Counted from the first letter of the stretch, positions 1-64,000 are shown. The stretch is 64,000 nt of DNA from Winogradskyella pelagia (GCF_017581965.1 NZ_JAGEVF010000006.1:62001-126000), one strand, 5' to 3'. Translations and numbers: made by a program. The notes: a model not told the origin generated them from the sequence alone.

Positions 1-1
1 T

Positions 2-727
2 GAAGCCAGCAACAATCATACAAAAGCTCTTGAAAAGAAAGCAGAAGTAGAAACTAGATTAGACGAGCAATATGCCTTATTAAAACAGGCACGTCAGGCT
101 CTAGATGAGGTGGCAGATAAACAATCTACTGAATACTCTGAAGCTCTGGAGCGAGTAACTCAATTAGAGCAGAAAGTTGAAGAGTTAGAAGGATTGAAGA
201 ATGCATATACCACTTTAGCTGCTTCCAAGGATAGTTTTGTGCATAAACATAATCTCACGATTAAGGTATTGACCTCGTTGAGAAGTAATTTGCAAACACA
301 TAGGGCAAAACTTAAAAGTGATACCGACGAAAGGTTAAAGTATTACGATGGTTATGTTGTTGCACTTAAGGCCAGAACAGACCAAGAGTTTGCAGCTATT
401 TTAGAGCATTTAGGCGTAAAAACAGACGAACATATAGGAGAGACCCTTGCAGCAATGCATACGGCTAGCGCCAAAGCACGTCAAGAAATGATGGATAACA
501 TTCCCGTTCATGAAAAAGTAATGCAAGGTGTGTACAGTAGTTATGCCGAAGCGCTACAAGAAATCCGTAATAAAGATGGTGAAATTCAAAAGAATTTTGC
601 AGATCGCTACGGTATTGATATGAAAGAAATATTTGATGCTTACTATAATGCAGATGATACTGCAGTAGAAAGTAGTGGCGAGGAACCTAAAAAGTCAGAA
701 ACCAAGGAGGACGATCTACTTTCGTAA
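2..727 (+). CDS. Coiled-coil protein of unknown function, 5' truncated by window edge
   Basis: The reading frame is open from base 2 with no start codon that must be used, so the true start lies upstream of the window; the GTG at 110 is only the first in-window start-like codon. The visible 241 residues are rich in Glu, Lys, Ala and Leu and read as long coiled coil, followed by an acidic tail with several Glu-Asp runs before the stop at 727. No signal peptide, membrane segment or catalytic motif is visible in the part present. It leads a run of eight co-directional genes ending at 8599 (70 bases to the next gene). Function unknown; a structural or scaffold role is an inference from the coiled coil alone. 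Confidence 0.85.
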   Translation, partial: EASNNHTKALEKKAEVETRLDEQYALLKQARQALDEVADKQSTEYSEALERVTQLEQKVEELEGLKNAYTTLAASKDSFVHKHNLTIKVLTSLRSNLQTHRAKLKSDTDERLKYYDGYVVALKARTDQEFAAILEHLGVKTDEHIGETLAAMHTASAKARQEMMDNIPVHEKVMQGVYSSYAEALQEIRNKDGEIQKNFADRYGIDMKEIFDAYYNADDTAVESSGEEPKKSETKEDDLLS

Positions 728-797
728 TTTTTAAGGATTATTTCAATAAATTAATATTGGCCGTTGGCAATGCTAACAGCTTAAGCGCAAAGTATCA

Positions 798-1844
798 ATG
801 ATTGTAACGCCACTAGATTCAGCAGTATTAGACTCTAAAGAACAGTATGTGTTTTATCACAAAATGATAGATTTCACACTGAAAGAGTTAATTGTAGCTG
901 TTCAGGCCAATAAAATTTGCAATGATCAAGAAATCCAGCTGTTTAAACAATATTGTGACCTTTTATTGTACTCCATTGAGGCCATGAGAGTTAAATACAT
1001 GTATGACGATGAGGAAAATATGAAGGTGGATTTAACAGATTCTGGTTTTCCTAATTATTTGGAGTTTAGATATCTGTTTAATGATTTAGGGCTACGAGAG
1101 GAATTTTTGGGAAAGTTGACACCAGTGGAAGATTTAAAAACTGAATTTTTAGATACCTTAATGCGTAAAAAGCAGCTCGTTTCCAAACGAAAGTTATTCC
1201 AGGCGGCTTCAATCGTATATTATTCATCAGCAAAAAAGGAGTATATCTTTAATCGGTTTGTTCAAGGAAAAATCATTAAATCTTTAGAGCATTCTGATGG
1301 AGATTATATGGTAAGCTGGAGTTTCTATGATGTTACGCAAAATAGGCCTTTCATATGCTTTATGTACTTCAACTATGATGGTAGAAACGTTATGGATTAC
1401 AAAGATGAAATTTATAAAGTATTAAAAAGTGTTGCTGATAGGGAGATGAATTTAGATACAATGGCCTATGGTATAGACAAAAGATTGCCAAAAGTATTAC
1501 CAAAACAGATTAAAAGGATTGATTTAGGACCAATACACAATGTTTTTGCTAAGGATGAGAATGAAGTAACCCATGCAATTTTAGATGGAATTTCAAAAAA
1601 AACCATACCGCTAGAAGCCTATGCCATTTCTTTTAAAATAAGCGAATTAAAATCTAAGAGCGAATTTAAAGAAGGCGGATTTTTTAATAAACAGATTTTT
1701 CAGAAATGGGATAGTGCTTTCAATAAATCTTACGTTTTAGCACCTCATAGAATCATACAATTACTTTATAATAAAACGCCCGAAGTCATCAATAAGTTGG
1801 CCTTACCACCAATAGAGGTCTCTAAACTAGAAATTAAAATCTAA
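798..1844 (+). CDS. Uncharacterised soluble protein, 348 aa
   Basis: An ATG-started frame of 348 codons in the same run as the coiled-coil gene upstream and the lipoprotein downstream. There is no signal peptide and no convincing membrane helix, so it is probably cytoplasmic. The first ~110 residues look helical, with many charged and aromatic residues; the remainder is mixed alpha/beta with a Tyr/Phe-rich stretch around residues 180-200. I do not recognise the family and see no catalytic motif. Context (AAA+ ATPase, membrane partners) suggests it may be a cytoplasmic component or client of the same system, which is inference only. Confidence 0.85.
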   Translation: MIVTPLDSAVLDSKEQYVFYHKMIDFTLKELIVAVQANKICNDQEIQLFKQYCDLLLYSIEAMRVKYMYDDEENMKVDLTDSGFPNYLEFRYLFNDLGLREEFLGKLTPVEDLKTEFLDTLMRKKQLVSKRKLFQAASIVYYSSAKKEYIFNRFVQGKIIKSLEHSDGDYMVSWSFYDVTQNRPFICFMYFNYDGRNVMDYKDEIYKVLKSVADREMNLDTMAYGIDKRLPKVLPKQIKRIDLGPIHNVFAKDENEVTHAILDGISKKTIPLEAYAISFKISELKSKSEFKEGGFFNKQIFQKWDSAFNKSYVLAPHRIIQLLYNKTPEVINKLALPPIEVSKLEIKI

Positions 1845-1900
1845 TTACATATATGTTAAAGCTGTAAGTAAAATATATAAACAATAAAGCACCATTTTTC

Positions 1901-2455
1901 GTGAATTTTAAACATAAATATTTAGTTATTCTCTTTGTTTCAGCAATTTTTTTATCATGCTCAGATGATGACGTGGACAATACAACAAATTTAGAAACAG
2001 CAATTGATTTGGTAACTGGCATAAATGCAAAGCAGGATACAAATTCTATATTCCAACTAGGAAACCCAAATGTTAGAATGCCTATAGGTTTTACTTCATT
2101 ATCTATTATTGCCTTTCCAAATCCTGTAAACTCTGCACTAAATATTAGTCTCTCTCAAACTAATGAGGTTATAACTAATGTTTGGTTAGTGAGGGCAAAT
2201 GCAGAGAAGATTTTTCAGGACACAGATTTTGATGCCATTTACACTGAGAATACGTATACCATTGACGAGGTTTCCCAAGCTTCAATCCAGGAATTTAATG
2301 GTTTTTCAAACAATGAAATTATTTTGAATTTAGAGGGGTTAGACACAGGATATTATCGGGTTTTCATAAAAACAGATGATAGCCTTTATTGGGATAATAT
2401 TTACGTAGATAATGATGGCGTAGACATAACTGAATTTTTTGACTTTTGGGAATAG
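1901..2455 (+). CDS. Lipoprotein with a type A sorting-domain-like fold
   Basis: GTG start at 1901; the first 20 residues form a lipoprotein signal peptide (basic start, hydrophobic core, Leu-Ser-Cys with Cys20). The mature protein begins Cys-Ser-Asp-Asp-Asp; an acidic stretch just after the Cys is linked to surface display of lipoproteins in Bacteroidetes. From about residue 68 there is an FPNPVNSALNI motif and later GLDTGYYRVFI and a DNIYV strand, which together resemble the conserved strands of type IX secretion C-terminal sorting domains (PNP, then G-x-Y-x-V). Unlike true sorting domains it is not at the very C-terminus: about 14 acidic/aromatic residues follow. It is the only clear outer-envelope member of the AAA+ operon. 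Role unknown. Confidence 0.8.
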   Translation: MNFKHKYLVILFVSAIFLSCSDDDVDNTTNLETAIDLVTGINAKQDTNSIFQLGNPNVRMPIGFTSLSIIAFPNPVNSALNISLSQTNEVITNVWLVRANAEKIFQDTDFDAIYTENTYTIDEVSQASIQEFNGFSNNEIILNLEGLDTGYYRVFIKTDDSLYWDNIYVDNDGVDITEFFDFWE

Positions 2456-2500
2456 GGAATCCTAGACCAAAAACTTAGTACCTAAACTGATAGTTTAAAC

Positions 2501-4468
2501 ATGGAACATAACTCTACATTCCCAATAAAACAAAAAGAACTGGATATGCTTCGAGATGAAGCGGCATCTTATCTTAAGTCTATTCAATGGGAACAATCCC
2601 AACGTGCAAAATCTAGAAATAATGATAATAAAGACGATTCCATTTTATTGTTCTTATCTAGAGCCAATAATGGCAGCAATGTCACAATCACTTCTGTTTC
2701 AAAAACAATTTTAGCGCTTAAAAAAAGACTTTTGCCAGAGTCGGTAGCAATTCCTATACATTTAAACCAGGCGTTGTTTGTGTTGCAAGAAGGCATTGTT
2801 CTAGGACACTGGATTAAGGATAATTATTATGATGCGTCTGGACTATCAACACTTGCTGAAAACAAAGCTGCCTTGGGCAACAAAGAACGACGTGAGTACG
2901 AAAGTAAAATGCAAACAGCTACAGCATATATGCTTTTTGCAACAGCGTATAAAATTGTACATGACTTAATGCCAATTGCTTCAGATGATTTAACGGTAAT
3001 GAAACACAAATTTGCTGGAATCCCAGAAGTTGCGCTAATGACACCTTTAAAAGGAATTTCTTGTCAGCTTTTTTATTACGATAAATACCTTAGTCATCCA
3101 GATATCATCCATTCAGACAAGGATGTTATTGATTTTACAATGGTTTATTTTCAGGCTTTAATTGATGAAATTCAATTACGCAAGAGTTCTTTGGAATTTA
3201 CAGAAACCATATTAGACAGAACTTATAAATTAGAAAACTCGGATTTTGCAGTTTCTGGCTGGGAGAACGTTTTTCAAGGCTCCGCTAAGAGTGTAGAATT
3301 TAATAAAGTTCAATTCGAAGAGATTGTAGGAAATAAGGATGCCAAACACTTTGCTAGGCGACTAACTGAGCGCATGTTAAGTTACGATTTTGAAGTACAA
3401 AAAAACCCTTTTCAAGAATTAGGAGGTTTTATGCCGGTTTTTATGGGGTATGGTATTCCAGGAACAGGTAAAAGTATGCTTATTGCAGCAATTGCAACGC
3501 GTTTAAAGGAATACACAGAACAATTGGAGATTCCGTTTTTATTTCATCCAATGCCAGATACCTTAATCTCTACATTTCAAGGGGGTTCTGCGGAAAAAAT
3601 GGTAGAATGGATGAAACCTTTACAAGACCCAACACGACTCATTTTTGCACCCATTGATGATGCAGAAAATAACTTACAAGAACGAACTACACAAGGTGTA
3701 TCTGCAGGTGTAAAAGAAGTTATAGGTGTATTTTTAAGATATACGGAAGGTGCCTATGCCATTAATTATGGTAATAGTTCGATAGGGCTTTTTACAAACC
3801 TTCCCGAGATGTTAGACAAAGCAGTTATTTCGAGGGTTCAAGGACGTTTTAAAATTGATGGAGCCCGAACAGAAAATGATTTTTTAGATCAGGATTATTT
3901 ATGGTGGAGCAGATTTGAAGAAACCTTACCACAATTTGTGAATATGAATGGTCCTAACGATTATAATTATTTAGATGACCAAGGTTTGGCAAAGTCATTA
4001 GGCGATATTTTGAAAGCTGTTGAAAAGCCTAGTGAAGAACGGGTAAATGAGGTTTTTGAAAAAGTAGAAAACAAGCACAACGAAGGAGACCATTTATTTT
4101 ATGCAGCCCTCTATAAAGAAGTGCAAAAGATATTTCCATTCTTTTCATCTCGAGATGTTAGAAATATTCAGTCGGCAATTTCTTTACGGTTAACGGATTT
4201 TGATTTGGAAAACGACTGGTTTGAAAATCCCGAAGTTTACTTTAAAAAGGACTATGAGACAAAATTCAATATGTTAAAAGAGTTGATGAAATCTAATATG
4301 AAAGGATTAAACTTCTCTGATATTAGGCGTCAAGAAGTTATTCGCTATTTAGATAATGTAGCTACAATAGCCGATACCGATTTTAAACGTAGGGTAGATA
4401 AGCGCATCACTCAAATGAATATTGAGCTTGAGGCACGAGAGCAGTTTGATAAGAATTCTCACATTTAA
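2501..4468 (+). CDS. AAA+ family ATPase, 655 aa
   Basis: Central AAA+ module with Walker A GIPGTGKS at residues 318-325 (Lys324) and a Walker B-like IFAPIDDAE at 381-389. A sensor-1-like Asn in GLFTNLPEML is followed by an Arg-containing AVISRVQGRF segment typical of the arginine-finger region. About 300 residues of mostly helical sequence precede the ATPase and about 200 helical residues follow it, an arrangement unlike FtsH, ClpX or MoxR. No membrane helix or zinc site is visible. Its stop overlaps the next start (TAATG), so it is almost certainly translationally coupled to the Nudix gene. AAA+ proteins act as ring-shaped remodelling motors; the substrate here is unknown, and the neighbours suggest an envelope- or membrane-linked process. 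Confidence 0.88.
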   Translation: MEHNSTFPIKQKELDMLRDEAASYLKSIQWEQSQRAKSRNNDNKDDSILLFLSRANNGSNVTITSVSKTILALKKRLLPESVAIPIHLNQALFVLQEGIVLGHWIKDNYYDASGLSTLAENKAALGNKERREYESKMQTATAYMLFATAYKIVHDLMPIASDDLTVMKHKFAGIPEVALMTPLKGISCQLFYYDKYLSHPDIIHSDKDVIDFTMVYFQALIDEIQLRKSSLEFTETILDRTYKLENSDFAVSGWENVFQGSAKSVEFNKVQFEEIVGNKDAKHFARRLTERMLSYDFEVQKNPFQELGGFMPVFMGYGIPGTGKSMLIAAIATRLKEYTEQLEIPFLFHPMPDTLISTFQGGSAEKMVEWMKPLQDPTRLIFAPIDDAENNLQERTTQGVSAGVKEVIGVFLRYTEGAYAINYGNSSIGLFTNLPEMLDKAVISRVQGRFKIDGARTENDFLDQDYLWWSRFEETLPQFVNMNGPNDYNYLDDQGLAKSLGDILKAVEKPSEERVNEVFEKVENKHNEGDHLFYAALYKEVQKIFPFFSSRDVRNIQSAISLRLTDFDLENDWFENPEVYFKKDYETKFNMLKELMKSNMKGLNFSDIRRQEVIRYLDNVATIADTDFKRRVDKRITQMNIELEAREQFDKNSHI

Positions 4469-5052
4469 TGAAGGTAAAGAATATAGAGCATATTACTTTA
4501 TCTAATGCTTGGGCAAATTTAAAGCGCATAGATTTTGATTACAAGTTCAAAAATGGGCAATGGAAACGTTTGTCTAGAGAGACTTATAATAGAGGTAACG
4601 GTGCGGCAATCTTACTTTTTAATAGACAAAAGCAAACAGTGATTTTAACCAAGCAATTTCGAATGCCCATATATGAAAATTCTCAAGAAGAATCCTTTTC
4701 AATAGAGGTGTGTGCAGGAGCTATTGACAATAACGATAGTGCTTTAGAAACGATTTTACGAGAAGTTAGGGAAGAAACAGGCTACATTATAAATACAGCT
4801 AACCTGGTATTATCAACCTATACCTCACCAGGAGCACTTACCGAAAAAATGTATTTATTTGTCGCATCCTATGACCATACAAATAAAGTAAACGAAGGTG
4901 GCGGCTTGTTAGAAGAAAACGAAGAATTAGAAGTGCTAGAACTTTCATTTGAGCGCGCCATTGAGATGGTGGGCTCTGGAGAGATAAGAGATGCCAAGAC
5001 TATTTTATTATTACAATATGCTCAGATTAAAAGGTTAATGCACTTATCTTAA
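4468..5052 (+). CDS. nudK: NudK-type Nudix hydrolase (GDP-mannose / ADP-ribose pyrophosphatase family)
   Basis: The 194-residue protein follows E. coli NudK along its length: the NRGNGAAILLFN strand, QFRMP loop, CAGAIDNND turn, TSPGALTE loop, EGGG segment and SGEIRDAKTILLL near the C-terminus. The Nudix box spans residues 84-106 as G-x5-D-x7-REVREETGY; the family usually has Glu where Asp90 stands, while the metal-binding REVREE core is intact. NudK hydrolyses GDP-mannose to mannose-1-phosphate and GMP; related YffH/AdpP enzymes use ADP-ribose, so substrate is inferred. The start overlaps the AAA+ stop by one base. NudK is normally a housekeeping hydrolase, so its place inside this operon is unusual. 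Confidence 0.88.
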   Translation: MKVKNIEHITLSNAWANLKRIDFDYKFKNGQWKRLSRETYNRGNGAAILLFNRQKQTVILTKQFRMPIYENSQEESFSIEVCAGAIDNNDSALETILREVREETGYIINTANLVLSTYTSPGALTEKMYLFVASYDHTNKVNEGGGLLEENEELEVLELSFERAIEMVGSGEIRDAKTILLLQYAQIKRLMHLS

Positions 5053-5072
5053 AAAAGACCAGTAAAAAATCT

Positions 5073-6308
5073 ATGGAAAAACTAAAGCAAGCCAATCTGT
5101 ATCGAAGCGAACTCATTCCGGTAAGTGGAAAGCTTGTTGAGCGTTATAATAAGTGTCTTAGAACTTTAGGCTTTTCCCAAACTAAATTACCATCCTTTTC
5201 TATTGATGGTGTTGGTTGGAGTCCTGAAATAGCTGAAGAAAGGGGAGACGTACATTATTTAAATCATGGCGATGCAAATCCGCATGGTATAATAATTTCG
5301 CCACTACAAAAGGGCAAACCGGTTTATTTACCATTTCATTCTTTTGATAGAGAAATGATGCAGCATGTGTTTAGAACTCATGGACGAAAAATTAATGATA
5401 TTACGAGAGATTCTGCCATATGTATTGATTTTGACCAAGACATTGATGTGTTCTATGAACCCTTGGATATATTAAAATACGATGATGTTAGTATTACCTT
5501 TCGGCTTATAGATAGCTTGGAAGAAAAGCAAAAAAGACAGCATGAGCTCGTAGAGAAATTTAAACATGGGAATAACTTTATTGATGAAGACATCCATAAA
5601 GAATTGCTAGACTCGGCTAAAACCTATGGCGATCTGCGCAATCGGGACTTATCCTTGCATCCTTTGCACTTTTCAACAGGTTCATTTTTTACAAGAGCTT
5701 TTGATGGTGTATACCTTTTAAGGGATTTTATTAAACCTATTTTGGTTTTTGAAAGTATAGAAGTATATAAGGAAGCCATAAAAGATACCGTACATGATGT
5801 TCTCATTTATCATATTGGTCAACCAGAATTAATTGACAAATTAAAGAACCATTTGATTATAGAATGTGATTTAGAACAGATGGTGAAAACACCAAATTAC
5901 GACAGAATTAAAAAACACGAGCTATATTCTGTCTTAGAACAAACTGAGCACCCAATCAAAGACATCTTAAATGATAAAGTGTTGCTCAAAAGCTATCTCA
6001 ATAAAATTGATATAAAAAAGCGGAAACAAGTAATGGGTGTTGAGTTATACCTTGAACGGCTTGCAAGGAGTAATGCCTATAAGATAGAGGATATGGTAAA
6101 TCAGTCGCTTTATTTTGCTTTGCACCAACCACATTCATCCTTAATGCCTAATCAGCGAGATTTAATCCACAAACTCTTAATTAACATAGCCCCTAAGGAT
6201 GTTTTATTTCTCTATTGGTACGATAAAGAACAGTTTTATAAAAGCTATGCCACATGGGATGACTCCTTTAAGGATTGGGTGATAGAGTGTATTAGTAACA
6301 ATATTTAA
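5073..6308 (+). CDS. Uncharacterised protein of the AAA+ operon, 411 aa
   Basis: ATG start 20 bases after the Nudix gene. There is no signal peptide and no membrane segment. The N-terminal half is mixed alpha/beta and contains a His-rich patch (HYLNHGDANPHG, near residues 63-74) and an FHSFDREMMQHVFRTHGRK segment; the C-terminal ~200 residues look helical. The patch could bind a metal, but no known hydrolase motif is complete. I do not recognise a characterised family; it may be one of the Bacteroidetes-specific domains of unknown function. Tight spacing ties it to the ATPase/Nudix pair. Confidence 0.85.
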   Translation: MEKLKQANLYRSELIPVSGKLVERYNKCLRTLGFSQTKLPSFSIDGVGWSPEIAEERGDVHYLNHGDANPHGIIISPLQKGKPVYLPFHSFDREMMQHVFRTHGRKINDITRDSAICIDFDQDIDVFYEPLDILKYDDVSITFRLIDSLEEKQKRQHELVEKFKHGNNFIDEDIHKELLDSAKTYGDLRNRDLSLHPLHFSTGSFFTRAFDGVYLLRDFIKPILVFESIEVYKEAIKDTVHDVLIYHIGQPELIDKLKNHLIIECDLEQMVKTPNYDRIKKHELYSVLEQTEHPIKDILNDKVLLKSYLNKIDIKKRKQVMGVELYLERLARSNAYKIEDMVNQSLYFALHQPHSSLMPNQRDLIHKLLINIAPKDVLFLYWYDKEQFYKSYATWDDSFKDWVIECISNNI

Positions 6309-6348
6309 CTTAATTAGACTAACTTTATAAGAAACTAAATCAACAATC

Positions 6349-6891
6349 ATGGGAATAGAATTAGTCATTTTCATTACCGCCATTTTGTTTGGTATATTTT
6401 TGTATTGGCGAGAGTCTAACGGAAATGGTGCATATCGTTTTTTAAATAAGATAGTTAATAGCAAGGAGCTCCAAATGGATGCAGACAATCCAAAAGGATT
6501 TGTTTACAAGCAGGCTTTTATACCAAGATTGGTCTTTGTAGTAACCTTGGTGTTAGTGGCAGCTTTAATTTTAGAATTTCTAACGCCAATTTCGGTATTC
6601 GCTAGTTATAATGGAATATCTGCCTTTGCATCTTTCGCGGTAGGAACCTTATTAGGGACTTACTTAGCAAGTTTTGTTATTAAAACCTCTCAAGTTGTTG
6701 AAGATAAAAGCGGAAGTATTGGAGATTTAGTTGAAGAAGCTGTAGATAGAGGTAAAGATTTAATAGAGGATTTGAAAACATCAGACGCTAAGGTTGTCGA
6801 AAAAGCTAAAGAAGAGATTGATAATGAGCCTAAAGCAGAAGCAGAACAGAAAAGTGCACGAGACCGTCTAAAAGATAAAGGCTTGATGTAA
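6349..6891 (+). CDS. Membrane protein with charged C-terminal tail, 180 aa
   Basis: Begins MGIELVIFITAILFGIFLYW, an N-terminal hydrophobic helix at residues 3-20. Two further hydrophobic stretches lie at about 60-78 and 83-108, so three membrane helices are likely. Residues 115-180 are a soluble, highly charged Lys/Glu/Asp-rich tail with helical character, likely cytoplasmic. No known domain is recognised. It lies 40 bases after the 411-residue protein and 19 before the next membrane gene, consistent with one transcript. It may be the membrane anchor or docking partner of the operon (inference). Confidence 0.82.
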   Translation: MGIELVIFITAILFGIFLYWRESNGNGAYRFLNKIVNSKELQMDADNPKGFVYKQAFIPRLVFVVTLVLVAALILEFLTPISVFASYNGISAFASFAVGTLLGTYLASFVIKTSQVVEDKSGSIGDLVEEAVDRGKDLIEDLKTSDAKVVEKAKEEIDNEPKAEAEQKSARDRLKDKGLM

Positions 6892-6910
6892 TGATTTCAA
6901 CAAAAGTATT

Positions 6911-8599
6911 ATGATTAAAAGGTATTGGAACAAAGGAAAAAGACAAAAACGGATAACGCTTATTGTAGCTGTCTTTCTGTTATTGGCTTTATTCTTTTTT
7001 AGAGATGATTATCAACCGGCTTTACTGTTTTTCAGAAAGTTCATTTTCATTATAATAATCAGTCTACTAGTTCTAGTTTTTGGCTTAAGACGTTTTAGAA
7101 GAACGGCAAGCACAGGAGGCAGGTTAGGTATTTTGGGAGTTTTAATTGGTTTTTTTGGGTTACTTTACCTATTAGGCTGGCATCTTCAGCTTTACGATTA
7201 TATGAAGACCTACAACGTATTCAATGATTTAAATAAAATTGAAATCAACGAATTACCATTAACACAGAATGAACGTATTCAACCTTTAAGAAATATTTTT
7301 TCAATGGCTAATGAAAGTGTAGGTGAAACTAAAGACGTGTCTTTACCGCATTTGGTTAGAGTAGACAAGGAGAATAAATGGACCATGGCTATTCAACCTA
7401 GTGAGAAATACATTATGCAGCGCATTAGTGATAATACTGAAGAGGTGTTTTCCGTGAGCAGTACTACGCCATTTCCGAGATTTTCCAACGAAAATCGTAT
7501 TCCAGTGGTATTTTCAATAGGCGAGTCTTTAAAGTTTAGTAGAAATACTTATAACGCTGTTGTACAAAGGTTCAACCCTTGGATGTTATTCAATTATGAA
7601 CCAAGTGACACCTTTTACATGAAAAATGATGACAATGAGTGGGTTCAGGTGGTAAGCCTCATTAAATGGAAAGGATTCTTTTTCCCTTATCCTACCTTTG
7701 GAGGTGTAATGGTAATAGAAAATGGAGAGCACGACTTCAACGATTACCTCGAACGCATATTAATTGGTAAGGGTACTTTTGTAAGTCCAGATGATATTAA
7801 AGACTATCCGTTTTTAAATAAACAGAACACCCTATCAGAAAAAGTCTCACAGCTGCAAGCAGAATCTCTTAAGTTCTTAGGAGGTTTTAGTGATCCATTA
7901 CCATGGAATATGGAGACAGCTGTTAAAATTCCTGTAATGCCAAAAGATCAAAATCAACAACCTTATGTTACAGATTTTAATTTTGCAGGATCTAATACCA
8001 ATGCTTATAGCGGACTTTATCATTGGTTTGGATTAGAGCCTGTAGGTAAGGAACGCACTAGTTTAAGTTATAGTGTGTTTGTCCCTGCAGACGGTAGTGA
8101 TGTTCTCTATTATTACGATCATGCCTCAAAAAAACAAGGTTATGCAGGTGTTTCCGCTATGCCCTTAAAAGTAAAAGAATCACGTAAAGAATACGATTGG
8201 GAGGCCAATTCACCTGTGGAATTTAGACCATATGTAAAGAATATAGCAGGTCGTAAGCGTATGTTCTTTCTTGGAACGGTGTCTACAATCAGTAGAACAG
8301 ATGCTCAACAATTTGATGGTTCGGCCACACCAGATTTGGTTCTTATAGACAGTGAATATCGCGATGTCATTTGGATAGATGTAAAACATCCTAGCCAATG
8401 GGATAAATCTGTTTATGATCAACTTAACGAGGCTTGGCGAGCCAGTGAGGGGATTGGATACTATTTTCAGGAGTCTCTAGAAGATAAAGATATTCCTAAG
8501 AAAGAAAATGATTCATTAAAAGAAATTCCAAAAGAAGTAGATGATAAATCAAAAATGATTGATGAACTTCAAAGAAAATTAGATTCGCTAAAAGCTTAG
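6911..8599 (+). CDS. Membrane protein with large soluble domain and C-terminal coiled coil, 562 aa
   Basis: Three hydrophobic helices lie near the N-terminus (about residues 17-33, 43-60, 72-92), bracketed by Arg/Lys-rich segments. About 420 residues of mixed, beta-rich sequence follow, ending in an acidic/Lys helix with a short heptad pattern (MIDELQRKLDSLK). The soluble part contains FFPYPTFGGVMVIENGEHDFNDYL-like segments that I cannot assign to a family. It is the last gene of the run; the next gene is convergent, starting its stop at 8649. Together with the three-helix protein before it, it suggests the operon works at the inner membrane. Confidence 0.82.
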   Translation: MIKRYWNKGKRQKRITLIVAVFLLLALFFFRDDYQPALLFFRKFIFIIIISLLVLVFGLRRFRRTASTGGRLGILGVLIGFFGLLYLLGWHLQLYDYMKTYNVFNDLNKIEINELPLTQNERIQPLRNIFSMANESVGETKDVSLPHLVRVDKENKWTMAIQPSEKYIMQRISDNTEEVFSVSSTTPFPRFSNENRIPVVFSIGESLKFSRNTYNAVVQRFNPWMLFNYEPSDTFYMKNDDNEWVQVVSLIKWKGFFFPYPTFGGVMVIENGEHDFNDYLERILIGKGTFVSPDDIKDYPFLNKQNTLSEKVSQLQAESLKFLGGFSDPLPWNMETAVKIPVMPKDQNQQPYVTDFNFAGSNTNAYSGLYHWFGLEPVGKERTSLSYSVFVPADGSDVLYYYDHASKKQGYAGVSAMPLKVKESRKEYDWEANSPVEFRPYVKNIAGRKRMFFLGTVSTISRTDAQQFDGSATPDLVLIDSEYRDVIWIDVKHPSQWDKSVYDQLNEAWRASEGIGYYFQESLEDKDIPKKENDSLKEIPKEVDDKSKMIDELQRKLDSLKA

Positions 8600-8648
8600 G
8601 AAGAGAGTTCTACCCAGAACTAGGACGATTAAAACTGAACGTTCTAAA

Positions 8649-9665
8649 TTAATTATTAGCCTTTAAAAAATCAGTAATAAGATAACTAATTAATTTGCCT
8701 ACATAAACCTCGGACTTTTTCTTTGGCACTGCCTCACTGATATGTAAATAGGTTACGTTTTTTTGGCTTGCAAAATAATTAACAAATTGTCGGGCCTGAA
8801 GTATAGTAAAGCCAGAAGGAGTGAGAGCAGAGCTAGGAACATTTTCAATTGCATCGCAATCCACTTCAATGCCAAAAGCTTTATTGGACATATGGTTATT
8901 GGCGTCTTCTAGTGCCGATTCAAAATCAGACTTTTTATTTATAAATATGTCATCGTAAGTGATGTATTGAATATCCTTAAGCTTATTAATGGTCTTAAAT
9001 AGTTTTTCCGACGTGTAATTTTCATGCAGTCCAAAGATGAAATAGTTTTTTAAAAAACCTTCTGCATAGGCGTAACTGAAACCATTACCGCTATGCCGTC
9101 CTTCTTCTTGCCTAAAATCTGAATGTGCATCAAAATTGACAACATTGATTTTTTTGTTCAGTGCCAAGGAAGCTCCTTTAATATTACCATAACTGTTGTT
9201 GTGGCCTCCTCCAATAACAATTGGTATTTTTTTGGCTTTAATAATACAACTGATTAAATAACTAACATCCTTGTCAATTTCATCAACAAACGTTCTGGCT
9301 TTTTGGATTTGTTTTTTAGAGGATTTACTCGTTTCTAGAAGCTTTTGAAAATTAGATGTATAGTCTAGATGGCCCAGCAACAAGACTTTATTTGGTTTTG
9401 TAAATTGATTTGATTGAATGTTTAACAAAAATTTTACTGCAACATCCCAAGCCTTGGAAGTTCCTGGTATTCCGTGGTTTGCGAATACTCCCACATCATC
9501 CTTAATGCCAAAAATCACATACTTAACATCTAAATTCACTAATGATTCGTATATGTTACTGAGATTAGGTAATAACTGAATGTGTTCTCCAAATTTTGAT
9601 TCTCCCTTACGAGCTTTTATAATGCTATCGCGATCATTAGAAGTGAATAAATTGAGATTTTCCAT
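8649..9665 (-). CDS. hutG: Formimidoylglutamase (arginase/ureohydrolase family)
   Basis: Ureohydrolase motifs are visible: GGGHNNS near residues 152-158 (equivalent of the family GGDHS), NFDAHSDFR near 177-185 (metal-binding DAHxD), and EVDCDAIENVPSSALTPSG toward the C-terminus, matching the family's DxD plus Pro-rich loop. Members bind two Mn ions and hydrolyse a guanidino or formimidoyl group. Assignment as HutG (N-formimidoyl-L-glutamate to glutamate plus formamide) rather than arginase rests on the nearby imidazolonepropionase gene on the same strand. The 338-residue length fits. Arginase or agmatinase activity is the main alternative. Confidence 0.82.
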   Translation of the reverse strand: MENLNLFTSNDRDSIIKARKGESKFGEHIQLLPNLSNIYESLVNLDVKYVIFGIKDDVGVFANHGIPGTSKAWDVAVKFLLNIQSNQFTKPNKVLLLGHLDYTSNFQKLLETSKSSKKQIQKARTFVDEIDKDVSYLISCIIKAKKIPIVIGGGHNNSYGNIKGASLALNKKINVVNFDAHSDFRQEEGRHSGNGFSYAYAEGFLKNYFIFGLHENYTSEKLFKTINKLKDIQYITYDDIFINKKSDFESALEDANNHMSNKAFGIEVDCDAIENVPSSALTPSGFTILQARQFVNYFASQKNVTYLHISEAVPKKKSEVYVGKLISYLITDFLKANN

Positions 9666-9748
9666 TTGGTGTATAGATTTAAAGTAAAATTAGTTTTATT
9701 TCCTAACCACTAAACAAGAAATTAAAAAAATAATTTAAAACGAAAATT

Positions 9749-10633
9749 ATGGAAGGTTCACAAAACTCAAATATTGGATTAAAGGTTGGACTCGGAATTT
9801 TATTGGTCTTATTTTTAGGAACAGCTTTTTATGCATCAAAGCTTTACAGCGATAAGCAAGAGACAGAACGCACGCTTGTTACTGAAAAGCAGCAAGTAAT
9901 GAATGATCTTAATAATATGGCTAAACAGTATGACGCTGCCATTGCAGAAAATGAAATCGCCAATGACGATTTGATAGAGGCTAGAGAACGCATACAAGGG
10001 TTAATGGACTCTTTAAAGATATCGCAGAACAGTGTTAATAGCTTGTGGAGATATAAAAAGAAGTTTTTAGCGCTACAAGAGGAGATGGATGAGTTATTAG
10101 TTGAAAACGATAGGTTAAAAGTAGAGAATGAACTATTGGCAACATCGCTAGATAGTACTCAAGTACAATTAGAAGAACGCACTATGTTTACAGATTCGTT
10201 ATTGGTGCAAAATACAGAATTAGCTAATGTTGTTGAAGATGCAGCTGCCTTGCAAGCTGTTGGATTGAAAGGAATGGGGGTAATTGAGAGAAGTAGCGGA
10301 AAGCAAATTCCAACTGAGCGCGCTAGACGAAGTGATAAGATTAAACTCTGTTTTACGGTGGCTAAAAACACTTTGACTGAGGCAGGAGATAAAGAGCTTT
10401 ATGTGCAAGTAATTGACCCAAAAAATAACGTATTAGGTTCTAATGATCAGATTCAATTTGATGATCAAGTATTAAACTACAGTTTAATAAGTCGTTTTAA
10501 TTACGAGAATAAAAATCTTAATATCTGCGAGTATATTTCTGTAGGTGAGGAGAAATTTGAAAAAGGTCGTTATACCGTAAATGTGTTTAACGAAAAAGAA
10601 TTGATTTCAGCATCAGAATTTGAATTGAAATAA
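9749..10633 (+). CDS. Membrane-anchored coiled-coil protein, 294 aa
   Basis: A single N-terminal membrane helix (about residues 12-29) is followed by about 140 residues of continuous coiled coil rich in Glu, Leu, Asn and Asp. The C-terminal ~100 residues are beta-rich (KIKLCFTVAKNTL..., ELYVQVIDPKNNVLG..., YTVNVF) and probably form a small sandwich domain in the periplasm. No known family is recognised. It lies on the opposite strand between hutG and hutI and ends in a shared terminator. The topology suggests an envelope spacer or scaffold, which is inference. Confidence 0.83.
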   Translation: MEGSQNSNIGLKVGLGILLVLFLGTAFYASKLYSDKQETERTLVTEKQQVMNDLNNMAKQYDAAIAENEIANDDLIEARERIQGLMDSLKISQNSVNSLWRYKKKFLALQEEMDELLVENDRLKVENELLATSLDSTQVQLEERTMFTDSLLVQNTELANVVEDAAALQAVGLKGMGVIERSSGKQIPTERARRSDKIKLCFTVAKNTLTEAGDKELYVQVIDPKNNVLGSNDQIQFDDQVLNYSLISRFNYENKNLNICEYISVGEEKFEKGRYTVNVFNEKELISASEFELK

Positions 10634-10656
10634 AAGCAATGATGTTTTAATATTTG

Positions 10657-10682
10657 AATCCGAGGGTTAATTCGCTCGGATT
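10657..10682. terminator. Bidirectional intrinsic terminator between the coiled-coil gene and hutI
   Basis: Eight-base stem AATCCGAG / CTCGGATT with a ten-base loop, followed by T's on the + strand and preceded by A's on the other side. It lies between two convergent genes, 24 bases after one stop and just beyond the other. Confidence 0.75.
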
Positions 10683-10684
10683 TT

Positions 10685-11923
10685 TTATTCCCATAATTGA
10701 CCATTGATTATTACTTGGTCTATAGGGCTGTGTCCAAAATAGTAAGGAATATCTTTATAATCATTTAAAGGTTTTGTAATAATGATATTAGCCTTTTTCC
10801 CTCGTGTTATACTGCCATACATACTGCTAATTCCCATTGCATAAGCTCCATTAATAGTTGCTGCATTTATGGCTTCCTCTGGAGTTAATTTTAATTTTAT
10901 ACAAGCGGTACTCACAACAAATGACATATTACCACTTGGAGCAGAGCCAGGATTAAAATCAGAGGCTATTGCTAATGGTAAGCCTTCATCGATGATTTTT
11001 CTTGCAGGTGTATAAGGAATTCCTAAAAAGAATGAACACCCAGGAAGTGCTACAGGCATTGTATTACTTGATTTAAGAGCCTTTATATCATTGTCATCTA
11101 ATTCCTCGAGATGGTCAACAGATAAAGCGTTATACTTCACGCCAAGAGCAACACCACCTAAAATATTAAATTGATTGACGTGAATTTTAGGAATTAGCCC
11201 ATAAACTTTTGCTGCCTTAAGAATAGATTCGGTTTCATCTAAATTAAAATATCCCATTTCACAAAAAACGTCAATGTACTTTACGATGTGAAGTTTTGAT
11301 GCCTTAGGAATAAGCTCGTTAGTAATAAGCTTTAAATAAGCCTTTTTGTTAGATTTAAATTCATCTGGTACAGCATGAGCTGCTAAAAGCGTTGGTGTAA
11401 TTTTAGCAAGACTCTCACGTTTAATGCGGTTGATGACCTTAAGCATTTTCAGTTCAGACGCTACAGTTAGCCCATATCCGGTTTTTATTTCAATAGCCCC
11501 TGTGCCCATAGAAATAACTTCATTTAAGCGTTTTATGGACTGTGTAAATAAATCGTCTTCAGATGCATCCTGTAAAGATTTAGCAGAGTTTAAAATGCCG
11601 CCTCCTTTATTGGCAATTTCCTCATAACTCAATCCATTTATTTTGTCAACAAACTCACCGACACGATTTCCAGAGTAAACCAAGTGAGTGTGAGAATCGC
11701 ACCAAGACGGTAAAACAATTTTTCCTGTGGCATCAATGGTAGTTTCGGCATCAAATTCTTCGCATTCTTCCATTGGTCCAAATTCAATTATCGTATCATT
11801 TTCAATGTACAAATAGGCATTTTCAATTATAGGCAGGTCTTTCATTGCCTCACCTTTTACTATGGTTACATTAGTCTCGTGTACCTGAAGCAATTGTTTA
11901 ATATTTTTTATGAGTAAGGACAT
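10685..11923 (-). CDS. hutI: Imidazolonepropionase
   Basis: The 412-residue amidohydrolase has the HutI signature CDSHTHLVYSGNR, with the metal ligands His78 and His80, plus the conserved EIKTGYGL, HVNQFN, VDHLEEL and ASDFNPGSAPSGNM segments. It hydrolyses 4-imidazolone-5-propionate to N-formimidoyl-L-glutamate, the step just before HutG. Length and motif order match the family. hutU and hutH are not in the window, so the pathway genes are scattered or lie elsewhere. It is convergent with the coiled-coil gene. Confidence 0.95.
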   Translation of the reverse strand: MSLLIKNIKQLLQVHETNVTIVKGEAMKDLPIIENAYLYIENDTIIEFGPMEECEEFDAETTIDATGKIVLPSWCDSHTHLVYSGNRVGEFVDKINGLSYEEIANKGGGILNSAKSLQDASEDDLFTQSIKRLNEVISMGTGAIEIKTGYGLTVASELKMLKVINRIKRESLAKITPTLLAAHAVPDEFKSNKKAYLKLITNELIPKASKLHIVKYIDVFCEMGYFNLDETESILKAAKVYGLIPKIHVNQFNILGGVALGVKYNALSVDHLEELDDNDIKALKSSNTMPVALPGCSFFLGIPYTPARKIIDEGLPLAIASDFNPGSAPSGNMSFVVSTACIKLKLTPEEAINAATINGAYAMGISSMYGSITRGKKANIIITKPLNDYKDIPYYFGHSPIDQVIINGQLWE

Positions 11924-11969
11924 CTAGTACGTTTTATGTAAAGATTATATTTTTTTTGAATATAAAAAA

Positions 11970-11994
11970 ACGCCATCTCCTTAGAAAATGGCGT
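11970..11994 (-). terminator. Intrinsic terminator after fumC
   Basis: On the minus strand ACGCCAT pairs with ATGGCGT around an eleven-base loop and runs into seven T's (A's at 11964-11970 on the + strand). It lies 24 bases past the fumC stop. Confidence 0.8.
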
Positions 11995-12017
11995 CTTAAA
12001 TATAAAACTGGTTTATT

Positions 12018-13415
12018 TTATTTAAGGCTTCCGACCATGTCTTCTGGTTTTACCCAAGCATCGTATTCCTCTGCAGAGACATAGCCTAGATTAATGGCTT
12101 CTTCTTTTAATGTGGTTCCGTTTTTATGAGCCGTGTTAGCTATCTCAGCCGCTTTGTAATATCCGATTTTTGTATTTAAAGCGGTAACTAGCATTAAAGA
12201 ATTATTAAGTAATTGCTTGATGACTTCATGATTTGGTTCTATTCCTGAGGCGCAATTCAAATCGAAACTTACACAAGCATCACCAATCAATTGGGCTGAT
12301 TGTAGAATATTTGCAGCCATAACTGGTTTAAACACATTAAGTTCATAATGGCCTTGAGTACCTCCTAAAGAGATAGCTACATCATTTCCTATGACCTGAG
12401 CACAAACCATTGTTAAGGCCTCACATTGTGTAGGATTAACTTTTCCGGGCATTATGGAACTTCCGGGTTCATTGGCAGGAATAATTATTTCTCCTATACC
12501 AGATCGAGGTCCAGAGGCCATCATTCTAATATCGTTTGCAATTTTATTTAAAGAAACAGCAAGTTGTTTAATAGCGCCGTGGGCTTCTACAATGGCATCA
12601 TGAGCAGCTAAAGCTTCAAATTTATTATCTGCAGTGACAAAAGGTAAGTCCGTAAATTCAGCGATATATTTTGCTACTAAAACATCGTAACCCTCGGGTG
12701 TATTAAGACCCGTTCCTACAGCGGTTCCTCCAAGAGCAAGTTCACTGAGGTGTGCCAGAGTGGATTCTAGAGCTTTAAGCCCGTGATCTAATTGGGAAAC
12801 ATATCCAGAAAACTCTTGACCTAAGGTTAAAGGTGTTGCATCCATAAGGTGTGTGCGCCCTATTTTTACAACGTCTTTAAATTCTATTGCCTTTTTATGA
12901 AGCGTATTGCGCAATTGAATAACACCAGGCATCGTAGTTTCTACAACTTTTTTATATGCTGCAATATGCATGCCCGTAGGAAAAGTGTCGTTTGAGGACT
13001 GTGATTTGTTAACATCGTCATTTGGCTGTATCGTTTTTTCTCCCTCACCGATAACCTTGCCTGCGAGTTGATGCGCTCTATTAGCAATGACCTCATTAAC
13101 ATTCATGTTACTTTGAGTTCCAGATCCTGTCTGCCAAATTACCAGCGGAAACTGATCATCGTGCTTGCCATCTAAAATTTCATCGCATACTTCTGCAATT
13201 TTATCGCGCTTATCCTTATCTAACACACCCAGATCACAATTTGCATAGGCCGCAGCTTTTTTGAGATAAGCAAAGCCATATACAATTTCTAAGGGCATTG
13301 AAGATGGTGGTCCAATCTTAAAATTATTGCGAGATCTTTCGGTTTGAGCTCCCCATAATTTATCAGAGGGGACTTTGACCTCTCCCATAGTATCTTTCTC
13401 TATTCTATACGACAT
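12018..13415 (-). CDS. fumC: Class II fumarate hydratase
   Basis: The 465-residue protein starting [16 protein letters not shown] has the fumarase/aspartase signature [11 protein letters not shown] and the conserved [21 protein letters not shown] and GTAVGTGLN segments. It interconverts fumarate and malate in the TCA cycle as a cytosolic iron-independent tetramer. An in-frame ATG at 13457 would add 14 residues, but a Bacteroidetes -7 box (13439-13446) lies inside that extension, and FumC proteins normally start at the MSYRIE position, so 13415 is chosen. It is followed by its own terminator and appears monocistronic. Confidence 0.95.
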
Positions 13416-13438
13416 AATATTTGATTTATATTGATGTA

Positions 13439-13446
13439 CAAATTTA
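13439..13446 (-). promoter_or_regulatory. Candidate -7 promoter element for fumC
   Basis: Minus-strand TAAATTTG matches TAnnTTTG, the Bacteroidetes -7 consensus, 23 bases before the chosen fumC ATG. No convincing -33 TTTG was found at the expected spacing. Confidence 0.45.
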
Positions 13447-13507
13447 ATGAAATCCAACAGCCTAATATCCTTTAACTGCCTGAAATTTGAAGTGCACCAA
13501 AGAAATA

Positions 13508-14599
13508 TTAAAAGCCTAAATGATCTTCAAACCATCCAAAAAACTTACGCATAGGTTTGTTATCGTTAAATCTATAACCTAAATGCAGACTAAAGAAACC
13601 GAAATCTCTATTAAATTGATTGGATTCATTGTTGTTGTTATTGTAGTTTCTCCAATTACCAGATAAGCCAAAAAACCAGCGATACGAATTATATCCTATT
13701 GCAGCTTCACTTTCGTATGTAAAAAATATAGAATCGAAATTTTCCTCAGTATTATTGACAAAAAAATATTTAGAGAAATTAGAACCAGCTCCAGAGTGAA
13801 GCCCTAAAGTAGCATACCACTTTTTATTGATTACAAACGTATGGATATAGCCAACTTGGGCGACAATATCAAAACTCCTTATTTCATCTAAGTTATTTAC
13901 TTCTGGAACTTCAAACACGAGATTTGGCTTAGTAAAGGCAAAAGAATAAATCATCCTTGGAATAAAGCTTCCAGCACTTTTAAGTTGCCTTTCGGTTTGA
14001 GCATAATAAGAACGAAAAGAGAAATTTGGATTAGCTATAAAAAAGGTACTCCCTTGAATTAAATTAAAAACTGTATTTGAAAAATCAATATTACTAGTAG
14101 ACTCTGTTACTCTATTGTTTCTAAACCCCTTTATATAGGTGTATTTTAGTTCTTGGCGCCATTGGTCTGAATAGAAAAAATTTAAACTCGTACTAATATT
14201 AGTTGCACTTTTTGCCAATTCTTTTTCTACAGATGAAAATAGAAAATTAGGAGTCCAAGATACTTCTAGAGCCACCCATTTATAATCGAAGGAAGCACCA
14301 ATTAAATATTCACCTAGTGGTTCTAATTCAAACAGATTTTCACCATCTAAGGATTGGGCTTGAAACCTATTGGTGTTTGTTGTAGAAAACACTTTTATAA
14401 TAATATTTTCAAAGTAATTTACTCGGTATGTAGAATCGTATTCTTTTAACGTGGCATGCTCGGCTTGTTTTTCTAAATCATAAGGTCTAATCTCTTGAGA
14501 ACTCATAATTAATGGAATTAACAAAAGTAATATTGTCGCTAAAAATTTGTAGCAGAGATATAGTGGAAACGGTTTAATACTAATTAGAAATCTTACCAT
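13508..14599 (-). CDS. Outer-membrane beta-barrel protein (DUF4421-like)
   Basis: N-terminal hydrophobic segment ([17 protein letters not shown]) reads as a signal peptide, followed by about 330 residues of alternating beta strands rich in Phe, Tyr and Asn, ending in LHLGYRF and a short tail. This is typical of a secreted outer-membrane barrel, and the pattern resembles the Bacteroidetes DUF4421 family, though that name is a judgement from memory. Its first 20 bases overlap the end of the LolD-like ATPase gene, so the two may be co-transcribed. A later start nearer the signal peptide is possible. Confidence 0.7.
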
Positions 14600-15251
14600 C
14601 TATCATAGTCATTTTGCGGTCGGCCATGTTCGCAAGCTCCTGATTATGTGTTACTATAACAAAAGTTTGATTAAACTCTTTTCTTAATTTAAAGAATAAT
14701 TGGTGAAGTTGTTCTGCAGATTCACTATCAAGATTTCCAGACGGTTCATCAGCGAAAATAATTTTAGGATTATTAATTAAGGCTCTTGCTACTGCCACGC
14801 GCTGTTGTTCGCCACCTGACAGGCTATTTGGTTTGTGATTATATCGTTTTGACAAACCTAAATAATCTAATAACTCTTTAGCGCGTTTTTCTGCAGTAGG
14901 CAAAGGTGTTTTATTTATAAAAGCTGGGATGCAGACGTTTTCTAAAGACGTGAATTCTGGTAGTAATTGATGAAATTGAAAAATAAAACCAATTTTTTCA
15001 TTCCTAAACTTTGCCAATGCCTTATCCTTCATTGTTTTTACCGATACACCATCTATTATTAATTGGGTATTTTCTTGATAAGAAGGTTTATCAAGTGTTC
15101 CTAAAATTTGTAAAAGAGTTGTTTTACCAGCACCAGAGGGACCTACTATAGAAATGATTTCACCTTCAGAAATTGAAATATCTACCCCTTTTAAAACCTT
15201 TAATTCGGCATAGGACTTATAAATACTTTTGGCTTCAATAATTGGTTTCAT
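14580..15251 (-). CDS. ABC transporter ATP-binding protein, LolD-like
   Basis: 223 residues with Walker [10 protein letters not shown]-loop [11 protein letters not shown], signature [15 protein letters not shown], Walker [10 protein letters not shown] and H-loop [10 protein letters not shown]. The sequence and size fit the LolD/MacB/FtsE group that powers lipoprotein release or mechanotransmission at the inner membrane. No permease gene is adjacent, so the LolC/E partner must be elsewhere. It overlaps the barrel gene downstream by 20 bases. LolD is the likeliest member of the group but is not proven. Confidence 0.85.
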
Positions 15252-15289
15252 CAGATTGTGAAAATAGTATTAAAACTATTAATCCGCAA

Positions 15290-17758
15290 TTAGGAAGACT
15301 TTTTATTTCCCTTAAAAATAGATTTCAACCCCTGGAAATCGATGAAGTATTGTAATCGCACAGATACGGTATGTTGTACAGGTTGATCAAAAAGTAGATT
15401 TAGACTATCTCTAAAATTATCATCTACGTTTTCATCATTACTGAATAACTGATTTCTGTAAAGTACAGTTAAAAAACTACCTTGCACAAATTGCCACGAA
15501 TAACTGAGGTCAATATTCCAGGTACTAAAGTTAATGTTAGGGTTATTACTTACATTATCTAGGTTATATCCTGAAGCCGTAGTGAGTCTACCATTATCTA
15601 ATAGGGTAAATAAGTCGTAATCATAAATAACAGTATCCCAATAGTGTCTAAAGACTAGACCAAGGGAATGAAAAGGATCAAAATTGTAGTTGCCTCGCAG
15701 CGAATTGGTAACACGCTGGCGGTTTCTTTCACCAAAAATAGGTTCGTCGTTTTGCCTAGTAGCATAGCCACGATCTCCATTTCTGTAGTCAAAATTTAAG
15801 CGATACACCAATAGAAGTTTATCACTAGCTCTAACTCGAGGCTCGAAAGTGAAGTCATAGGTAAATAAATCTCTTCCGTCTTCAAAAAGAGTACCCATAT
15901 TGGCCCTTATATCTATGGCAAATACTCTATTGTAATTTGTAGAAATATTTCCACCGAGACTTACAAAATTCTCAAAGATGAAAGGTCTACCGTCTCTAGA
16001 TTCAAAAAAATCGTACTGCTTTCCCGGTTCAACATTTAAACGGAAACCATACGAGTCCAATCCTTCACGAGTAGTAGCTCTGTAACGACCACCAAAATTG
16101 AATCTTGAGAATGTATTTGGATCAACCAAGCGCCTGTAATTTATAAAACCGCTAATCCTATAACTGTTTAATCGGCCTTGAGGTTCAAAAATCTGATAGG
16201 ACACATCAGCACCAAAATCATTACGGTTATTCCTGAGATTCAGACCCATATCATTAATATCAAATTTTGTATCTGCAAATCTGTGATCAAAACTGTAACG
16301 CAAATTACCAGCGACTTTCCCAAATCTAAAGAAACTGCTAAAGCCAGTTTCCCAATCTTCATTCTGGTCATTAACATTACTCATTCTGATTTCTGTATCA
16401 ATACGATACGTGTTGCTTTTGTTTACTAGATTAGCTACTAATGCTGTGGCATTTGCATCCCTGAACTCACCAGAGCGTGTTACATTGGTATTTATAAGAC
16501 TTACAGCCGAGTTCCCTCCAAATTGCTGGTCCACAACAAGGATGTTGTAATTTGTAAAGGGCTCAACAACTTCTTCACGTTGTTCTCCCGTTATAGTATC
16601 GGTTACACTTGCAAAAGTTTTCTCGGTAATAGCATTTAAAAAACCAATTCCTAATCCTCTTTTTGTTCTACCAGATAATTTTACAGCATTGAGCACATTA
16701 ACTTCGTCTGGTTCGTTTAAAACTTCGTTGTCGTTTAGATCAACATCTCCTGTTGGACCATTTCCAATTCTTCTAGAGAAGAATAAACTTCCTTTTGAAA
16801 ATAAATCAACCCCTTCAGTAAAGAATTGTCTTTGTTCTGAAAAAGTTTGCTCAAAAGGTCCAAGGTTAAGAACAATATTGTCAAAACCAGCTTGACTAAA
16901 GTCAGGCACTAAAGTAGCGTCTAGTGTAAAATTATCCGTTATCCCATACTTCACATCCATACCAAAGCGTAACTCAGATGTAGTTTCGCCATCAAAATCG
17001 TCAAGTATTGCAGTTGAGAAAGGGTATAAATTAAGACGGACAGGAGGCTGAATATTGTCTAGTCCAAGTAGCTCACCATGGTAGAGACCAAAATTACCTT
17101 TAGTTGGATCTACCGGGTTCCAGGTGTAATTTGAACGTTCCCTTCTAAAGTTACGCATTAGTTGTAAACCCCAAACTGGGTTTTCTTGTTCTGGAAAGCG
17201 CAACGTGCGGTAAGGAATTTCTATTTCAACAGTCCAGCCGTCATCTACGATTTCTACAGCGCTGCGCCAAACAGCATTCCAGCTTCTATCTGTACCAATG
17301 CTTGGATTTGCTATGGCATCTGCCTGTTGGCCGGAGCTAAATACAGTGAATTGGGTATCGTTCTGGGAGTCATTATTAGGATTTAAGATAACCATCAAAA
17401 AATCGGCCTGGCCAAAATTATCTCTTCCTGTTAACTGACTCATCATTTTTTCAGGATCGTCATAGAGATAGGCACCTACATAAATAGCTCTATCGTCGTA
17501 GGATATTTTTACTTCAGTACGCTCGTTTTGGGGACGTGTCTTACCTATACCAGGTTCAAACTCAATAAACCCAGTAGCAATATCAGCTTTTTGCCAAACC
17601 GCATCATTAAGTTTACCATCAATTTTTGGTGCAATTTCTGCACGTTGAGTACGTAATTGTTTTTTGCCTTGGGCTGAAGAGGCAAAAACAAACGCAACGG
17701 TTAAAATACAGTACAGAATGATTTTCCTTTTTAAAAAAGTACCGCAGTATTTTAATAT
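15290..17758 (-). CDS. DUF5916-type outer-membrane protein with carbohydrate-binding family 9-like domain; start codon uncertain
   Basis: The first ATG in frame is at 17446, but the frame stays open up to 17812 and encodes a clear signal peptide (LKRKIILYCILTVAFVFASS) and the start of a CBM9-like domain (APKIDGKLNDAVWQKA). The real N-terminus is therefore upstream. No ATG, GTG or TTG occurs in this frame between 17447 and 17812; ATA at 17756-17758 is one base from ATG and gives an ideal basic n-region, so it is used here provisionally (822 residues). The C-terminal ~550 residues are a beta-barrel typical of DUF5916 proteins, ending just before a short Lys/Ser tail. A -7 box at 17805-17812 fits transcription upstream of this start. 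Function unknown; a role in glycan handling is a family-level guess. Confidence 0.72.
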   Translation of the reverse strand: MLKYCGTFLKRKIILYCILTVAFVFASSAQGKKQLRTQRAEIAPKIDGKLNDAVWQKADIATGFIEFEPGIGKTRPQNERTEVKISYDDRAIYVGAYLYDDPEKMMSQLTGRDNFGQADFLMVILNPNNDSQNDTQFTVFSSGQQADAIANPSIGTDRSWNAVWRSAVEIVDDGWTVEIEIPYRTLRFPEQENPVWGLQLMRNFRRERSNYTWNPVDPTKGNFGLYHGELLGLDNIQPPVRLNLYPFSTAILDDFDGETTSELRFGMDVKYGITDNFTLDATLVPDFSQAGFDNIVLNLGPFEQTFSEQRQFFTEGVDLFSKGSLFFSRRIGNGPTGDVDLNDNEVLNEPDEVNVLNAVKLSGRTKRGLGIGFLNAITEKTFASVTDTITGEQREEVVEPFTNYNILVVDQQFGGNSAVSLINTNVTRSGEFRDANATALVANLVNKSNTYRIDTEIRMSNVNDQNEDWETGFSSFFRFGKVAGNLRYSFDHRFADTKFDINDMGLNLRNNRNDFGADVSYQIFEPQGRLNSYRISGFINYRRLVDPNTFSRFNFGGRYRATTREGLDSYGFRLNVEPGKQYDFFESRDGRPFIFENFVSLGGNISTNYNRVFAIDIRANMGTLFEDGRDLFTYDFTFEPRVRASDKLLLVYRLNFDYRNGDRGYATRQNDEPIFGERNRQRVTNSLRGNYNFDPFHSLGLVFRHYWDTVIYDYDLFTLLDNGRLTTASGYNLDNVSNNPNINFSTWNIDLSYSWQFVQGSFLTVLYRNQLFSNDENVDDNFRDSLNLLFDQPVQHTVSVRLQYFIDFQGLKSIFKGNKKSS

Positions 17759-17804
17759 TTTAAAATAAAATAGAATGACTTGAGTTGTATAGTTTAAACG
17801 CCTG

Positions 17805-17812
17805 CAAAACTA
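17805..17812 (-). promoter_or_regulatory. Candidate -7 promoter element for the DUF5916 gene
   Basis: Minus-strand TAGTTTTG matches TAnnTTTG. Transcription from here would place the first base near 17798, leaving only 17700-17797 for the true start codon, in agreement with the signal-peptide reading. Confidence 0.4.
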
Positions 17813-17942
17813 AAGCCTCCCATTGGTTAAGGGTCTTAACTAAACGTTAAAAAGTGTTGTATTGTTAGAAGTATGGGCAAGTGTCTCAATTTTAGTTGTT
17901 TGGAATACTTATTGCTATGTTAAAAATGAATATATTATTAAA

Positions 17943-18212
17943 ATGAATAAATACAAAAAAATTATTATAAGTCTATTATGTGATGCAGCGGGTTATGTTT
18001 CAATCTTTTTTCCGCCTTTTGACTTTGTCTGGGCACCTTTGTCAGCCTACATTATGACCAAGCTTTACAAGGGTAAACCCGGGAAGATAGCGGCTGTAAT
18101 ATCATTTGTTGAGGAAGCCTTACCTATGTTAGATGTTGTACCAACGTTCACCTTAATGTGGATTTATACTTATATCCTTAAAAATGACAAAGAAAAAAGG
18201 CCACTAGATTAG
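17943..18212 (+). CDS. Small hydrophobic protein, 89 aa
   Basis: An upstream in-frame ATG at 17862 exists, but the MNKYKKIIISLLC start at 17943 gives a conventional basic start followed by a hydrophobic segment and is chosen. At least two hydrophobic stretches (about residues 6-42 and 63-80) flank a basic loop, YKGKPGK. Family not recognised with certainty. The stop codon lies inside the stem of a bidirectional terminator, and the gene is convergent with the lipoprotein at 18243. Confidence 0.7.
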   Translation: MNKYKKIIISLLCDAAGYVSIFFPPFDFVWAPLSAYIMTKLYKGKPGKIAAVISFVEEALPMLDVVPTFTLMWIYTYILKNDKEKRPLD

Positions 18213-18217
18213 TGGCC
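18199..18217. terminator. Bidirectional intrinsic terminator
   Basis: Eight-base stem GGCCACTA / TAGTGGCC with a three-base loop, six A's before it and a T-run after it. It sits between convergent genes and contains the stop codon of the small hydrophobic protein. Confidence 0.85.
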
Positions 18218-18242
18218 CTCTTTTTATTAAATTATATTCTGG

Positions 18243-18824
18243 CTATTGTATTTCAATATTCCAAGTATTATTGATATCTAGCTCTCCACCGGTGTAAAGG
18301 CCAAACTCAAAAGGCTCTCCAAATTGGTCATCAACAGACGAGGCTTCATGAACCAATTGAAGTGTAAAAGTACCTGTACTTGCTGCACCAAAAGTCCAGG
18401 CTGTTTCTAGACCAAGATAATTACCATCCGTTCTTTGTGGGTCGATTGAATCGTCTCTGATCATATCTACCACATCAATTGCAGAGTTAACAGCGTAAGC
18501 AAAGAAATGTTCATCTTTTTCTTCCACAACTTCCTCAAGAATGTCTTCATTGTTAACATTGTCAAGAATAGTTATTGTAGCTGTATAATCTGCATTAGCT
18601 GTAAACGGACCGCTTGCAGTAACTGTAGGGTCTACAATACCATCGGCACTCACAGCACTTAAGGTAACTATATCATTAGGATCATTTTCGTTTGTAAAAA
18701 CGACTTCAACGTCAGTAATCAACTCACCTGGATTAACTGCTGCTGGAGGAGCATCATCATCAGAACAAGACGAAAATAAGGCCAAAGCAAATAATGGTAA
18801 AAAAAGTAATTTAATAGTTTTCAT
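18243..18824 (-). CDS. Lipoprotein downstream of TonB receptor
   Basis: Starting at MKTIKLLFLP (18824) the protein has a lipoprotein signal ending FSSC and a mature start Cys-Ser-Asp-Asp-Asp, so surface display is plausible. A further in-frame ATG at 18854 would add ten residues in front of the signal and is less likely. The mature ~170 residues are acidic and beta-rich. No domain is recognised. It is 45 bases after the TonB receptor stop, on the same strand, so it is probably the receptor's partner lipoprotein. Confidence 0.78.
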   Translation of the reverse strand: MKTIKLLFLPLFALALFSSCSDDDAPPAAVNPGELITDVEVVFTNENDPNDIVTLSAVSADGIVDPTVTASGPFTANADYTATITILDNVNNEDILEEVVEEKDEHFFAYAVNSAIDVVDMIRDDSIDPQRTDGNYLGLETAWTFGAASTGTFTLQLVHEASSVDDQFGEPFEFGLYTGGELDINNTWNIEIQ

Positions 18825-18869
18825 GTTTGTAAAATTTAAAAAATTGGACTTCATATTTAATTGTTTATA

Positions 18870-21281
18870 TTAATAATTGAATTTTAATTGTATTTGAAAA
18901 TTTCTCCCAACTTCGTCAGCAAAGAATCGCAATCGATTTAAATAATTTCTATAGTTGATATTAAAAACATTTTGAATATTGAACCCGATTTCTAATGTGC
19001 TTTTTTTGAATAATTTAGTTTCTATTGAACTATTAAAATGCAACAAATGGTAGGACGATGGAGGCGTACTTACATCAACTAAAACGTCTTCACCTGTTGA
19101 TGGAACAGTATATTGAAAATTATAGTTTGGGAAATTGTTTTGCATCGCAAAAAAATCTGACGTAAGCCCTAAAGAAAGATTATTCCACTTTTTATTTTGG
19201 TATTGAATAGTGTTTCTAGTATTAATCGGAGGCATATCGATTAAAGGTTCATTGTTGTCTAAATCTTCACCAATAATAAAGGCTGTTGAATTTTTAAACG
19301 ACAAACGCTCGGATAGCGAATAATCCAAATTAAAATCTACGCCATATAGTAAGGCATCTGTTGCTAAAAATTCATATTCTAAAAATGCACCAGCCTGTCC
19401 AATTATTCGTATACCAAGTTCTGTTGGTGCAATAAAAATATAGTTGTCTATTCTGTTTATGTAAGGTTCTACCGATAGATTAATCCTAGAGTTTTGGTAA
19501 GTATAAGTAGCCGATAATTGGTTGGCTGTTTCTTTACCTAATCTCAAGTTTCCAACCTCTATACGAGCAACAGATTGGTGTAAACCATCAGAAAATAGTT
19601 CAGAGGGATTAGGCGCACGGTTGCTTAAGGAATAGTTCAGTGCTATCTCATGATTTCCGATAGTCCTTTTAGCTCCTATAGCAATGGATATATTATGAAA
19701 ATCATAAACTGGATTGGTTAAAAGTTGTCCAGGAGCAATATTCTCATCAACTATGATATCAGCAAAATCCTGGTCATACCCACGTTCTTCCCAACGAAAA
19801 TCACGATATATCTTTTGTGCATCAATGTGGTTATAGTCATAACGAATAGCACCTTCTAATAAGTAGTCATTGTCAAGTTTCCATTCTGAAAGGATAAAAG
19901 CACCCATATCTAGTCGTTCAAAATCAGGAATTAAACGAAAAACACCTGTGGCTGGATCTGCAAAATTGTCTTGATATTGTGATTGCAGACCAGCTTGAAT
20001 TTTTACGCGCTCATTACTGTCAAACAAAAACCTAGACTGTAAACCATGGGTTTGTAGCAATAAATCAATGGATGGAACACCCTTAAAATCCCCTCGTCTT
20101 CTATCAAACTCTTGCCTTTGATTTCTTTGATAGTCGTATTGGAGTGTTAATTTGCCCAATTTAGAGAATCGTCGTTCATATTCTACTTTTGCTAAATGAT
20201 GCCTAATTCTTTGTCTTGGATCCCTGATGTCATAGGTGAAATCTCTAATAGTGGCTGGTTGGCCGCTTTCAATTGATTCTATAAATTGATCAATACCACC
20301 AATGTGTGCGCTAGAAAGTATCCCTATTTCGTTATCTAAATAACTATAGTACACATTAAATGACTCCTCAAAACTTCTATACCCCGTTTGAAAGGAAAAG
20401 GCCTTAAAGTCTAGACCAGTATTGGATAATACGTAATCTGGAGCTTTAGAATCTCCGAAGCGACGATAACTTCCTTGTCCACCAATATACCAGCCTTTTT
20501 CGTAAGATTTAAACAATGACGAACTGATGCTGTAACCTCTGTTGTTTGAATCATAAACTGCAATTGTCCTTCCAAATAGACTATCTTTATTATACGTTTT
20601 AACCGGCTTCAAAACAATTGCTCCTCCAATAGCATCGCCAGAGTACATGAGTGCAGATGCGCCTTTTACCAAAGTAATTTCTTGTAAGGCATTTACATCT
20701 ACAGAAGGTGCATGCTCCAATCCCCATTCTTGATCTTGCATGCGCACACCATTCTGCATGGTGATGACCCTACTACTATGTAAACCATGAATAATTGGTT
20801 TTACAATATTATTACCAGTATTTAATGCAGAAACTCCTGCAATTGTTTCTGTGATATTGGCTAAACTTCCGCTGCTAAAGCCCTCAATTTCCTTTGCTTT
20901 AATTACAGCTTGTTGAGCGGTTTTACTTTCTCTATTTGTCTTTGAACCAGTTACAGAAACTTCATTTAATTGTTCAATATGATGCTCTAAGGCAATTGCC
21001 TTGAAGGTATCACCACTAATATTAAATGATACGGTCTTTGTTTCACATCCTATATGTGAAATTGTTAGCGTCAGTTTGCCTTTACAAAGATTTTCAATTT
21101 TAAATTTACCATCCAAATCAGAGGTAATATATCTATTGGTTTCCTTAATGTATATAGTTGCAGAAACAATAGGTGTTCCATCATGAAAATCTGAAAGCTC
21201 GCCTAATAAGGTATAATTACAATCTTGGCCAAAACTTAGACAGGTAAAGGCCAAAGACAAGAGTCCTATATATCGGAACAT
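18870..21281 (-). CDS. TonB-dependent receptor, ZnuD-like
   Basis: Signal peptide (to about residue 18), a CarboxypepD-regulatory-like domain (about 25-105), a plug domain (about 115-245, with MQNGVRMQDQEWGLEHAP and GASALMYSGDAIGGAI) and a long barrel ending LKFNY, the usual terminal aromatic residue. Near the C-terminal third, the segment around APNPSELFSDGLH, EVGNLRLGKETANQ and INRIDNYIFI matches the corresponding part of the neisserial zinc receptor ZnuD. The upstream gene encodes a His/Cys-rich secreted protein, which fits a metal substrate. Zinc uptake is an inference from this similarity and context; other metal chelates are possible. Confidence 0.88.
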   Translation of the reverse strand: MFRYIGLLSLAFTCLSFGQDCNYTLLGELSDFHDGTPIVSATIYIKETNRYITSDLDGKFKIENLCKGKLTLTISHIGCETKTVSFNISGDTFKAIALEHHIEQLNEVSVTGSKTNRESKTAQQAVIKAKEIEGFSSGSLANITETIAGVSALNTGNNIVKPIIHGLHSSRVITMQNGVRMQDQEWGLEHAPSVDVNALQEITLVKGASALMYSGDAIGGAIVLKPVKTYNKDSLFGRTIAVYDSNNRGYSISSSLFKSYEKGWYIGGQGSYRRFGDSKAPDYVLSNTGLDFKAFSFQTGYRSFEESFNVYYSYLDNEIGILSSAHIGGIDQFIESIESGQPATIRDFTYDIRDPRQRIRHHLAKVEYERRFSKLGKLTLQYDYQRNQRQEFDRRRGDFKGVPSIDLLLQTHGLQSRFLFDSNERVKIQAGLQSQYQDNFADPATGVFRLIPDFERLDMGAFILSEWKLDNDYLLEGAIRYDYNHIDAQKIYRDFRWEERGYDQDFADIIVDENIAPGQLLTNPVYDFHNISIAIGAKRTIGNHEIALNYSLSNRAPNPSELFSDGLHQSVARIEVGNLRLGKETANQLSATYTYQNSRINLSVEPYINRIDNYIFIAPTELGIRIIGQAGAFLEYEFLATDALLYGVDFNLDYSLSERLSFKNSTAFIIGEDLDNNEPLIDMPPINTRNTIQYQNKKWNNLSLGLTSDFFAMQNNFPNYNFQYTVPSTGEDVLVDVSTPPSSYHLLHFNSSIETKLFKKSTLEIGFNIQNVFNINYRNYLNRLRFFADEVGRNFQIQLKFNY

Positions 21282-21317
21282 GTTTAAGGGTTTAATTAGC
21301 GAAATGAATGGTTTTCA

Positions 21318-21656
21318 TTAGGCTAGTTGAGGTGGACCCCTCAAATAAGAAACTAATTGCTGATGTGGAAGAAAATACAAATAATAAGAATCCTCTAAAT
21401 TGGCTTTGTAAATATTAACCTGAGAATCCTTTTGTTCTGGTATAAAAAAATAAGAATTAGAAAGTTTGAACTTATAAAATTCGCAATCAAAATCTAATTC
21501 ATGGAAATGTGTTTTAGAAACATCATTGGTTTCACAGACTTCGTGTTCATGGTGATTGAATACATGGGATAGCTTAAATGCTGCTGGAGCAAGTACAGCC
21601 ATCATCAATGTAATGGCCAGCCCTTGCGATATCTTATGATGTAACTGCTTAAGCAT
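21318..21656 (-). CDS. Small membrane-anchored His/Cys-rich protein
   Basis: 112 residues with an N-terminal hydrophobic segment (about residues 13-30) followed by FNHHEHEVCETNDVSKTHFH and then DFDCEFYKF, a run of six His, two Cys and acidic residues well suited to binding a soft or borderline metal. The rest is polar. It overlaps the upstream membrane gene by one base (TAATG) and precedes the TonB receptor, so all three are likely one transcript. A metallochaperone or sensor role in the periplasm is inferred from composition. Confidence 0.75.
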   Translation of the reverse strand: MLKQLHHKISQGLAITLMMAVLAPAAFKLSHVFNHHEHEVCETNDVSKTHFHELDFDCEFYKFKLSNSYFFIPEQKDSQVNIYKANLEDSYYLYFLPHQQLVSYLRGPPQLA

Positions 21657-22150
21657 TATTTTAAAAAGCGTTTTAAACCGAATCGTCTCAACATTTTTTT
21701 CTCAAATTCCCAGAAGAAATGAAATTGGCCAAATAACCAACCGAACGTAACTAGAAGAATCTGATAAAAAATTAAACCAATGATAATAAATAAAATCCAG
21801 TAGAGTAGTGGGTTTAAGTTTTCTTTAGTAATTCCAATAAACTTAATTATTGGTCTTCCTATGTAAAGCGATGAACTTCCGGTAATTGCAAAAACAATAA
21901 ATACGCGGATCATTTCCCATCTATGAGTTAAAACCCATTTATGTTCGAGCTTTTTAAAAATAAATAATGTGACATTAAGTAGGCTAACGAAAATAATAAC
22001 ACTAATAATAAGTGTAAAAGCCAGATTAAGATTGCCAAAAAGAACTCTTGCTAATTTAAAAGACGAATAGCCTAGGCCCAAAATCCCTATGAAGGGGAAA
22101 AAGAGTTGCCAGTTTTTTTTAATCTCCCAATTATCCTTAAATTTTTTCAT
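21656..22150 (-). CDS. Multi-pass membrane protein (DUF6787-like)
   Basis: Starting at MKKFKDNWEI (22150; an ATG at 22171 is also in frame), the protein has four hydrophobic helices and ends in a conserved-looking WLFGQFHFFWEFEKKMLRR segment. This C-terminal pattern is common among short Bacteroidetes membrane proteins; I associate it with DUF6787 but cannot verify. Its stop overlaps the start of the His/Cys-rich protein gene, which suggests translational coupling. Function unknown. Confidence 0.72.
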   Translation of the reverse strand: MKKFKDNWEIKKNWQLFFPFIGILGLGYSSFKLARVLFGNLNLAFTLIISVIIFVSLLNVTLFIFKKLEHKWVLTHRWEMIRVFIVFAITGSSSLYIGRPIIKFIGITKENLNPLLYWILFIIIGLIFYQILLVTFGWLFGQFHFFWEFEKKMLRRFGLKRFLK

Positions 22151-22178
22151 AGCAGCATATTGAGGCTGCAAAATTACA

Positions 22179-22619
22179 CTAAATTTTAGGAATAAAGGTT
22201 GATAGTCTTTGGTTATAGGTTAGTTGAAAATAAACGAAATAATTATAGAGTAAATAATTAACCTCGTAGCCATAATCTGTTCTTATATCATAATCTATGG
22301 GCTGCAAATAAAGGTCGGGATTGTATTGGGAAGGCTGGCTATGTCTGAGGTTCCAATTCTGCACTAATATAGCATTTCTATCTTCTAAAAACTGTTGCGA
22401 ATAATAACCTCTAGGACGAGCTGTACTTTGCAGCCATTGATTAAAACCTGGTTCAAAGATTATTATTTCATAGTCTGTCTCATCACTGCTAATAGCTACA
22501 CTATCTGATTTAACTAAAGCGTTAGGATCATCGTGATCAATAATTTGCTTTGGTTGATACGACTTACAAGATGTGATAACAATGGAGCCAATAATTAATA
22601 ATAACGTAAGATTTCTCAT
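22179..22619 (-). CDS. Lipoprotein, DUF6146-like
   Basis: Signal peptide ending ITSC (Cys18). The mature protein has the pattern YEIIIFEPGFNQWL, RPRGYYSQQFLE and YGYEVNYLLYNYFVYFQ, which I associate with the flavobacterial DUF6146 family. 146 residues, envelope-located. It is 28 bases before the multi-pass membrane gene on the same strand and may be the first gene of the metal-uptake transcript. Function unknown. Confidence 0.75.
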   Translation of the reverse strand: MRNLTLLLIIGSIVITSCKSYQPKQIIDHDDPNALVKSDSVAISSDETDYEIIIFEPGFNQWLQSTARPRGYYSQQFLEDRNAILVQNWNLRHSQPSQYNPDLYLQPIDYDIRTDYGYEVNYLLYNYFVYFQLTYNQRLSTFIPKI

Positions 22620-22698
22620 AGTATAAAGGTATTAAATTAATAGTATTTTAGTTTGTTTCATATTTAATTCTTCTTCAAAACAATAGCTATTCATATTG

Positions 22699-22731
22699 TT
22701 GTGAAACCTCTAATTAGGGAATATACCTTTG
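22699..22731 (+). promoter_or_regulatory. Orphan promoter with no protein gene behind it
   Basis: TTG at 22699-22701, a 22-base spacer and TACCTTTG at 22724-22731 match the Bacteroidetes -33/-7 consensus (TAnnTTTG). Only a ten-codon frame follows before the hairpin at 22771, so any transcript would be about 60 bases long and possibly non-coding. Confidence 0.4.
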
Positions 22732-22770
22732 TAATGAGTAAACTAGTTTGTAATGGGATATTATAAAAAA

Positions 22771-22795
22771 AAGCAGCTCTTATTAAGAGCTGCTT
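22771..22795 (-). terminator. Intrinsic terminator after the DUF937 gene
   Basis: AAGCAGCTCTTA pairs with TAAGAGCTGCTT; on the minus strand it runs into eight T's (A's at 22765-22772 on +). It lies 21 bases past the DUF937 stop. Confidence 0.85.
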
Positions 22796-22816
22796 TATAA
22801 ATTTACACGGTCGTTT

Positions 22817-23452
22817 TTATTTTCCGAAAAGCCCACCAAGAAGTCCACCTAGACCACCTTTTTTCTTACTTCCGCCTAAGAGCATACCTGCAACATCATC
22901 AACAACACTGCCATCTCCATCCGCATCTAATATTTGCTCTAAAAAACTCTGCTCTTGTTTTGCAGAGTTACCTCCCAACATACTACCAAGAAGATTTCCA
23001 ATATCATTTTGAGAACTTACATTATTTTGGCGAGCTTGCTTACCTAAGACACCCATTAAAATTGGAGCCGCAACTTCTAATATACTACCAACAGAACTTG
23101 CATCTACACCAGCTTTTTGTCCTATAACTTGCTGCACGCCTTGTTGTCTTCCTCCTAAAACATGACTTAATATCTTGGAGCCGTCAGATTTAACAGCATC
23201 GTCAACGCCACCTCCAAATAAACCTCCTAAATTGTCTAGGATACTACCATCGTGTTTGCTATTCAATGCTCCCATGAGCCCTTGTGCCCCTTCTGGTGTT
23301 GCTGCATTACGCTCCATAGCCTTCATTAAAACAGGTAATGCCATGGTTAATACACTACTTGTTTTTCCTTGGTCAGTTCCTGTAGAACCAGAAACACCAC
23401 TAATAATAGATTTACCTAGGTCACTATTTAATAAGTCTAAAATTCCTTCCAT
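22817..23452 (-). CDS. DUF937 domain protein
   Basis: The MEGILDLLNSDLGKSIISG start at 23452 is chosen over an in-frame ATG at 23497, since the longer form adds an unlikely hydrophobic tail and brings in the terminator region. The 211 residues match the DUF937 pattern: Gly/Leu/Ser-rich helices, repeated LLGGLFGG and GGMLGG-like turns, and a DADGDGSVVDDV segment that looks like a calcium-type loop. The C-terminus is Gly/Lys-rich. Function of the family is unknown. It is bracketed by terminators and is transcribed alone. Confidence 0.85.
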   Translation of the reverse strand: MEGILDLLNSDLGKSIISGVSGSTGTDQGKTSSVLTMALPVLMKAMERNAATPEGAQGLMGALNSKHDGSILDNLGGLFGGGVDDAVKSDGSKILSHVLGGRQQGVQQVIGQKAGVDASSVGSILEVAAPILMGVLGKQARQNNVSSQNDIGNLLGSMLGGNSAKQEQSFLEQILDADGDGSVVDDVAGMLLGGSKKKGGLGGLLGGLFGK

Positions 23453-23501
23453 TTTTATAATAATTAAGATTAATTGATTTAAAGTTTTAAGGTACAAAAA
23501 A

Positions 23502-23524
23502 AGTCCTCACTAAATAGTGGGACT
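23502..23524 (-). terminator. Intrinsic terminator after serA
   Basis: Stem AGTCC-CACTA / TAGTG-GGACT with one bulged T and a two-base loop; the minus strand continues into seven T's. It separates serA from the DUF937 gene. Confidence 0.78.
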
Positions 23525-23560
23525 CTTTTTTATTGTGTTGGTCACTAATTTTAAGACTAT

Positions 23561-24511
23561 TTATCCTAAAATAGCTATAATCTGATCTGCTAGTTCAGCA
23601 CCAATTCTGTCTTGTGCTTCGTTGGTGGCTGCTCCTGTATGCGGTGTAAGCGATAAAGCAGGGTTCATTAATAATTGAACCTCAGGTTGTGGCTCTTTTT
23701 CAAAAACATCGAGTGCAGCTCTAGCTACCTTTCCACTTTCTATTGCCTTTATTAAAGCTATTTCATTAATTACACCTCCTCTTGCAGCATTTGCAATGAT
23801 AACGCCATCTTTCATTTGAGAAAACTCTTTATCACCTATTATGTAATCTTTTTGAGCTGGAACATGAAGGGTTAAAAAATCAGCTTGCCCTAAAACCTCC
23901 TCTTTGGAAACCGTCTTGATTTTAAATGAAGCAGACTGTCCATCAAAAAAATCTAAGGTTAAGTCTGCACTTTCAAGAAAGGGGTCATAAGCAACAACCT
24001 TCATACCTGCACCTATTCCTATTTTAGCAGTAGCCTGCCCAATACGTCCAAATCCTATAACACCAAGGGTCTTGCCCTTTAATTCTGTTCCTTTAGCGTA
24101 TGCTTTTTTAAGAACTTTAAAGTTCTTGTCGCCTTCTAGAGGCATATCTCGGTTGGCGTTATGCAAGAAACGGGCTAAACCATAAAAATGGCCAAATACT
24201 AATTCTGCAACAGAATGTGAGGATGCTGCAGGAGTGTTAATTACTTTAATTCCTTTGTTTCGTGCGTACTCCACATCGATGTTATCCATTCCAACACCGC
24301 CTCGGCCAATTATCTTTAAACCAGGGCAATTGTCAATAATATCTTTACGAACCTTTGTAGCGCTGCGTACCAATAAAACCGCAATATCCTTCTCATTGAT
24401 GTAGTTTTGAAGCTGTTCTTGTGCTACGGTAGTTGTAATTACTTCGTAACCTGCAGCTTCTAAAGCAGAAATACCGCTTTGTGAAACACCATCGTTTGCT
24501 AATACTTTCAT
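23561..24511 (-). CDS. serA: D-3-phosphoglycerate dehydrogenase
   Basis: 316 residues with the D-isomer-specific 2-hydroxyacid dehydrogenase fold: NAD-binding GFGRIG at about 153-158, the substrate/catalytic region GRGGVGMDNID, the NAARGGVINE loop and the catalytic His in PHTGAATNEA. It is the short form without a regulatory ACT domain. It oxidises 3-phosphoglycerate, the first step of serine synthesis, and follows serC by 31 bases on the same strand, so the two form an operon. Confidence 0.93.
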   Translation of the reverse strand: MKVLANDGVSQSGISALEAAGYEVITTTVAQEQLQNYINEKDIAVLLVRSATKVRKDIIDNCPGLKIIGRGGVGMDNIDVEYARNKGIKVINTPAASSHSVAELVFGHFYGLARFLHNANRDMPLEGDKNFKVLKKAYAKGTELKGKTLGVIGFGRIGQATAKIGIGAGMKVVAYDPFLESADLTLDFFDGQSASFKIKTVSKEEVLGQADFLTLHVPAQKDYIIGDKEFSQMKDGVIIANAARGGVINEIALIKAIESGKVARAALDVFEKEPQPEVQLLMNPALSLTPHTGAATNEAQDRIGAELADQIIAILG

Positions 24512-24542
24512 TAAATGTATTTTTTAATTTTTATTTTTTTTC

Positions 24543-25604
24543 TTAGGCCTTGCTTTCTAATTCACTCATTACCTCAACTAAGGCTTTAACGCTATCTAGT
24601 GTTAGGGCATTATACATTGATGCTCTGTAGCCCCCGACACTTCTATGGCCATTAAGCCCATTGATACCAGCTTCTTTCCACATGGCATCAAAGGTTTCTT
24701 TCAGGTTTTCGTTTTCTAGCGTAAAGGTGGCATTCATAATTGAACGATCTTCTTTAACCGCATAGCCCTTAAATAAGGGATTAAGGTCAATTTCAGAATA
24801 AATCATTCTAGCTTTTTTCTCATTCTCTTCTTCAATAGCAGCAATACCGCCTAAATCTTTGAGCCATTCCATTGTCAGCATTGAAACATATACTGCAAAA
24901 ACAGGAGGTGTATTAAACATGCTGCTTTTACTGATATGAATCTTGTAATCCATCATTGAAGGAATCTTACGAGAGACCTTGCCAAGAATGTCCTCTTTTA
25001 CTACTACTAAAGTAGCTCCAGCAGGACCCATATTTTTTTGAGCTCCAGCATAGATTAAATCAAACTGTGAAAAATCTAATTGACGAGAAAAGATATCACT
25101 ACTCATGTCACAAACCATTGGAACAGGAGAGTTTGGAAATTGTTTTATTTGTGTACCAAAAATAGTATTGTTAGAAGTACAGTGGAAATAATCATATTCC
25201 TCCGGGATATCATAGCCTTTTGGGATATAATTGAAATTTGCACTTTTAGAAGATGCTACCTCATAGATATCATCATATATCTTGGCTTCTTTTATAGCTT
25301 TATCTGACCATGTTCCAGTATTTAAATAGCCCGCTCGCTTTTCTAATAAATTTAGTGCTACCATCAAGAACTGTGTGCTTGCGCCGCCTTGAAGAAACAA
25401 TGCCTTATAGCCTTTTCCTTCTAACCCTAAAAGCTCTAGCGCCAAAGCTCTAGCTTTTTCCATAACATCTACAAAGGGTTTGCTGCGATGTGATATCTCT
25501 AAAAGTGACAGGCCATCATCAAAATTGATTACTGCCTCTGAGGCTTTTTGCATTACAGATTTTGGTAAGATGCAAGGGCCAGCACTAAAGTTGTGTTTTT
25601 TCAT
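24543..25604 (-). CDS. serC: Phosphoserine aminotransferase
   Basis: 353 residues with the class V aminotransferase pattern: HNFSAGPCILPKSVM at the start, HRSKPF, FLQGGAS, the PLP Lys in YAGAQKNMGPAG and the C-terminal GHRSVGGYRASMYN. It converts 3-phosphohydroxypyruvate to phosphoserine (and serves pyridoxine synthesis in some bacteria). Length and motifs are typical. First gene of the serC-serA pair. Confidence 0.95.
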   Translation of the reverse strand: MKKHNFSAGPCILPKSVMQKASEAVINFDDGLSLLEISHRSKPFVDVMEKARALALELLGLEGKGYKALFLQGGASTQFLMVALNLLEKRAGYLNTGTWSDKAIKEAKIYDDIYEVASSKSANFNYIPKGYDIPEEYDYFHCTSNNTIFGTQIKQFPNSPVPMVCDMSSDIFSRQLDFSQFDLIYAGAQKNMGPAGATLVVVKEDILGKVSRKIPSMMDYKIHISKSSMFNTPPVFAVYVSMLTMEWLKDLGGIAAIEEENEKKARMIYSEIDLNPLFKGYAVKEDRSIMNATFTLENENLKETFDAMWKEAGINGLNGHRSVGGYRASMYNALTLDSVKALVEVMSELESKA

Positions 25605-25713
25605 TGTGTGTAATGTTTGTTGTAGAGTTTGTCATCACTCTGTATTGATTTAAACGATTACAAAGGTGGTAAATTCCTTTGATTTTAAAGTTACTGAATT
25701 GATAATTTTTAAG

Positions 25714-26772
25714 CTATATTTTCAACAGGAAGTCAACAGTATCTACATTGTCTGCATAATCCCAAAGACCTGGTTTTTGAGTATGCCCAAATTTGACCTC
25801 ATATTCTGAGAATCCATTGGCCACAACACATTGAATTAGTTCTTTATTTTGTTCTAACTTTTGTTTTAAATCTGATGGTGAATCGTAGGTTTCATAAAAA
25901 ATAGTTGCAATAGGTGAGGCATAGCTAGAATCCTCTTTTAGCATTAAGAATCCATTCTCTAGCATATCAAATTCGCTCATTAAATACACTGCTTTATTAT
26001 AGTCGTAATTATTGGCGTATTTAGAGTCGTGAATTACGGGATGCCAAGCATATATTGCTTGAAAAAAAGCATCAAAATTGTAACCTTTTGGTACAAAAAG
26101 TTTCGATACATTCCTGCAGCCCAAACCGTAATATCTAAAAATATCATGTGACAAGGCTTCTAAGTCAGTTTTACCCTCATTGCCTGTTAAAACAGCAACT
26201 GAGTTCCTGTTTTTTCTAATAATCGAAGGCTTGTCTTTAAAATAATATTCAAAATAACGTGCAGTATTATTGCTACCTGTTGCAATAACGGCATCAAAAC
26301 CTTGAAGTTTATCTTCAGAAAATTGAATAAATCCTTTAAACCTAGGTTCAATCACTTCAAGATATTTAGCCAAATACGGCAACAGGTGCTTATCGTTAGA
26401 ACTTTGTTTTACCAAAACCTTATGTCCAGAAATTAATACCGCAATGAAATCATGAAAACCAACTAACGGAATATTCCCAGCCATGATAATGCCAACAGTC
26501 TTTGGCTTTACAGAATTAAAGTTATACTTATCTAACCAAGTTGTAATAGTGCTTTTGGTCAAGGTATTGGCCCATGATTTAAACGCATAAGATAAATTAT
26601 CCTTACTAAACCATCCGTTATGTTCTTGGGCGAGTTTAACCTGATGCTTAAACCCATCGAAAAAGAAGTCGTTTACTTCAGTGCTATTATTTTTAGTGTA
26701 TGGTAATTCAGAAAATTGGTCTAAAAAAGCACCTAATTTTGAGAATGCGTTAATTCTTTCTTGTAATTCCAT
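25714..26772 (-). CDS. Acyl-CoA reductase (LuxC-like)
   Basis: 352 residues resembling the LuxC/acyl-CoA reductase family within the aldehyde dehydrogenase superfamily: an NAD-binding-like segment, the VGIIMAGNIPLVGFHD strand, IATGSNNTARYFEYYF, and RYYGLGCRNVSKLFVP, which contains the candidate catalytic Cys. The family reduces acyl-CoA or acyl-phosphate to aldehyde with NADPH. The physiological substrate here is unknown. It is divergent from the ferredoxin gene and upstream of serC. Confidence 0.85.
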   Translation of the reverse strand: MELQERINAFSKLGAFLDQFSELPYTKNNSTEVNDFFFDGFKHQVKLAQEHNGWFSKDNLSYAFKSWANTLTKSTITTWLDKYNFNSVKPKTVGIIMAGNIPLVGFHDFIAVLISGHKVLVKQSSNDKHLLPYLAKYLEVIEPRFKGFIQFSEDKLQGFDAVIATGSNNTARYFEYYFKDKPSIIRKNRNSVAVLTGNEGKTDLEALSHDIFRYYGLGCRNVSKLFVPKGYNFDAFFQAIYAWHPVIHDSKYANNYDYNKAVYLMSEFDMLENGFLMLKEDSSYASPIATIFYETYDSPSDLKQKLEQNKELIQCVVANGFSEYEVKFGHTQKPGLWDYADNVDTVDFLLKI

Positions 26773-26778
26773 TACATA

Positions 26779-26810
26779 TTTGGTAAAAAGTCATTGAGAC
26801 CTTAACTTTG
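26779..26810 (+). promoter_or_regulatory. Bacteroidetes-type promoter for the ferredoxin gene
   Basis: TTTG at 26779-26782, a 20-base spacer and TAACTTTG at 26803-26810 match the -33/-7 consensus on the + strand. The start codon is 110 bases downstream, so a leader of about 100 bases is implied. Confidence 0.55.
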
Positions 26811-26877
26811 CGATTGCAAAAATAGGTAATAAAAAGAAAAAAAATTGTTTGTGTTTGGCCAGGTTTAGACCTCCTAA

Positions 26878-27273
<396 letters not shown>

Positions 27274-27296
27274 ACAAATGAGATAAATTATTTTAT

Positions 27297-27325
27297 AAAA
27301 TCCTGAGTGTTTGACTTGGGATTTT
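27297..27325 (+). terminator. Probable intrinsic terminator after the ferredoxin gene
   Basis: AAAATCC pairs with GGATTTT, with an inner AGT/ACT pairing and mismatches, followed by T's. It is 24 bases past the stop. The stem is imperfect. Confidence 0.6.
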
Positions 27326-27377
27326 TTATTACAACTCATTGTGGAATAAGACCTTCGGAGAATAAAATTTAAATGTC

Positions 27378-27551
27378 TTGGAAAAGAGAACACCTATATC
27401 TAATTGGGGAAAGGGTATTGCAATAGGCTTTGATCTAGGAACCGCTATCGGTGTTGCAACTGATAAACTAGTATTGTGGATGCCTATGGGTGTTGCCTTC
27501 GGTATTTGCTTCGCTATGGTATTTAACAGTTTAGCCGATAAATCAAAATAA
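27378..27551 (+). CDS. Small Gly/Ala-rich membrane protein, 57 aa
   Basis: Read from TTG at 27378, the frame gives a polar start (EKRTPISNWGKG) and then two hydrophobic Gly-rich segments, IAIGFDLGTAIGVATDKL and WMPMGVAFGICFAMVFNSL, ending in a charged tail. The pattern of paired Gly-rich helices split by a short Asp-Lys turn is common in small Bacteroidetes membrane proteins of about 60 residues. An ATG at 27373 is in a different frame and stops after 17 codons, so the TTG start or a nearby frameshift must be considered. It is convergent with the lipoprotein at 27566. Confidence 0.6.
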   Translation: MEKRTPISNWGKGIAIGFDLGTAIGVATDKLVLWMPMGVAFGICFAMVFNSLADKSK

Positions 27552-27565
27552 GATTTCAACCGCTC

Positions 27566-28051
27566 TTATCCGCTTAATTGTGCGGCTATCGCTTTCCCTG
27601 CTTGTTTTTTAAAGTTCTTTTTATTTGAAAATAGATTAAACAGCCAAAGCTGCTGGGTAATGTCCAATTCTAAATTACGTGTAATGGTATCCTTTGATTT
27701 AATGATATCGTAGGTGTAAACATATTTATTTGGAAATCTTGTAGGCAGAAGACCAAGCGTAATTATACTACCTATCATGGCGTTACCGCAAACTGTAGTC
27801 TTAGTTGTAAGTGGATAAAGTTTCAATCTTGTGGTTAGGGTAGAATCTGAACTTAATTTATATAAACCTGTAAACTCTATAATTTCGGCTTCGTCTTTAA
27901 GGCTATCATTACTATTAATTACATAGGCCAAGTTTGGTTCTCTGACTGCTGATAGGTTAAATTGTCGGTCACTTTTAGGATTGATTTTATAAGAAGGGAA
28001 ACAACTTACCATAACTGTCAACACTATTTCTATTAGAACTAATTTTTTCAT
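27566..28051 (-). CDS. Lipoprotein of unknown function, 161 aa
   Basis: Signal sequence MKKLVLIEIVLTVMVSC with Cys17 as the lipidation site. The mature ~145 residues are basic and mixed alpha/beta, with a small hydrophobic stretch near the middle (MIGSIITLGLLPTRF) that could be buried or membrane-associated. No family is recognised. It lies 49 bases after nothing obvious upstream and before the AsmA-like gene is transcribed the same way; co-transcription is possible. Confidence 0.7.
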   Translation of the reverse strand: MKKLVLIEIVLTVMVSCFPSYKINPKSDRQFNLSAVREPNLAYVINSNDSLKDEAEIIEFTGLYKLSSDSTLTTRLKLYPLTTKTTVCGNAMIGSIITLGLLPTRFPNKYVYTYDIIKSKDTITRNLELDITQQLWLFNLFSNKKNFKKQAGKAIAAQLSG

Positions 28052-28100
28052 TATTACACTAACGTTACCTTTTAAACCTTGGTATAGTATTAATAATAGA

Positions 28101-29636
28101 TTAAAGAAAAATCTTGGTCAACCCAGTTTTTACATTACGAAATATATAGTTGATGCCAGACTTAGTCTTATCACGTACTACATCCGCTTTAGCTTCTCTA
28201 AAATCAGATTTTTTATTTTTAGAGTCCTTACGCACTATGACATTCGCTACTGAAGAAAAGAACTTATTTCGGCTCTTATGGCTTTTGTCAAGTATAGTTA
28301 TCTTAGTATCAGCATATTTAGTTTTTACATCTATATGTGAAATGTTTTTATTACCAGAAATATTGAAATATAATTTGTCAATATGGCCTTCCATTTCAGT
28401 ATTAAAATTAGGCCGACTAAAGGTGTTTATAGCCTCTAAATTAATATGGCTTACATCTGCCGTGAAAGCAAAATCATCATTGTCATTTAAAACATCAAAT
28501 TGCCAGTTGGCTTTAATTATTCCTGTATCACTAAGACTTGCGTTAATGTCTATGGACAGAGGTTGATGCTCGGCTATATTAGACAAATTAGGAATACCGA
28601 TAAAACCATTTTCAATAGATAAACTCCCGCCGTCATTATAGTCATGTACGCGCTCTTTATAGGTAAGTGAAGCATTATTAATCTCAAAACCCGAAATAGT
28701 AAAATCTACTGGTATATTTCTAATCATTTCGCTAAACATAGGCTTCACCCTTAAATCGTCCGCCACGAGTTTATCTCTATAAATAAATGCATCAGGATTT
28801 TGTATGATTACCTTTCCAATATTTAACGGTGACGCGACTGTAGCAAATGATTTTGGGATACCTTGTATACTAATACCGCCTACTTTTAAATCATAATAAT
28901 CCATTTCATGTGTAATATGACTTAACAATTCAATGGGGTTGTATTTGGTTTTTAGTTCTGCTGAAGCTATGACTGTTGAATCTTGAGTGCCATTAATGGA
29001 TGCAATTTTGAGATTATTAAATGGACCAAGAGCTATTTTTAAAGAGTCGGTAGCAATGGCATAGTCTTCATAAGACAACGTTATCCTATCATCTATAAGA
29101 TTGGCTTTAACTCCATTAACATTAAGGTTTAAGTCTGTAATTGATGCCACAACAGAATCTGTTTTTTGGTCCATAAGTTGCAATGCGATGTGTTCTAGCT
29201 CAACTTTACCGAAAGAAACTTTGTCAAAAAGAGGCTTTTCACTAACACTAGTGCTATCTTTAGCTATATGGTCTGGTAGTTTGAGGTATCCTTTTACATT
29301 AGACACTTTTATGCGATTTAAAGCAATAGTCTTGTTGTTGAGATAATCAAAAACACCAAAGTTTTTAAAATCTAAGCGTTCAATAGAAATGTCGCCTAAT
29401 ATTTGTTGACTAACGGAATCTTTTAAGGAAAAAGAAACATTATCCATGGATAAGGATCGGCCGAGCGCACTAACACCCAAATCTTCATAATTTAAGGTGA
29501 TGGCATTTGGGAAAGAGGTTTTAAGCACGGAATTTATCTTATATTCCAGAAACCAATTACCAACAATTCCAAGGACAAGAACTATAACTAGTGCAATAAC
29601 ACCTCTTTTTATAATTTTTGAATTGATTGACAGCAT
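28101..29636 (-). CDS. AsmA/DUF748-like membrane-anchored protein
   Basis: An in-frame ATG at 29714 exists, but the MLSINSKIIKRGVIALVI start at 29636 places the membrane helix (about residues 11-29) at the usual N-terminal position and is chosen (511 residues). The rest is a long, regular beta-rich chain with repeated 'x-L-x-L-x-D/N' strands and segments such as DISIERLDFKNFGVFDYL and NVKGYLKLP, the pattern of AsmA/DUF748 proteins that form grooves spanning the periplasm. These families are linked to phospholipid or outer-membrane homeostasis. The specific role here is unknown. Confidence 0.72.
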   Translation of the reverse strand: MLSINSKIIKRGVIALVIVLVLGIVGNWFLEYKINSVLKTSFPNAITLNYEDLGVSALGRSLSMDNVSFSLKDSVSQQILGDISIERLDFKNFGVFDYLNNKTIALNRIKVSNVKGYLKLPDHIAKDSTSVSEKPLFDKVSFGKVELEHIALQLMDQKTDSVVASITDLNLNVNGVKANLIDDRITLSYEDYAIATDSLKIALGPFNNLKIASINGTQDSTVIASAELKTKYNPIELLSHITHEMDYYDLKVGGISIQGIPKSFATVASPLNIGKVIIQNPDAFIYRDKLVADDLRVKPMFSEMIRNIPVDFTISGFEINNASLTYKERVHDYNDGGSLSIENGFIGIPNLSNIAEHQPLSIDINASLSDTGIIKANWQFDVLNDNDDFAFTADVSHINLEAINTFSRPNFNTEMEGHIDKLYFNISGNKNISHIDVKTKYADTKITILDKSHKSRNKFFSSVANVIVRKDSKNKKSDFREAKADVVRDKTKSGINYIFRNVKTGLTKIFL

Positions 29637-29992
29637 TTTTAAAAATAGATAAATAATTTGAAACTTCCGCAGGCCAAAATCGGAATTTATATACTTTTTA
29701 ATAACACCAAACAAAATTTAATGGTGCACTAAATGGCTCAGAAAGTTCTGGAACTATTTATGCTTCGGTTTTAAGAATTGACCTACAAATTAAAGTCTTT
29801 TCATTTAACAATAAGTGGCCATTGAAACTACTTATTTTTATGTATAAATTTTGTTTCCCAATGGATAAGAGTGAATAGAAATAAAATTATTTTGACATAA
29901 CATTTAATATGTATCGACAGAATTGTAAATTTAGACACCATATTTTTTACAGAAATGAGTACAAACCTTTTATAACCCCTAAAGCAAAAGCC

Positions 29993-30193
29993 ATGGCAAA
30001 AATCTTAAAAGTATTCGCATTAATTGGTGTTTTCACAGTATCGTTTTGTTGCTCTAATGATGATGATAACAACTGCCCAGAAACATTGATTGTAGATATA
30101 AATGACCCTGAAAGTTTAGAGCAAGCAGAAGCTTGTGGTTTAGAGCCGGCAGGTCCATTAGGTGAGTCGTTATGGCGCTATGAACTTCAATAA
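29993..30193 (+). CDS. Small lipoprotein, 66 aa
   Basis: The MAKILKVFALIGVFTVSFCC start at 29993 gives a clean lipoprotein signal; the ATG at 29909 would add 28 basic residues in front of it and is unlikely. The mature part is about 47 residues, begins Cys-Ser-Asn-Asp-Asp-Asp (possible surface-display signal) and contains two more Cys, one soon after the acidic run and one in EACGL. No family is recognised. It precedes ychF by 61 bases on the same strand but ychF has its own promoter. Confidence 0.65.
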   Translation: MAKILKVFALIGVFTVSFCCSNDDDNNCPETLIVDINDPESLEQAEACGLEPAGPLGESLWRYELQ

Positions 30194-30224
30194 TCTTTTT
30201 AGCTCTACTGTACTCATAATTACC

Positions 30225-30232
30225 TACATTTG
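30225..30232 (+). promoter_or_regulatory. -7 promoter element for ychF
   Basis: TACATTTG matches TAnnTTTG and lies 22 bases before the ychF ATG. No -33 TTTG is seen at ideal spacing. Confidence 0.55.
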
Positions 30233-30254
30233 CACTCGCAAAAATTAAGCAACT

Positions 30255-31349
30255 ATGAAAGCTGGTATTGTAGGTTTACCCAACGTAGGAAAGAGTACCT
30301 TATTTAATTGTTTGTCTAATGCCAAAGCGCAGAGTGCTAACTTTCCGTTTTGTACCATAGAACCCAATATTGGTGTGGTTAATGTACCGGACCCACGATT
30401 GGCAAAACTCGAGGAATTGGTTAATCCAGAAAAGGTGATTCCGGCTACTGTTGAAATTGTGGATATTGCTGGTCTTGTTAAAGGTGCGAGTAAGGGTGAA
30501 GGTCTTGGTAACCAATTCTTGGCCAATATACGAGAAACCGATGCTATTTTACATGTATTGCGGTGTTTTGACAATGATAATATTGTCCACGTTGATGGTT
30601 CTGTGAATCCAATCCGAGATAAGGAAACCATAGACATGGAGCTACAGCTAAAAGACCTTGAGACTGTTGAGAAAAAATTGGATAAGGTTAAGCGCGCGGC
30701 AAAAACAGGGAACAAAGAAGCCCAAGCTGAAGAAGCTGTACTCAATAAAATTAAAGTTGGTCTAGAAGCAGGCACCTCCGCAAGAGCTTTAGAATTCTCC
30801 GAAGAAGATTTCGAAGAGTATGTAAAACCATTACAGCTTATAACAGAAAAGCCTGTGATGTATGTCTGCAATGTCGATGAAGATGCAGCGATTACTGGTA
30901 ATGCCTATGTAGAACAGGTTAGGGAAGCAGTAATAAATGAGCAAGCTGAAGTTTTAGTTTTAGCTGTTGGTACAGAAGCAGATATAAATGAATTAGACGA
31001 TTACGAGGAGCGCCAACTCTTCTTAGAGGATATTGGCTTAGATGAGCCCGGTTCCGCAAAGCTTATAAGAGCAGCCTATAAACTTTTAAATCAACAGACT
31101 TATTTTACCGCAGGTGTAAAAGAAGTTCGCGCTTGGACGGTAACCGTAGGCTCTACGGCTCCGCAAGCTGCTGGTGTTATCCATACCGACTTTGAAAAAG
31201 GCTTTATTAGAGCCGAAGTGATTTCATTTGCAGACTATGTAAGTTATGGTAGCGAAGCCAAGGTGAAGGAAGCTGGCAAAATGCGCGTAGAAGGCAAGAA
31301 CTACATCGTTAAGGATGGTGATGTAATGCATTTCTTGTTTAATGTGTAG
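30255..31349 (+). CDS. ychF: Redox-regulated ATPase YchF (Obg-family)
   Basis: 364 residues with G1 GLPNVGKS at residues 7-14, switch/G3 [11 protein letters not shown], and the G4 position CNVDE. The NxxE-type sequence instead of NKxD is the hallmark of YchF, which prefers ATP to GTP. The C-terminal TGS-like domain contains [21 protein letters not shown] and the final [18 protein letters not shown]. It binds ribosomes and is involved in stress and translation. Length is typical. Confidence 0.95.
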
Positions 31350-31394
31350 GATTGAGCAAGTAGCAATTAGTATTGAGCGCTGATAATTTGATCT

Positions 31395-31556
31395 TTAGAA
31401 CTTAACTGTTTTCATCTTGTAAATCTCAATTTTTAATGAAAATAGTTCAAGGAAGTCTTCTGACATACATTTGATTTCATCTTCATGCAAAAAGTCCAAT
31501 CTTGTCAACAATAGTGAGGATTTATTGTTAATTACTTTAGTGAAACCATATTTCAT
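31395..31556 (-). CDS. Possible small protein, 53 aa
   Basis: A complete ATG-to-TAA frame on the minus strand in the ychF-parE gap. The product (MKYGFTKVINNKSSLLLTRL at the start, then an acidic stretch with LHEDEIKCMSEDFLELF and a basic end IYKMKTVKF) has ordinary protein-like composition with amphipathic helices and no low-complexity. It is too short to judge by length, and no promoter is obvious. It is the only coding candidate in this 266-base gap. Confidence 0.42.
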   Translation of the reverse strand: MKYGFTKVINNKSSLLLTRLDFLHEDEIKCMSEDFLELFSLKIEIYKMKTVKF

Positions 31557-31615
31557 TTTTTGAGGTATAGCCTTATATTAGCGGTTCATCCTAATACTTT
31601 ATTGTCTCAAATTAT

Positions 31616-33472
31616 ATGGCACAGTCTAACTACACTGAAGATAACATACGCTCACTCGATTGGAAAGAACATATCCGAATGCGTCCTGGGATGTATATCG
31701 GAAAATTAGGCGATGGATCTTCACCAGATGATGGTATTTATATTCTTTTAAAAGAGGTGTTAGACAACTCCATTGACGAATATGTGATGGGCGCTGGTAA
31801 AACCATTGAGATTTCAATACAAGGTGATCGTGTTACTGTTAGAGATTATGGACGTGGTATTCCATTGGGCAAAGTAGTAGATGTTGTGTCTAAGATGAAC
31901 ACCGGTGGCAAGTACGATACCAAGGCTTTTAAGAAATCTGTGGGATTGAATGGTGTGGGTACAAAAGCCGTAAATGCCTTGTCAACCTATTTTAGAGTAG
32001 AATCTACGAGAGACAACAAGTCTGCCTCGGCCGAATTTGAGCTCGGTGAGCTCACCAAGGAGGAGATGCTAGAGGAAACCTCTAGACGTAAAGGGACCAA
32101 AGTTTCCTTCGTTCCAGATTCTAGTATATTCAAAAATTACAAATACCGCAGCGAGTATGTGGTGCGCATGTTAAAAAACTATGTTTATCTCAATCCAGGC
32201 TTAACTATTGTCTTTAATGGTGAAAAATACTATTCTGAAAACGGTTTAAAGGATTTGCTTTCTGAAAACATTTCCGATTCGGATTTGTTATACCCTATTA
32301 TACATTTACGTGGCGATGACATTGAAGTTGCTATAACGCACAGTAAAACACAGTATAGTGAGGAGTATCATTCTTTTGTTAATGGACAGAATACTACCCA
32401 AGGCGGCACCCATTTGCTGGCTTTTAGGGAAGCTGTTGTAAAAACTATTCGCGAATTCTACGGTAAAAGCTACGATGCTTCTGATATAAGAAAATCTATT
32501 GTCTCTGCTATTGCCATCAAGGTGATGGAGCCCGTGTTTGAAAGTCAGACCAAAACCAAATTGGGTTCTACCGATATGGGAGGAGAGTTACCAACTGTAC
32601 GAACTTACATCAATGATTTTATAAAGCGTTATTTAGATAACTATTTACATAAAAATCCAAATACGGCAGAAAAGATTCAGCGTAAGATTATGCAAGCCGA
32701 GCGCGAGCGTAAAGAGCTGTCTGGTATTAGAAAACTGGCTAAGGAACGTGCGAAGAAAGCGAGCCTTCATAATAAAAAACTACGAGATTGCCGCGTGCAT
32801 TTTGGCGATACTAAAAATGAGCGTAACCTAGAGACTACCTTGTTTATTACTGAGGGAGATTCGGCCTCAGGGAGCATTACTAAATCTCGGGATGTCAATA
32901 CCCAAGCGGTATTCAGTCTAAAGGGGAAACCGCTCAATTCATATGGGCTATCTAAGAAGATTGTTTATGAGAATGAAGAATTTAACTTATTGCAAGCGGC
33001 ATTAAACATAGAAGAGTCTATAGAAGATTTGCGCTATAATAATATAGTTATCGCTACAGATGCAGATGTTGACGGTATGCACATAAGATTATTGCTAATT
33101 ACCTTCTTTTTACAGTTTTTCCCAGAAGTTATTAAAGAAGGCCATCTATATATTTTACAAACGCCACTATTTAGGGTGCGCAATAAAAAGGAAACTATTT
33201 ACTGTTATTCTGAAGAAGAACGCAGAGCAGCCGTTGAAAAATTAAAGCCAAAACCAGAAATTACACGTTTTAAAGGTTTGGGTGAAATTTCACCAAATGA
33301 ATTTAAACACTTTATAGGTGAGGATATACGTTTGGATCCTGTTATGCTAGATAAGGACATGTCTATTGAGGAGCTATTGTCTTTCTATATGGGTAAAAAC
33401 ACACCGTCTCGTCAAGAATTCATCATTGAAAACTTAAAGGTTGAACTAGATTTGGTCGAAGACAAGGCATGA
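31616..33472 (+). CDS. parE: DNA topoisomerase IV subunit B
   Basis: 618 residues with the GHKL ATPase motifs ([33 protein letters not shown]) and a TOPRIM domain with EGDSA at about 413-417 and the metal-binding D482-x-D484-x-D486. Pairing with the type IIA subunit A gene 476 bases downstream and the length fit ParE better than GyrB (usually ~645 in this group). Topo IV decatenates daughter chromosomes. Its last four bases (ATGA) overlap the start of the next gene. Confidence 0.92.
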
Positions 33473-33945
33473 GAACAGACAACAGGAATGTAAAAAATAC
33501 GGTTATATCTATATATTTTATCCTTATTGTTTTGGCTATTCTTTTGTTTACAGTGTTTCGGTCATTAAATGTATTTACAGAGAATACTTTTTATGTTTTT
33601 TTAGGTGCTTTTTTAATGATGGTGCTATTTCATGCAGTCGCTAGCTATTTTGAATATGATAGTGATGGTGATAAGATTTCGGTAATAAATAAAGGATTGA
33701 TTTTAACGGAATACATTAACTACCGTGAGAAACACGTTGAATTTATACGAAATGAGTTGGTAGGTTTTAAATTTCGGAGTTTTATTATCTATAAATCCTT
33801 AACCTTAATATTGAAATCTAAAGATGGGACAACGCGTAATGAACGTTTTAATGTTACACTTGTAAAGCGAAGAAAACGCCGATATGTAAGACAATCATTA
33901 GGTAAAACTATTAAATTGAATAAAAAGAAAAATCAAGATAATTAG
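33469..33945 (+). CDS. Two-helix membrane protein between parE and parC, 158 aa
   Basis: Starts inside the parE stop (ATGA overlap), so translation is coupled. Two membrane helices (about residues 11-32 and 40-62) are followed by a ~95-residue soluble domain with regular beta strands and a very basic end ([23 protein letters not shown]). The layout resembles small bacterial PH-like (YdbS-type) membrane proteins, but I cannot confirm that. parC begins only three bases after its stop. Function unknown. Confidence 0.82.
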
Positions 33946-33948
33946 AGG

Positions 33949-36603
33949 ATGTCAGAAGAACATGAAGAGTTATTAAATGAAGAAAACGGTAACCAAGAGA
34001 CTATTACCAAGGTTACTGGCATGTACAAGGACTGGTTTTTAGATTATGCGTCCTATGTAATCCTAGAAAGGGCAGTTCCGGCAATTGAGGATGGTTTTAA
34101 GCCAGTGCAGCGCAGAATAATGCATTCCATGAAAGATTTAGACGATGGTCGCTATAATAAAGTAGCTAATATCGTTGGTCATACCATGCAGTACCATCCA
34201 CACGGAGATGCTAGTATAGCAGATGCTATGGTGCAAATCGGACAGAAAGATTTACTCATAGACACTCAAGGAAACTGGGGAAATATCCTAACAGGAGATA
34301 GAGCTGCAGCCTCACGTTATATTGAAGCACGCCTCTCCAAGTTTGCTCTGGAAGTGGTTTACAATCCAAAAATAACAGAGTGGCAAGCCTCCTATGACGG
34401 TAGACGAAAGGAGCCAGTAAATCTCCCGGTTATGTTTCCGTTATTGTTGGCACAAGGTGGCGAGGGTATTGCGGTTGGTTTATCTACTAAAATTTTACCG
34501 CACAATTTTATAGAACTTATCGATGCCTCCATAAAACACCTTAAAGGTAAACGCTTTACCATTGTACCAGATTTCCCAACGGCAGGTATCGCAGATATCA
34601 CTAATTACAACGATGGTATGCGTGGTGGTAAAGTACGCGTTAGAGCACGTATTTCGCAGCACGATAAAAATACCCTAGTGATTACCGAAATTCCTTTTGG
34701 TACTACGACATCCTCATTAATAGATTCTATATTAAAAGCTAATGATAAAGGGAAAATAAAAATTAAGCGTATTGAAGATAATACTGCTGCCGAAGTAGAA
34801 ATCCTAGTGCATTTGCCTTCGGGTATTTCACCAGATAAGACAATTGATGCTCTTTATGCCTTCACCAATTGTGAGGTGTCTATCTCGCCGTTAGGATGCG
34901 TTATTGAAGACAATAAACCCTTCTTTGTAGGGGTTACAGAAATGTTGCGTCGCTCAACGGACAACACGGTGCAACTGCTTAAGCAGGAGTTAGAAATCAG
35001 ACTCGGTGAGTTTGAAGAACAATGGCACTTTGCCTCCTTAGAGCGTATCTTCATAGAAAACCGTATTTATCGAGATATTGAGGAAGAGGAAACTTGGGAA
35101 GGCGTTATTAGCGCTATAGATAAAGGGCTGAAACCTTTTACGAAACACTTAAAACGTGAGGTTACTGAAGATGACATTACGCGTTTAACTGAAATACGCA
35201 TAAAACGAATATCTAAGTTTGATATTGATAAGGCTCAACAGAAAATTGAGGCATTAGAAGATCAGATTGACGAAGTTAAGCACCATTTAGCAAATCTTAT
35301 TGATTATGCTATCGCATATTTTGAGCGCTTAAAGAAAGGCTATGGCGAAGGCAAAGAACGAAAAACCGAATTGCGTGTATTTGACGATGTCGATGCCACC
35401 AAAGTTGTTATAAGAAATACAAAACTCTATGTGAATAGGGAAGAAGGCTTTGTAGGTACATCATTGCGTCGTGATGAATATGTTTGTGATTGTAGCGATA
35501 TAGATGATATTATTGTATTTACCAAAGAAGGTAAGATGATGGTCACCAAGGTAGATTCTAAAACCTTTATTGGTAAGAACATTATACATGTCGCCGTGTT
35601 TAAGAAAAAAGACAAACGTACCATCTACAATATGATTTATCGCGATGGAAAAAGCGGTCCTTCTTACGTAAAAAGATTTGCGGTTACCAGTATGACCCGA
35701 GATAGGGAATATGATTTAACCAATGACAATAAAGGTTCTACAGTTTGGTATTTCTCCGCAAATCCTAATGGAGAAGCCGAGGTTGTTACAATAATGCTTC
35801 GCCAAGCAGGAAGCATTAAGAAGTTGAAATGGGATTTAGACTTTGCAGATATCCTAATTAAAGGTCGTGCCTCTAAGGGTAATTTGGTGACTAAGTATTC
35901 AATAAAACGCGTAGAACTAAAAGAAAAGGGTGTCTCTACCTTAAAACCTCGTAAAATATGGTTTGACGATACCGTACAACGCCTAAATGTCGATGGAAGA
36001 GGTGAACTTATAGGGGAATTTAGAGGTGAAGATCGCTTATTAATCCTTACACAGTCTGGTTTGGCAAAAACTATTATCCCGGAGTTGACCACACATTTTG
36101 ATAGCGATATGATTGTATTAGAAAAATGGTTGCCTAAAAAACCTATTTCGGCTATTTATTATGATGGTGAAAAAGAACGTTATTATGTGAAACGATTTTT
36201 AATTGAAAATGAAGGCAGGGAAGAAAGTTTTATTTCAGACCATCCTAATTCGCAATTAGAAATAGTATCTACCGATTGGCGTCCAATGGTAGATGTAGAA
36301 TTTACTAAAGAACGTGGAAAAGACCGTAAGCCAAATCTAGAAGTCAATCTTGAAGAGTTTATTGCAATAAAAGGTATTAATGCTCTTGGGAACCAGCTGA
36401 CTAAAGAAAAAATAAATCAGATAAATCTTTTAGAGCCTTTACCTTATGAAGCGCCAAAAGAGGTTCATGCGGATGAACTGGAAGTTGTAGATGAAGAAAT
36501 GGTATCATCACATAAGAAACCTGACGGACCAATGTCAAATGATAATTCTGATAACGATGAAAATCCAGATGTTGATGATTTAGGGCAGGCGACTTTGTTT
36601 TAG
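33949..36603 (+). CDS. parC: DNA topoisomerase IV subunit A
   Basis: 884 residues with the winged-helix region YASYVILERAVPAIEDGFKP, GHTMQYHPHGDAS and the catalytic Tyr124 in AAASRYIEARLS. The C-terminal half has the beta-pinwheel typical of the GyrA/ParC family, and the last ~60 residues form a long acidic tail (many Asp, Glu, Asn, Ser) ending in DDLGQATLF. Forms the breaking-rejoining subunit with ParE. It lies three bases after the membrane protein gene and almost touches terC convergently (36603 versus 36613). Confidence 0.93.
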   Translation: MSEEHEELLNEENGNQETITKVTGMYKDWFLDYASYVILERAVPAIEDGFKPVQRRIMHSMKDLDDGRYNKVANIVGHTMQYHPHGDASIADAMVQIGQKDLLIDTQGNWGNILTGDRAAASRYIEARLSKFALEVVYNPKITEWQASYDGRRKEPVNLPVMFPLLLAQGGEGIAVGLSTKILPHNFIELIDASIKHLKGKRFTIVPDFPTAGIADITNYNDGMRGGKVRVRARISQHDKNTLVITEIPFGTTTSSLIDSILKANDKGKIKIKRIEDNTAAEVEILVHLPSGISPDKTIDALYAFTNCEVSISPLGCVIEDNKPFFVGVTEMLRRSTDNTVQLLKQELEIRLGEFEEQWHFASLERIFIENRIYRDIEEEETWEGVISAIDKGLKPFTKHLKREVTEDDITRLTEIRIKRISKFDIDKAQQKIEALEDQIDEVKHHLANLIDYAIAYFERLKKGYGEGKERKTELRVFDDVDATKVVIRNTKLYVNREEGFVGTSLRRDEYVCDCSDIDDIIVFTKEGKMMVTKVDSKTFIGKNIIHVAVFKKKDKRTIYNMIYRDGKSGPSYVKRFAVTSMTRDREYDLTNDNKGSTVWYFSANPNGEAEVVTIMLRQAGSIKKLKWDLDFADILIKGRASKGNLVTKYSIKRVELKEKGVSTLKPRKIWFDDTVQRLNVDGRGELIGEFRGEDRLLILTQSGLAKTIIPELTTHFDSDMIVLEKWLPKKPISAIYYDGEKERYYVKRFLIENEGREESFISDHPNSQLEIVSTDWRPMVDVEFTKERGKDRKPNLEVNLEEFIAIKGINALGNQLTKEKINQINLLEPLPYEAPKEVHADELEVVDEEMVSSHKKPDGPMSNDNSDNDENPDVDDLGQATLF

Positions 36604-36612
36604 CATAGGATC

Positions 36613-37413
36613 TTATTTTTTACGCTTAACCTTTCGATTGTCGATTTTATGATTCAAAAACTCTACAAATAGTGAGAATGCAATGGCGAAGTACAAATAA
36701 CCTTTAGGCACAGCGCCTACGGTTTGTCCAAAAAATGATGTTTCTGAGAGATGAGCGGCTTCCGTAATAACCATAAAGCCAATAAGGATTAAAAACGCTA
36801 GGCCTAGCACTTGCATACTCGGATGCCTCTCTATGAACTTGCGGATTGGATTGGCAAAACCAATCATCACTATTATAGAAATAACTACAGCGATTATCAT
36901 TAATAGCAACGTGTAGTTTGTGTTTGGATGAAGCCCATTGGTCATACCTACAGCTGTTAAAATAGAATCCACGGAGAATATAAAATCTATAATTAATATT
37001 TGCGTAATGGCTTGGCCTAGAGATTTAATTACTTTTGATTTAAGGCCTTCCTCATCGTGTAAAGGTGTCTCTACCTTTTCACGAATTTCAGATGTACTTT
37101 TATATATTAAGAAGAGTCCTCCGGTAAAAAGAATTAAGGCTTGCCAGCTTATGGCCATTTGCACCCAATCCTTATTAATAACATAGAAAGGTTCGCTCAG
37201 CCCAATTAAAAACGATACAAAGAATAATAGAATTATTCGTTGTACCATAGCCAATAGAAGACCAATATTTGTAGCTTTACTTCGTTGATGTGCAGGTAAT
37301 TTATTGGCTGCTATGGAAATAAAGACAATATTATCTATTCCTAGAATTATTTCTAGAAAGGTCAAGGTTAGAAGAGCCATAATCGACTCAGAAGACAATA
37401 AAAAATCTAACAT
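36613..37413 (-). CDS. TerC/YkoY-family membrane protein
   Basis: 266 residues with about seven hydrophobic helices and the family's acidic membrane motifs FLEIILGIDNIVF and IDFIFSVDSILTAVG. TerC-family proteins are linked to tellurite resistance, metal-ion (Mn, Ca) export and pH stress. A loop with KSTSEIREKVETPLHDEEG lies between the motifs. It is six bases downstream of the small lipoprotein gene and likely co-transcribed with it. Confidence 0.88.
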   Translation of the reverse strand: MLDFLLSSESIMALLTLTFLEIILGIDNIVFISIAANKLPAHQRSKATNIGLLLAMVQRIILLFFVSFLIGLSEPFYVINKDWVQMAISWQALILFTGGLFLIYKSTSEIREKVETPLHDEEGLKSKVIKSLGQAITQILIIDFIFSVDSILTAVGMTNGLHPNTNYTLLLMIIAVVISIIVMIGFANPIRKFIERHPSMQVLGLAFLILIGFMVITEAAHLSETSFFGQTVGAVPKGYLYFAIAFSLFVEFLNHKIDNRKVKRKK

Positions 37414-37418
37414 AAAGT

Positions 37419-37805
37419 CTAGTCAATTTTAGTAGCTACACCTTTTTCAACTCGAAGCGGTTTATTAGGTTGCTTGACTGCAAGCTTATATTCAAAGGTA
37501 TAAGAATTATCCGAGGTTGATAATATTTTCATGTGTATGGCCTCTTTCTCGGCATTGGATCTCGGGTTTAGTTTGGTTAAGATAAACTCACAGTCGTTTA
37601 TCCATCTCACACTGGCAGAGTCTACTTTACCCTCAAAAAAATCAATATTATACTTTTCGGTACGCTGAAAATGCCCAGTTTTTTCAACACCATCAATGGC
37701 ATATTTAAATTCAAACTTACCCGTCTTAAAGTCAGAACAATTCCGTTCTACTTCGTAACAGGCAGTGGCTGCTATGAACAGAAACATTATCCCAAAATAT
37801 CTCAT
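37419..37805 (-). CDS. Small lipoprotein upstream of terC-family gene, 128 aa
   Basis: Signal peptide MRYFGIMFLFIAATAC with Cys16. The mature 112 residues are beta-rich with conserved-looking FKTGKFEFKY and two more Cys (in NCSDF and DCEFIL). It does not resemble a topoisomerase despite neighbours; no family is recognised. A -7 box lies 15 bases before its start. It is followed after six bases by the TerC-family gene. Confidence 0.75.
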   Translation of the reverse strand: MRYFGIMFLFIAATACYEVERNCSDFKTGKFEFKYAIDGVEKTGHFQRTEKYNIDFFEGKVDSASVRWINDCEFILTKLNPRSNAEKEAIHMKILSTSDNSYTFEYKLAVKQPNKPLRVEKGVATKID

Positions 37806-37820
37806 GCCTTGAAATTTTTA

Positions 37821-37828
37821 CAAAGTTA
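37821..37828 (-). promoter_or_regulatory. -7 promoter element for the lipoprotein-terC pair
   Basis: Minus-strand TAACTTTG matches TAnnTTTG, 15 bases before the lipoprotein ATG. Confidence 0.5.
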
Positions 37829-37845
37829 AGAAATAGGGTGATGAA

Positions 37846-38214
37846 TTAAGGCTTATAGCTTTTAAATGTACCGTCCTTATAGAAGATGACAATTTTTTCT
37901 ATTGATTTATTTGGTTTTTTTTCTACTGTCTTAGGGTTAGAGTTGTCTGACTCTTCATTTGACGAGGGAAAGTCGGAAATTGCATTTGAATCTGGAAATT
38001 GACCTTTTCCATTTAATAGCCAGTACAATTCAACTCGAGGGTAGGCATGAAGTACTTTCATTACAAAATCTAAACTAGGCTTATTTCTGCCAGAAAGAAT
38101 ATGTGAAATACTAGATCGTTGCACTCCAATTTTTTCTGCAAAACTAGAGGCTGTTTCGTCGTAGTAATCAATAACTTTTTGTAGACGCTTTGAAAAATCA
38201 CCTGTGTTTATCAT
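37846..38214 (-). CDS. XRE-family transcriptional regulator
   Basis: 122 residues with an HTH_3 domain at about 9-65 (ETASSFAEKIGVQRSSISHI, then LSGRNKPSLDFVMKVL) followed by a linker rich in Ser, Asn and Pro and a short basic end. It is divergent from the M14 peptidase gene. A TTACATTTGTAA palindrome lies over its own -7 element, which suggests autoregulation. The partner or signal is unknown. Confidence 0.88.
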   Translation of the reverse strand: MINTGDFSKRLQKVIDYYDETASSFAEKIGVQRSSISHILSGRNKPSLDFVMKVLHAYPRVELYWLLNGKGQFPDSNAISDFPSSNEESDNSNPKTVEKKPNKSIEKIVIFYKDGTFKSYKP

Positions 38215-38243
38215 TGTAAACAGTCATTCCTATTGTATATACG

Positions 38244-38255
38244 TTACAAATGTAA
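38244..38255. promoter_or_regulatory. Operator over the XRE promoter
   Basis: TTACAAATGTAA palindrome. On the minus strand it reads TTACATTTGTAA and contains TACATTTG (38247-38254), a -7 match for the XRE gene, whose ATG is 32 bases away. It is one of three near-identical copies in this gap. Confidence 0.65.
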
Positions 38256-38464
38256 ATAATAGTTGCTTCAAAATAAGACTAAATTCAAATAAACCTATTT
38301 TTACTTAAAGTATATTCTGTTTAAAATTATATAATACATTGATTATAAATATTTTAAAAACAATTTATATAGTGCATTAAGAATTTTTCAATAGGCCATA
38401 GGTAGAGCCTTGGATTTTTAAGAACAATCGTATACAATTGTAAATTAAACCACACAATTTAACG

Positions 38465-38478
38465 TTTACAAATGTAAA
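38465..38478. promoter_or_regulatory. Operator near the M14 peptidase -33 region
   Basis: Perfect 14-base palindrome TTTACAAATGTAAA. It lies about 20 bases upstream of the peptidase -7 box, so it covers the expected -33 position. Confidence 0.6.
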
Positions 38479-38489
38479 TCGCATTATGG

Positions 38490-38501
38490 TTACATTTGTA
38501 A
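38490..38501. promoter_or_regulatory. Operator over the M14 peptidase -7 element
   Basis: TTACATTTGTAA palindrome containing TACATTTG (38491-38498), a -7 box 20 bases before the peptidase ATG. Same core as the other two copies. Confidence 0.62.
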
Positions 38502-38518
38502 TTGACTGAAAAACTATC

Positions 38519-39664
38519 ATGACTATTAATAATCTCAAATCACTGTATGATTCTATTAAGGCTTCTCAACTTTTTGGGCGTTACATAACCAATACTGATA
38601 TAGAAAAATGTTTATCACATCTGCCAGAAAAGACCTATTCTATTGTTGGGCATTCAGTTGAAAAACGACCTATTTATTCCGTGAAATTTGGAGAAGGCCC
38701 AAATCGCATTTTGATGTGGTCCCAAATGCATGGTAATGAATCGACGACAACTAAAGCACTATTTGATTGTTTTAATCTTTTTTTACTGGACCATCCGGTT
38801 GCTAAACTTATTTTAGAACAATGTACATTGCTCGTAATCCCTATATTAAATCCCGATGGTGCGCAATACTACATGCGTACCAATGCCAACAATGTAGATT
38901 TAAACAGGGACGCACAACAACGTTCTCAACCTGAAAGTATTCTTTTACGCGACATATATGAAGATTTTAAACCTGATTTTTGTTTTAATCTACATGGCCA
39001 ACGCACTATTTTTGGCGCAGGTACAAATGGTAAGGCTGCGACACTATCATTTCTTTCACCTTCACAAGATAATTCTAGAACAGTAACTCAAAACCGTAAA
39101 ATAGCAATGGCACTGATTGCGGCTATTGCTGGCGATTTAATTGATGCTATACCCGAAGGGATTGGGCGCTATGATGATGGATTTAATTTAAATTGTGTAG
39201 GTGATACTTTTCAGAGCCTTGGAACACCAACAATATTGTATGAAGCGGGACATTATCCAGAAGATTATAATAGGGAAGACGTGCGATATTTCGTGTTTTT
39301 GGCCTTGATAAAAGGTTTGTCAATAATTTCTAAGGGAATTACCGCAAAAGGGTTTGAATCCTATTTTAGAATTCCAGAAAACACTAAAAATTATAGGGAT
39401 ATTCTAATACAAAATGCTGTATTATCCAAAAATGACCAGGAATTAGCGAATATTGTAATTCAATTAAAAGAAGAATTACAGCAAAATGGTATTTATTTTT
39501 TACCAATTGTAGAATCAATATCGGAAACTACGAATTTAAAGTTTCACCGTGTCATCGATGCTAAAGGTGCGTTAGTCCAAACCATGGATCGTAAAGAAAT
39601 TTATGTGGGTTACGAAAACGATTTCGTTTTGATAAATAATAAGAAATATGCAGTAAAACAATGA
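38519..39664 (+). CDS. M14 family zinc carboxypeptidase
   Basis: 381 residues with the zinc ligands His71 and Glu74 in QMHGNEST, NPDG and NVDLNRD (about 111-131) and the third zinc ligand His159 in FNLHGQR; a possible catalytic Glu lies in ILYEAGHYPED. No signal peptide is visible, so it may be cytoplasmic. Substrate unknown (peptides or cell-wall fragments are known for the family). It is divergent from the XRE gene and its promoter is covered by two operators. Confidence 0.88.
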   Translation: MTINNLKSLYDSIKASQLFGRYITNTDIEKCLSHLPEKTYSIVGHSVEKRPIYSVKFGEGPNRILMWSQMHGNESTTTKALFDCFNLFLLDHPVAKLILEQCTLLVIPILNPDGAQYYMRTNANNVDLNRDAQQRSQPESILLRDIYEDFKPDFCFNLHGQRTIFGAGTNGKAATLSFLSPSQDNSRTVTQNRKIAMALIAAIAGDLIDAIPEGIGRYDDGFNLNCVGDTFQSLGTPTILYEAGHYPEDYNREDVRYFVFLALIKGLSIISKGITAKGFESYFRIPENTKNYRDILIQNAVLSKNDQELANIVIQLKEELQQNGIYFLPIVESISETTNLKFHRVIDAKGALVQTMDRKEIYVGYENDFVLINNKKYAVKQ

Positions 39665-39705
39665 GATAATTCATTTTTTATACGTAATTCTTAATATATT
39701 TCTCT

Positions 39706-39713
39706 TATTTTTG
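39706..39713 (+). promoter_or_regulatory. -7 promoter element for the Lrp/AsnC gene
   Basis: TATTTTTG matches TAnnTTTG, 25 bases before the regulator ATG and followed by an AT-rich leader. Confidence 0.55.
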
Positions 39714-39738
39714 CATATAATTTAAAAAATAGTGAAAA

Positions 39739-40218
39739 ATGGGGAAGTTTAAATTAGATGAAATAGACCACCAGATTTTAGATATGTTAATTGACAATAC
39801 GCGTATTCCGTTTACCGATATTGCCAAGAAATTATTGATTTCTGCCGGTACCGTTCATGTGAGAGTGAAAAAAATGGAAGAGGCTGGAATTATTAAAGGG
39901 TCTTCCTTAACATTAGATTATAAAAAACTAGGCTATTCTTTTATTGCCTACGTCGGCGTATTTCTTCAAAACACATCGCAAACTAAGTTTGTTTTAGAAC
40001 GCATTAACAATATTCCTTTTGTTACAGTAGCGCATATAACAACGGGTAAATTCAACATCTTTTGTAAGATTAGGGCCAAAGACACTATGCATGCCAAAGA
40101 GATTATATTTAAGTTAGACGATATTGAAGGTGTTTACAGAACAGAAACGATGATTTCCTTAGAGGAAAGCATTAATGATAAAAAGCGTTTAATGCATACA
40201 ATTTTTAATGAATTGTAA
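39739..40218 (+). CDS. Lrp/AsnC family transcriptional regulator
   Basis: 159 residues: N-terminal winged HTH (LDEIDHQILDMLIDNTRIPF through GTVHVRVKKMEEAGIIKG) and a C-terminal RAM ligand domain (FIAYVGVFLQNTS..., GKFNIFCKIRAKDTMHAKEI). Such regulators sense amino acids and often control their own and neighbouring genes. It lies 74 bases after the M14 peptidase gene, with its own promoter and a strong terminator. Confidence 0.92.
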   Translation: MGKFKLDEIDHQILDMLIDNTRIPFTDIAKKLLISAGTVHVRVKKMEEAGIIKGSSLTLDYKKLGYSFIAYVGVFLQNTSQTKFVLERINNIPFVTVAHITTGKFNIFCKIRAKDTMHAKEIIFKLDDIEGVYRTETMISLEESINDKKRLMHTIFNEL

Positions 40219-40238
40219 TAATCCAACCAATATAAATG

Positions 40239-40266
40239 AAACCCTTAGACTAATATCTAAGGGTTT
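40239..40266 (+). terminator. Intrinsic terminator after the Lrp/AsnC gene
   Basis: Eleven-base stem AAACCCTTAGA / TCTAAGGGTTT with a six-base loop and a following T-run. Confidence 0.88.
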
Positions 40267-40283
40267 TTTATCTTTAATATTAA

Positions 40284-40799
40284 ATGAAAAATTTACAATT
40301 AGAGCAAAACGAATATAATCCATACTACCAACCTTACGTAGACAGGACGTCTCATGTTGATATTATTACGGGCTTAAAGGAGAATCTAAGGACAGTGATT
40401 AATTTTTATGAATCTGTACCGAAGGAAAAACATAATTTCGCCTACGCTCACGGAAAATGGACTATAAAGGAGGTATTACTGCATTGTATTGATACCGAGC
40501 GTGTGTTTAGCTATAGAGCACTGCGCATTAGCAGGTCTGACCAGACTGAAATGGCAGGATTTGATCAAGATAAATATGTTGAGGCTAGCCAAGCAAATAG
40601 GAAATCTTTTGAGTATTTACTTGATGAATATAGGACTGTTCGTTTGTCAACCATCGCTCTATTTAAGAGTTTTGGTCCTGAAGATTTAGTCAAAACAGGA
40701 AGAGCAAGTGGCTCGAACATTTCGCTTCGTGCCATTGGCTATATCATCACTGGGCACGAAAATCATCATATAAATGTACTCAAAGAGTGCTACCTTTGA
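40284..40799 (+). CDS. DinB-family protein
   Basis: 171 residues of helical-bundle type with the conserved KWTIKEVLLHCIDTERVFSYRA segment and the C-terminal GHENHHINVL, which supplies His residues for a metal site as in DinB/YfiT proteins. These may act as metal-dependent thiol transferases or hydrolases; substrate unknown. It starts 17 bases beyond the preceding terminator. Its last ten bases overlap the end of aroB on the other strand. Confidence 0.82.
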   Translation: MKNLQLEQNEYNPYYQPYVDRTSHVDIITGLKENLRTVINFYESVPKEKHNFAYAHGKWTIKEVLLHCIDTERVFSYRALRISRSDQTEMAGFDQDKYVEASQANRKSFEYLLDEYRTVRLSTIALFKSFGPEDLVKTGRASGSNISLRAIGYIITGHENHHINVLKECYL

Positions 40800-41863
40800 T
40801 TATAGAAGGCAAATGCCTCTAAAATAAAATCGGTACTGGCTTCGCAATCTATTTTAGGTTTGCCTATAGCTTCAAGGAGTACAAATTTAATCCTTCCGTG
40901 GCTGTTTTTCTTGTCATGTTTCAATAATTGCATAATAATACCAATATCTAAATCTGATATTTCAACCTTAGAAAATGACGCTAAAATAACATCTGTAACA
41001 ATAGTAAGGTCGTTCTGGCTTAACCCACATAGTTTATGCGAAAGATAAGTTTCTAGTATCATACCTATTGCAATGGCTTCACCATGCAATAAAGGCATCT
41101 TATCTGCATTCTCAAGAAAATAACTTTCAATAGCATGACCTAAGGTATGACCAAAATTAAGAATCTTTCGTAGCCCTTTTTCCCTAGGGTCCTGCGTTAC
41201 AACGGTGTTCTTGATACTTATGGACTGATAAATAAGTTGGTCAAGATCCGAAACATCTAATTCCTTGAGGTTACTAAGTTTATTCCAATATGCGGCATCA
41301 AAGATGAGACCGTGCTTAAGCATTTCAGCATATCCTGAAACCATATGATTCTGCGGTAAAGTTTGTAGAAATGAGGTGTCTACCAAGACCATACTTCCCT
41401 CATTAATGATACCAACAAGATTTTTTAAAGTTCCTAAATCTACACCTGTTTTTCCTCCAACAGAGGCATCAACCATTGCTAATAATGAGGTGGGGATATT
41501 GATGTAGTCAATACCTCGCATATAAGTACTAGCCACAAAGCCACCCAAATCTGTAACAACACCTCCTCCAAGATTAATCATTAAGCTCTTTCGGTCTGCG
41601 TAATATTCTGCCATGGCCTCCCAAACACCAGTACAAATATCTATTGTCTTATTGTCTTCGCCTTCTGGCATTTCCATAACCTCAACCACAATATCTCCAG
41701 ATTCCATCTGAGATAGAAATTGCGGTAAACAATGCTCATGTGTATTTGTGTCGACTAAGACAAATATTTTCGAGGGATTAGTTCGTTTAATATGCGAATT
41801 TAATTCATCATATATTTTTGCATTAAAGTGTACAATGGCTTGTTTAGTGCTTATAGATTGCAT
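40790..41863 (-). CDS. aroB: 3-Dehydroquinate synthase
   Basis: 357 residues with GGGVVTDLGGFVAS, DASVGGKTGVD, EMLKHGLI and NFGHTLGHAIES, the NAD- and metal-binding motifs of AroB. Catalyses the second step of the shikimate pathway. Length is typical. It is convergent with and overlaps the DinB gene by ten bases, and divergent from the proline dehydrogenase gene. Confidence 0.94.
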   Translation of the reverse strand: MQSISTKQAIVHFNAKIYDELNSHIKRTNPSKIFVLVDTNTHEHCLPQFLSQMESGDIVVEVMEMPEGEDNKTIDICTGVWEAMAEYYADRKSLMINLGGGVVTDLGGFVASTYMRGIDYINIPTSLLAMVDASVGGKTGVDLGTLKNLVGIINEGSMVLVDTSFLQTLPQNHMVSGYAEMLKHGLIFDAAYWNKLSNLKELDVSDLDQLIYQSISIKNTVVTQDPREKGLRKILNFGHTLGHAIESYFLENADKMPLLHGEAIAIGMILETYLSHKLCGLSQNDLTIVTDVILASFSKVEISDLDIGIIMQLLKHDKKNSHGRIKFVLLEAIGKPKIDCEASTDFILEAFAFYNQR

Positions 41864-41932
41864 GGATGATATTTCCTTATTACGGATGTGAAATTACTTA
41901 GTTTTTGCAAAATAACTAACCATAAGATTAAA

Positions 41933-41940
41933 TATATTTG
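41933..41940 (+). promoter_or_regulatory. -7 promoter element for the proline dehydrogenase gene
   Basis: TATATTTG matches TAnnTTTG, 20 bases before the ATG. A TTTG at 41904-41907 is 25 bases further upstream, slightly more than the usual spacing. Confidence 0.55.
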
Positions 41941-41960
41941 TATCTCTATTTCTAACAACT

Positions 41961-43133
41961 ATGATTGAACGTTCGCTCTTTGAAAATACGGAGACGGCAT
42001 TTGCTTTAAAATCAGATTCAGATTTAGAGCGTGCCTACTTTCTTTTCAAAATGATTTCATCGCAGCCATTGGTTCGTATTGGTACCGCGGCTACAAACTT
42101 TGCATTAAAGGCAAATTTACCAGTAGAAGGTCTTATCCGTTCAACAGTGTTTGATCATTTCTGCGGTGGTGTAAATGAAGAGGACTGTTTACCGGTTATC
42201 GACAAGCTCTTCACGAAAGGAGTAAGTTCTGTTTTGGACTATTCGGTGGAAGGCAAAGAAACCGAAGTACAATTTGATAATGCAGTAAAAAAGATTCTAA
42301 AGATTATAGAGTTTTGTGATGAACGACAGGCCATGCCCATTGTAGTATTTAAACCAACTGGTTTTGGACGGTTTTATCTTTATCAAAAGAAAACTGAAAG
42401 ACAGGCTTTTACAGTACAAGAACAAGTAGAGTGGGAAAGGATAGAGCAAAGATTTAAAGCCGTTTGTGAGTTGGCCAAAGCGAAAGATGTTGAAGTATTA
42501 ATCGATGGGGAAGAAAGCTGGATGCAAGACGCAGCAGATGAGCTTTGTGAAAAAATGATGAGAATCTATAATACCGAAAAGCCTATTGTCTACAACACTT
42601 TACAATGCTATAGATGGGATAGATTAGACTATTTAAAAGATCTTCATAATAGAGCATTACAAAATGGCTTTAAAGTGGGTATGAAGATCGTGAGAGGTGC
42701 TTACATGGAGAAAGAACGGCTTAGAGCGGAAGAAAAGGGTTACAAGTCTCCTATATGTGAAACTAAACTAGCCACAGATAACAATTTTAATGCTGCTCTA
42801 AGTTACATTCTTAATCACATAAATGATATTGCTGTTTTTATAGGAACACACAATGAAGAAAGCAACTATTTAGCTATGGAATTGATGGAGTCAAGGGGTA
42901 TTGATAAAACCCATAATAATGTTTGGTTTGGACAACTTTACGGTATGAGCGATCATATAAGTTACAACTTAGCCGAAGAAGGTTATAACGTTGCGAAGTA
43001 TATTCCTTTCGGGCCAGTTAAAGATGTAATGCCTTATTTAATCAGAAGGGCAGAGGAGAACACTTCAGTTGCAGGCCAAACTAGTAGGGAATTGTCCTTG
43101 TTAAAAGCCGAGAAATTACGCCGAAAGTTGTAG
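41961..43133 (+). CDS. Proline dehydrogenase
   Basis: 390 residues with the PRODH barrel motifs KPTGFGRFYLYQKK, VRGAYMEKER, IGTHNEES and YIPFGPVKDVMPYLIRRAEEN, which form the FAD/proline site. It oxidises proline to pyrroline-5-carboxylate. It is a stand-alone PRODH, not a PutA fusion, typical of Bacteroidetes. The partner pyrroline-5-carboxylate dehydrogenase gene is not in the window. Confidence 0.92.
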   Translation: MIERSLFENTETAFALKSDSDLERAYFLFKMISSQPLVRIGTAATNFALKANLPVEGLIRSTVFDHFCGGVNEEDCLPVIDKLFTKGVSSVLDYSVEGKETEVQFDNAVKKILKIIEFCDERQAMPIVVFKPTGFGRFYLYQKKTERQAFTVQEQVEWERIEQRFKAVCELAKAKDVEVLIDGEESWMQDAADELCEKMMRIYNTEKPIVYNTLQCYRWDRLDYLKDLHNRALQNGFKVGMKIVRGAYMEKERLRAEEKGYKSPICETKLATDNNFNAALSYILNHINDIAVFIGTHNEESNYLAMELMESRGIDKTHNNVWFGQLYGMSDHISYNLAEEGYNVAKYIPFGPVKDVMPYLIRRAEENTSVAGQTSRELSLLKAEKLRRKL

Positions 43134-43165
43134 TGAGCCTTGTTTAGGCTAATGCAATTATTGTG

Positions 43166-45538
43166 TTATTTTCTTTGATACCATTTCTTCTTCTTACCAG
43201 GACTATTCCCGTAACCGTAGCCATAGCCATAGCCATAGCCTTTTTTACCAAATTTGGTACCGTTAAGAAGCATAGTCATATTTGGTAGTCTATTTTCGTC
43301 ATATAAAGGCTGTGCTACGTGTTGAAGTAAACGCTTGTCAATGCCGTCTGCACTAACAACATAGACAAACATATCAGCGAATTTAGATATCAATAGGGTA
43401 TCACTAACAATACCAACTGCAGAGGTATCAACAACAATATAGTCGTATTTCTTATCAAAATAATTGAATAACTCCCTGACTCTGTCATTCATTAAAAGCT
43501 CAGAGGGATTTGGGGGTATTGAACCAGATGGTATTATATCTAGATAATTGTTATCCTTGTGCTTTACAACGATGTCCTGTAACTTTACCGACTTGTCTGC
43601 AATATAATCTGATAGACCAACTTTTTTGGTTGTCTCCAAGCCTAGGTAGTCTAAAATCTTCGGAACTCTAATATCCATTTCAATTAGTAACACTTTTTTA
43701 TCCGAGTATGAGATTGAGCTTGCTAAATTTGTACTAGTATGTGACTTTCCTTCTTGAGCTCGTGTAGATGTTATAAAAAGGCGTTTGGCTCTGCCCTCAA
43801 CATTTGCCAAAATAAAATCTATATTTGAACGAATAATCCTAAAAGCCTCTGCTTTGGCGGAATAATCTACTTTTTTAATAAGTTTTTCTTTTTTTGAAGT
43901 TTTTGGTACATCCCCTAAGTACGGAACATCCAATATTTCCATAAGATCTTCCTTTCTGTAAATTTTTGTATTCAGTAAATCTCCAAGATAAATTACTCCC
44001 ATTGGAAGTGCTAATCCTAAAATCACTGCGGCGATATAAGTGAATAGGGGATTAGGTTCTACAGATTTAAAATTGGAATAACCAGCATCGATAATTTTTG
44101 CACTTGGTGTGTACATACCAAGCTTTATAGCAGATTCTTCTCGTCTTTGCAATAAATATAGATATAAAGACTCCTTTATATCTTGTTGCCTTTTTATATC
44201 TCTAAATTGTCTCGCTTTTGTGGGTGCTGCATACAATTGTCCGCTAATTCTAGAACGCTCATTATTTAAACTGTTGAGCGTTAACATTGAAGACTCTTTC
44301 ATGTTCTTCAAACTATTGTTTAGATTCTGCTTTAAAGATTGAATCTGGTCATTTAAATTAATGACAACCGGGTTTCTTTCACTAGAATTTTTTAATAGAC
44401 GATCCCTTTGTGCAACAAGCTCGTTGTAACGCTGGGTTATTTGAGACGTGTTTTCGTCTCCAAGTCCAATATTTGCGGGTAGTACGTCTGTTGAGCGATT
44501 TTCTGACTTAATTTCCTCTTGAAGAAACTCGATAAGCTGAATTTTATTGGCTGTAGTCGCAATTTTAGATTCAGTAGCTTTTTCCGATTCCAAAGTAAGG
44601 TTGGCCTGAGAACTCAACTCTGTTAGCCTGTTTCTTTTTTGTAAATCTTCTGCCGTGTAGTCTACTTGTTCTAATTCTTCTGAAACCTGCTCAAGTCTTT
44701 TGTTTATAAATTCTGAAGTAATTCTTACCACCTCTTCCTTATCATTAAGAACATCGTCATTATAGGCCATAATAACCTCGTTGACTATATCTATGGCTTT
44801 TTTAGCATTAGAGTCTATGAGTTCAATATCTACAAGACTAGACCCTTCTCCTGCAGACAAGGCTAAAAGCTGAGTGTATTTTCCAGCAACGTTAGTTATT
44901 GGGTTTATCTGTATTTTGAGATTACTTCCTATTTTAGGTGCATATTGACCAATATTAGGTGTAAGGACTAAACCTCCAAAATAGGTCTCAATTTTTTCTC
45001 CAAATGCATACTTTTTACCCTCACTATCTTCTCTTTCCTTGCCGCTAGAGCGACCGTCGTCTTCAAATAGTAAAAATTCGTCTGGTGATTTCACCCTCAC
45101 ATAAAATAGATACTTCACATCATCAATAATAGAGTCACTGGCGAAAAAGCTCAATTTCACTGGTGGATTTTCATAGCGTTCAAGTTCTAGTATAGTACCT
45201 TCTTCAAAAATCCGGATATTGAGATTAAGTTTTTTCACAACCTTTTTAAGGAGGGATCGAGACCTCATAATCTCCATTTCATCTTTTATACCTTCTCCTC
45301 CACCAAAAAACATTTCAGAACCACCGTCAAGCATACTAGTGGGTAATTTTTTTGCTTGATTTTCTTGTTTAATTTTTATGGTTGCTGTAGCCCTATACAT
45401 ATAGGTCGCATAGCGCAAATGTGTGTAGGCTAAAGCTACACAAGCAATAATGCATAACAAAATAACCTTCCATCTTGAGGTAAATAGTTCTACCTTTTGT
45501 TTCATGTTAACAGAAGTTGTCATTTCGTTATTTTTCAT
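43166..45538 (-). CDS. Wzc-like polysaccharide co-polymerase / tyrosine autokinase
   Basis: 790 residues: N-terminal Wzz-type domain with membrane helix (about 23-43), a long coiled coil with GNVR-type region, second membrane helix (about 500-520), and a BY-kinase domain. Its Walker A is RAQEGKS with Lys598 (the usual first Gly of GEGK is Gln), Walker A' is LLIEMDIR (first Asp is Glu) and Walker B is IVVDT. The C-terminus has five Tyr-Gly repeats and a final Trp-Tyr, the tyrosine cluster used for trans-autophosphorylation. It controls chain length and export of the polysaccharide with the Wza-like protein 33 bases upstream. Confidence 0.9.
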   Translation of the reverse strand: MKNNEMTTSVNMKQKVELFTSRWKVILLCIIACVALAYTHLRYATYMYRATATIKIKQENQAKKLPTSMLDGGSEMFFGGGEGIKDEMEIMRSRSLLKKVVKKLNLNIRIFEEGTILELERYENPPVKLSFFASDSIIDDVKYLFYVRVKSPDEFLLFEDDGRSSGKEREDSEGKKYAFGEKIETYFGGLVLTPNIGQYAPKIGSNLKIQINPITNVAGKYTQLLALSAGEGSSLVDIELIDSNAKKAIDIVNEVIMAYNDDVLNDKEEVVRITSEFINKRLEQVSEELEQVDYTAEDLQKRNRLTELSSQANLTLESEKATESKIATTANKIQLIEFLQEEIKSENRSTDVLPANIGLGDENTSQITQRYNELVAQRDRLLKNSSERNPVVINLNDQIQSLKQNLNNSLKNMKESSMLTLNSLNNERSRISGQLYAAPTKARQFRDIKRQQDIKESLYLYLLQRREESAIKLGMYTPSAKIIDAGYSNFKSVEPNPLFTYIAAVILGLALPMGVIYLGDLLNTKIYRKEDLMEILDVPYLGDVPKTSKKEKLIKKVDYSAKAEAFRIIRSNIDFILANVEGRAKRLFITSTRAQEGKSHTSTNLASSISYSDKKVLLIEMDIRVPKILDYLGLETTKKVGLSDYIADKSVKLQDIVVKHKDNNYLDIIPSGSIPPNPSELLMNDRVRELFNYFDKKYDYIVVDTSAVGIVSDTLLISKFADMFVYVVSADGIDKRLLQHVAQPLYDENRLPNMTMLLNGTKFGKKGYGYGYGYGYGNSPGKKKKWYQRK
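43210..43241. repeat. Hexanucleotide repeat encoding the Wzc Tyr-Gly tail
   Basis: Three perfect CCATAG units (43221-43238) flanked by degenerate copies on the + strand; on the coding strand they make Tyr-Gly five times. Slippage in units of six would add or remove one Tyr-Gly pair. Confidence 0.85.
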
Positions 45539-45570
45539 AGGGCACTTATTTTATTTAGATTAATCTAATT

Positions 45571-46362
45571 CTAATTATTACTATTTTCAATGGAGATAAT
45601 CAACGCTACCACTGTGGTCAAAGTACCGATAGCGCTTAAAAGCACGACATTATTTTGATTATATGTTGATGATCTAACGCGTGAATTATTCGGTTCAACA
45701 TAGATAACATCATTTTGTTGAAGGTAATATACAGGTGAATTGATCGAATTAATGGACCTTAAATCAACCTTAGCAAACTTTTTTTGTCCATTAACCTCCC
45801 TTATTACCAATACGTCCTCACGCTCTCCGTATATTGTTAAATCTCCGGCTAGACCCAACGCTTCTAATAAGGTAATACGTTCGTCTTGAATCGTAAACGT
45901 ACCCGGATTAGAAACTTCACCGATAATGGTAATAGTAAAGTTAGAAAGCCTTACGTTAACAATAGGGTCTTTAACATAAACACTTATCCTTTCTTTTAAA
46001 AGGTTAGTTAGTTGTGGTCTTGTTAAACCCGCTACCTTAATTTTTCCTAGTACTGGAAAATCAATGTTACCATCATAATCAACCAAATAGGTTTGTAATT
46101 GTTGTCCTCCTTGGACTCCAAAAAGGTTATTACTGTTGTTTGCTGCTACGGTTAAGTTAAAAGGTTGAACTGTCTCAGGATCTAATGCTGCTACATTAAT
46201 GGCTAAAATATCATCAGTTTTATAAATAAGTTCTTTAGGCTGTGAAACATCTGCCATTTTATCTATGGGCTCATCTTGGAAGTAAACTATATCTTTCCGA
46301 GAACTACAAGCTGATAAAAAAACAGCGGACAGTATGATTGCAAAAATTTTACGGATCTTCAT
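45571..46362 (-). CDS. Wza-like polysaccharide export lipoprotein
   Basis: 263 residues with a lipoprotein signal ending LSAC, the polysaccharide export (PES) domain (DYDGNIDFPVLGKIKVAGL) and an SLBB-type segment (ITIIGEVSNPGTFTI), ending in a C-terminal hydrophobic helix (VVLLSAIGTLTTVVALIISI) that may cross the outer membrane or anchor the ring. It forms the outer-membrane export channel. Sits between the PglF-like and Wzc genes on one strand. Confidence 0.9.
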   Translation of the reverse strand: MKIRKIFAIILSAVFLSACSSRKDIVYFQDEPIDKMADVSQPKELIYKTDDILAINVAALDPETVQPFNLTVAANNSNNLFGVQGGQQLQTYLVDYDGNIDFPVLGKIKVAGLTRPQLTNLLKERISVYVKDPIVNVRLSNFTITIIGEVSNPGTFTIQDERITLLEALGLAGDLTIYGEREDVLVIREVNGQKKFAKVDLRSINSINSPVYYLQQNDVIYVEPNNSRVRSSTYNQNNVVLLSAIGTLTTVVALIISIENSNN

Positions 46363-46388
46363 AAGAATTAATTTAGTTTAAAGTTAGC

Positions 46389-48284
46389 TTATTTTTTGTC
46401 ATCCAATACTTCAAAGGTTGAGTTGTTGGATATGTATTCTGGGACAAGTCCCTTGATTACAGACACCATTTCTAAAGGTTGAGCAAGAGATGTCATTTTT
46501 GATAATTTAAGGATTTCTTGTTCAACATATTTTATATCAATATGTCTGGATTTCGCTATCATTATCTTGTCATGATAGGTTTTTTTAGTATTTTCTCCAT
46601 CAGCCAATAATTCCTCATATATTTTTTCCCCAGGCCTAAGACCTGTTATTTTTATATCAATATCTTCTGGGTACCGTAAACCTGAAAGAACGATCATATT
46701 GGTGGCTAGATTAAATATTTTGATGGGTTCTCCCATGTCAAAAACAAATATTTCTCCACCATTACCCATAGCAGCAGCTTCTAAAACTAACTGACAGGCT
46801 TCTGGTATTGTCATGAAGTATCGTGTTATATCTTTATGAGTCACAGTTAAAGGCCCACCTTTTTCAATCTGTTTCTTAAAAAGAGGGATAACTGAGCCAT
46901 TTGACCCGAGTACGTTTCCAAATCTAGTTGTAATAAATTTAGTGTGGCCTTTTCCTTTTAAACAGGACGCGTATAGCTCAGCAATACGTTTTGTAGCACC
47001 CATTACATTTGTAGGGTTAACGGCCTTATCTGTAGAGATTAAAACAAATTTATCCACACTGTGTTTAACAGCCACATCTGCAACATTTTTTGTGCCACCA
47101 ATATTTACGCTAATAGCCTCATAAGGATTATTTTCCATTAATGGAACATGCTTGTACGCCGCTGCATGAAAAACAATTTTAGGTTTGTATTGATTGAATA
47201 TTTGATCAACTCTAGTTTTATTTCTAACGTCTGCAACAATGGCTTCTATATTAGTAAGTCCAAGTTGTTTAAATTCTTGCTGAACATCATATAAGGCAGA
47301 CTCGGCGTTATCTACAAGAATTAGTTTTTTGTAATTATACAGGCTTATTTTTCGAGAAATCTCACTTCCTATAGATCCCGCCGCACCTGTAATTAATATT
47401 ACTTTATTGTCATATTGCTCTTCAAGGTCTGGATTCTTTATATGTATGGGGTCTCTGCCTAATAAATCTTCAATTTTAACTTCCTTAATTTGCCCAATAC
47501 TTAGGTCACCATCAATCCAGTTTTGTACAGGAGGTACAATTTTAACCTTTAATCCTAAGGCAAATAAATTGCTTGTAATTTGAAGAAGTCGTGTAGGATC
47601 AATATTTTGGATAGAAATAATAACATCCTCGACATTATATTTATTAATAAACTTATCTGTAATAGACTCCAGGCTATAAACCGAAATAAGATTAATTTTC
47701 TTTCCTATTTTTCTATCGTCGTCATCAATGAAACCAACCACTTCTAATCCGCTCTTGGCATCGTTTTGAATAGCATCATAGGTTAACATTCCCGAACTTC
47801 CAGCACCAAATATTAATACGTTGGAAATGCTCTTAACATCATGGATAATATAATTGTACAAAGACTTTATGAATAATTTAGCGCCTATTAAAAAAAGTAT
47901 ATTTAATAAGAGGTGTATATATATAATAGACCCTGAAATATTAAAAATGCTATATTCTGAAATAAATTTTCTGCTTAAAAACGTACAGCATATTAATATC
48001 GTTGCTAAAATATTAGCACCAATGACAACATTTACAATGTCTTTGAATCCAGTAAACCTTACAACACCTTTATAAGTTCCAACAGCAATTAAGCTTACTG
48101 CTGCTGCTATAGCGATATATGGGATTTGTTGGAAAAACTCATTTAAATCAAAATTTAACTGGAAATTATACCTTATAAGGTAAGCTATAAAAAATGTTAC
48201 TAAGATTACGCAAATATCAAAGAGCAATACCAACCATTGAGAGGCATATTTTTCAGATATTTTATTTAAATACTTATTTAACAT
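46389..48284 (-). CDS. pglF: Membrane nucleotide-sugar 4,6-dehydratase (PglF/WbpM/FlaA1 type)
   Basis: 631 residues: four N-terminal membrane helices (to about residue 145), a CoA/NAD-binding segment (VLIFGAGSSG, 157-166) and a C-terminal SDR domain with GAAGSIG at 300-306. The active-site positions read Ser417, Met428 and Lys432 in STDKAVNPTNVMGATK; replacement of the usual Tyr by Met is the hallmark of inverting/retaining UDP-GlcNAc 4,6-dehydratases of this class. It makes UDP-4-keto-6-deoxy-GlcNAc for PglE. Its start overlaps the end of the PglE gene. Confidence 0.87.
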   Translation of the reverse strand: MLNKYLNKISEKYASQWLVLLFDICVILVTFFIAYLIRYNFQLNFDLNEFFQQIPYIAIAAAVSLIAVGTYKGVVRFTGFKDIVNVVIGANILATILICCTFLSRKFISEYSIFNISGSIIYIHLLLNILFLIGAKLFIKSLYNYIIHDVKSISNVLIFGAGSSGMLTYDAIQNDAKSGLEVVGFIDDDDRKIGKKINLISVYSLESITDKFINKYNVEDVIISIQNIDPTRLLQITSNLFALGLKVKIVPPVQNWIDGDLSIGQIKEVKIEDLLGRDPIHIKNPDLEEQYDNKVILITGAAGSIGSEISRKISLYNYKKLILVDNAESALYDVQQEFKQLGLTNIEAIVADVRNKTRVDQIFNQYKPKIVFHAAAYKHVPLMENNPYEAISVNIGGTKNVADVAVKHSVDKFVLISTDKAVNPTNVMGATKRIAELYASCLKGKGHTKFITTRFGNVLGSNGSVIPLFKKQIEKGGPLTVTHKDITRYFMTIPEACQLVLEAAAMGNGGEIFVFDMGEPIKIFNLATNMIVLSGLRYPEDIDIKITGLRPGEKIYEELLADGENTKKTYHDKIMIAKSRHIDIKYVEQEILKLSKMTSLAQPLEMVSVIKGLVPEYISNNSTFEVLDDKK

Positions 48285-49405
48285 ATTGCAAAATACTTAT
48301 TTATACCTGACTTTACACGTTCTAACTGGTTATCAGTAAGATTTGACCCACTAGGCAAGCACAGACCACAATCAAATAATGCATCTGAAACTCCATTTAA
48401 ATAGCTTGGCGCATGCTTAAAGATAGGTTGTGCATGCATAGGCTTCCATAAAGGCCTAGACTCTATATTATCTTTTTCGAGTGTTAACCTAATTTCTTCT
48501 CTTATTTTATAGTTTGGTAATAAAATACAAGATAGCCACCTATTGGAATGATAACCTTGAGGTTCATCTAAAAAAACGATATCCTCATTATCTTGAAATG
48601 CTTTCTTATAAAATTCAAAATTCATTCTTCGCTTATTGACATGACTGTCTAAAATAGTCATTTGTCCACGTCCTATTCCTGCAACAATATTGGACATTCT
48701 ATAATTGTACCCAATATGGGAATGCTGGTAATGTGGAGCAGCATCTCTCGCTTGTGTTGACAAGAAAACTGCTAAATCTTTCTGCCCTTTAGTTTTTGTG
48801 ACTAATGCACCACCACCAGATGTGGTTATAATTTTATTACCGTTAAAAGACAATATTGATAAATCTCCAAAAGTTCCGCATTTCTCGCCATTATAAGTGC
48901 TTCCCAAAGATTCTGCACTATCCTCTACAATAGGAATACCATAGCGGTCTGCTATTTCCCTAATCTCATTAACTTTATAGGGCATACCATATAAATGAAC
49001 GGCAATAATTGCTTTAGGATGTTTTCCTTTTGATAGTCTGTCTTCTATAGCTCTTTCTAACTGTTCAGGACACAAATTCCATGTATCTTTTTCACTATCC
49101 ACAAAAACCGGTGTAGCACCTTGATAAACAATTGGATTAGCAGAAGCTGAGAAGGTTTTACTTTGACAAATAACCTCATCGCCCTTGCTCACTCCTAAAA
49201 TAATCAGTGCCAAATGTAAAGCCGCTGTCCCTGAGGAAAGGGCTGCGACTTCAATATTGTTATCAAGATAATTCTGAATATCACTCTCAAACCCATTGAC
49301 GTTTGGTCCTAGCGGAGCAACCCAATTGGCGTCGAAAGCTTCTTTGATGTAAAATTGTTCTTTTCCGCTCATATGTGGAGAAGACAACCATATCTTTTCG
49401 TTCAT
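48278..49405 (-). CDS. pglE: PglE-like DegT/DnrJ/EryC1/StrS aminotransferase
   Basis: 375 residues with the PLP Lys191 in SFNGNKIITT, GTAALHLAL and EDSAESLGS as in sugar aminotransferases of this family. It would convert the 4-keto sugar from PglF to a 4-amino sugar. It overlaps the PglF gene by seven bases. A 230-base gap separates it from the PglD gene upstream, so it may have its own promoter. The sugar configuration cannot be told from sequence. Confidence 0.88.
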   Translation of the reverse strand: MNEKIWLSSPHMSGKEQFYIKEAFDANWVAPLGPNVNGFESDIQNYLDNNIEVAALSSGTAALHLALIILGVSKGDEVICQSKTFSASANPIVYQGATPVFVDSEKDTWNLCPEQLERAIEDRLSKGKHPKAIIAVHLYGMPYKVNEIREIADRYGIPIVEDSAESLGSTYNGEKCGTFGDLSILSFNGNKIITTSGGGALVTKTKGQKDLAVFLSTQARDAAPHYQHSHIGYNYRMSNIVAGIGRGQMTILDSHVNKRRMNFEFYKKAFQDNEDIVFLDEPQGYHSNRWLSCILLPNYKIREEIRLTLEKDNIESRPLWKPMHAQPIFKHAPSYLNGVSDALFDCGLCLPSGSNLTDNQLERVKSGINKYFAIC

Positions 49406-49635
49406 AGGTTATAGTTTTAATACAAAACCTAAAGGTTTTAATTTAAGGCGTTTGGGACCTATTGTTTAATAGCATTAATAGCGCTAATATAAGTCCGAAA
49501 GATTTAAACTTTAAAACAAAAACCTAATAATACGATAAAAAGCTAAATTTAAACGATATAGCAGGAGAGGAAAAATTTGAAGCGTAAAAATATCCGATAA
49601 AATGGATTAATAATTCCTGAATTAACTGTCTGTCA

Positions 49636-50283
49636 CTAATCGGTTGCGTTTAATTTAATGACTCTAGCTGGATTTCCGGCCATTACAGCACCTTCTGGGA
49701 CATCTTTAAATATTACTGAGCCTGCACCAATCATAGCAGCCTTACCAATAGATTTTATACCTGTTATGACGGTTGATCCGATTCCAAAATAAGCAAAATC
49801 TCCAATTGAAAGATTTGCTCCTATATTAATGCCTGAAGACATAAAAACACCATCGCCTATGATGTTATGATGACCAATAGTGGTTCCTGTATTGACCATA
49901 AAGAAATCACCAATCTGTGTATGAGGCATAACAGAATTATTAGGAAGCATGTAATGCGCTTCTCCAATTTCAACATCTGGTCCAATACTTACAGAAGGAT
50001 GAACAAAACTAGGAATGTTATAGCCTTCTTTCTTTAATGAAGACAGATATTGCTTTCTAAGTGTATTATCACCAATAGGGCAATAAACGTCTGTTATTTT
50101 ATCCTTGAGCTTATTAGAAAATAAATCCTCATAATTACCAAGTACATCAATACCAATAACCGATGCATTATAGAATTTGGGGTTGTCGTCTATAAATCCC
50201 ACAACCTTAACACCAGATTGTCTTAAATAAGATGCATAAATTTGTCCGTGCGTACCAGCACCAATAATTACGGCGTTTTTCAT
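49636..50283 (-). CDS. pglD: PglD-like sugar O/N-acetyltransferase
   Basis: 215 residues: N-terminal Rossmann-like domain (AVIIGAGTHGQIYASYLRQS, then VVGFIDDNP) and a left-handed beta-helix with hexapeptide repeats (IGDGVFMSSGINIGANLSIG, IGKAAMIGAGSVIF) ending AGNPARVIK. Acetylates the 4-amino group using acetyl-CoA to give an N,N'-diacetyl sugar. Its start overlaps the end of the PglC gene by four bases (ATGA), so the two are translationally coupled. Confidence 0.88.
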   Translation of the reverse strand: MKNAVIIGAGTHGQIYASYLRQSGVKVVGFIDDNPKFYNASVIGIDVLGNYEDLFSNKLKDKITDVYCPIGDNTLRKQYLSSLKKEGYNIPSFVHPSVSIGPDVEIGEAHYMLPNNSVMPHTQIGDFFMVNTGTTIGHHNIIGDGVFMSSGINIGANLSIGDFAYFGIGSTVITGIKSIGKAAMIGAGSVIFKDVPEGAVMAGNPARVIKLNATD

Positions 50284-50900
50284 TTTATTTGTGTTGAGCC
50301 TTGGAATGGAGTCATGTTAACAGATTCAGAAAGGTTTACATTCTCTTTTAAGATTACCTTTTTTGCAGTTAGGAGTAAAATCTTAATATCTAATAAAAAA
50401 GAAACATTATGCACATACCAAACATCCAAATTAAACTTTTGCTCCCAAGAAATTGAATTTCTACCGTTAACCTGTGCCCATCCAGAAATTCCAGGTCTTA
50501 TATTATGCCTTTGTTTTTGAACTTCATTATATCGCGGAAGATAATCTATCAATAATGGTCTTGGACCTATTAAGCTCATATCACCTTTAAGCACATTAAT
50601 CAATTGTGGTATTTCATCAAGAGATAACTTTCTTATGAGACGACCTAAATTTGTAACTCTTTCATTGTAAGGTAATAGATTGCCGTTTTTGTCTTTGGCA
50701 TCTGTCATAGATTTAAATTTAATTAATTTAAATATACGTTCATCTTTACCTGGTCTTGCATGCAAGAAAAATGGAGACCCTTTAAAATGAAATAAAAGGA
50801 CAATTGTAAGCAGTATAAATAAGGGAGATAAAACAATCAAACCTATAAGTGCAGCTGAAAAGTCAATTATTCGTTTAATATAGATTTTGTACATGAACAA
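50280..50900 (-). CDS. pglC: PglC-like phosphoglycosyl transferase (sugar transferase)
   Basis: 206 residues of the monotopic bacterial sugar-transferase family: N-terminal re-entrant helix (IIDFSAALIGLIVLSPLFIL), FKSMTDAKDKNGNLLP, KLSLDEIPQLINVLKGDMS with the Asp-Glu catalytic pair, GPRPLL and RPGISGWAQVNGRN. It loads the sugar-1-phosphate onto undecaprenyl phosphate, the first membrane step. Overlaps PglD by four bases. Confidence 0.92.
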   Translation of the reverse strand: MFMYKIYIKRIIDFSAALIGLIVLSPLFILLTIVLLFHFKGSPFFLHARPGKDERIFKLIKFKSMTDAKDKNGNLLPYNERVTNLGRLIRKLSLDEIPQLINVLKGDMSLIGPRPLLIDYLPRYNEVQKQRHNIRPGISGWAQVNGRNSISWEQKFNLDVWYVHNVSFLLDIKILLLTAKKVILKENVNLSESVNMTPFQGSTQIK

Positions 50901-50937
50901 GCAGATTTTTTTGTTTACTTATGATTTTAGAGCATTT

Positions 50938-50945
50938 CAAAAATA
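50938..50945 (-). promoter_or_regulatory. -7 candidate for the pglC-pglD genes
   Basis: Minus-strand TATTTTTG matches TAnnTTTG, 38 bases before the pglC ATG. -33 not clear. Confidence 0.4.
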
Positions 50946-51135
50946 TCCGTTAAGGCTAAACATTTTAAATTTAATCGTTGAATGGTAGCAAAAAATGTTT
51001 TAAAACCAGTTACAACATATTTATAATGCGCATTACCTTTTGTCGATTTATTTAAAGATGTTTAGTACTTTAACAATTTTAACGGTACTTAAACGATTGA
51101 ATTCAACTAGGAGTAAAGCAATTTGGCTATTTTTA

Positions 51136-51143
51136 TATATTTG
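51136..51143 (+). promoter_or_regulatory. -7 candidate for the carrier-protein operon
   Basis: TATATTTG matches TAnnTTTG, 61 bases before the carrier-protein ATG. Confidence 0.42.
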
Positions 51144-51203
51144 TTGCATAACCTACTTCCAATAGGTTCATTAAGAACGTATTAATGTTATAACTCAATT
51201 ACC

Positions 51204-51443
51204 ATGAGCAACTTAAATAGATTAAAAAATGTGTTCACCACAATTCTAGAAATAGAAGAAGACCAAGTTAATGAAGACTTGAAATATGATGGGAATTCAG
51301 TTTGGGATTCTATAAATCACATGTTTTTAATTACCGAACTAGAGAATGAATTTAGTGTAGAAATTGATCCAGATGACATTCTTGAGATTAAAAGTTTTAA
51401 TCAGGCCCAGAATGTACTTGGTAAATATGACATTGAGTTTTAA
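51204..51443 (+). CDS. Acyl carrier protein-like protein
   Basis: 79 residues, acidic, with Ser36 in VWDSINHMFL as the phosphopantetheine site and the typical four-helix pattern (LENEFSVEIDPDDILEI). Unlike primary-metabolism ACP it has Trp before Asp-Ser and Asn after Ile. It lies 22 bases before the adenylating ligase gene, so it probably carries that ligase's product. Likely dedicated to decorating the polysaccharide or its precursor. Confidence 0.85.
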   Translation: MSNLNRLKNVFTTILEIEEDQVNEDLKYDGNSVWDSINHMFLITELENEFSVEIDPDDILEIKSFNQAQNVLGKYDIEF

Positions 51444-51464
51444 CCTTTAGCACTTCGCGCAAGA

Positions 51465-52886
51465 ATGTCTCAACACAGTTTCAACCCTCATAATGAGTTT
51501 GTAAAAAAAATATCAGACAACAATAAGTTAAATTTTGTTGATGCAAGTTCTGATTCTAAATATAATTTGTCTCAACTCATGTTTCCTGTGCATAGTGAGT
51601 TCGGAGAATCTAAGCAATTGGGTTTTATTTACGTAGATTCAGGTATTAAATCGTTAGCAATCTATTTTAGTTTTCTTAATTCTAGTCATGCTTTAGTGCT
51701 ATTATCAGATACCTTAGATTCAAATTTGAAGCAAAATCTAGAGAAAATTTATAGACCCGCTTTTATTTACGATAATACCAGAGATTCAATTGGCAATTAC
51801 AAGGATGTAACTTTTGATAACGGGACTTTAAACGCTCGAGTTTTTAGAACTTCCGAAAATTTGGATTATACTATAAATCCTGAGGTAAAGATATTACTTT
51901 CTACATCAGGAACTACAGGTTCTCCAAAACTGGTGAAGCTTTCTTTTGAAAATATACAAGAAAATGCGCTCTCCATTTCAGATTATCTTCCGATAAATGG
52001 AGAGGACGTTACTCCTTTAAATTTACCTCTTAATTATTCTTATGGTTTATCGGTACTGCATTCAAATGCCATAAAAGGTGGAACCATTGTATGTGGGATA
52101 CCAGATATATTAAGCAAAGCATTTTGGACTTGTTTTGATAAATATGGTTTTACCTCAATAGCTGGAGTACCCTTTATTTACGAAATGCTTTACCGCATTG
52201 GTTTCTTGAAAAAAGAGTATCCATCTCTAGAATATATAAGCCAAGCAGGTGGGAATTTGAGTAAAAACATTAAGGAAAAGTTTAATTCTTACTGCGAAAA
52301 AAATACAATTGAATTTTATGTTATGTATGGCCAGACTGAAGCGACGGCGAGAATTTCTTTTGTACCACCAGCTAAATTAAATGATAAGTTAACATCTATA
52401 GGCAAACCTATAAAAAAGGGACACCTACGCATTGATGACAAAACTGAAGAACTTTTATATTCAGGACCTAATGTGTTCGGAGGCTATGCGGAGTCAATTA
52501 CTGATTTAAACCATTGGGAATCCATTGACTGGCTTAAAACTGGAGATATTGCCTATACAGACACTGATGGCTTCTACTATATAAAAGGAAGATTAAAACG
52601 GATTGTAAAGGTATTCGGTAATAGAGTAAATTTAGATGAGATAGAGCGCTACTTAAAATTAGAATTGAGCACAGCTATCATAGCTTGTACCGGCATTGAT
52701 GACAAATTTATTTTGGTTGCTTATACTGAAATTGATATGAATACCGACTTATTGAAAAGACGGTTATTTGAGACATTTAAAATTCAAGGAAGTGCTGTAA
52801 AGTTTATGTATATTGAAACGTTTCCAATGACAAAAAACGAAAAAGTCGATTACAAGGAAATAGCTACGATTTATAAATCAAAATGA
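51465..52886 (+). CDS. AMP-forming acyl/amino-acid ligase
   Basis: 473 residues with ANL-family motifs: LLSTSGTTGSPKLVK (phosphate loop), YGQTEATARISF, KTGDIAYTDTDGFYYIKGR and a C-terminal Lys in NEKVDYKEI. It would adenylate a carboxylic or amino acid and load it on the carrier protein encoded just upstream. Substrate cannot be read from sequence. The pair resembles DltA/DltC-type systems in plan, not necessarily in substrate. Confidence 0.88.
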   Translation: MSQHSFNPHNEFVKKISDNNKLNFVDASSDSKYNLSQLMFPVHSEFGESKQLGFIYVDSGIKSLAIYFSFLNSSHALVLLSDTLDSNLKQNLEKIYRPAFIYDNTRDSIGNYKDVTFDNGTLNARVFRTSENLDYTINPEVKILLSTSGTTGSPKLVKLSFENIQENALSISDYLPINGEDVTPLNLPLNYSYGLSVLHSNAIKGGTIVCGIPDILSKAFWTCFDKYGFTSIAGVPFIYEMLYRIGFLKKEYPSLEYISQAGGNLSKNIKEKFNSYCEKNTIEFYVMYGQTEATARISFVPPAKLNDKLTSIGKPIKKGHLRIDDKTEELLYSGPNVFGGYAESITDLNHWESIDWLKTGDIAYTDTDGFYYIKGRLKRIVKVFGNRVNLDEIERYLKLELSTAIIACTGIDDKFILVAYTEIDMNTDLLKRRLFETFKIQGSAVKFMYIETFPMTKNEKVDYKEIATIYKSK

Positions 52887-52945
52887 TAGGTGCTCAGCCT
52901 TAAGAATTCTAGAACCTAAGAACGTAATTCTTTATTGAAATTAAA

Positions 52946-55009
52946 ATGAAAGAGCTAGAAAGTAAATTAAATAATCCTAGGATAGATAATCTTTTCACGG
53001 ACTATTACGATACGCTAGTTCACAGAACTGTCCATCCAAACCAAGTACTTAGAATATGGTCAAAACTAATGATAAGAGAACTTGGTTTAGACATAGAGAT
53101 TGACCAGTTATATTTTACATTTAAAGAATCCATACTATATTTAGTTGAAAAGCTAGACACAGACCGCAACGAACTTCCGTACCAAGCTATAAAAGAAGAA
53201 GTTTTTAGACGAGTGAATACAATCGCTTTGATAGACGATGGAACCAAAGCTGTATTTTTTGAAATTTTTGAAAAGGTACATTTAAAAGCAGAGAAAAGTG
53301 TTCAGTATGTCAATGAGGATACACTTAGCGTCATTAGACAATTTAAAGCTAAAGGAGGAAGAGTCTACGTATTGTCAGACTTTTACTGCCCAAGCACACT
53401 TTTTGTTGAACTCTTAAAGCATCATGGTATAATCGATCTTTTTGATGGTGTTTACAGTTCATCTACATTAGGAAAAAGTAAACATACAGGCACGGTTTAC
53501 AAAGCGCTTCTTAAAAAATTACATTTAGAACCTTCAACATCCATAATGATAGGTGATAATGAGCGAAGCGATTCAATAAATGCAGAAAAAGCAGGTCTTA
53601 ATTCTTTTGTATTACCTCACAAAAAGCACCTTAGAAGGAACAAAGCCAAAGCTATTGGCAAGGACGGTCGTAAAATCAGGGATTTAATTAATTCAGTTTA
53701 TAAAATCTGTAGTAAAAAGGATAAGTTGCCATACACTGAATATGTCTTATTCTATCATTTTTTTACCGAAAGACTTTACACACACTGTAAGGCGAACGGC
53801 ATAGACAGTCTCTTTTTCTTGTCGAGAGAAGGGTTGTTTCTAAAACGGATTTTTGATAGTTACCAAAAATTTCATCTTATATCGGAAAAGGAAGCCATAA
53901 GAACTCATTACCTTAAGGTTTCTCGGCAGGCTTCTCTTCAGATTGCTTTACAACCAATAGATGACGAACCTTTTAGTTATCTAAGGCGCAAGTATAAATC
54001 AATGAGCATTAATGAGTTGTTGGGATTTTTTAACTTCAATAACGACTTAAAGGCTTCTATTACTGAAGGGTTGAGTATTGATTGTGACGAATTGCATCAA
54101 GATTTCTTTGATTCTGATAATTACCGACAGTTGCAAAAAAATCAAGCTTTTAGAGAGGCTTACGAAGCACATAGGCAAACAAACAAGCGTACATTCAACA
54201 CCTATATTTCTTCTTTTGGAGAACCCATTGAAAGTAAAGGCATTCATGTGGTTGATATTGGTTGGGGCGGTACCATGCAAGAGGCTATTTATAATTTCTT
54301 TAATGGAAAAATAAAAGTCTTTGGCTATTACTTGGGCCTCAATCTCATTTACAATCCTAATGAAGACACCAAGCGTCATGGATTTATCTTTTCTATCTTA
54401 CCTTACATGAACTATGATTTCCACATTTTGCATGCCAATACACAGTTATATGAGCAGTTTGCAGGCGCAAATCATGGCTGCTGCGTTGCGTATGATGACT
54501 CAAAGGAAGGCTATACGATAGAGCATCACGAAGAGAATGAAAAGTGGTTATATGACAATTATATTGGAGAGCATCAAGAGCAGATGTTTGAAATCCACAA
54601 GTTTCTAATGCAACACTTAGAACCCATATGTTATTCTAATAACATAATATCTAAGGCATTGGTGAATTTTGCTCTCAAACTTGGAACACTCCAGAATATG
54701 AGAAAAATACGGTTTTTGGAGACACTTAATTCTGGATACTACCAAAATATAAGTACAAAGAAGACAGGTATTGATTATGAGATTCCGAAAAACTTAATTT
54801 CAATTAAAGAGTTTCTGAAATTTTTAATGAAGCCAGAAGATTATTTTAGATATGTTGTAAAACTAAAACACAAACTATTTAAGACTAACAAATTGATTGC
54901 TGGGATTATTCCAATGCGATTAGTGCTCTGGTATTATCAATTTAACCGTTTTGTTAGGTACAAGATTTTAAAAAGGAATATTCTTCTAAGGTTTAATTAT
55001 TTCAGGTAG
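52946..55009 (+). CDS. HAD-family protein with large C-terminal domain
   Basis: 687 residues. N-terminal ~230 residues form a HAD hydrolase: motif I FTDYYDTL (Asp19-like nucleophile region), motif II LSDFY, motif III MIGDNERSD. The following ~450 residues are mostly helical/aromatic and contain FFLSREGLFL and HVVDIGWGGTMQEA segments seen in proteins of surface-polysaccharide loci. A phosphatase or transferase role on the polysaccharide precursor is plausible. It is convergent with the GT4 gene at 55021, eleven bases away. Confidence 0.8.
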   Translation: MKELESKLNNPRIDNLFTDYYDTLVHRTVHPNQVLRIWSKLMIRELGLDIEIDQLYFTFKESILYLVEKLDTDRNELPYQAIKEEVFRRVNTIALIDDGTKAVFFEIFEKVHLKAEKSVQYVNEDTLSVIRQFKAKGGRVYVLSDFYCPSTLFVELLKHHGIIDLFDGVYSSSTLGKSKHTGTVYKALLKKLHLEPSTSIMIGDNERSDSINAEKAGLNSFVLPHKKHLRRNKAKAIGKDGRKIRDLINSVYKICSKKDKLPYTEYVLFYHFFTERLYTHCKANGIDSLFFLSREGLFLKRIFDSYQKFHLISEKEAIRTHYLKVSRQASLQIALQPIDDEPFSYLRRKYKSMSINELLGFFNFNNDLKASITEGLSIDCDELHQDFFDSDNYRQLQKNQAFREAYEAHRQTNKRTFNTYISSFGEPIESKGIHVVDIGWGGTMQEAIYNFFNGKIKVFGYYLGLNLIYNPNEDTKRHGFIFSILPYMNYDFHILHANTQLYEQFAGANHGCCVAYDDSKEGYTIEHHEENEKWLYDNYIGEHQEQMFEIHKFLMQHLEPICYSNNIISKALVNFALKLGTLQNMRKIRFLETLNSGYYQNISTKKTGIDYEIPKNLISIKEFLKFLMKPEDYFRYVVKLKHKLFKTNKLIAGIIPMRLVLWYYQFNRFVRYKILKRNILLRFNYFR

Positions 55010-55020
55010 TTGTGGTAGAA

Positions 55021-56157
55021 CTACATTACCGACCTTATAATTCCTATAAGGTCATTGTTTATGATATCAACGTCAAAACGCTCTTCCGCGTAATGTCTAC
55101 TGTTCTTTCCCATTTCTTCAACCTTATCGGTGTTTTTTATAAAAAACTCCATAGCTTCAATCAACTCTTTAAGTTGTTTTGGAGGCACTAAAAAACCATT
55201 AAAATCTTTTTTAACTGTTTCGCGACATCCTGGAGAATCAGTTGTAATAATTGGTAGTCCAACCGACAATGCTTCTAAAATAGATCTTGGAACACCTTCT
55301 CTATAATAGGAGGGAAGAACAAATACATCCTTTTCTGTAAGATGTTCTACAATATTCTTTTGAAGTCCATGCCATATTAAGGTACCATTATTATTTAAAG
55401 CATTAAGCTCTTCAACTTTAATTGCAGATGGAGAATCCTGAGCAGGTCCAATAACATGAAATTCTGCATTTGGATACTTTGGCTTTAAAGCTTTAGCAGC
55501 TTCGATGTAGAGCCCTATTCCTTTTTCCTTAATTAAGCGGGCAATGAGCAAGAAACTAATTTTAGAATCTTGTTTATAGTTCTTTTTATATTTAAACCGA
55601 TCTAAATTTACACCAGAGCCGCTCACTACTTCAATCCTATTAGCTGAACTTAGCACTTTTCGGTCTAGAAATAGTTGTTTATCATCCTTGTTCTGAAAAA
55701 TTATAGCCTTATTTTTTCTAACATAACGCCTATAAAGAAACTCATTTAAGCGTTGTAATAGTTTTGCTTTAGTAGTTAATCCAGTAAACGTAAAACCTAA
55801 GCCGGTAATCAAAGAAACAACAGGAACATTATTAGCATTAGCTGCAATTGAGCTATAAATTACTGGTTTTACCGTATAGGGAAATACTAAATCTATCTTG
55901 TTGTCCTTTATCAGGTGCTTTAATTGTGCTATAGTTTTAAGGTCATTAATCGGGTTAAGACCAGTCCTTTGCAATTCATATTTCAATGGGGTCACTTCAA
56001 ATTCCCTTTCTAGCGTTTCAAAAACGCCTTCTCTCCAATGCCCTGCAGCAACGTAAACATCAAATCCTTCTGATTTTAATTTCTTTAAAAAATCACCTCT
56101 AAAATTAATAAGTGAAGTTGATGTGGAACCAATGACTAAAATTCTTTTTTTGCCCAT
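55021..56157 (-). CDS. PglA-like GT4 glycosyltransferase
   Basis: 378 residues of GT-B fold: N-terminal acceptor domain (FRGDFLKKLKSEGFDVYVAAG, SLITGLGFTFTG) and the C-terminal donor-site motif EGVPRSILEALSVGLPIITTDSPGCRE (E-x7-E). It most resembles PglA/CapM-type enzymes that add the second sugar to a bacillosamine-type lipid precursor. It is the last gene of the minus-strand group before the HAD gene, four bases after asnB-like. Confidence 0.85.
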   Translation of the reverse strand: MGKKRILVIGSTSTSLINFRGDFLKKLKSEGFDVYVAAGHWREGVFETLEREFEVTPLKYELQRTGLNPINDLKTIAQLKHLIKDNKIDLVFPYTVKPVIYSSIAANANNVPVVSLITGLGFTFTGLTTKAKLLQRLNEFLYRRYVRKNKAIIFQNKDDKQLFLDRKVLSSANRIEVVSGSGVNLDRFKYKKNYKQDSKISFLLIARLIKEKGIGLYIEAAKALKPKYPNAEFHVIGPAQDSPSAIKVEELNALNNNGTLIWHGLQKNIVEHLTEKDVFVLPSYYREGVPRSILEALSVGLPIITTDSPGCRETVKKDFNGFLVPPKQLKELIEAMEFFIKNTDKVEEMGKNSRHYAEERFDVDIINNDLIGIIRSVM

Positions 56158-56160
56158 GTC

Positions 56161-58056
56161 TTAAGCCTTATAAATGTTAACATACCATTTCTGAAAACAA
56201 TAAAAAGCCCAAACCCTAAAGGTATTGTCTCTTTTACTGTTTAAGTGGTCTTTTACTAATGAGATAATCGTTTTTGGATTAAAAATGCCCTGTTCTTCAA
56301 TGAAGTCTTGCTTTATATAACTTTCAAGCTCATCTTTAAGACTAGATTTTAACCAATTACCAACCGGTGATCCAAATCCCTGCTTACTTTTTTCTAAAAA
56401 CCCTTCAGGGAATTGGTCTTTAAAAGCTTCTTTAAGGATATGCTTTTTGTTCCAACCATTCATTAAATAATCTTCTGGTAAGGTATTCGTATAATCCCAT
56501 AGTTTTTTATTTAAAAATGGTGCGCGACATTCAAGTGAGTTCTGCATACTCGTTCTATCCACCTTGGCCAACATTCCTCCTTCAAGGCTTAAGATTTTAT
56601 CGACATGCCTATAATCCGTAAGGGTTTCAATCTTCTTATCTCCTAAGATATTCTTATAATATTCAAAAATATTATTTTCATAATAGCTTGGTGCCAAAAG
56701 CTGAGACAGCTCACTTTCTGTATTGGCTAAAGAAATGATGTCCCAATAATATTGTCCATCATAATCTATAGCTTTGAGCATTTTTTTAATCTTAAATCGC
56801 TTACCTCTTCGGTCACTTTTATCCGCAAGGACACTTTGAGAAGTCTTTAGTAATATTTTGTGAAGTGCTTGTGGAACAATACTAGTATACTTCCCATTCA
56901 TTTTACCCACGTAATATTTGTTGTAACCACCAAATATTTCATCTCCTCCATCACCAGTAAGAGCTACTTTTACATGCTCCTTGGTCTTATTTGAAACAAA
57001 ATAGGTGGGAAGCGCAGCGGTATCTGAAAAGGGCTCATCAAAATTCATTAAAATGGTATGGATGTTATCCTTAAGATCATTTTCTCCAATTTTAAAAATA
57101 TGATGATTGCTCTTTATTAAATCCGCTACAGTTTGTGCTTTTTGGGACTCATCTGTAGAGTCGTGAAATCCAATAGAGAATGTTTCAATGGTCTTATTTG
57201 AAATCTGTGATAAACACAGTGATACGATAGAGGAGTCTACGCCTCCAGAGAGAAAAGTTCCTAATGGAACATCTGCGATAGAACGGCTCTCTACGCTCTC
57301 GTAAACCATTTCCTTAACTTGCTTTTTGGCTTGGTCAAAAGAAATTTCAGCAACCTGTGGTGGAATTTCTTGATGTATGCCATGAATTTGAAAGCTACTT
57401 TTGGTTAAATCATATTCAATAAAATGATTGGCTTCTAATTTAAATATGTTTTCATAAATTGAGTAAGGTGCTGGGATATACGTTAATCTTAAAAATAGAT
57501 TTACTCCTTTTTTTGATAACTTTGGCTTTGAACTAAGCGTATTAACTAACGACTTTAGTTCAGAAGCCCAAATAAACTCATTATCCATAGCCGTATAGTA
57601 CAATGGCTTTTCACCAAAAAAATCCCTAGCAATAAATAGTTTTTGTTTGGTCTTATCATAAATGCTAAATCCATACATCCCGTCTAGCCATTTAAAAGCC
57701 TCTGTTCCGTATTTCTCGTAAGCCTTTAAGATAACTTCTGTATCACTTGTGGTTTTAAACGTTATGCCCTCACTGAGTAACCGAGATTTTATTGTTTTAT
57801 AATTATAAATTTCACCGTTAAAAACTATGATTATTTGTCCATCGTCACTAGATATGGGTTGTTTACCTGATGTTAAATCAATAATGGACAATCGTCTCAT
57901 TCCCATACCTACGGAGTATGACTCGCTTTGTTTGGCATAAATGCCATCTTCATCCGGACCTCTATGAAAAATAAGATCGTTCATAGTATTGAGTCTGTTT
58001 ATTAACTGATTTTCATCAGGTGCTGTTTTGTCTATTATACCGTTTATCCCGCACAT
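56161..58056 (-). CDS. Asparagine synthase-like amidotransferase
   Basis: 631 residues starting MCGINGI with Cys2 as the glutaminase nucleophile, followed by an ATP-pyrophosphatase domain with LGTFLSGGVDSSIVSL. The domain order and length match AsnB. In polysaccharide loci such proteins are usually thought to amidate sugar uronic acids or add amino groups rather than make asparagine. It is four bases before the PglA-like gene and eight after the GT4 gene at 58064. Confidence 0.9.
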   Translation of the reverse strand: MCGINGIIDKTAPDENQLINRLNTMNDLIFHRGPDEDGIYAKQSESYSVGMGMRRLSIIDLTSGKQPISSDDGQIIIVFNGEIYNYKTIKSRLLSEGITFKTTSDTEVILKAYEKYGTEAFKWLDGMYGFSIYDKTKQKLFIARDFFGEKPLYYTAMDNEFIWASELKSLVNTLSSKPKLSKKGVNLFLRLTYIPAPYSIYENIFKLEANHFIEYDLTKSSFQIHGIHQEIPPQVAEISFDQAKKQVKEMVYESVESRSIADVPLGTFLSGGVDSSIVSLCLSQISNKTIETFSIGFHDSTDESQKAQTVADLIKSNHHIFKIGENDLKDNIHTILMNFDEPFSDTAALPTYFVSNKTKEHVKVALTGDGGDEIFGGYNKYYVGKMNGKYTSIVPQALHKILLKTSQSVLADKSDRRGKRFKIKKMLKAIDYDGQYYWDIISLANTESELSQLLAPSYYENNIFEYYKNILGDKKIETLTDYRHVDKILSLEGGMLAKVDRTSMQNSLECRAPFLNKKLWDYTNTLPEDYLMNGWNKKHILKEAFKDQFPEGFLEKSKQGFGSPVGNWLKSSLKDELESYIKQDFIEEQGIFNPKTIISLVKDHLNSKRDNTFRVWAFYCFQKWYVNIYKA

Positions 58057-58063
58057 AATATTT

Positions 58064-59212
58064 TTATTCCTCTAAAAGAGTCTTAATTTGTTTATAAATA
58101 ACTGGAAGCGCGTAATCTTTTGAACGCTTATAGCCCAGTTTGCTATATTGTTTTCGTTTTTCTGGATGCTTTAAGAAAAAATCTAGCGCCGAGGCAAGCC
58201 CAATAGCGTCATTTTCCCTAATAAGAAGGCCGTATTTGGCCTCCGCAAAACCGCCCTTAGGTATGTCAATACGTTCGTTGTCATTTAACAATTCTAAAGG
58301 ACCAGTTTTACAATTTGTTGATATAACAGGTAAGCCGCAAGAAAGTGCCTCTAACACTACGTTAGGAAATCCCTCAGTTTTTGATGATAGTACAAAACAG
58401 TCCTGCTGTAACAGATGTTCTTCAACTTGTGTTGTGTTACCTAAAAAGGTTATTTGATTATCTAAACCGCACGATTTGCTCAGTGCCTTAAGACTTTCCT
58501 CTAAAACACCAGTTCCTGCTTGTGTGTAGTAAAAGCTATTCTTGGGTAATTGCGATAAGGCCTTAATAATTAATTTTTGATTTTTAGCATCGTATATATT
58601 TCCAACATTAATCAATTTCAACTGCGCTGTTTTTGCAATGCTGGCTGAATCAATATACTTTGTAGAGTTGCTATTTATAGGATTATAAATGACCGACATT
58701 GGAATATTAACCTTGAAATTATCTCGTAAATCCTCATTGATGTTAATGGAATTTGAAAATAATGCATCATTTTTATTGTAGTATTTTGGAATAACAAATT
58801 TTGATAACAATTGTGACGATTTGTTAGCCTTGTACATTATTGAAGGGAAACAGCGCTCACTTATTACGGTTCTTAAATTTTTATTTTTTGCTCGAACTAT
58901 TCCATTAATAATATTTGGCAATGCTAAAAATGATAGAGACACATCTATTTGTTTCTCTTTAATAAATTCATCATACGCTTTAGCAGCTCTAAAAACATTC
59001 TTCAATTTATTGAAAACAGTGTTCCTTTCATTTGATTCTGGAAAGAGAATCTTCAGTTCAACCTCCTCAGGAATCTCGAAATTTATATGTTCTGTAAATA
59101 TCACCAAATGCACGTTGTAGTCTTTAACCATATGCTTTAAAAGCATGCTTATAACCCGCTGTGCACCACCGTAGTACATATTTATAGCTAGTATGCTTAG
59201 ATTTTTTTTCAT
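58064..59212 (-). CDS. GT4 glycosyltransferase
   Basis: 382 residues of GT-B fold with EGFPNVVLEALSCGLPVISTNCKTGPLE (E-x7-E motif) and an N-terminal YYGGAQRVISMLL donor/acceptor segment. Adds a sugar of the repeat unit; donor and linkage unknown. It begins one base after the next GT stop upstream, so they form one transcript. Confidence 0.88.
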   Translation of the reverse strand: MKKNLSILAINMYYGGAQRVISMLLKHMVKDYNVHLVIFTEHINFEIPEEVELKILFPESNERNTVFNKLKNVFRAAKAYDEFIKEKQIDVSLSFLALPNIINGIVRAKNKNLRTVISERCFPSIMYKANKSSQLLSKFVIPKYYNKNDALFSNSININEDLRDNFKVNIPMSVIYNPINSNSTKYIDSASIAKTAQLKLINVGNIYDAKNQKLIIKALSQLPKNSFYYTQAGTGVLEESLKALSKSCGLDNQITFLGNTTQVEEHLLQQDCFVLSSKTEGFPNVVLEALSCGLPVISTNCKTGPLELLNDNERIDIPKGGFAEAKYGLLIRENDAIGLASALDFFLKHPEKRKQYSKLGYKRSKDYALPVIYKQIKTLLEE

Positions 59213-60301
59213 TTAATGAACTAAACTTTCAAATAGTTGCTCGTATTTCTCAATAATAATTTCTTTACTATACCTACTGCTTATGGTTTCACTAACCTTT
59301 TCTGGGACGAAACTATAAGACTTATTGATATTTTTTAATTGCTGAATATAAGTAGCTTCATCAGGGACAACATGGCCATTGACACCATCATAAATAATTT
59401 CATTTATACCACCGGGCGCATCAAAGGCCAGTACCGGAGTTCCTACCATACAACTTTCAATTATAGCATTGGGAAAACCCTCAACAAAAGACCCTTGTAA
59501 ATAAAGATCACTCTCCTTAAGATATTTCGCAACCTCTTTGGTAAAAGGAATGTTTGTAACGGATGTCATAAAGCCTAATTCCTCAATGCGCTTAAAGATT
59601 GTATCTTTTTCAATACCATCTCCTATAATGGTATAGTGAAAAGGAAAATTCACCTTCCCTAGTACTTCAATCAATCTGGCATGGCCTTTTTGCTTTACCA
59701 ATCTTGCAACCGTAATGAATCTAATAGGTTGTGAAACCTCGGTTCTAGATTTAAGCTCAAAATCAGAGGTTACAGGATTATTTATAACCACTAATTTGTC
59801 TTGTTTTATATTGTAGGAATTATTTAGGTCATTTAGCATGTCTTGTGATTGACAAATGATTTTATCAAACCTATTAAAGCGATGCCTGGCAAAAAAACCA
59901 TATAGTTTGCCACCAGTTTTACCAGAAGCGTATTTAGCCAATACACTTAATACGTTTACTTCTCGTCCAACAAATTTTATTCGCGGAAAGAACCATGACA
60001 TGTAAGCTGTTACCGTATTTAAGTGACCTACGGCACTAACAACGACATTAGGTTTGTTTTTTCTGATATATTGAAACAAATCCATGACACCTGCCTGTAC
60101 ACGACTCTTGTTAAAGAAAACTACATCTATTCCTTTAATATCGTAAGCGGCATCTTTCTCATGGCCGATTATAACCAAAGTTGCCTCAAATCTATTAGAA
60201 TCTAACTCTTGAGCCACGTAAGAAAGCACACGCTCTGCACCACCAGCTTCTAAATTGGCAAGGACTATACTTATTTTAATTTTTTTATTTGATTTGGTCA
60301 C
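59213..60301 (-). CDS. GT4 glycosyltransferase
   Basis: 362 residues of GT-B fold with ANLEAGGAERVLSYVAQEL at the N-terminus and EGFPNAIIESCMVGTPVLAFDAPGG near the C-terminus (E-x7-E). Expected to build the oligosaccharide repeat on the lipid carrier. Donor and acceptor not determinable. It directly abuts the other GT4 gene (59212/59213) and lies four bases after the Wzy-like gene. Confidence 0.88.
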   Translation of the reverse strand: MTKSNKKIKISIVLANLEAGGAERVLSYVAQELDSNRFEATLVIIGHEKDAAYDIKGIDVVFFNKSRVQAGVMDLFQYIRKNKPNVVVSAVGHLNTVTAYMSWFFPRIKFVGREVNVLSVLAKYASGKTGGKLYGFFARHRFNRFDKIICQSQDMLNDLNNSYNIKQDKLVVINNPVTSDFELKSRTEVSQPIRFITVARLVKQKGHARLIEVLGKVNFPFHYTIIGDGIEKDTIFKRIEELGFMTSVTNIPFTKEVAKYLKESDLYLQGSFVEGFPNAIIESCMVGTPVLAFDAPGGINEIIYDGVNGHVVPDEATYIQQLKNINKSYSFVPEKVSETISSRYSKEIIIEKYEQLFESLVH

Positions 60302-60305
60302 TTTA

Positions 60306-61550
60306 TTATTTTAAATGATTCGCTAATCTTGTTTTTATGCGAGATTCGCTAAGGGTTTTGTACACTTGGCTATCAAATACGGCCAGACAAACTATTATTG
60401 GCCTGTAGTAAAAAATACTATGGGTAAAAAACCCTTCTAAAATGAATAGAATACTAAAAATAAGATAGTAGAACTGATCATACTTAATTGAAACTCGTAT
60501 GTTATAAAGTACATAAACGAGATAACAGAGGAGAGCCACAAAACCAAAGTTCACTGCAAGATAGAGGTAATAGTTGTGTGTATTTAATTTATTATTGTTT
60601 GCTGATTTATCAGAACTATAACCGGTTCCATAACCTAATGGGTTTTTCTTAAACTCATTCCAATAAATGGCCAATAGAACTTCACGTCCTCCTTCAAAAG
60701 CCTGTTTAGAAACATTTTTGGTCTTAGAGTTTCCGGTAAGCAAATCTAAACGTTTACCAGCTTCGCCTCTATTAAAGGCAGGGAAATTTGCTCTAACGAT
60801 ATTTCCGATGCCTACAAGTGCAATAAATAAGACAACGAATAAGATAACGAGTTTTACAGATCGTTGTACTATGGTAACTGGTGTAAATTTAAATTGATAA
60901 TCCCAATTATTTAGGGCACCAAGTCCTAAAATAAAAACTACGGATACTAATCCGCTTCGCGAAAAGGTAAGGAAGACCGAAACAACCATAAAAGCTATGA
61001 CGATGTATTTTAATTTAATCTTATCTGTAAGAAACACTAAGGCTGCCAAAGCCAAAAACTTTATACCAGATGCTGCTTGATTTGGATTTTCACCAAAACC
61101 ACCCTTCCTAACACTCATTGCAAGCTCAAGAGAACGTTTAGGAAGCCCTATGAACATATCATACACTACACTGCCGCCGAGTATAAAGAAGGCGCTCACC
61201 ATTACCATAATTGACAAATTTGAACTCGACGTTCTAAAAAACTGAACACAAAGGACATACAAAAAAATAGTAATTGTGTTTAAGGTAACCTTTTCTAATA
61301 TTACAGCTAGTTTCGCTCTCGTAATGGCTGTGTAAATAAGTGAGAAAATAAGAACCAGAGCTAACATTTTGAAAGTGTGGGACCTAAATATGTCTAATAT
61401 GTCTGTTAAGGGAAAAGTCATAAAGGACAAAGCAATAAAAACGGGAATAATAGTATAAGCAGGAGAAGACGGAAGTAAGCCCATTCGGAATAGAAAAATA
61501 TCCGAATAAGACGCGAGTATAATAATAATAACCCCTAAAATATACCTCAT
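60306..61550 (-). CDS. Wzy-like O-antigen polymerase/ligase
   Basis: 414 residues, about ten or more membrane helices with a large loop between residues 255 and 330 that contains GYGTGYSSDKSANNNKLNTH, the Arg/His-rich type of loop used by Wzy_C proteins. Polymerises repeat units on the periplasmic face. Low sequence conservation in the family means substrate is unknown. Precedes the GT genes on the minus strand. Confidence 0.8.
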   Translation of the reverse strand: MRYILGVIIIILASYSDIFLFRMGLLPSSPAYTIIPVFIALSFMTFPLTDILDIFRSHTFKMLALVLIFSLIYTAITRAKLAVILEKVTLNTITIFLYVLCVQFFRTSSSNLSIMVMVSAFFILGGSVVYDMFIGLPKRSLELAMSVRKGGFGENPNQAASGIKFLALAALVFLTDKIKLKYIVIAFMVVSVFLTFSRSGLVSVVFILGLGALNNWDYQFKFTPVTIVQRSVKLVILFVVLFIALVGIGNIVRANFPAFNRGEAGKRLDLLTGNSKTKNVSKQAFEGGREVLLAIYWNEFKKNPLGYGTGYSSDKSANNNKLNTHNYYLYLAVNFGFVALLCYLVYVLYNIRVSIKYDQFYYLIFSILFILEGFFTHSIFYYRPIIVCLAVFDSQVYKTLSESRIKTRLANHLK

Positions 61551-61618
61551 AGACTTTACTTACTGAATTGGAATCTCGCCCAAGTTAATTTGTTTTACAG
61601 TCATTAGTGACAACACTG

Positions 61619-62422
61619 TTATTTAAATTTAAATCGTACTACTAACAAGATTAAAATTGGTGCTAGCCAAATTGAAATATAAGATAACCTTTCAAAGTAA
61701 TATTTTTTGTTAGAACAATAGGTTTTATCGCTCGTACTTATGCTATTCCCTTCTTTTTCAAATATATCAGTTAGCATATCAACGTTTTCACGAGAATATC
61801 CTTTCTCTAAATAGAACTCTTGAATTAAAGCTGGATTTTTTTCAACCTCATCTAGGTTGTGCTTTATGGTCACACCATAATCAGGGTCTAAAATCCACCA
61901 AATATCATTTGCAGCATCAACCTGAGCCATAACAACTACGTGACCTGATAATCCTACAACTCGATTGTTGATGCCATTTGTACTAAGAAATTCAGATAAA
62001 ATTATTGAGTGTTGTGAGCAAAGACCCACACCGCGTTCTAATGCTTTGCGGTAGTCGCAGTATTCGTATTTTTCAAAGGAACTAGGACTTATATAACTCG
62101 CTGCAAATAAAATATAGTTTTCGTAAAATGGAATTCTAAGATTATATTTTGATATCCCTTCATCCACCCAATAGTGGGCTATTCCATTGTTTATTGTTTC
62201 ATTGGCTTTTATAGCGTATTCTTTGTCTGACAGCTCCTTTTTATCTAACTCTTGGATTACTTCTTCCTCGGTGAGGCTAATATCATTTTTAAACAGAGTA
62301 GAACTTTCAGAATAAATCTCAGAATTTCTTAATGATGTGACCAAACCAATGCAATTGATAATAAGTAGGGCAGTGGCAATGGTTATTAAAACAAGTTTTG
62401 TGATTTTTATTGGTTTCATCAA
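61619..62422 (-). CDS. Membrane-anchored transglutaminase-like protein
   Basis: 267 residues: N-terminal membrane helix (about 9-29), a soluble papain-like domain and a C-terminal membrane helix (about 246-263). The candidate triad is Cys135 (GVGLCSQHS), His161 (LSGHVVV) and Asp179 (WWILDPDYG), in the order used by bacterial transglutaminase-like proteases. Such domains act as proteases, cross-linkers or polymer-modifying enzymes. It lies between the Wzx- and Wzy-like genes, which suggests action on the polysaccharide or its acceptor protein at the membrane. Function unproven. Confidence 0.8.
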   Translation of the reverse strand: MMKPIKITKLVLITIATALLIINCIGLVTSLRNSEIYSESSTLFKNDISLTEEEVIQELDKKELSDKEYAIKANETINNGIAHYWVDEGISKYNLRIPFYENYILFAASYISPSSFEKYEYCDYRKALERGVGLCSQHSIILSEFLSTNGINNRVVGLSGHVVVMAQVDAANDIWWILDPDYGVTIKHNLDEVEKNPALIQEFYLEKGYSRENVDMLTDIFEKEGNSISTSDKTYCSNKKYYFERLSYISIWLAPILILLVVRFKFK

Positions 62423-62445
62423 TATGGTCTTTTGAAAGTTAGAAA

Positions 62446-63984
62446 TTATTTTAATCTCTGTTTAATAAGTGCTACTATTCTATAGTTTACATCTTTAAAG
62501 CCTTTACTGAAAACAAATAAGACCATAAAGTAAATAATAGAAAAGACTATACCTATTTTTAATAATTTAAGAAATAACGCAAACAAGTTAGTCGTTACCT
62601 TAAGCTCTAAGTATCCCAAGATATAATAGGCACAGAATAATGCAAATGCAAAAAATACCAAGTGTCCTAAAAATCCGTACCAATAGGTCATTTGCTTTAG
62701 TTTAAATCCTTTCCAGAACAAGTGGTAAGGCCTCCAAATTAGAATAACTAATACTTGACTAATTATAGTCCCTAAAAATATTCCTATAACACCATAATTG
62801 ATAACTAACGCTATTGAAAATACTAAGTTCACTACACTTTGAACTAAAGGAGCCCAAGTATCGGCATACAAACCAAATGCTTGAATATAGGTATCAACAG
62901 GTGTTCTTACCTGTAAAATAAAGAAAATACTTATTAGTGCCATTAAAACACTGTGGGACATAAGATACTTTTCACCTACCCAAATAGTGATTAAATCATC
63001 AAATCCAATGTAAAGTAAAACAGACGCACATCCAGCCAAGAAGAATCTTAAAGCCATCATCTCCCAGAACACTTTCATCATTGTTGAGTGATTATTCTCA
63101 GCAACTAGATTTCCTACGCCAGCTTTGGTTCCATTAAAGATTTGGCCAACAAGCGTATTTATGTTATTCATTATTAATTGATAGTTTCCAACAAATGCGA
63201 CAGTTGCAGGATTAATAAAAGCAAAGATGACAATATTGTCCGTACCGTTAGATACGAACCCACCCAATTTGTGAAAGCTCAACTGCTTCACCTTTTTCAG
63301 AAGTTCTTTATTCCTTGACCGTATAGCTTTTGTAGCCTTGAATTTGAAATCTAACCATGGGTAATTTGATTTTATTTTCTTCCTAAGAATAAAAATGTAA
63401 ATAAATGGGGTTGCCAATTCTAAGAAAATCCAGGCCAACACACTTTGGAAATAGAGTAATACCAAGCACTGTAGAAAAAGTCTAAGGATAAAAACAGACT
63501 GGTTTATGGTAATTCCAATATACGATTTTTGGTCTGCTTGTAACAAAAATATGTGGTACGCAAAGAAATAACTTAATAGATTACTAGATAAAAGAGCGAC
63601 AAAAAGAAAGATGATTATCCCTAAATTGATTTCTGTATTTTCAAAAATAAGTGGAAAGAACAAAACCAAAATAAGCCCTGAACCAAGCATAAAAAGGCCA
63701 ATTCTTTTATATAGAAAACCGAGATAACCGATAATTTCATTGATTTTCTCCTTGTTTTGTTCGTATAATGGTTTGTAAAGTGAAAACCCTACAGCTGCAC
63801 CTATACCGAGTTCAGATAGATTTAAAAACTGAAGTATACTCTTGAGTGTGCCTACAATACCAATAAAATCATCACCTAGGATATCTAAAAAAATATTTCT
63901 AGAGTAAAATTGAATCACTATATAAGTAAAATGAAATACTATTGCAATCCAAGCATTTTTTATGGAAAGGGCTACTCTAGACAT
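62446..63984 (-). CDS. Wzx-like polysaccharide flippase (MOP superfamily)
   Basis: 512 residues with about twelve membrane helices and a long N-terminal helical pair, as in flippases of the MOP/PST family. The start MSRVALSIKNAWIAIVFHFT lies near the window edge and the gene is complete (18 bases remain upstream). It moves undecaprenyl-linked repeat units to the periplasm for the Wzy-like polymerase. It is the first gene of the minus-strand run; anything upstream is outside the window. Confidence 0.85.
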   Translation of the reverse strand: MSRVALSIKNAWIAIVFHFTYIVIQFYSRNIFLDILGDDFIGIVGTLKSILQFLNLSELGIGAAVGFSLYKPLYEQNKEKINEIIGYLGFLYKRIGLFMLGSGLILVLFFPLIFENTEINLGIIIFLFVALLSSNLLSYFFAYHIFLLQADQKSYIGITINQSVFILRLFLQCLVLLYFQSVLAWIFLELATPFIYIFILRKKIKSNYPWLDFKFKATKAIRSRNKELLKKVKQLSFHKLGGFVSNGTDNIVIFAFINPATVAFVGNYQLIMNNINTLVGQIFNGTKAGVGNLVAENNHSTMMKVFWEMMALRFFLAGCASVLLYIGFDDLITIWVGEKYLMSHSVLMALISIFFILQVRTPVDTYIQAFGLYADTWAPLVQSVVNLVFSIALVINYGVIGIFLGTIISQVLVILIWRPYHLFWKGFKLKQMTYWYGFLGHLVFFAFALFCAYYILGYLELKVTTNLFALFLKLLKIGIVFSIIYFMVLFVFSKGFKDVNYRIVALIKQRLK

Positions 63985-64000
63985 ATCTAATTTAATCTAG

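Follow-up and report, generated by a model that had tools for sequence, protein, structure and literature searches.

Vps4/ESCRT-III, CdvC/CdvB and the bacterial PspA-AAA+ pairs, whose gene neighbourhoods have been described (PMC11237479), are the systems that most closely resemble the locus reported here: in all of them, a classical AAA+ gene lies by the gene of a helical coiled-coil protein and has membrane partners. The AAA+ protein of this locus (D) also scores weakly against CdvC (E 9e-4) and against Vps4 chains. Unlike its counterparts, the coiled-coil protein (A) has no detectable similarity to PspA, D carries no Pfam-detectable MIT domain, and no ESCRT counterpart of two further proteins, B and F, was found. 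TelA/Ter systems also have a helical protein near membrane proteins, but share no profile similarity with this locus, in which no Ter-family match was obtained. As for named protein families, E passes the profile of the YffH/AdpP (NudK-like) Nudix hydrolases, and F is a clear member of DUF6638, a family itself without a described function. No paper on DUF6638 or on this gene set was found in the freely accessible journal literature searched. Here, we describe A-B-D-F as a conserved system for which the libraries and papers searched give no function.

Layout and edges of the locus

The window, i.e., the whole stretch of DNA analysed, comprises 64,000 nucleotides of Winogradskyella pelagia. Eight ORFs (A-H) occupy its + strand from 2 to 8599:

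Gene A, 2-727 (or 1..727), + strand: 3' part of the gene, soluble coiled-coil protein, core
Gene B, 798-1844, + strand: 348 aa, soluble protein, core
Gene C, 1901-2455, + strand: GTG start and lipobox, predicted lipoprotein, outside the conserved system
Gene D, 2501-4468, + strand: 655 aa, AAA+ ATPase of the classical clade, core
Gene E, 4468-5052, + strand: Nudix hydrolase of the YffH/AdpP (NudK-like) family, accessory
Gene F, 5073-6308, + strand: 411 aa, soluble protein, DUF6638 (PF20343), core
Gene G, 6349-6891, + strand: 180 aa, flavobacterial membrane partner (by hydropathy)
Gene H, 6911-8599, + strand: 562 aa, flavobacterial membrane partner (by hydropathy)

The ORF calls bear out the description given in an earlier note, of eight genes facing the same way with gaps of at most 70 bases: from A to H, the intergenic distances are 70, 56, 45, -1, 20, 40 and 19 bases. 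The one-base overlap that it had reported between the AAA+ and Nudix genes is likewise real, base 4468 being common to the stop codon of D and the ATG of E. No terminator-like site was found by a scan of the + strand within the A-H run, which is weak evidence, and a promoter scan of the locus returned counts equal to those of shuffles.

The window cuts the locus on its left side, and the earlier note had suggested that further components may lie upstream of the cut, with a tellurite-resistance-like gene as a mere guess. This was not borne out. The full gene A encodes 444 aa (L002:11393-12727), its start being ~608 bases outside the window's left edge, and the gene 5' of it, which encodes a metallo-beta-lactamase fold (L002:10463-11233), is divergent; the cut hence conceals the start of A only and no further part of the operon. 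On the other side, the gene 3' of H is convergent and arginase/formimidoylglutamase-like. Farther upstream, a same-strand run (L002:4459-8028) was read by eye only, and its genes look like those of two NAD(P)H-dependent reductases, an acetyltransferase, a MarR-type regulator and two pirin-like proteins.

A four-gene core and its variable companions

Over 80 related loci, D and F are present in all, A and B in 79 each, G in 74, H in 73, E in 61 and C in 4. All 73 loci that show A, B, D, F, G and H together keep one order and strand (73/73), an arrangement that is thus far above chance. The other seven loci consist of five on short contigs and two from Tenacibaculum, with F lying ~9 kb off, near the edge. 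Of 249 Flavobacteriaceae genomes, 76 have D (a count of 79 hits from which three weak generic AAA hits were removed) and exactly the same 76 have A; F is present in 75 genomes, and H in 77, among them 75 of the 76 D-positive ones. The sole genome that has D but lacks both F and H comes from an assembly that is 73% complete, and the co-occurrence of D with F yields a Fisher p of ~1e-63, uncorrected for genome relatedness. Homologues of the AAA+ gene are therefore not found mostly without the other genes, a pattern that the earlier note had named as fatal to the idea of a single system. Moreover, A, B, F and H covary in their pairwise distances (r 0.71-0.85, without a vertical-marker control).

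The cassette is single copy, is present in 33 of the 36 congeners tested and is surrounded by ordinary flanking genes, while its AAA+ protein is ~70-90% identical across genera; within the phylum sample, D is restricted to Flavobacteriaceae (5/395 genomes). One genome (G436) carries A-B-D, F and H at three sites far apart and has nonetheless kept all of them. Another (G498, L182:9157-13583) has an ABC-F gene, a Nudix gene and H side by side but no longer A, B, D, F and G, which looks like the remnant of an operon after their loss.

Outside the phylum, a tblastn search of 72,556 plasmid records placed the relatives of B, D and F in one and the same set of ten large replicons; A was found in all ten and, as a weak hit, in one further record. 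Four of these ten replicons are from Vibrio, four from Sinorhizobium, one from Shinella and one from Rhizobium. Five loci were examined, in Vibrio, Sinorhizobium, Shinella and R. leguminosarum, and all have the order A-B-D-F. Identity to the plasmid-borne relatives is 27-30% for D and ~25% for F; B and A, at 23-24% and ~24%, respectively, have BLASTP E values of 9e-12 and 3e-7 in Vibrio and of 2e-15 and 8e-7 in Sinorhizobium. The core is thus A-B-D-F, common to Flavobacteriaceae and to Alpha- and Gammaproteobacteria.

Hydropathy predicts no hydrophobic segment in A, B, D and F, all four core proteins being soluble, about three such segments and a charged C-terminal tail in G, and three N-terminal segments followed by a large soluble domain in H. 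H was without a match among the plasmid records and was retained in two genomes that lack the core (G498 and G501), and is hence not strictly coupled to it. In Sinorhizobium and Shinella, a DUF2333 membrane protein, with hydrophobic segments of its own, is encoded directly after F, and the Vibrio and R. leguminosarum cassettes have no membrane gene. G and H are a flavobacterial add-on, and membrane partners differ between clades. Kinship of H with the rhizobial DUF2333 protein was also considered and rejected, a profile comparison having detected no similarity.

With regard to C and E, their incidence (4/80 and 61/80 loci) and the fact that D and F usually nearly abut when E is missing (they are at most 123 bases apart in 15 of the 19 loci without E) place both outside the core: C is a passenger, and E, though frequent, is a dispensable accessory. 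C has a region resembling a Por secretion tail below threshold (Pfam Por_Secre_tail, 23.6 bits vs a cut-off of 27). E scores 146.4 bits against TIGR00052, above the subfamily cut-off of 79.55 (79.6), and 173.6 bits against the NudK equivalog for GDP-mannose pyrophosphatase (NF011585), below the cut-off of 234; its Nudix box contains REVREETGY. The earlier note had joined all eight genes into one machine with an outer-envelope component. What stands is an AAA+ motor with membrane components; the lipoprotein C, which was to supply the outer-envelope part, and the Nudix hydrolase E do not belong to the conserved set.

In many species, unrelated genes lie between core genes, repeatedly genes for 23S rRNA-intervening-sequence (four-helix bundle) and GIY-YIG proteins. 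The former occupy the B-D and F-G intervals (e.g., L071:9395-9757 and L085:14080-14481); the same insertions were seen by eye at L089, L098, L103, L109, L124, L130, L145 and other loci, those confirmed by Pfam being the two at L071 only. GIY-YIG genes recur after F. In several Winogradskyella, a 442-aa protein without Pfam match is encoded between D and E (L072:11965-13293, as well as L077, L078, L079 and L081), and in Sinorhizobium meliloti Ak57, a DUF559 endonuclease-like gene and an ISRm16 transposase are found between D and F (L149:11491-13236).

The core proteins

D belongs to the classical AAA clade, with 35.8 bits against Pfam AAA (PF00004; cut-off 21.2). Its N-terminal region of ~265 residues is without known domain, and residues 1-300 gave no Pfam match, to MIT or to another domain, a divergent MIT domain being beyond the reach of this sequence test. 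The Walker A motif is GIPGTGKS (G318-IPGTGK324-S), with the lysine that the earlier note had placed at position 324 invariant in 31 of 31 aligned relatives. In the same alignment, the Walker B acids are D386-D387, the second being an invariant aspartate instead of the usual glutamate; Flavobacteriaceae have FAPIDD at this motif, and the relatives from Vibrio and Sinorhizobium have GTIDD. D does not carry an hhhhDE Walker B with its catalytic glutamate, a residue that is usual but not universal, and by score it still is an AAA domain. From the sequence, the substitution at D387 could mean weak or no ATP hydrolysis. The second region of homology is present: N433, D439, A441, R445 and R449 do not vary among 31 sequences that represent three bacterial classes, R445/R449 being candidate arginine fingers and N433 the candidate sensor asparagine. 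Profile searches of the PDB matched D to VCP, Rpt, Pch2, Vps4 and katanin, the best-scoring solved relatives being the unfoldases VCP and Rpt.

A is a soluble protein with a long coiled-coil, without Pfam match and assigned to no family. In flavobacteria it has a conserved N-terminal DDFDLLET and, after a variable linker, a C-terminal DD[LM]L[SG] that is present in 79 of 79 flavobacterial sequences; neither terminal motif is conserved in the Vibrio and Sinorhizobium homologues. Sequence kinship of A with PspA_IM30 (ESCRT-III/PspA) was considered and rejected by profile comparison (HHalign probability 0.6%, no Pfam match).

B carries invariant SGFP and GP motifs. Its structural model is of moderate quality (pLDDT 72; 71.6), and a fold search of the PDB returned no significant match. 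The best match, to tunnelling-fold enzymes, was discarded: its Z of 7.0 over 86 residues with an rmsd of 3.0 lies at the tool's background level and was obtained with a model of pLDDT 72 only. F is assigned to DUF6638 (PF20343) with 117.8 bits (cut-off 27) and shows, in a cross-phylum alignment, the invariant N-terminal signature RYN..L / T.L..F.ID..G.SPE. Its AlphaFold model is confident (mean pLDDT 90.4, pTM 0.86). Fold searches with F gave no significant match in the PDB (best Z 5.0 over 39 residues, a helix pair) and nothing among viral models; such an absence is no proof of a new fold. A, B, F and H, compared as profiles with the PDB, gave nothing meaningful.

Possible workings of the system

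That A, B, D and F form a unit rests on their co-occurrence, on their conserved order and on the retention of the parts after dispersal of the operon. Our preferred reading, which we put forward tentatively, is that A-B-D-F make up one AAA+ machine for remodelling that works on A close to the inner membrane, where G and H would tether it in flavobacteria. D would assemble into a hexameric ring of the classical AAA+ type that, driven by ATP, pulls on or dismantles assemblies of A. The acidic-dileucine motifs at the termini of A (DDFDLLET and DDxLS/G) would be a likely handle or docking site, and B and F may be cofactors that dock A or the substrate onto the ring. A DUF2333 protein may take over as tether in some rhizobia, and the Nudix hydrolase E would be an accessory to the machine. 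The likely role would be to maintain or remodel the cell envelope, or else a membrane-bound assembly, with a working principle like that of Vps4/ESCRT-III, A having no detectable sequence kinship with ESCRT-III/PspA. Several observations weigh against this reading: the aspartate at D387, the failure of Vibrio and Sinorhizobium to keep the terminal motifs of A, the absence of an MIT match in D and of a PspA relation in A, and the persistence of H in two genomes without the core. The membrane role may be wrong, given that the Vibrio and R. leguminosarum cassettes include no membrane gene.

For this last reason, an assembly or quality-control factor that does no membrane remodelling is almost as likely. 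D would then be an unfoldase or chaperone, A, B and F its adaptors, and the client a cytoplasmic or membrane enzyme complex; RavA-ViaA and CbbX are AAA+ precedents acting on enzyme complexes. The solubility of all four core proteins and the unfoldases VCP and Rpt as best profile relatives of D agree with such a factor, whereas a long coiled-coil protein like A is not a compact adaptor, and nearly every flavobacterial locus encodes two membrane proteins, one of which co-occurs almost perfectly with the core.

An anti-phage defence system in which the AAA+ protein is sensor or effector appears unlikely. It could draw on the patchy distribution across phyla and on a PADLOC search in which D weakly matched IetA (E 1.4e-5), but this match covers the AAA+ domain only and no other part convincingly matches a defence family. 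The locus proteins gave only generic AAA+ matches in the defence library and only generic AAA matches in PHROGs, and no relative of the Vibrio AAA+ protein was found in phage records. Defence genes usually turn over faster, and the single copy, the conserved AAA+ protein, its presence in 33/36 congeners and the ordinary neighbours all speak against this reading.

A stress system of the tellurite/Ter type (TelA), suggested by the superficial likeness of an operon with a long helical protein and membrane proteins, is very improbable: HHalign of A against Bacteroidota TelA returned a probability of 0.1% (with four TelA rows only), no locus protein matched Pfam TelA (PF05816), and TelA was searched for in this genome and not found. 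Equally hard to credit is a loose transcription unit of unrelated genes with no common function, which the coming and going of C and E and the many unrelated insertions might evoke, and which stands for C but is contradicted for the core by its near-perfect co-occurrence in 249 genomes (with phylogeny uncorrected), by the ten plasmid records in which the whole set recurs and by the parts kept in the dispersed genome.

The set may be an AAA+ machine with unfamiliar partners, and it is possible that it is of a categorically new kind. More specifically, and doubtful as it is at this stage, A-B-D-F might represent an undescribed class of bacterial ATP-driven machine, not related to ESCRT-III by descent, in which a classical AAA+ ring dismantles a coiled-coil assembly, with at least one new fold (DUF6638) and clade-specific membrane anchors. 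DUF6638, confidently modelled but matching no solved structure, is a good candidate for structure determination. Finally, a set that is near all-or-none in 249 flavobacterial genomes and that recurs in Proteobacteria very probably does something specific; as this set includes a motor, what it moves is a directly testable question in culturable flavobacteria or rhizobia.
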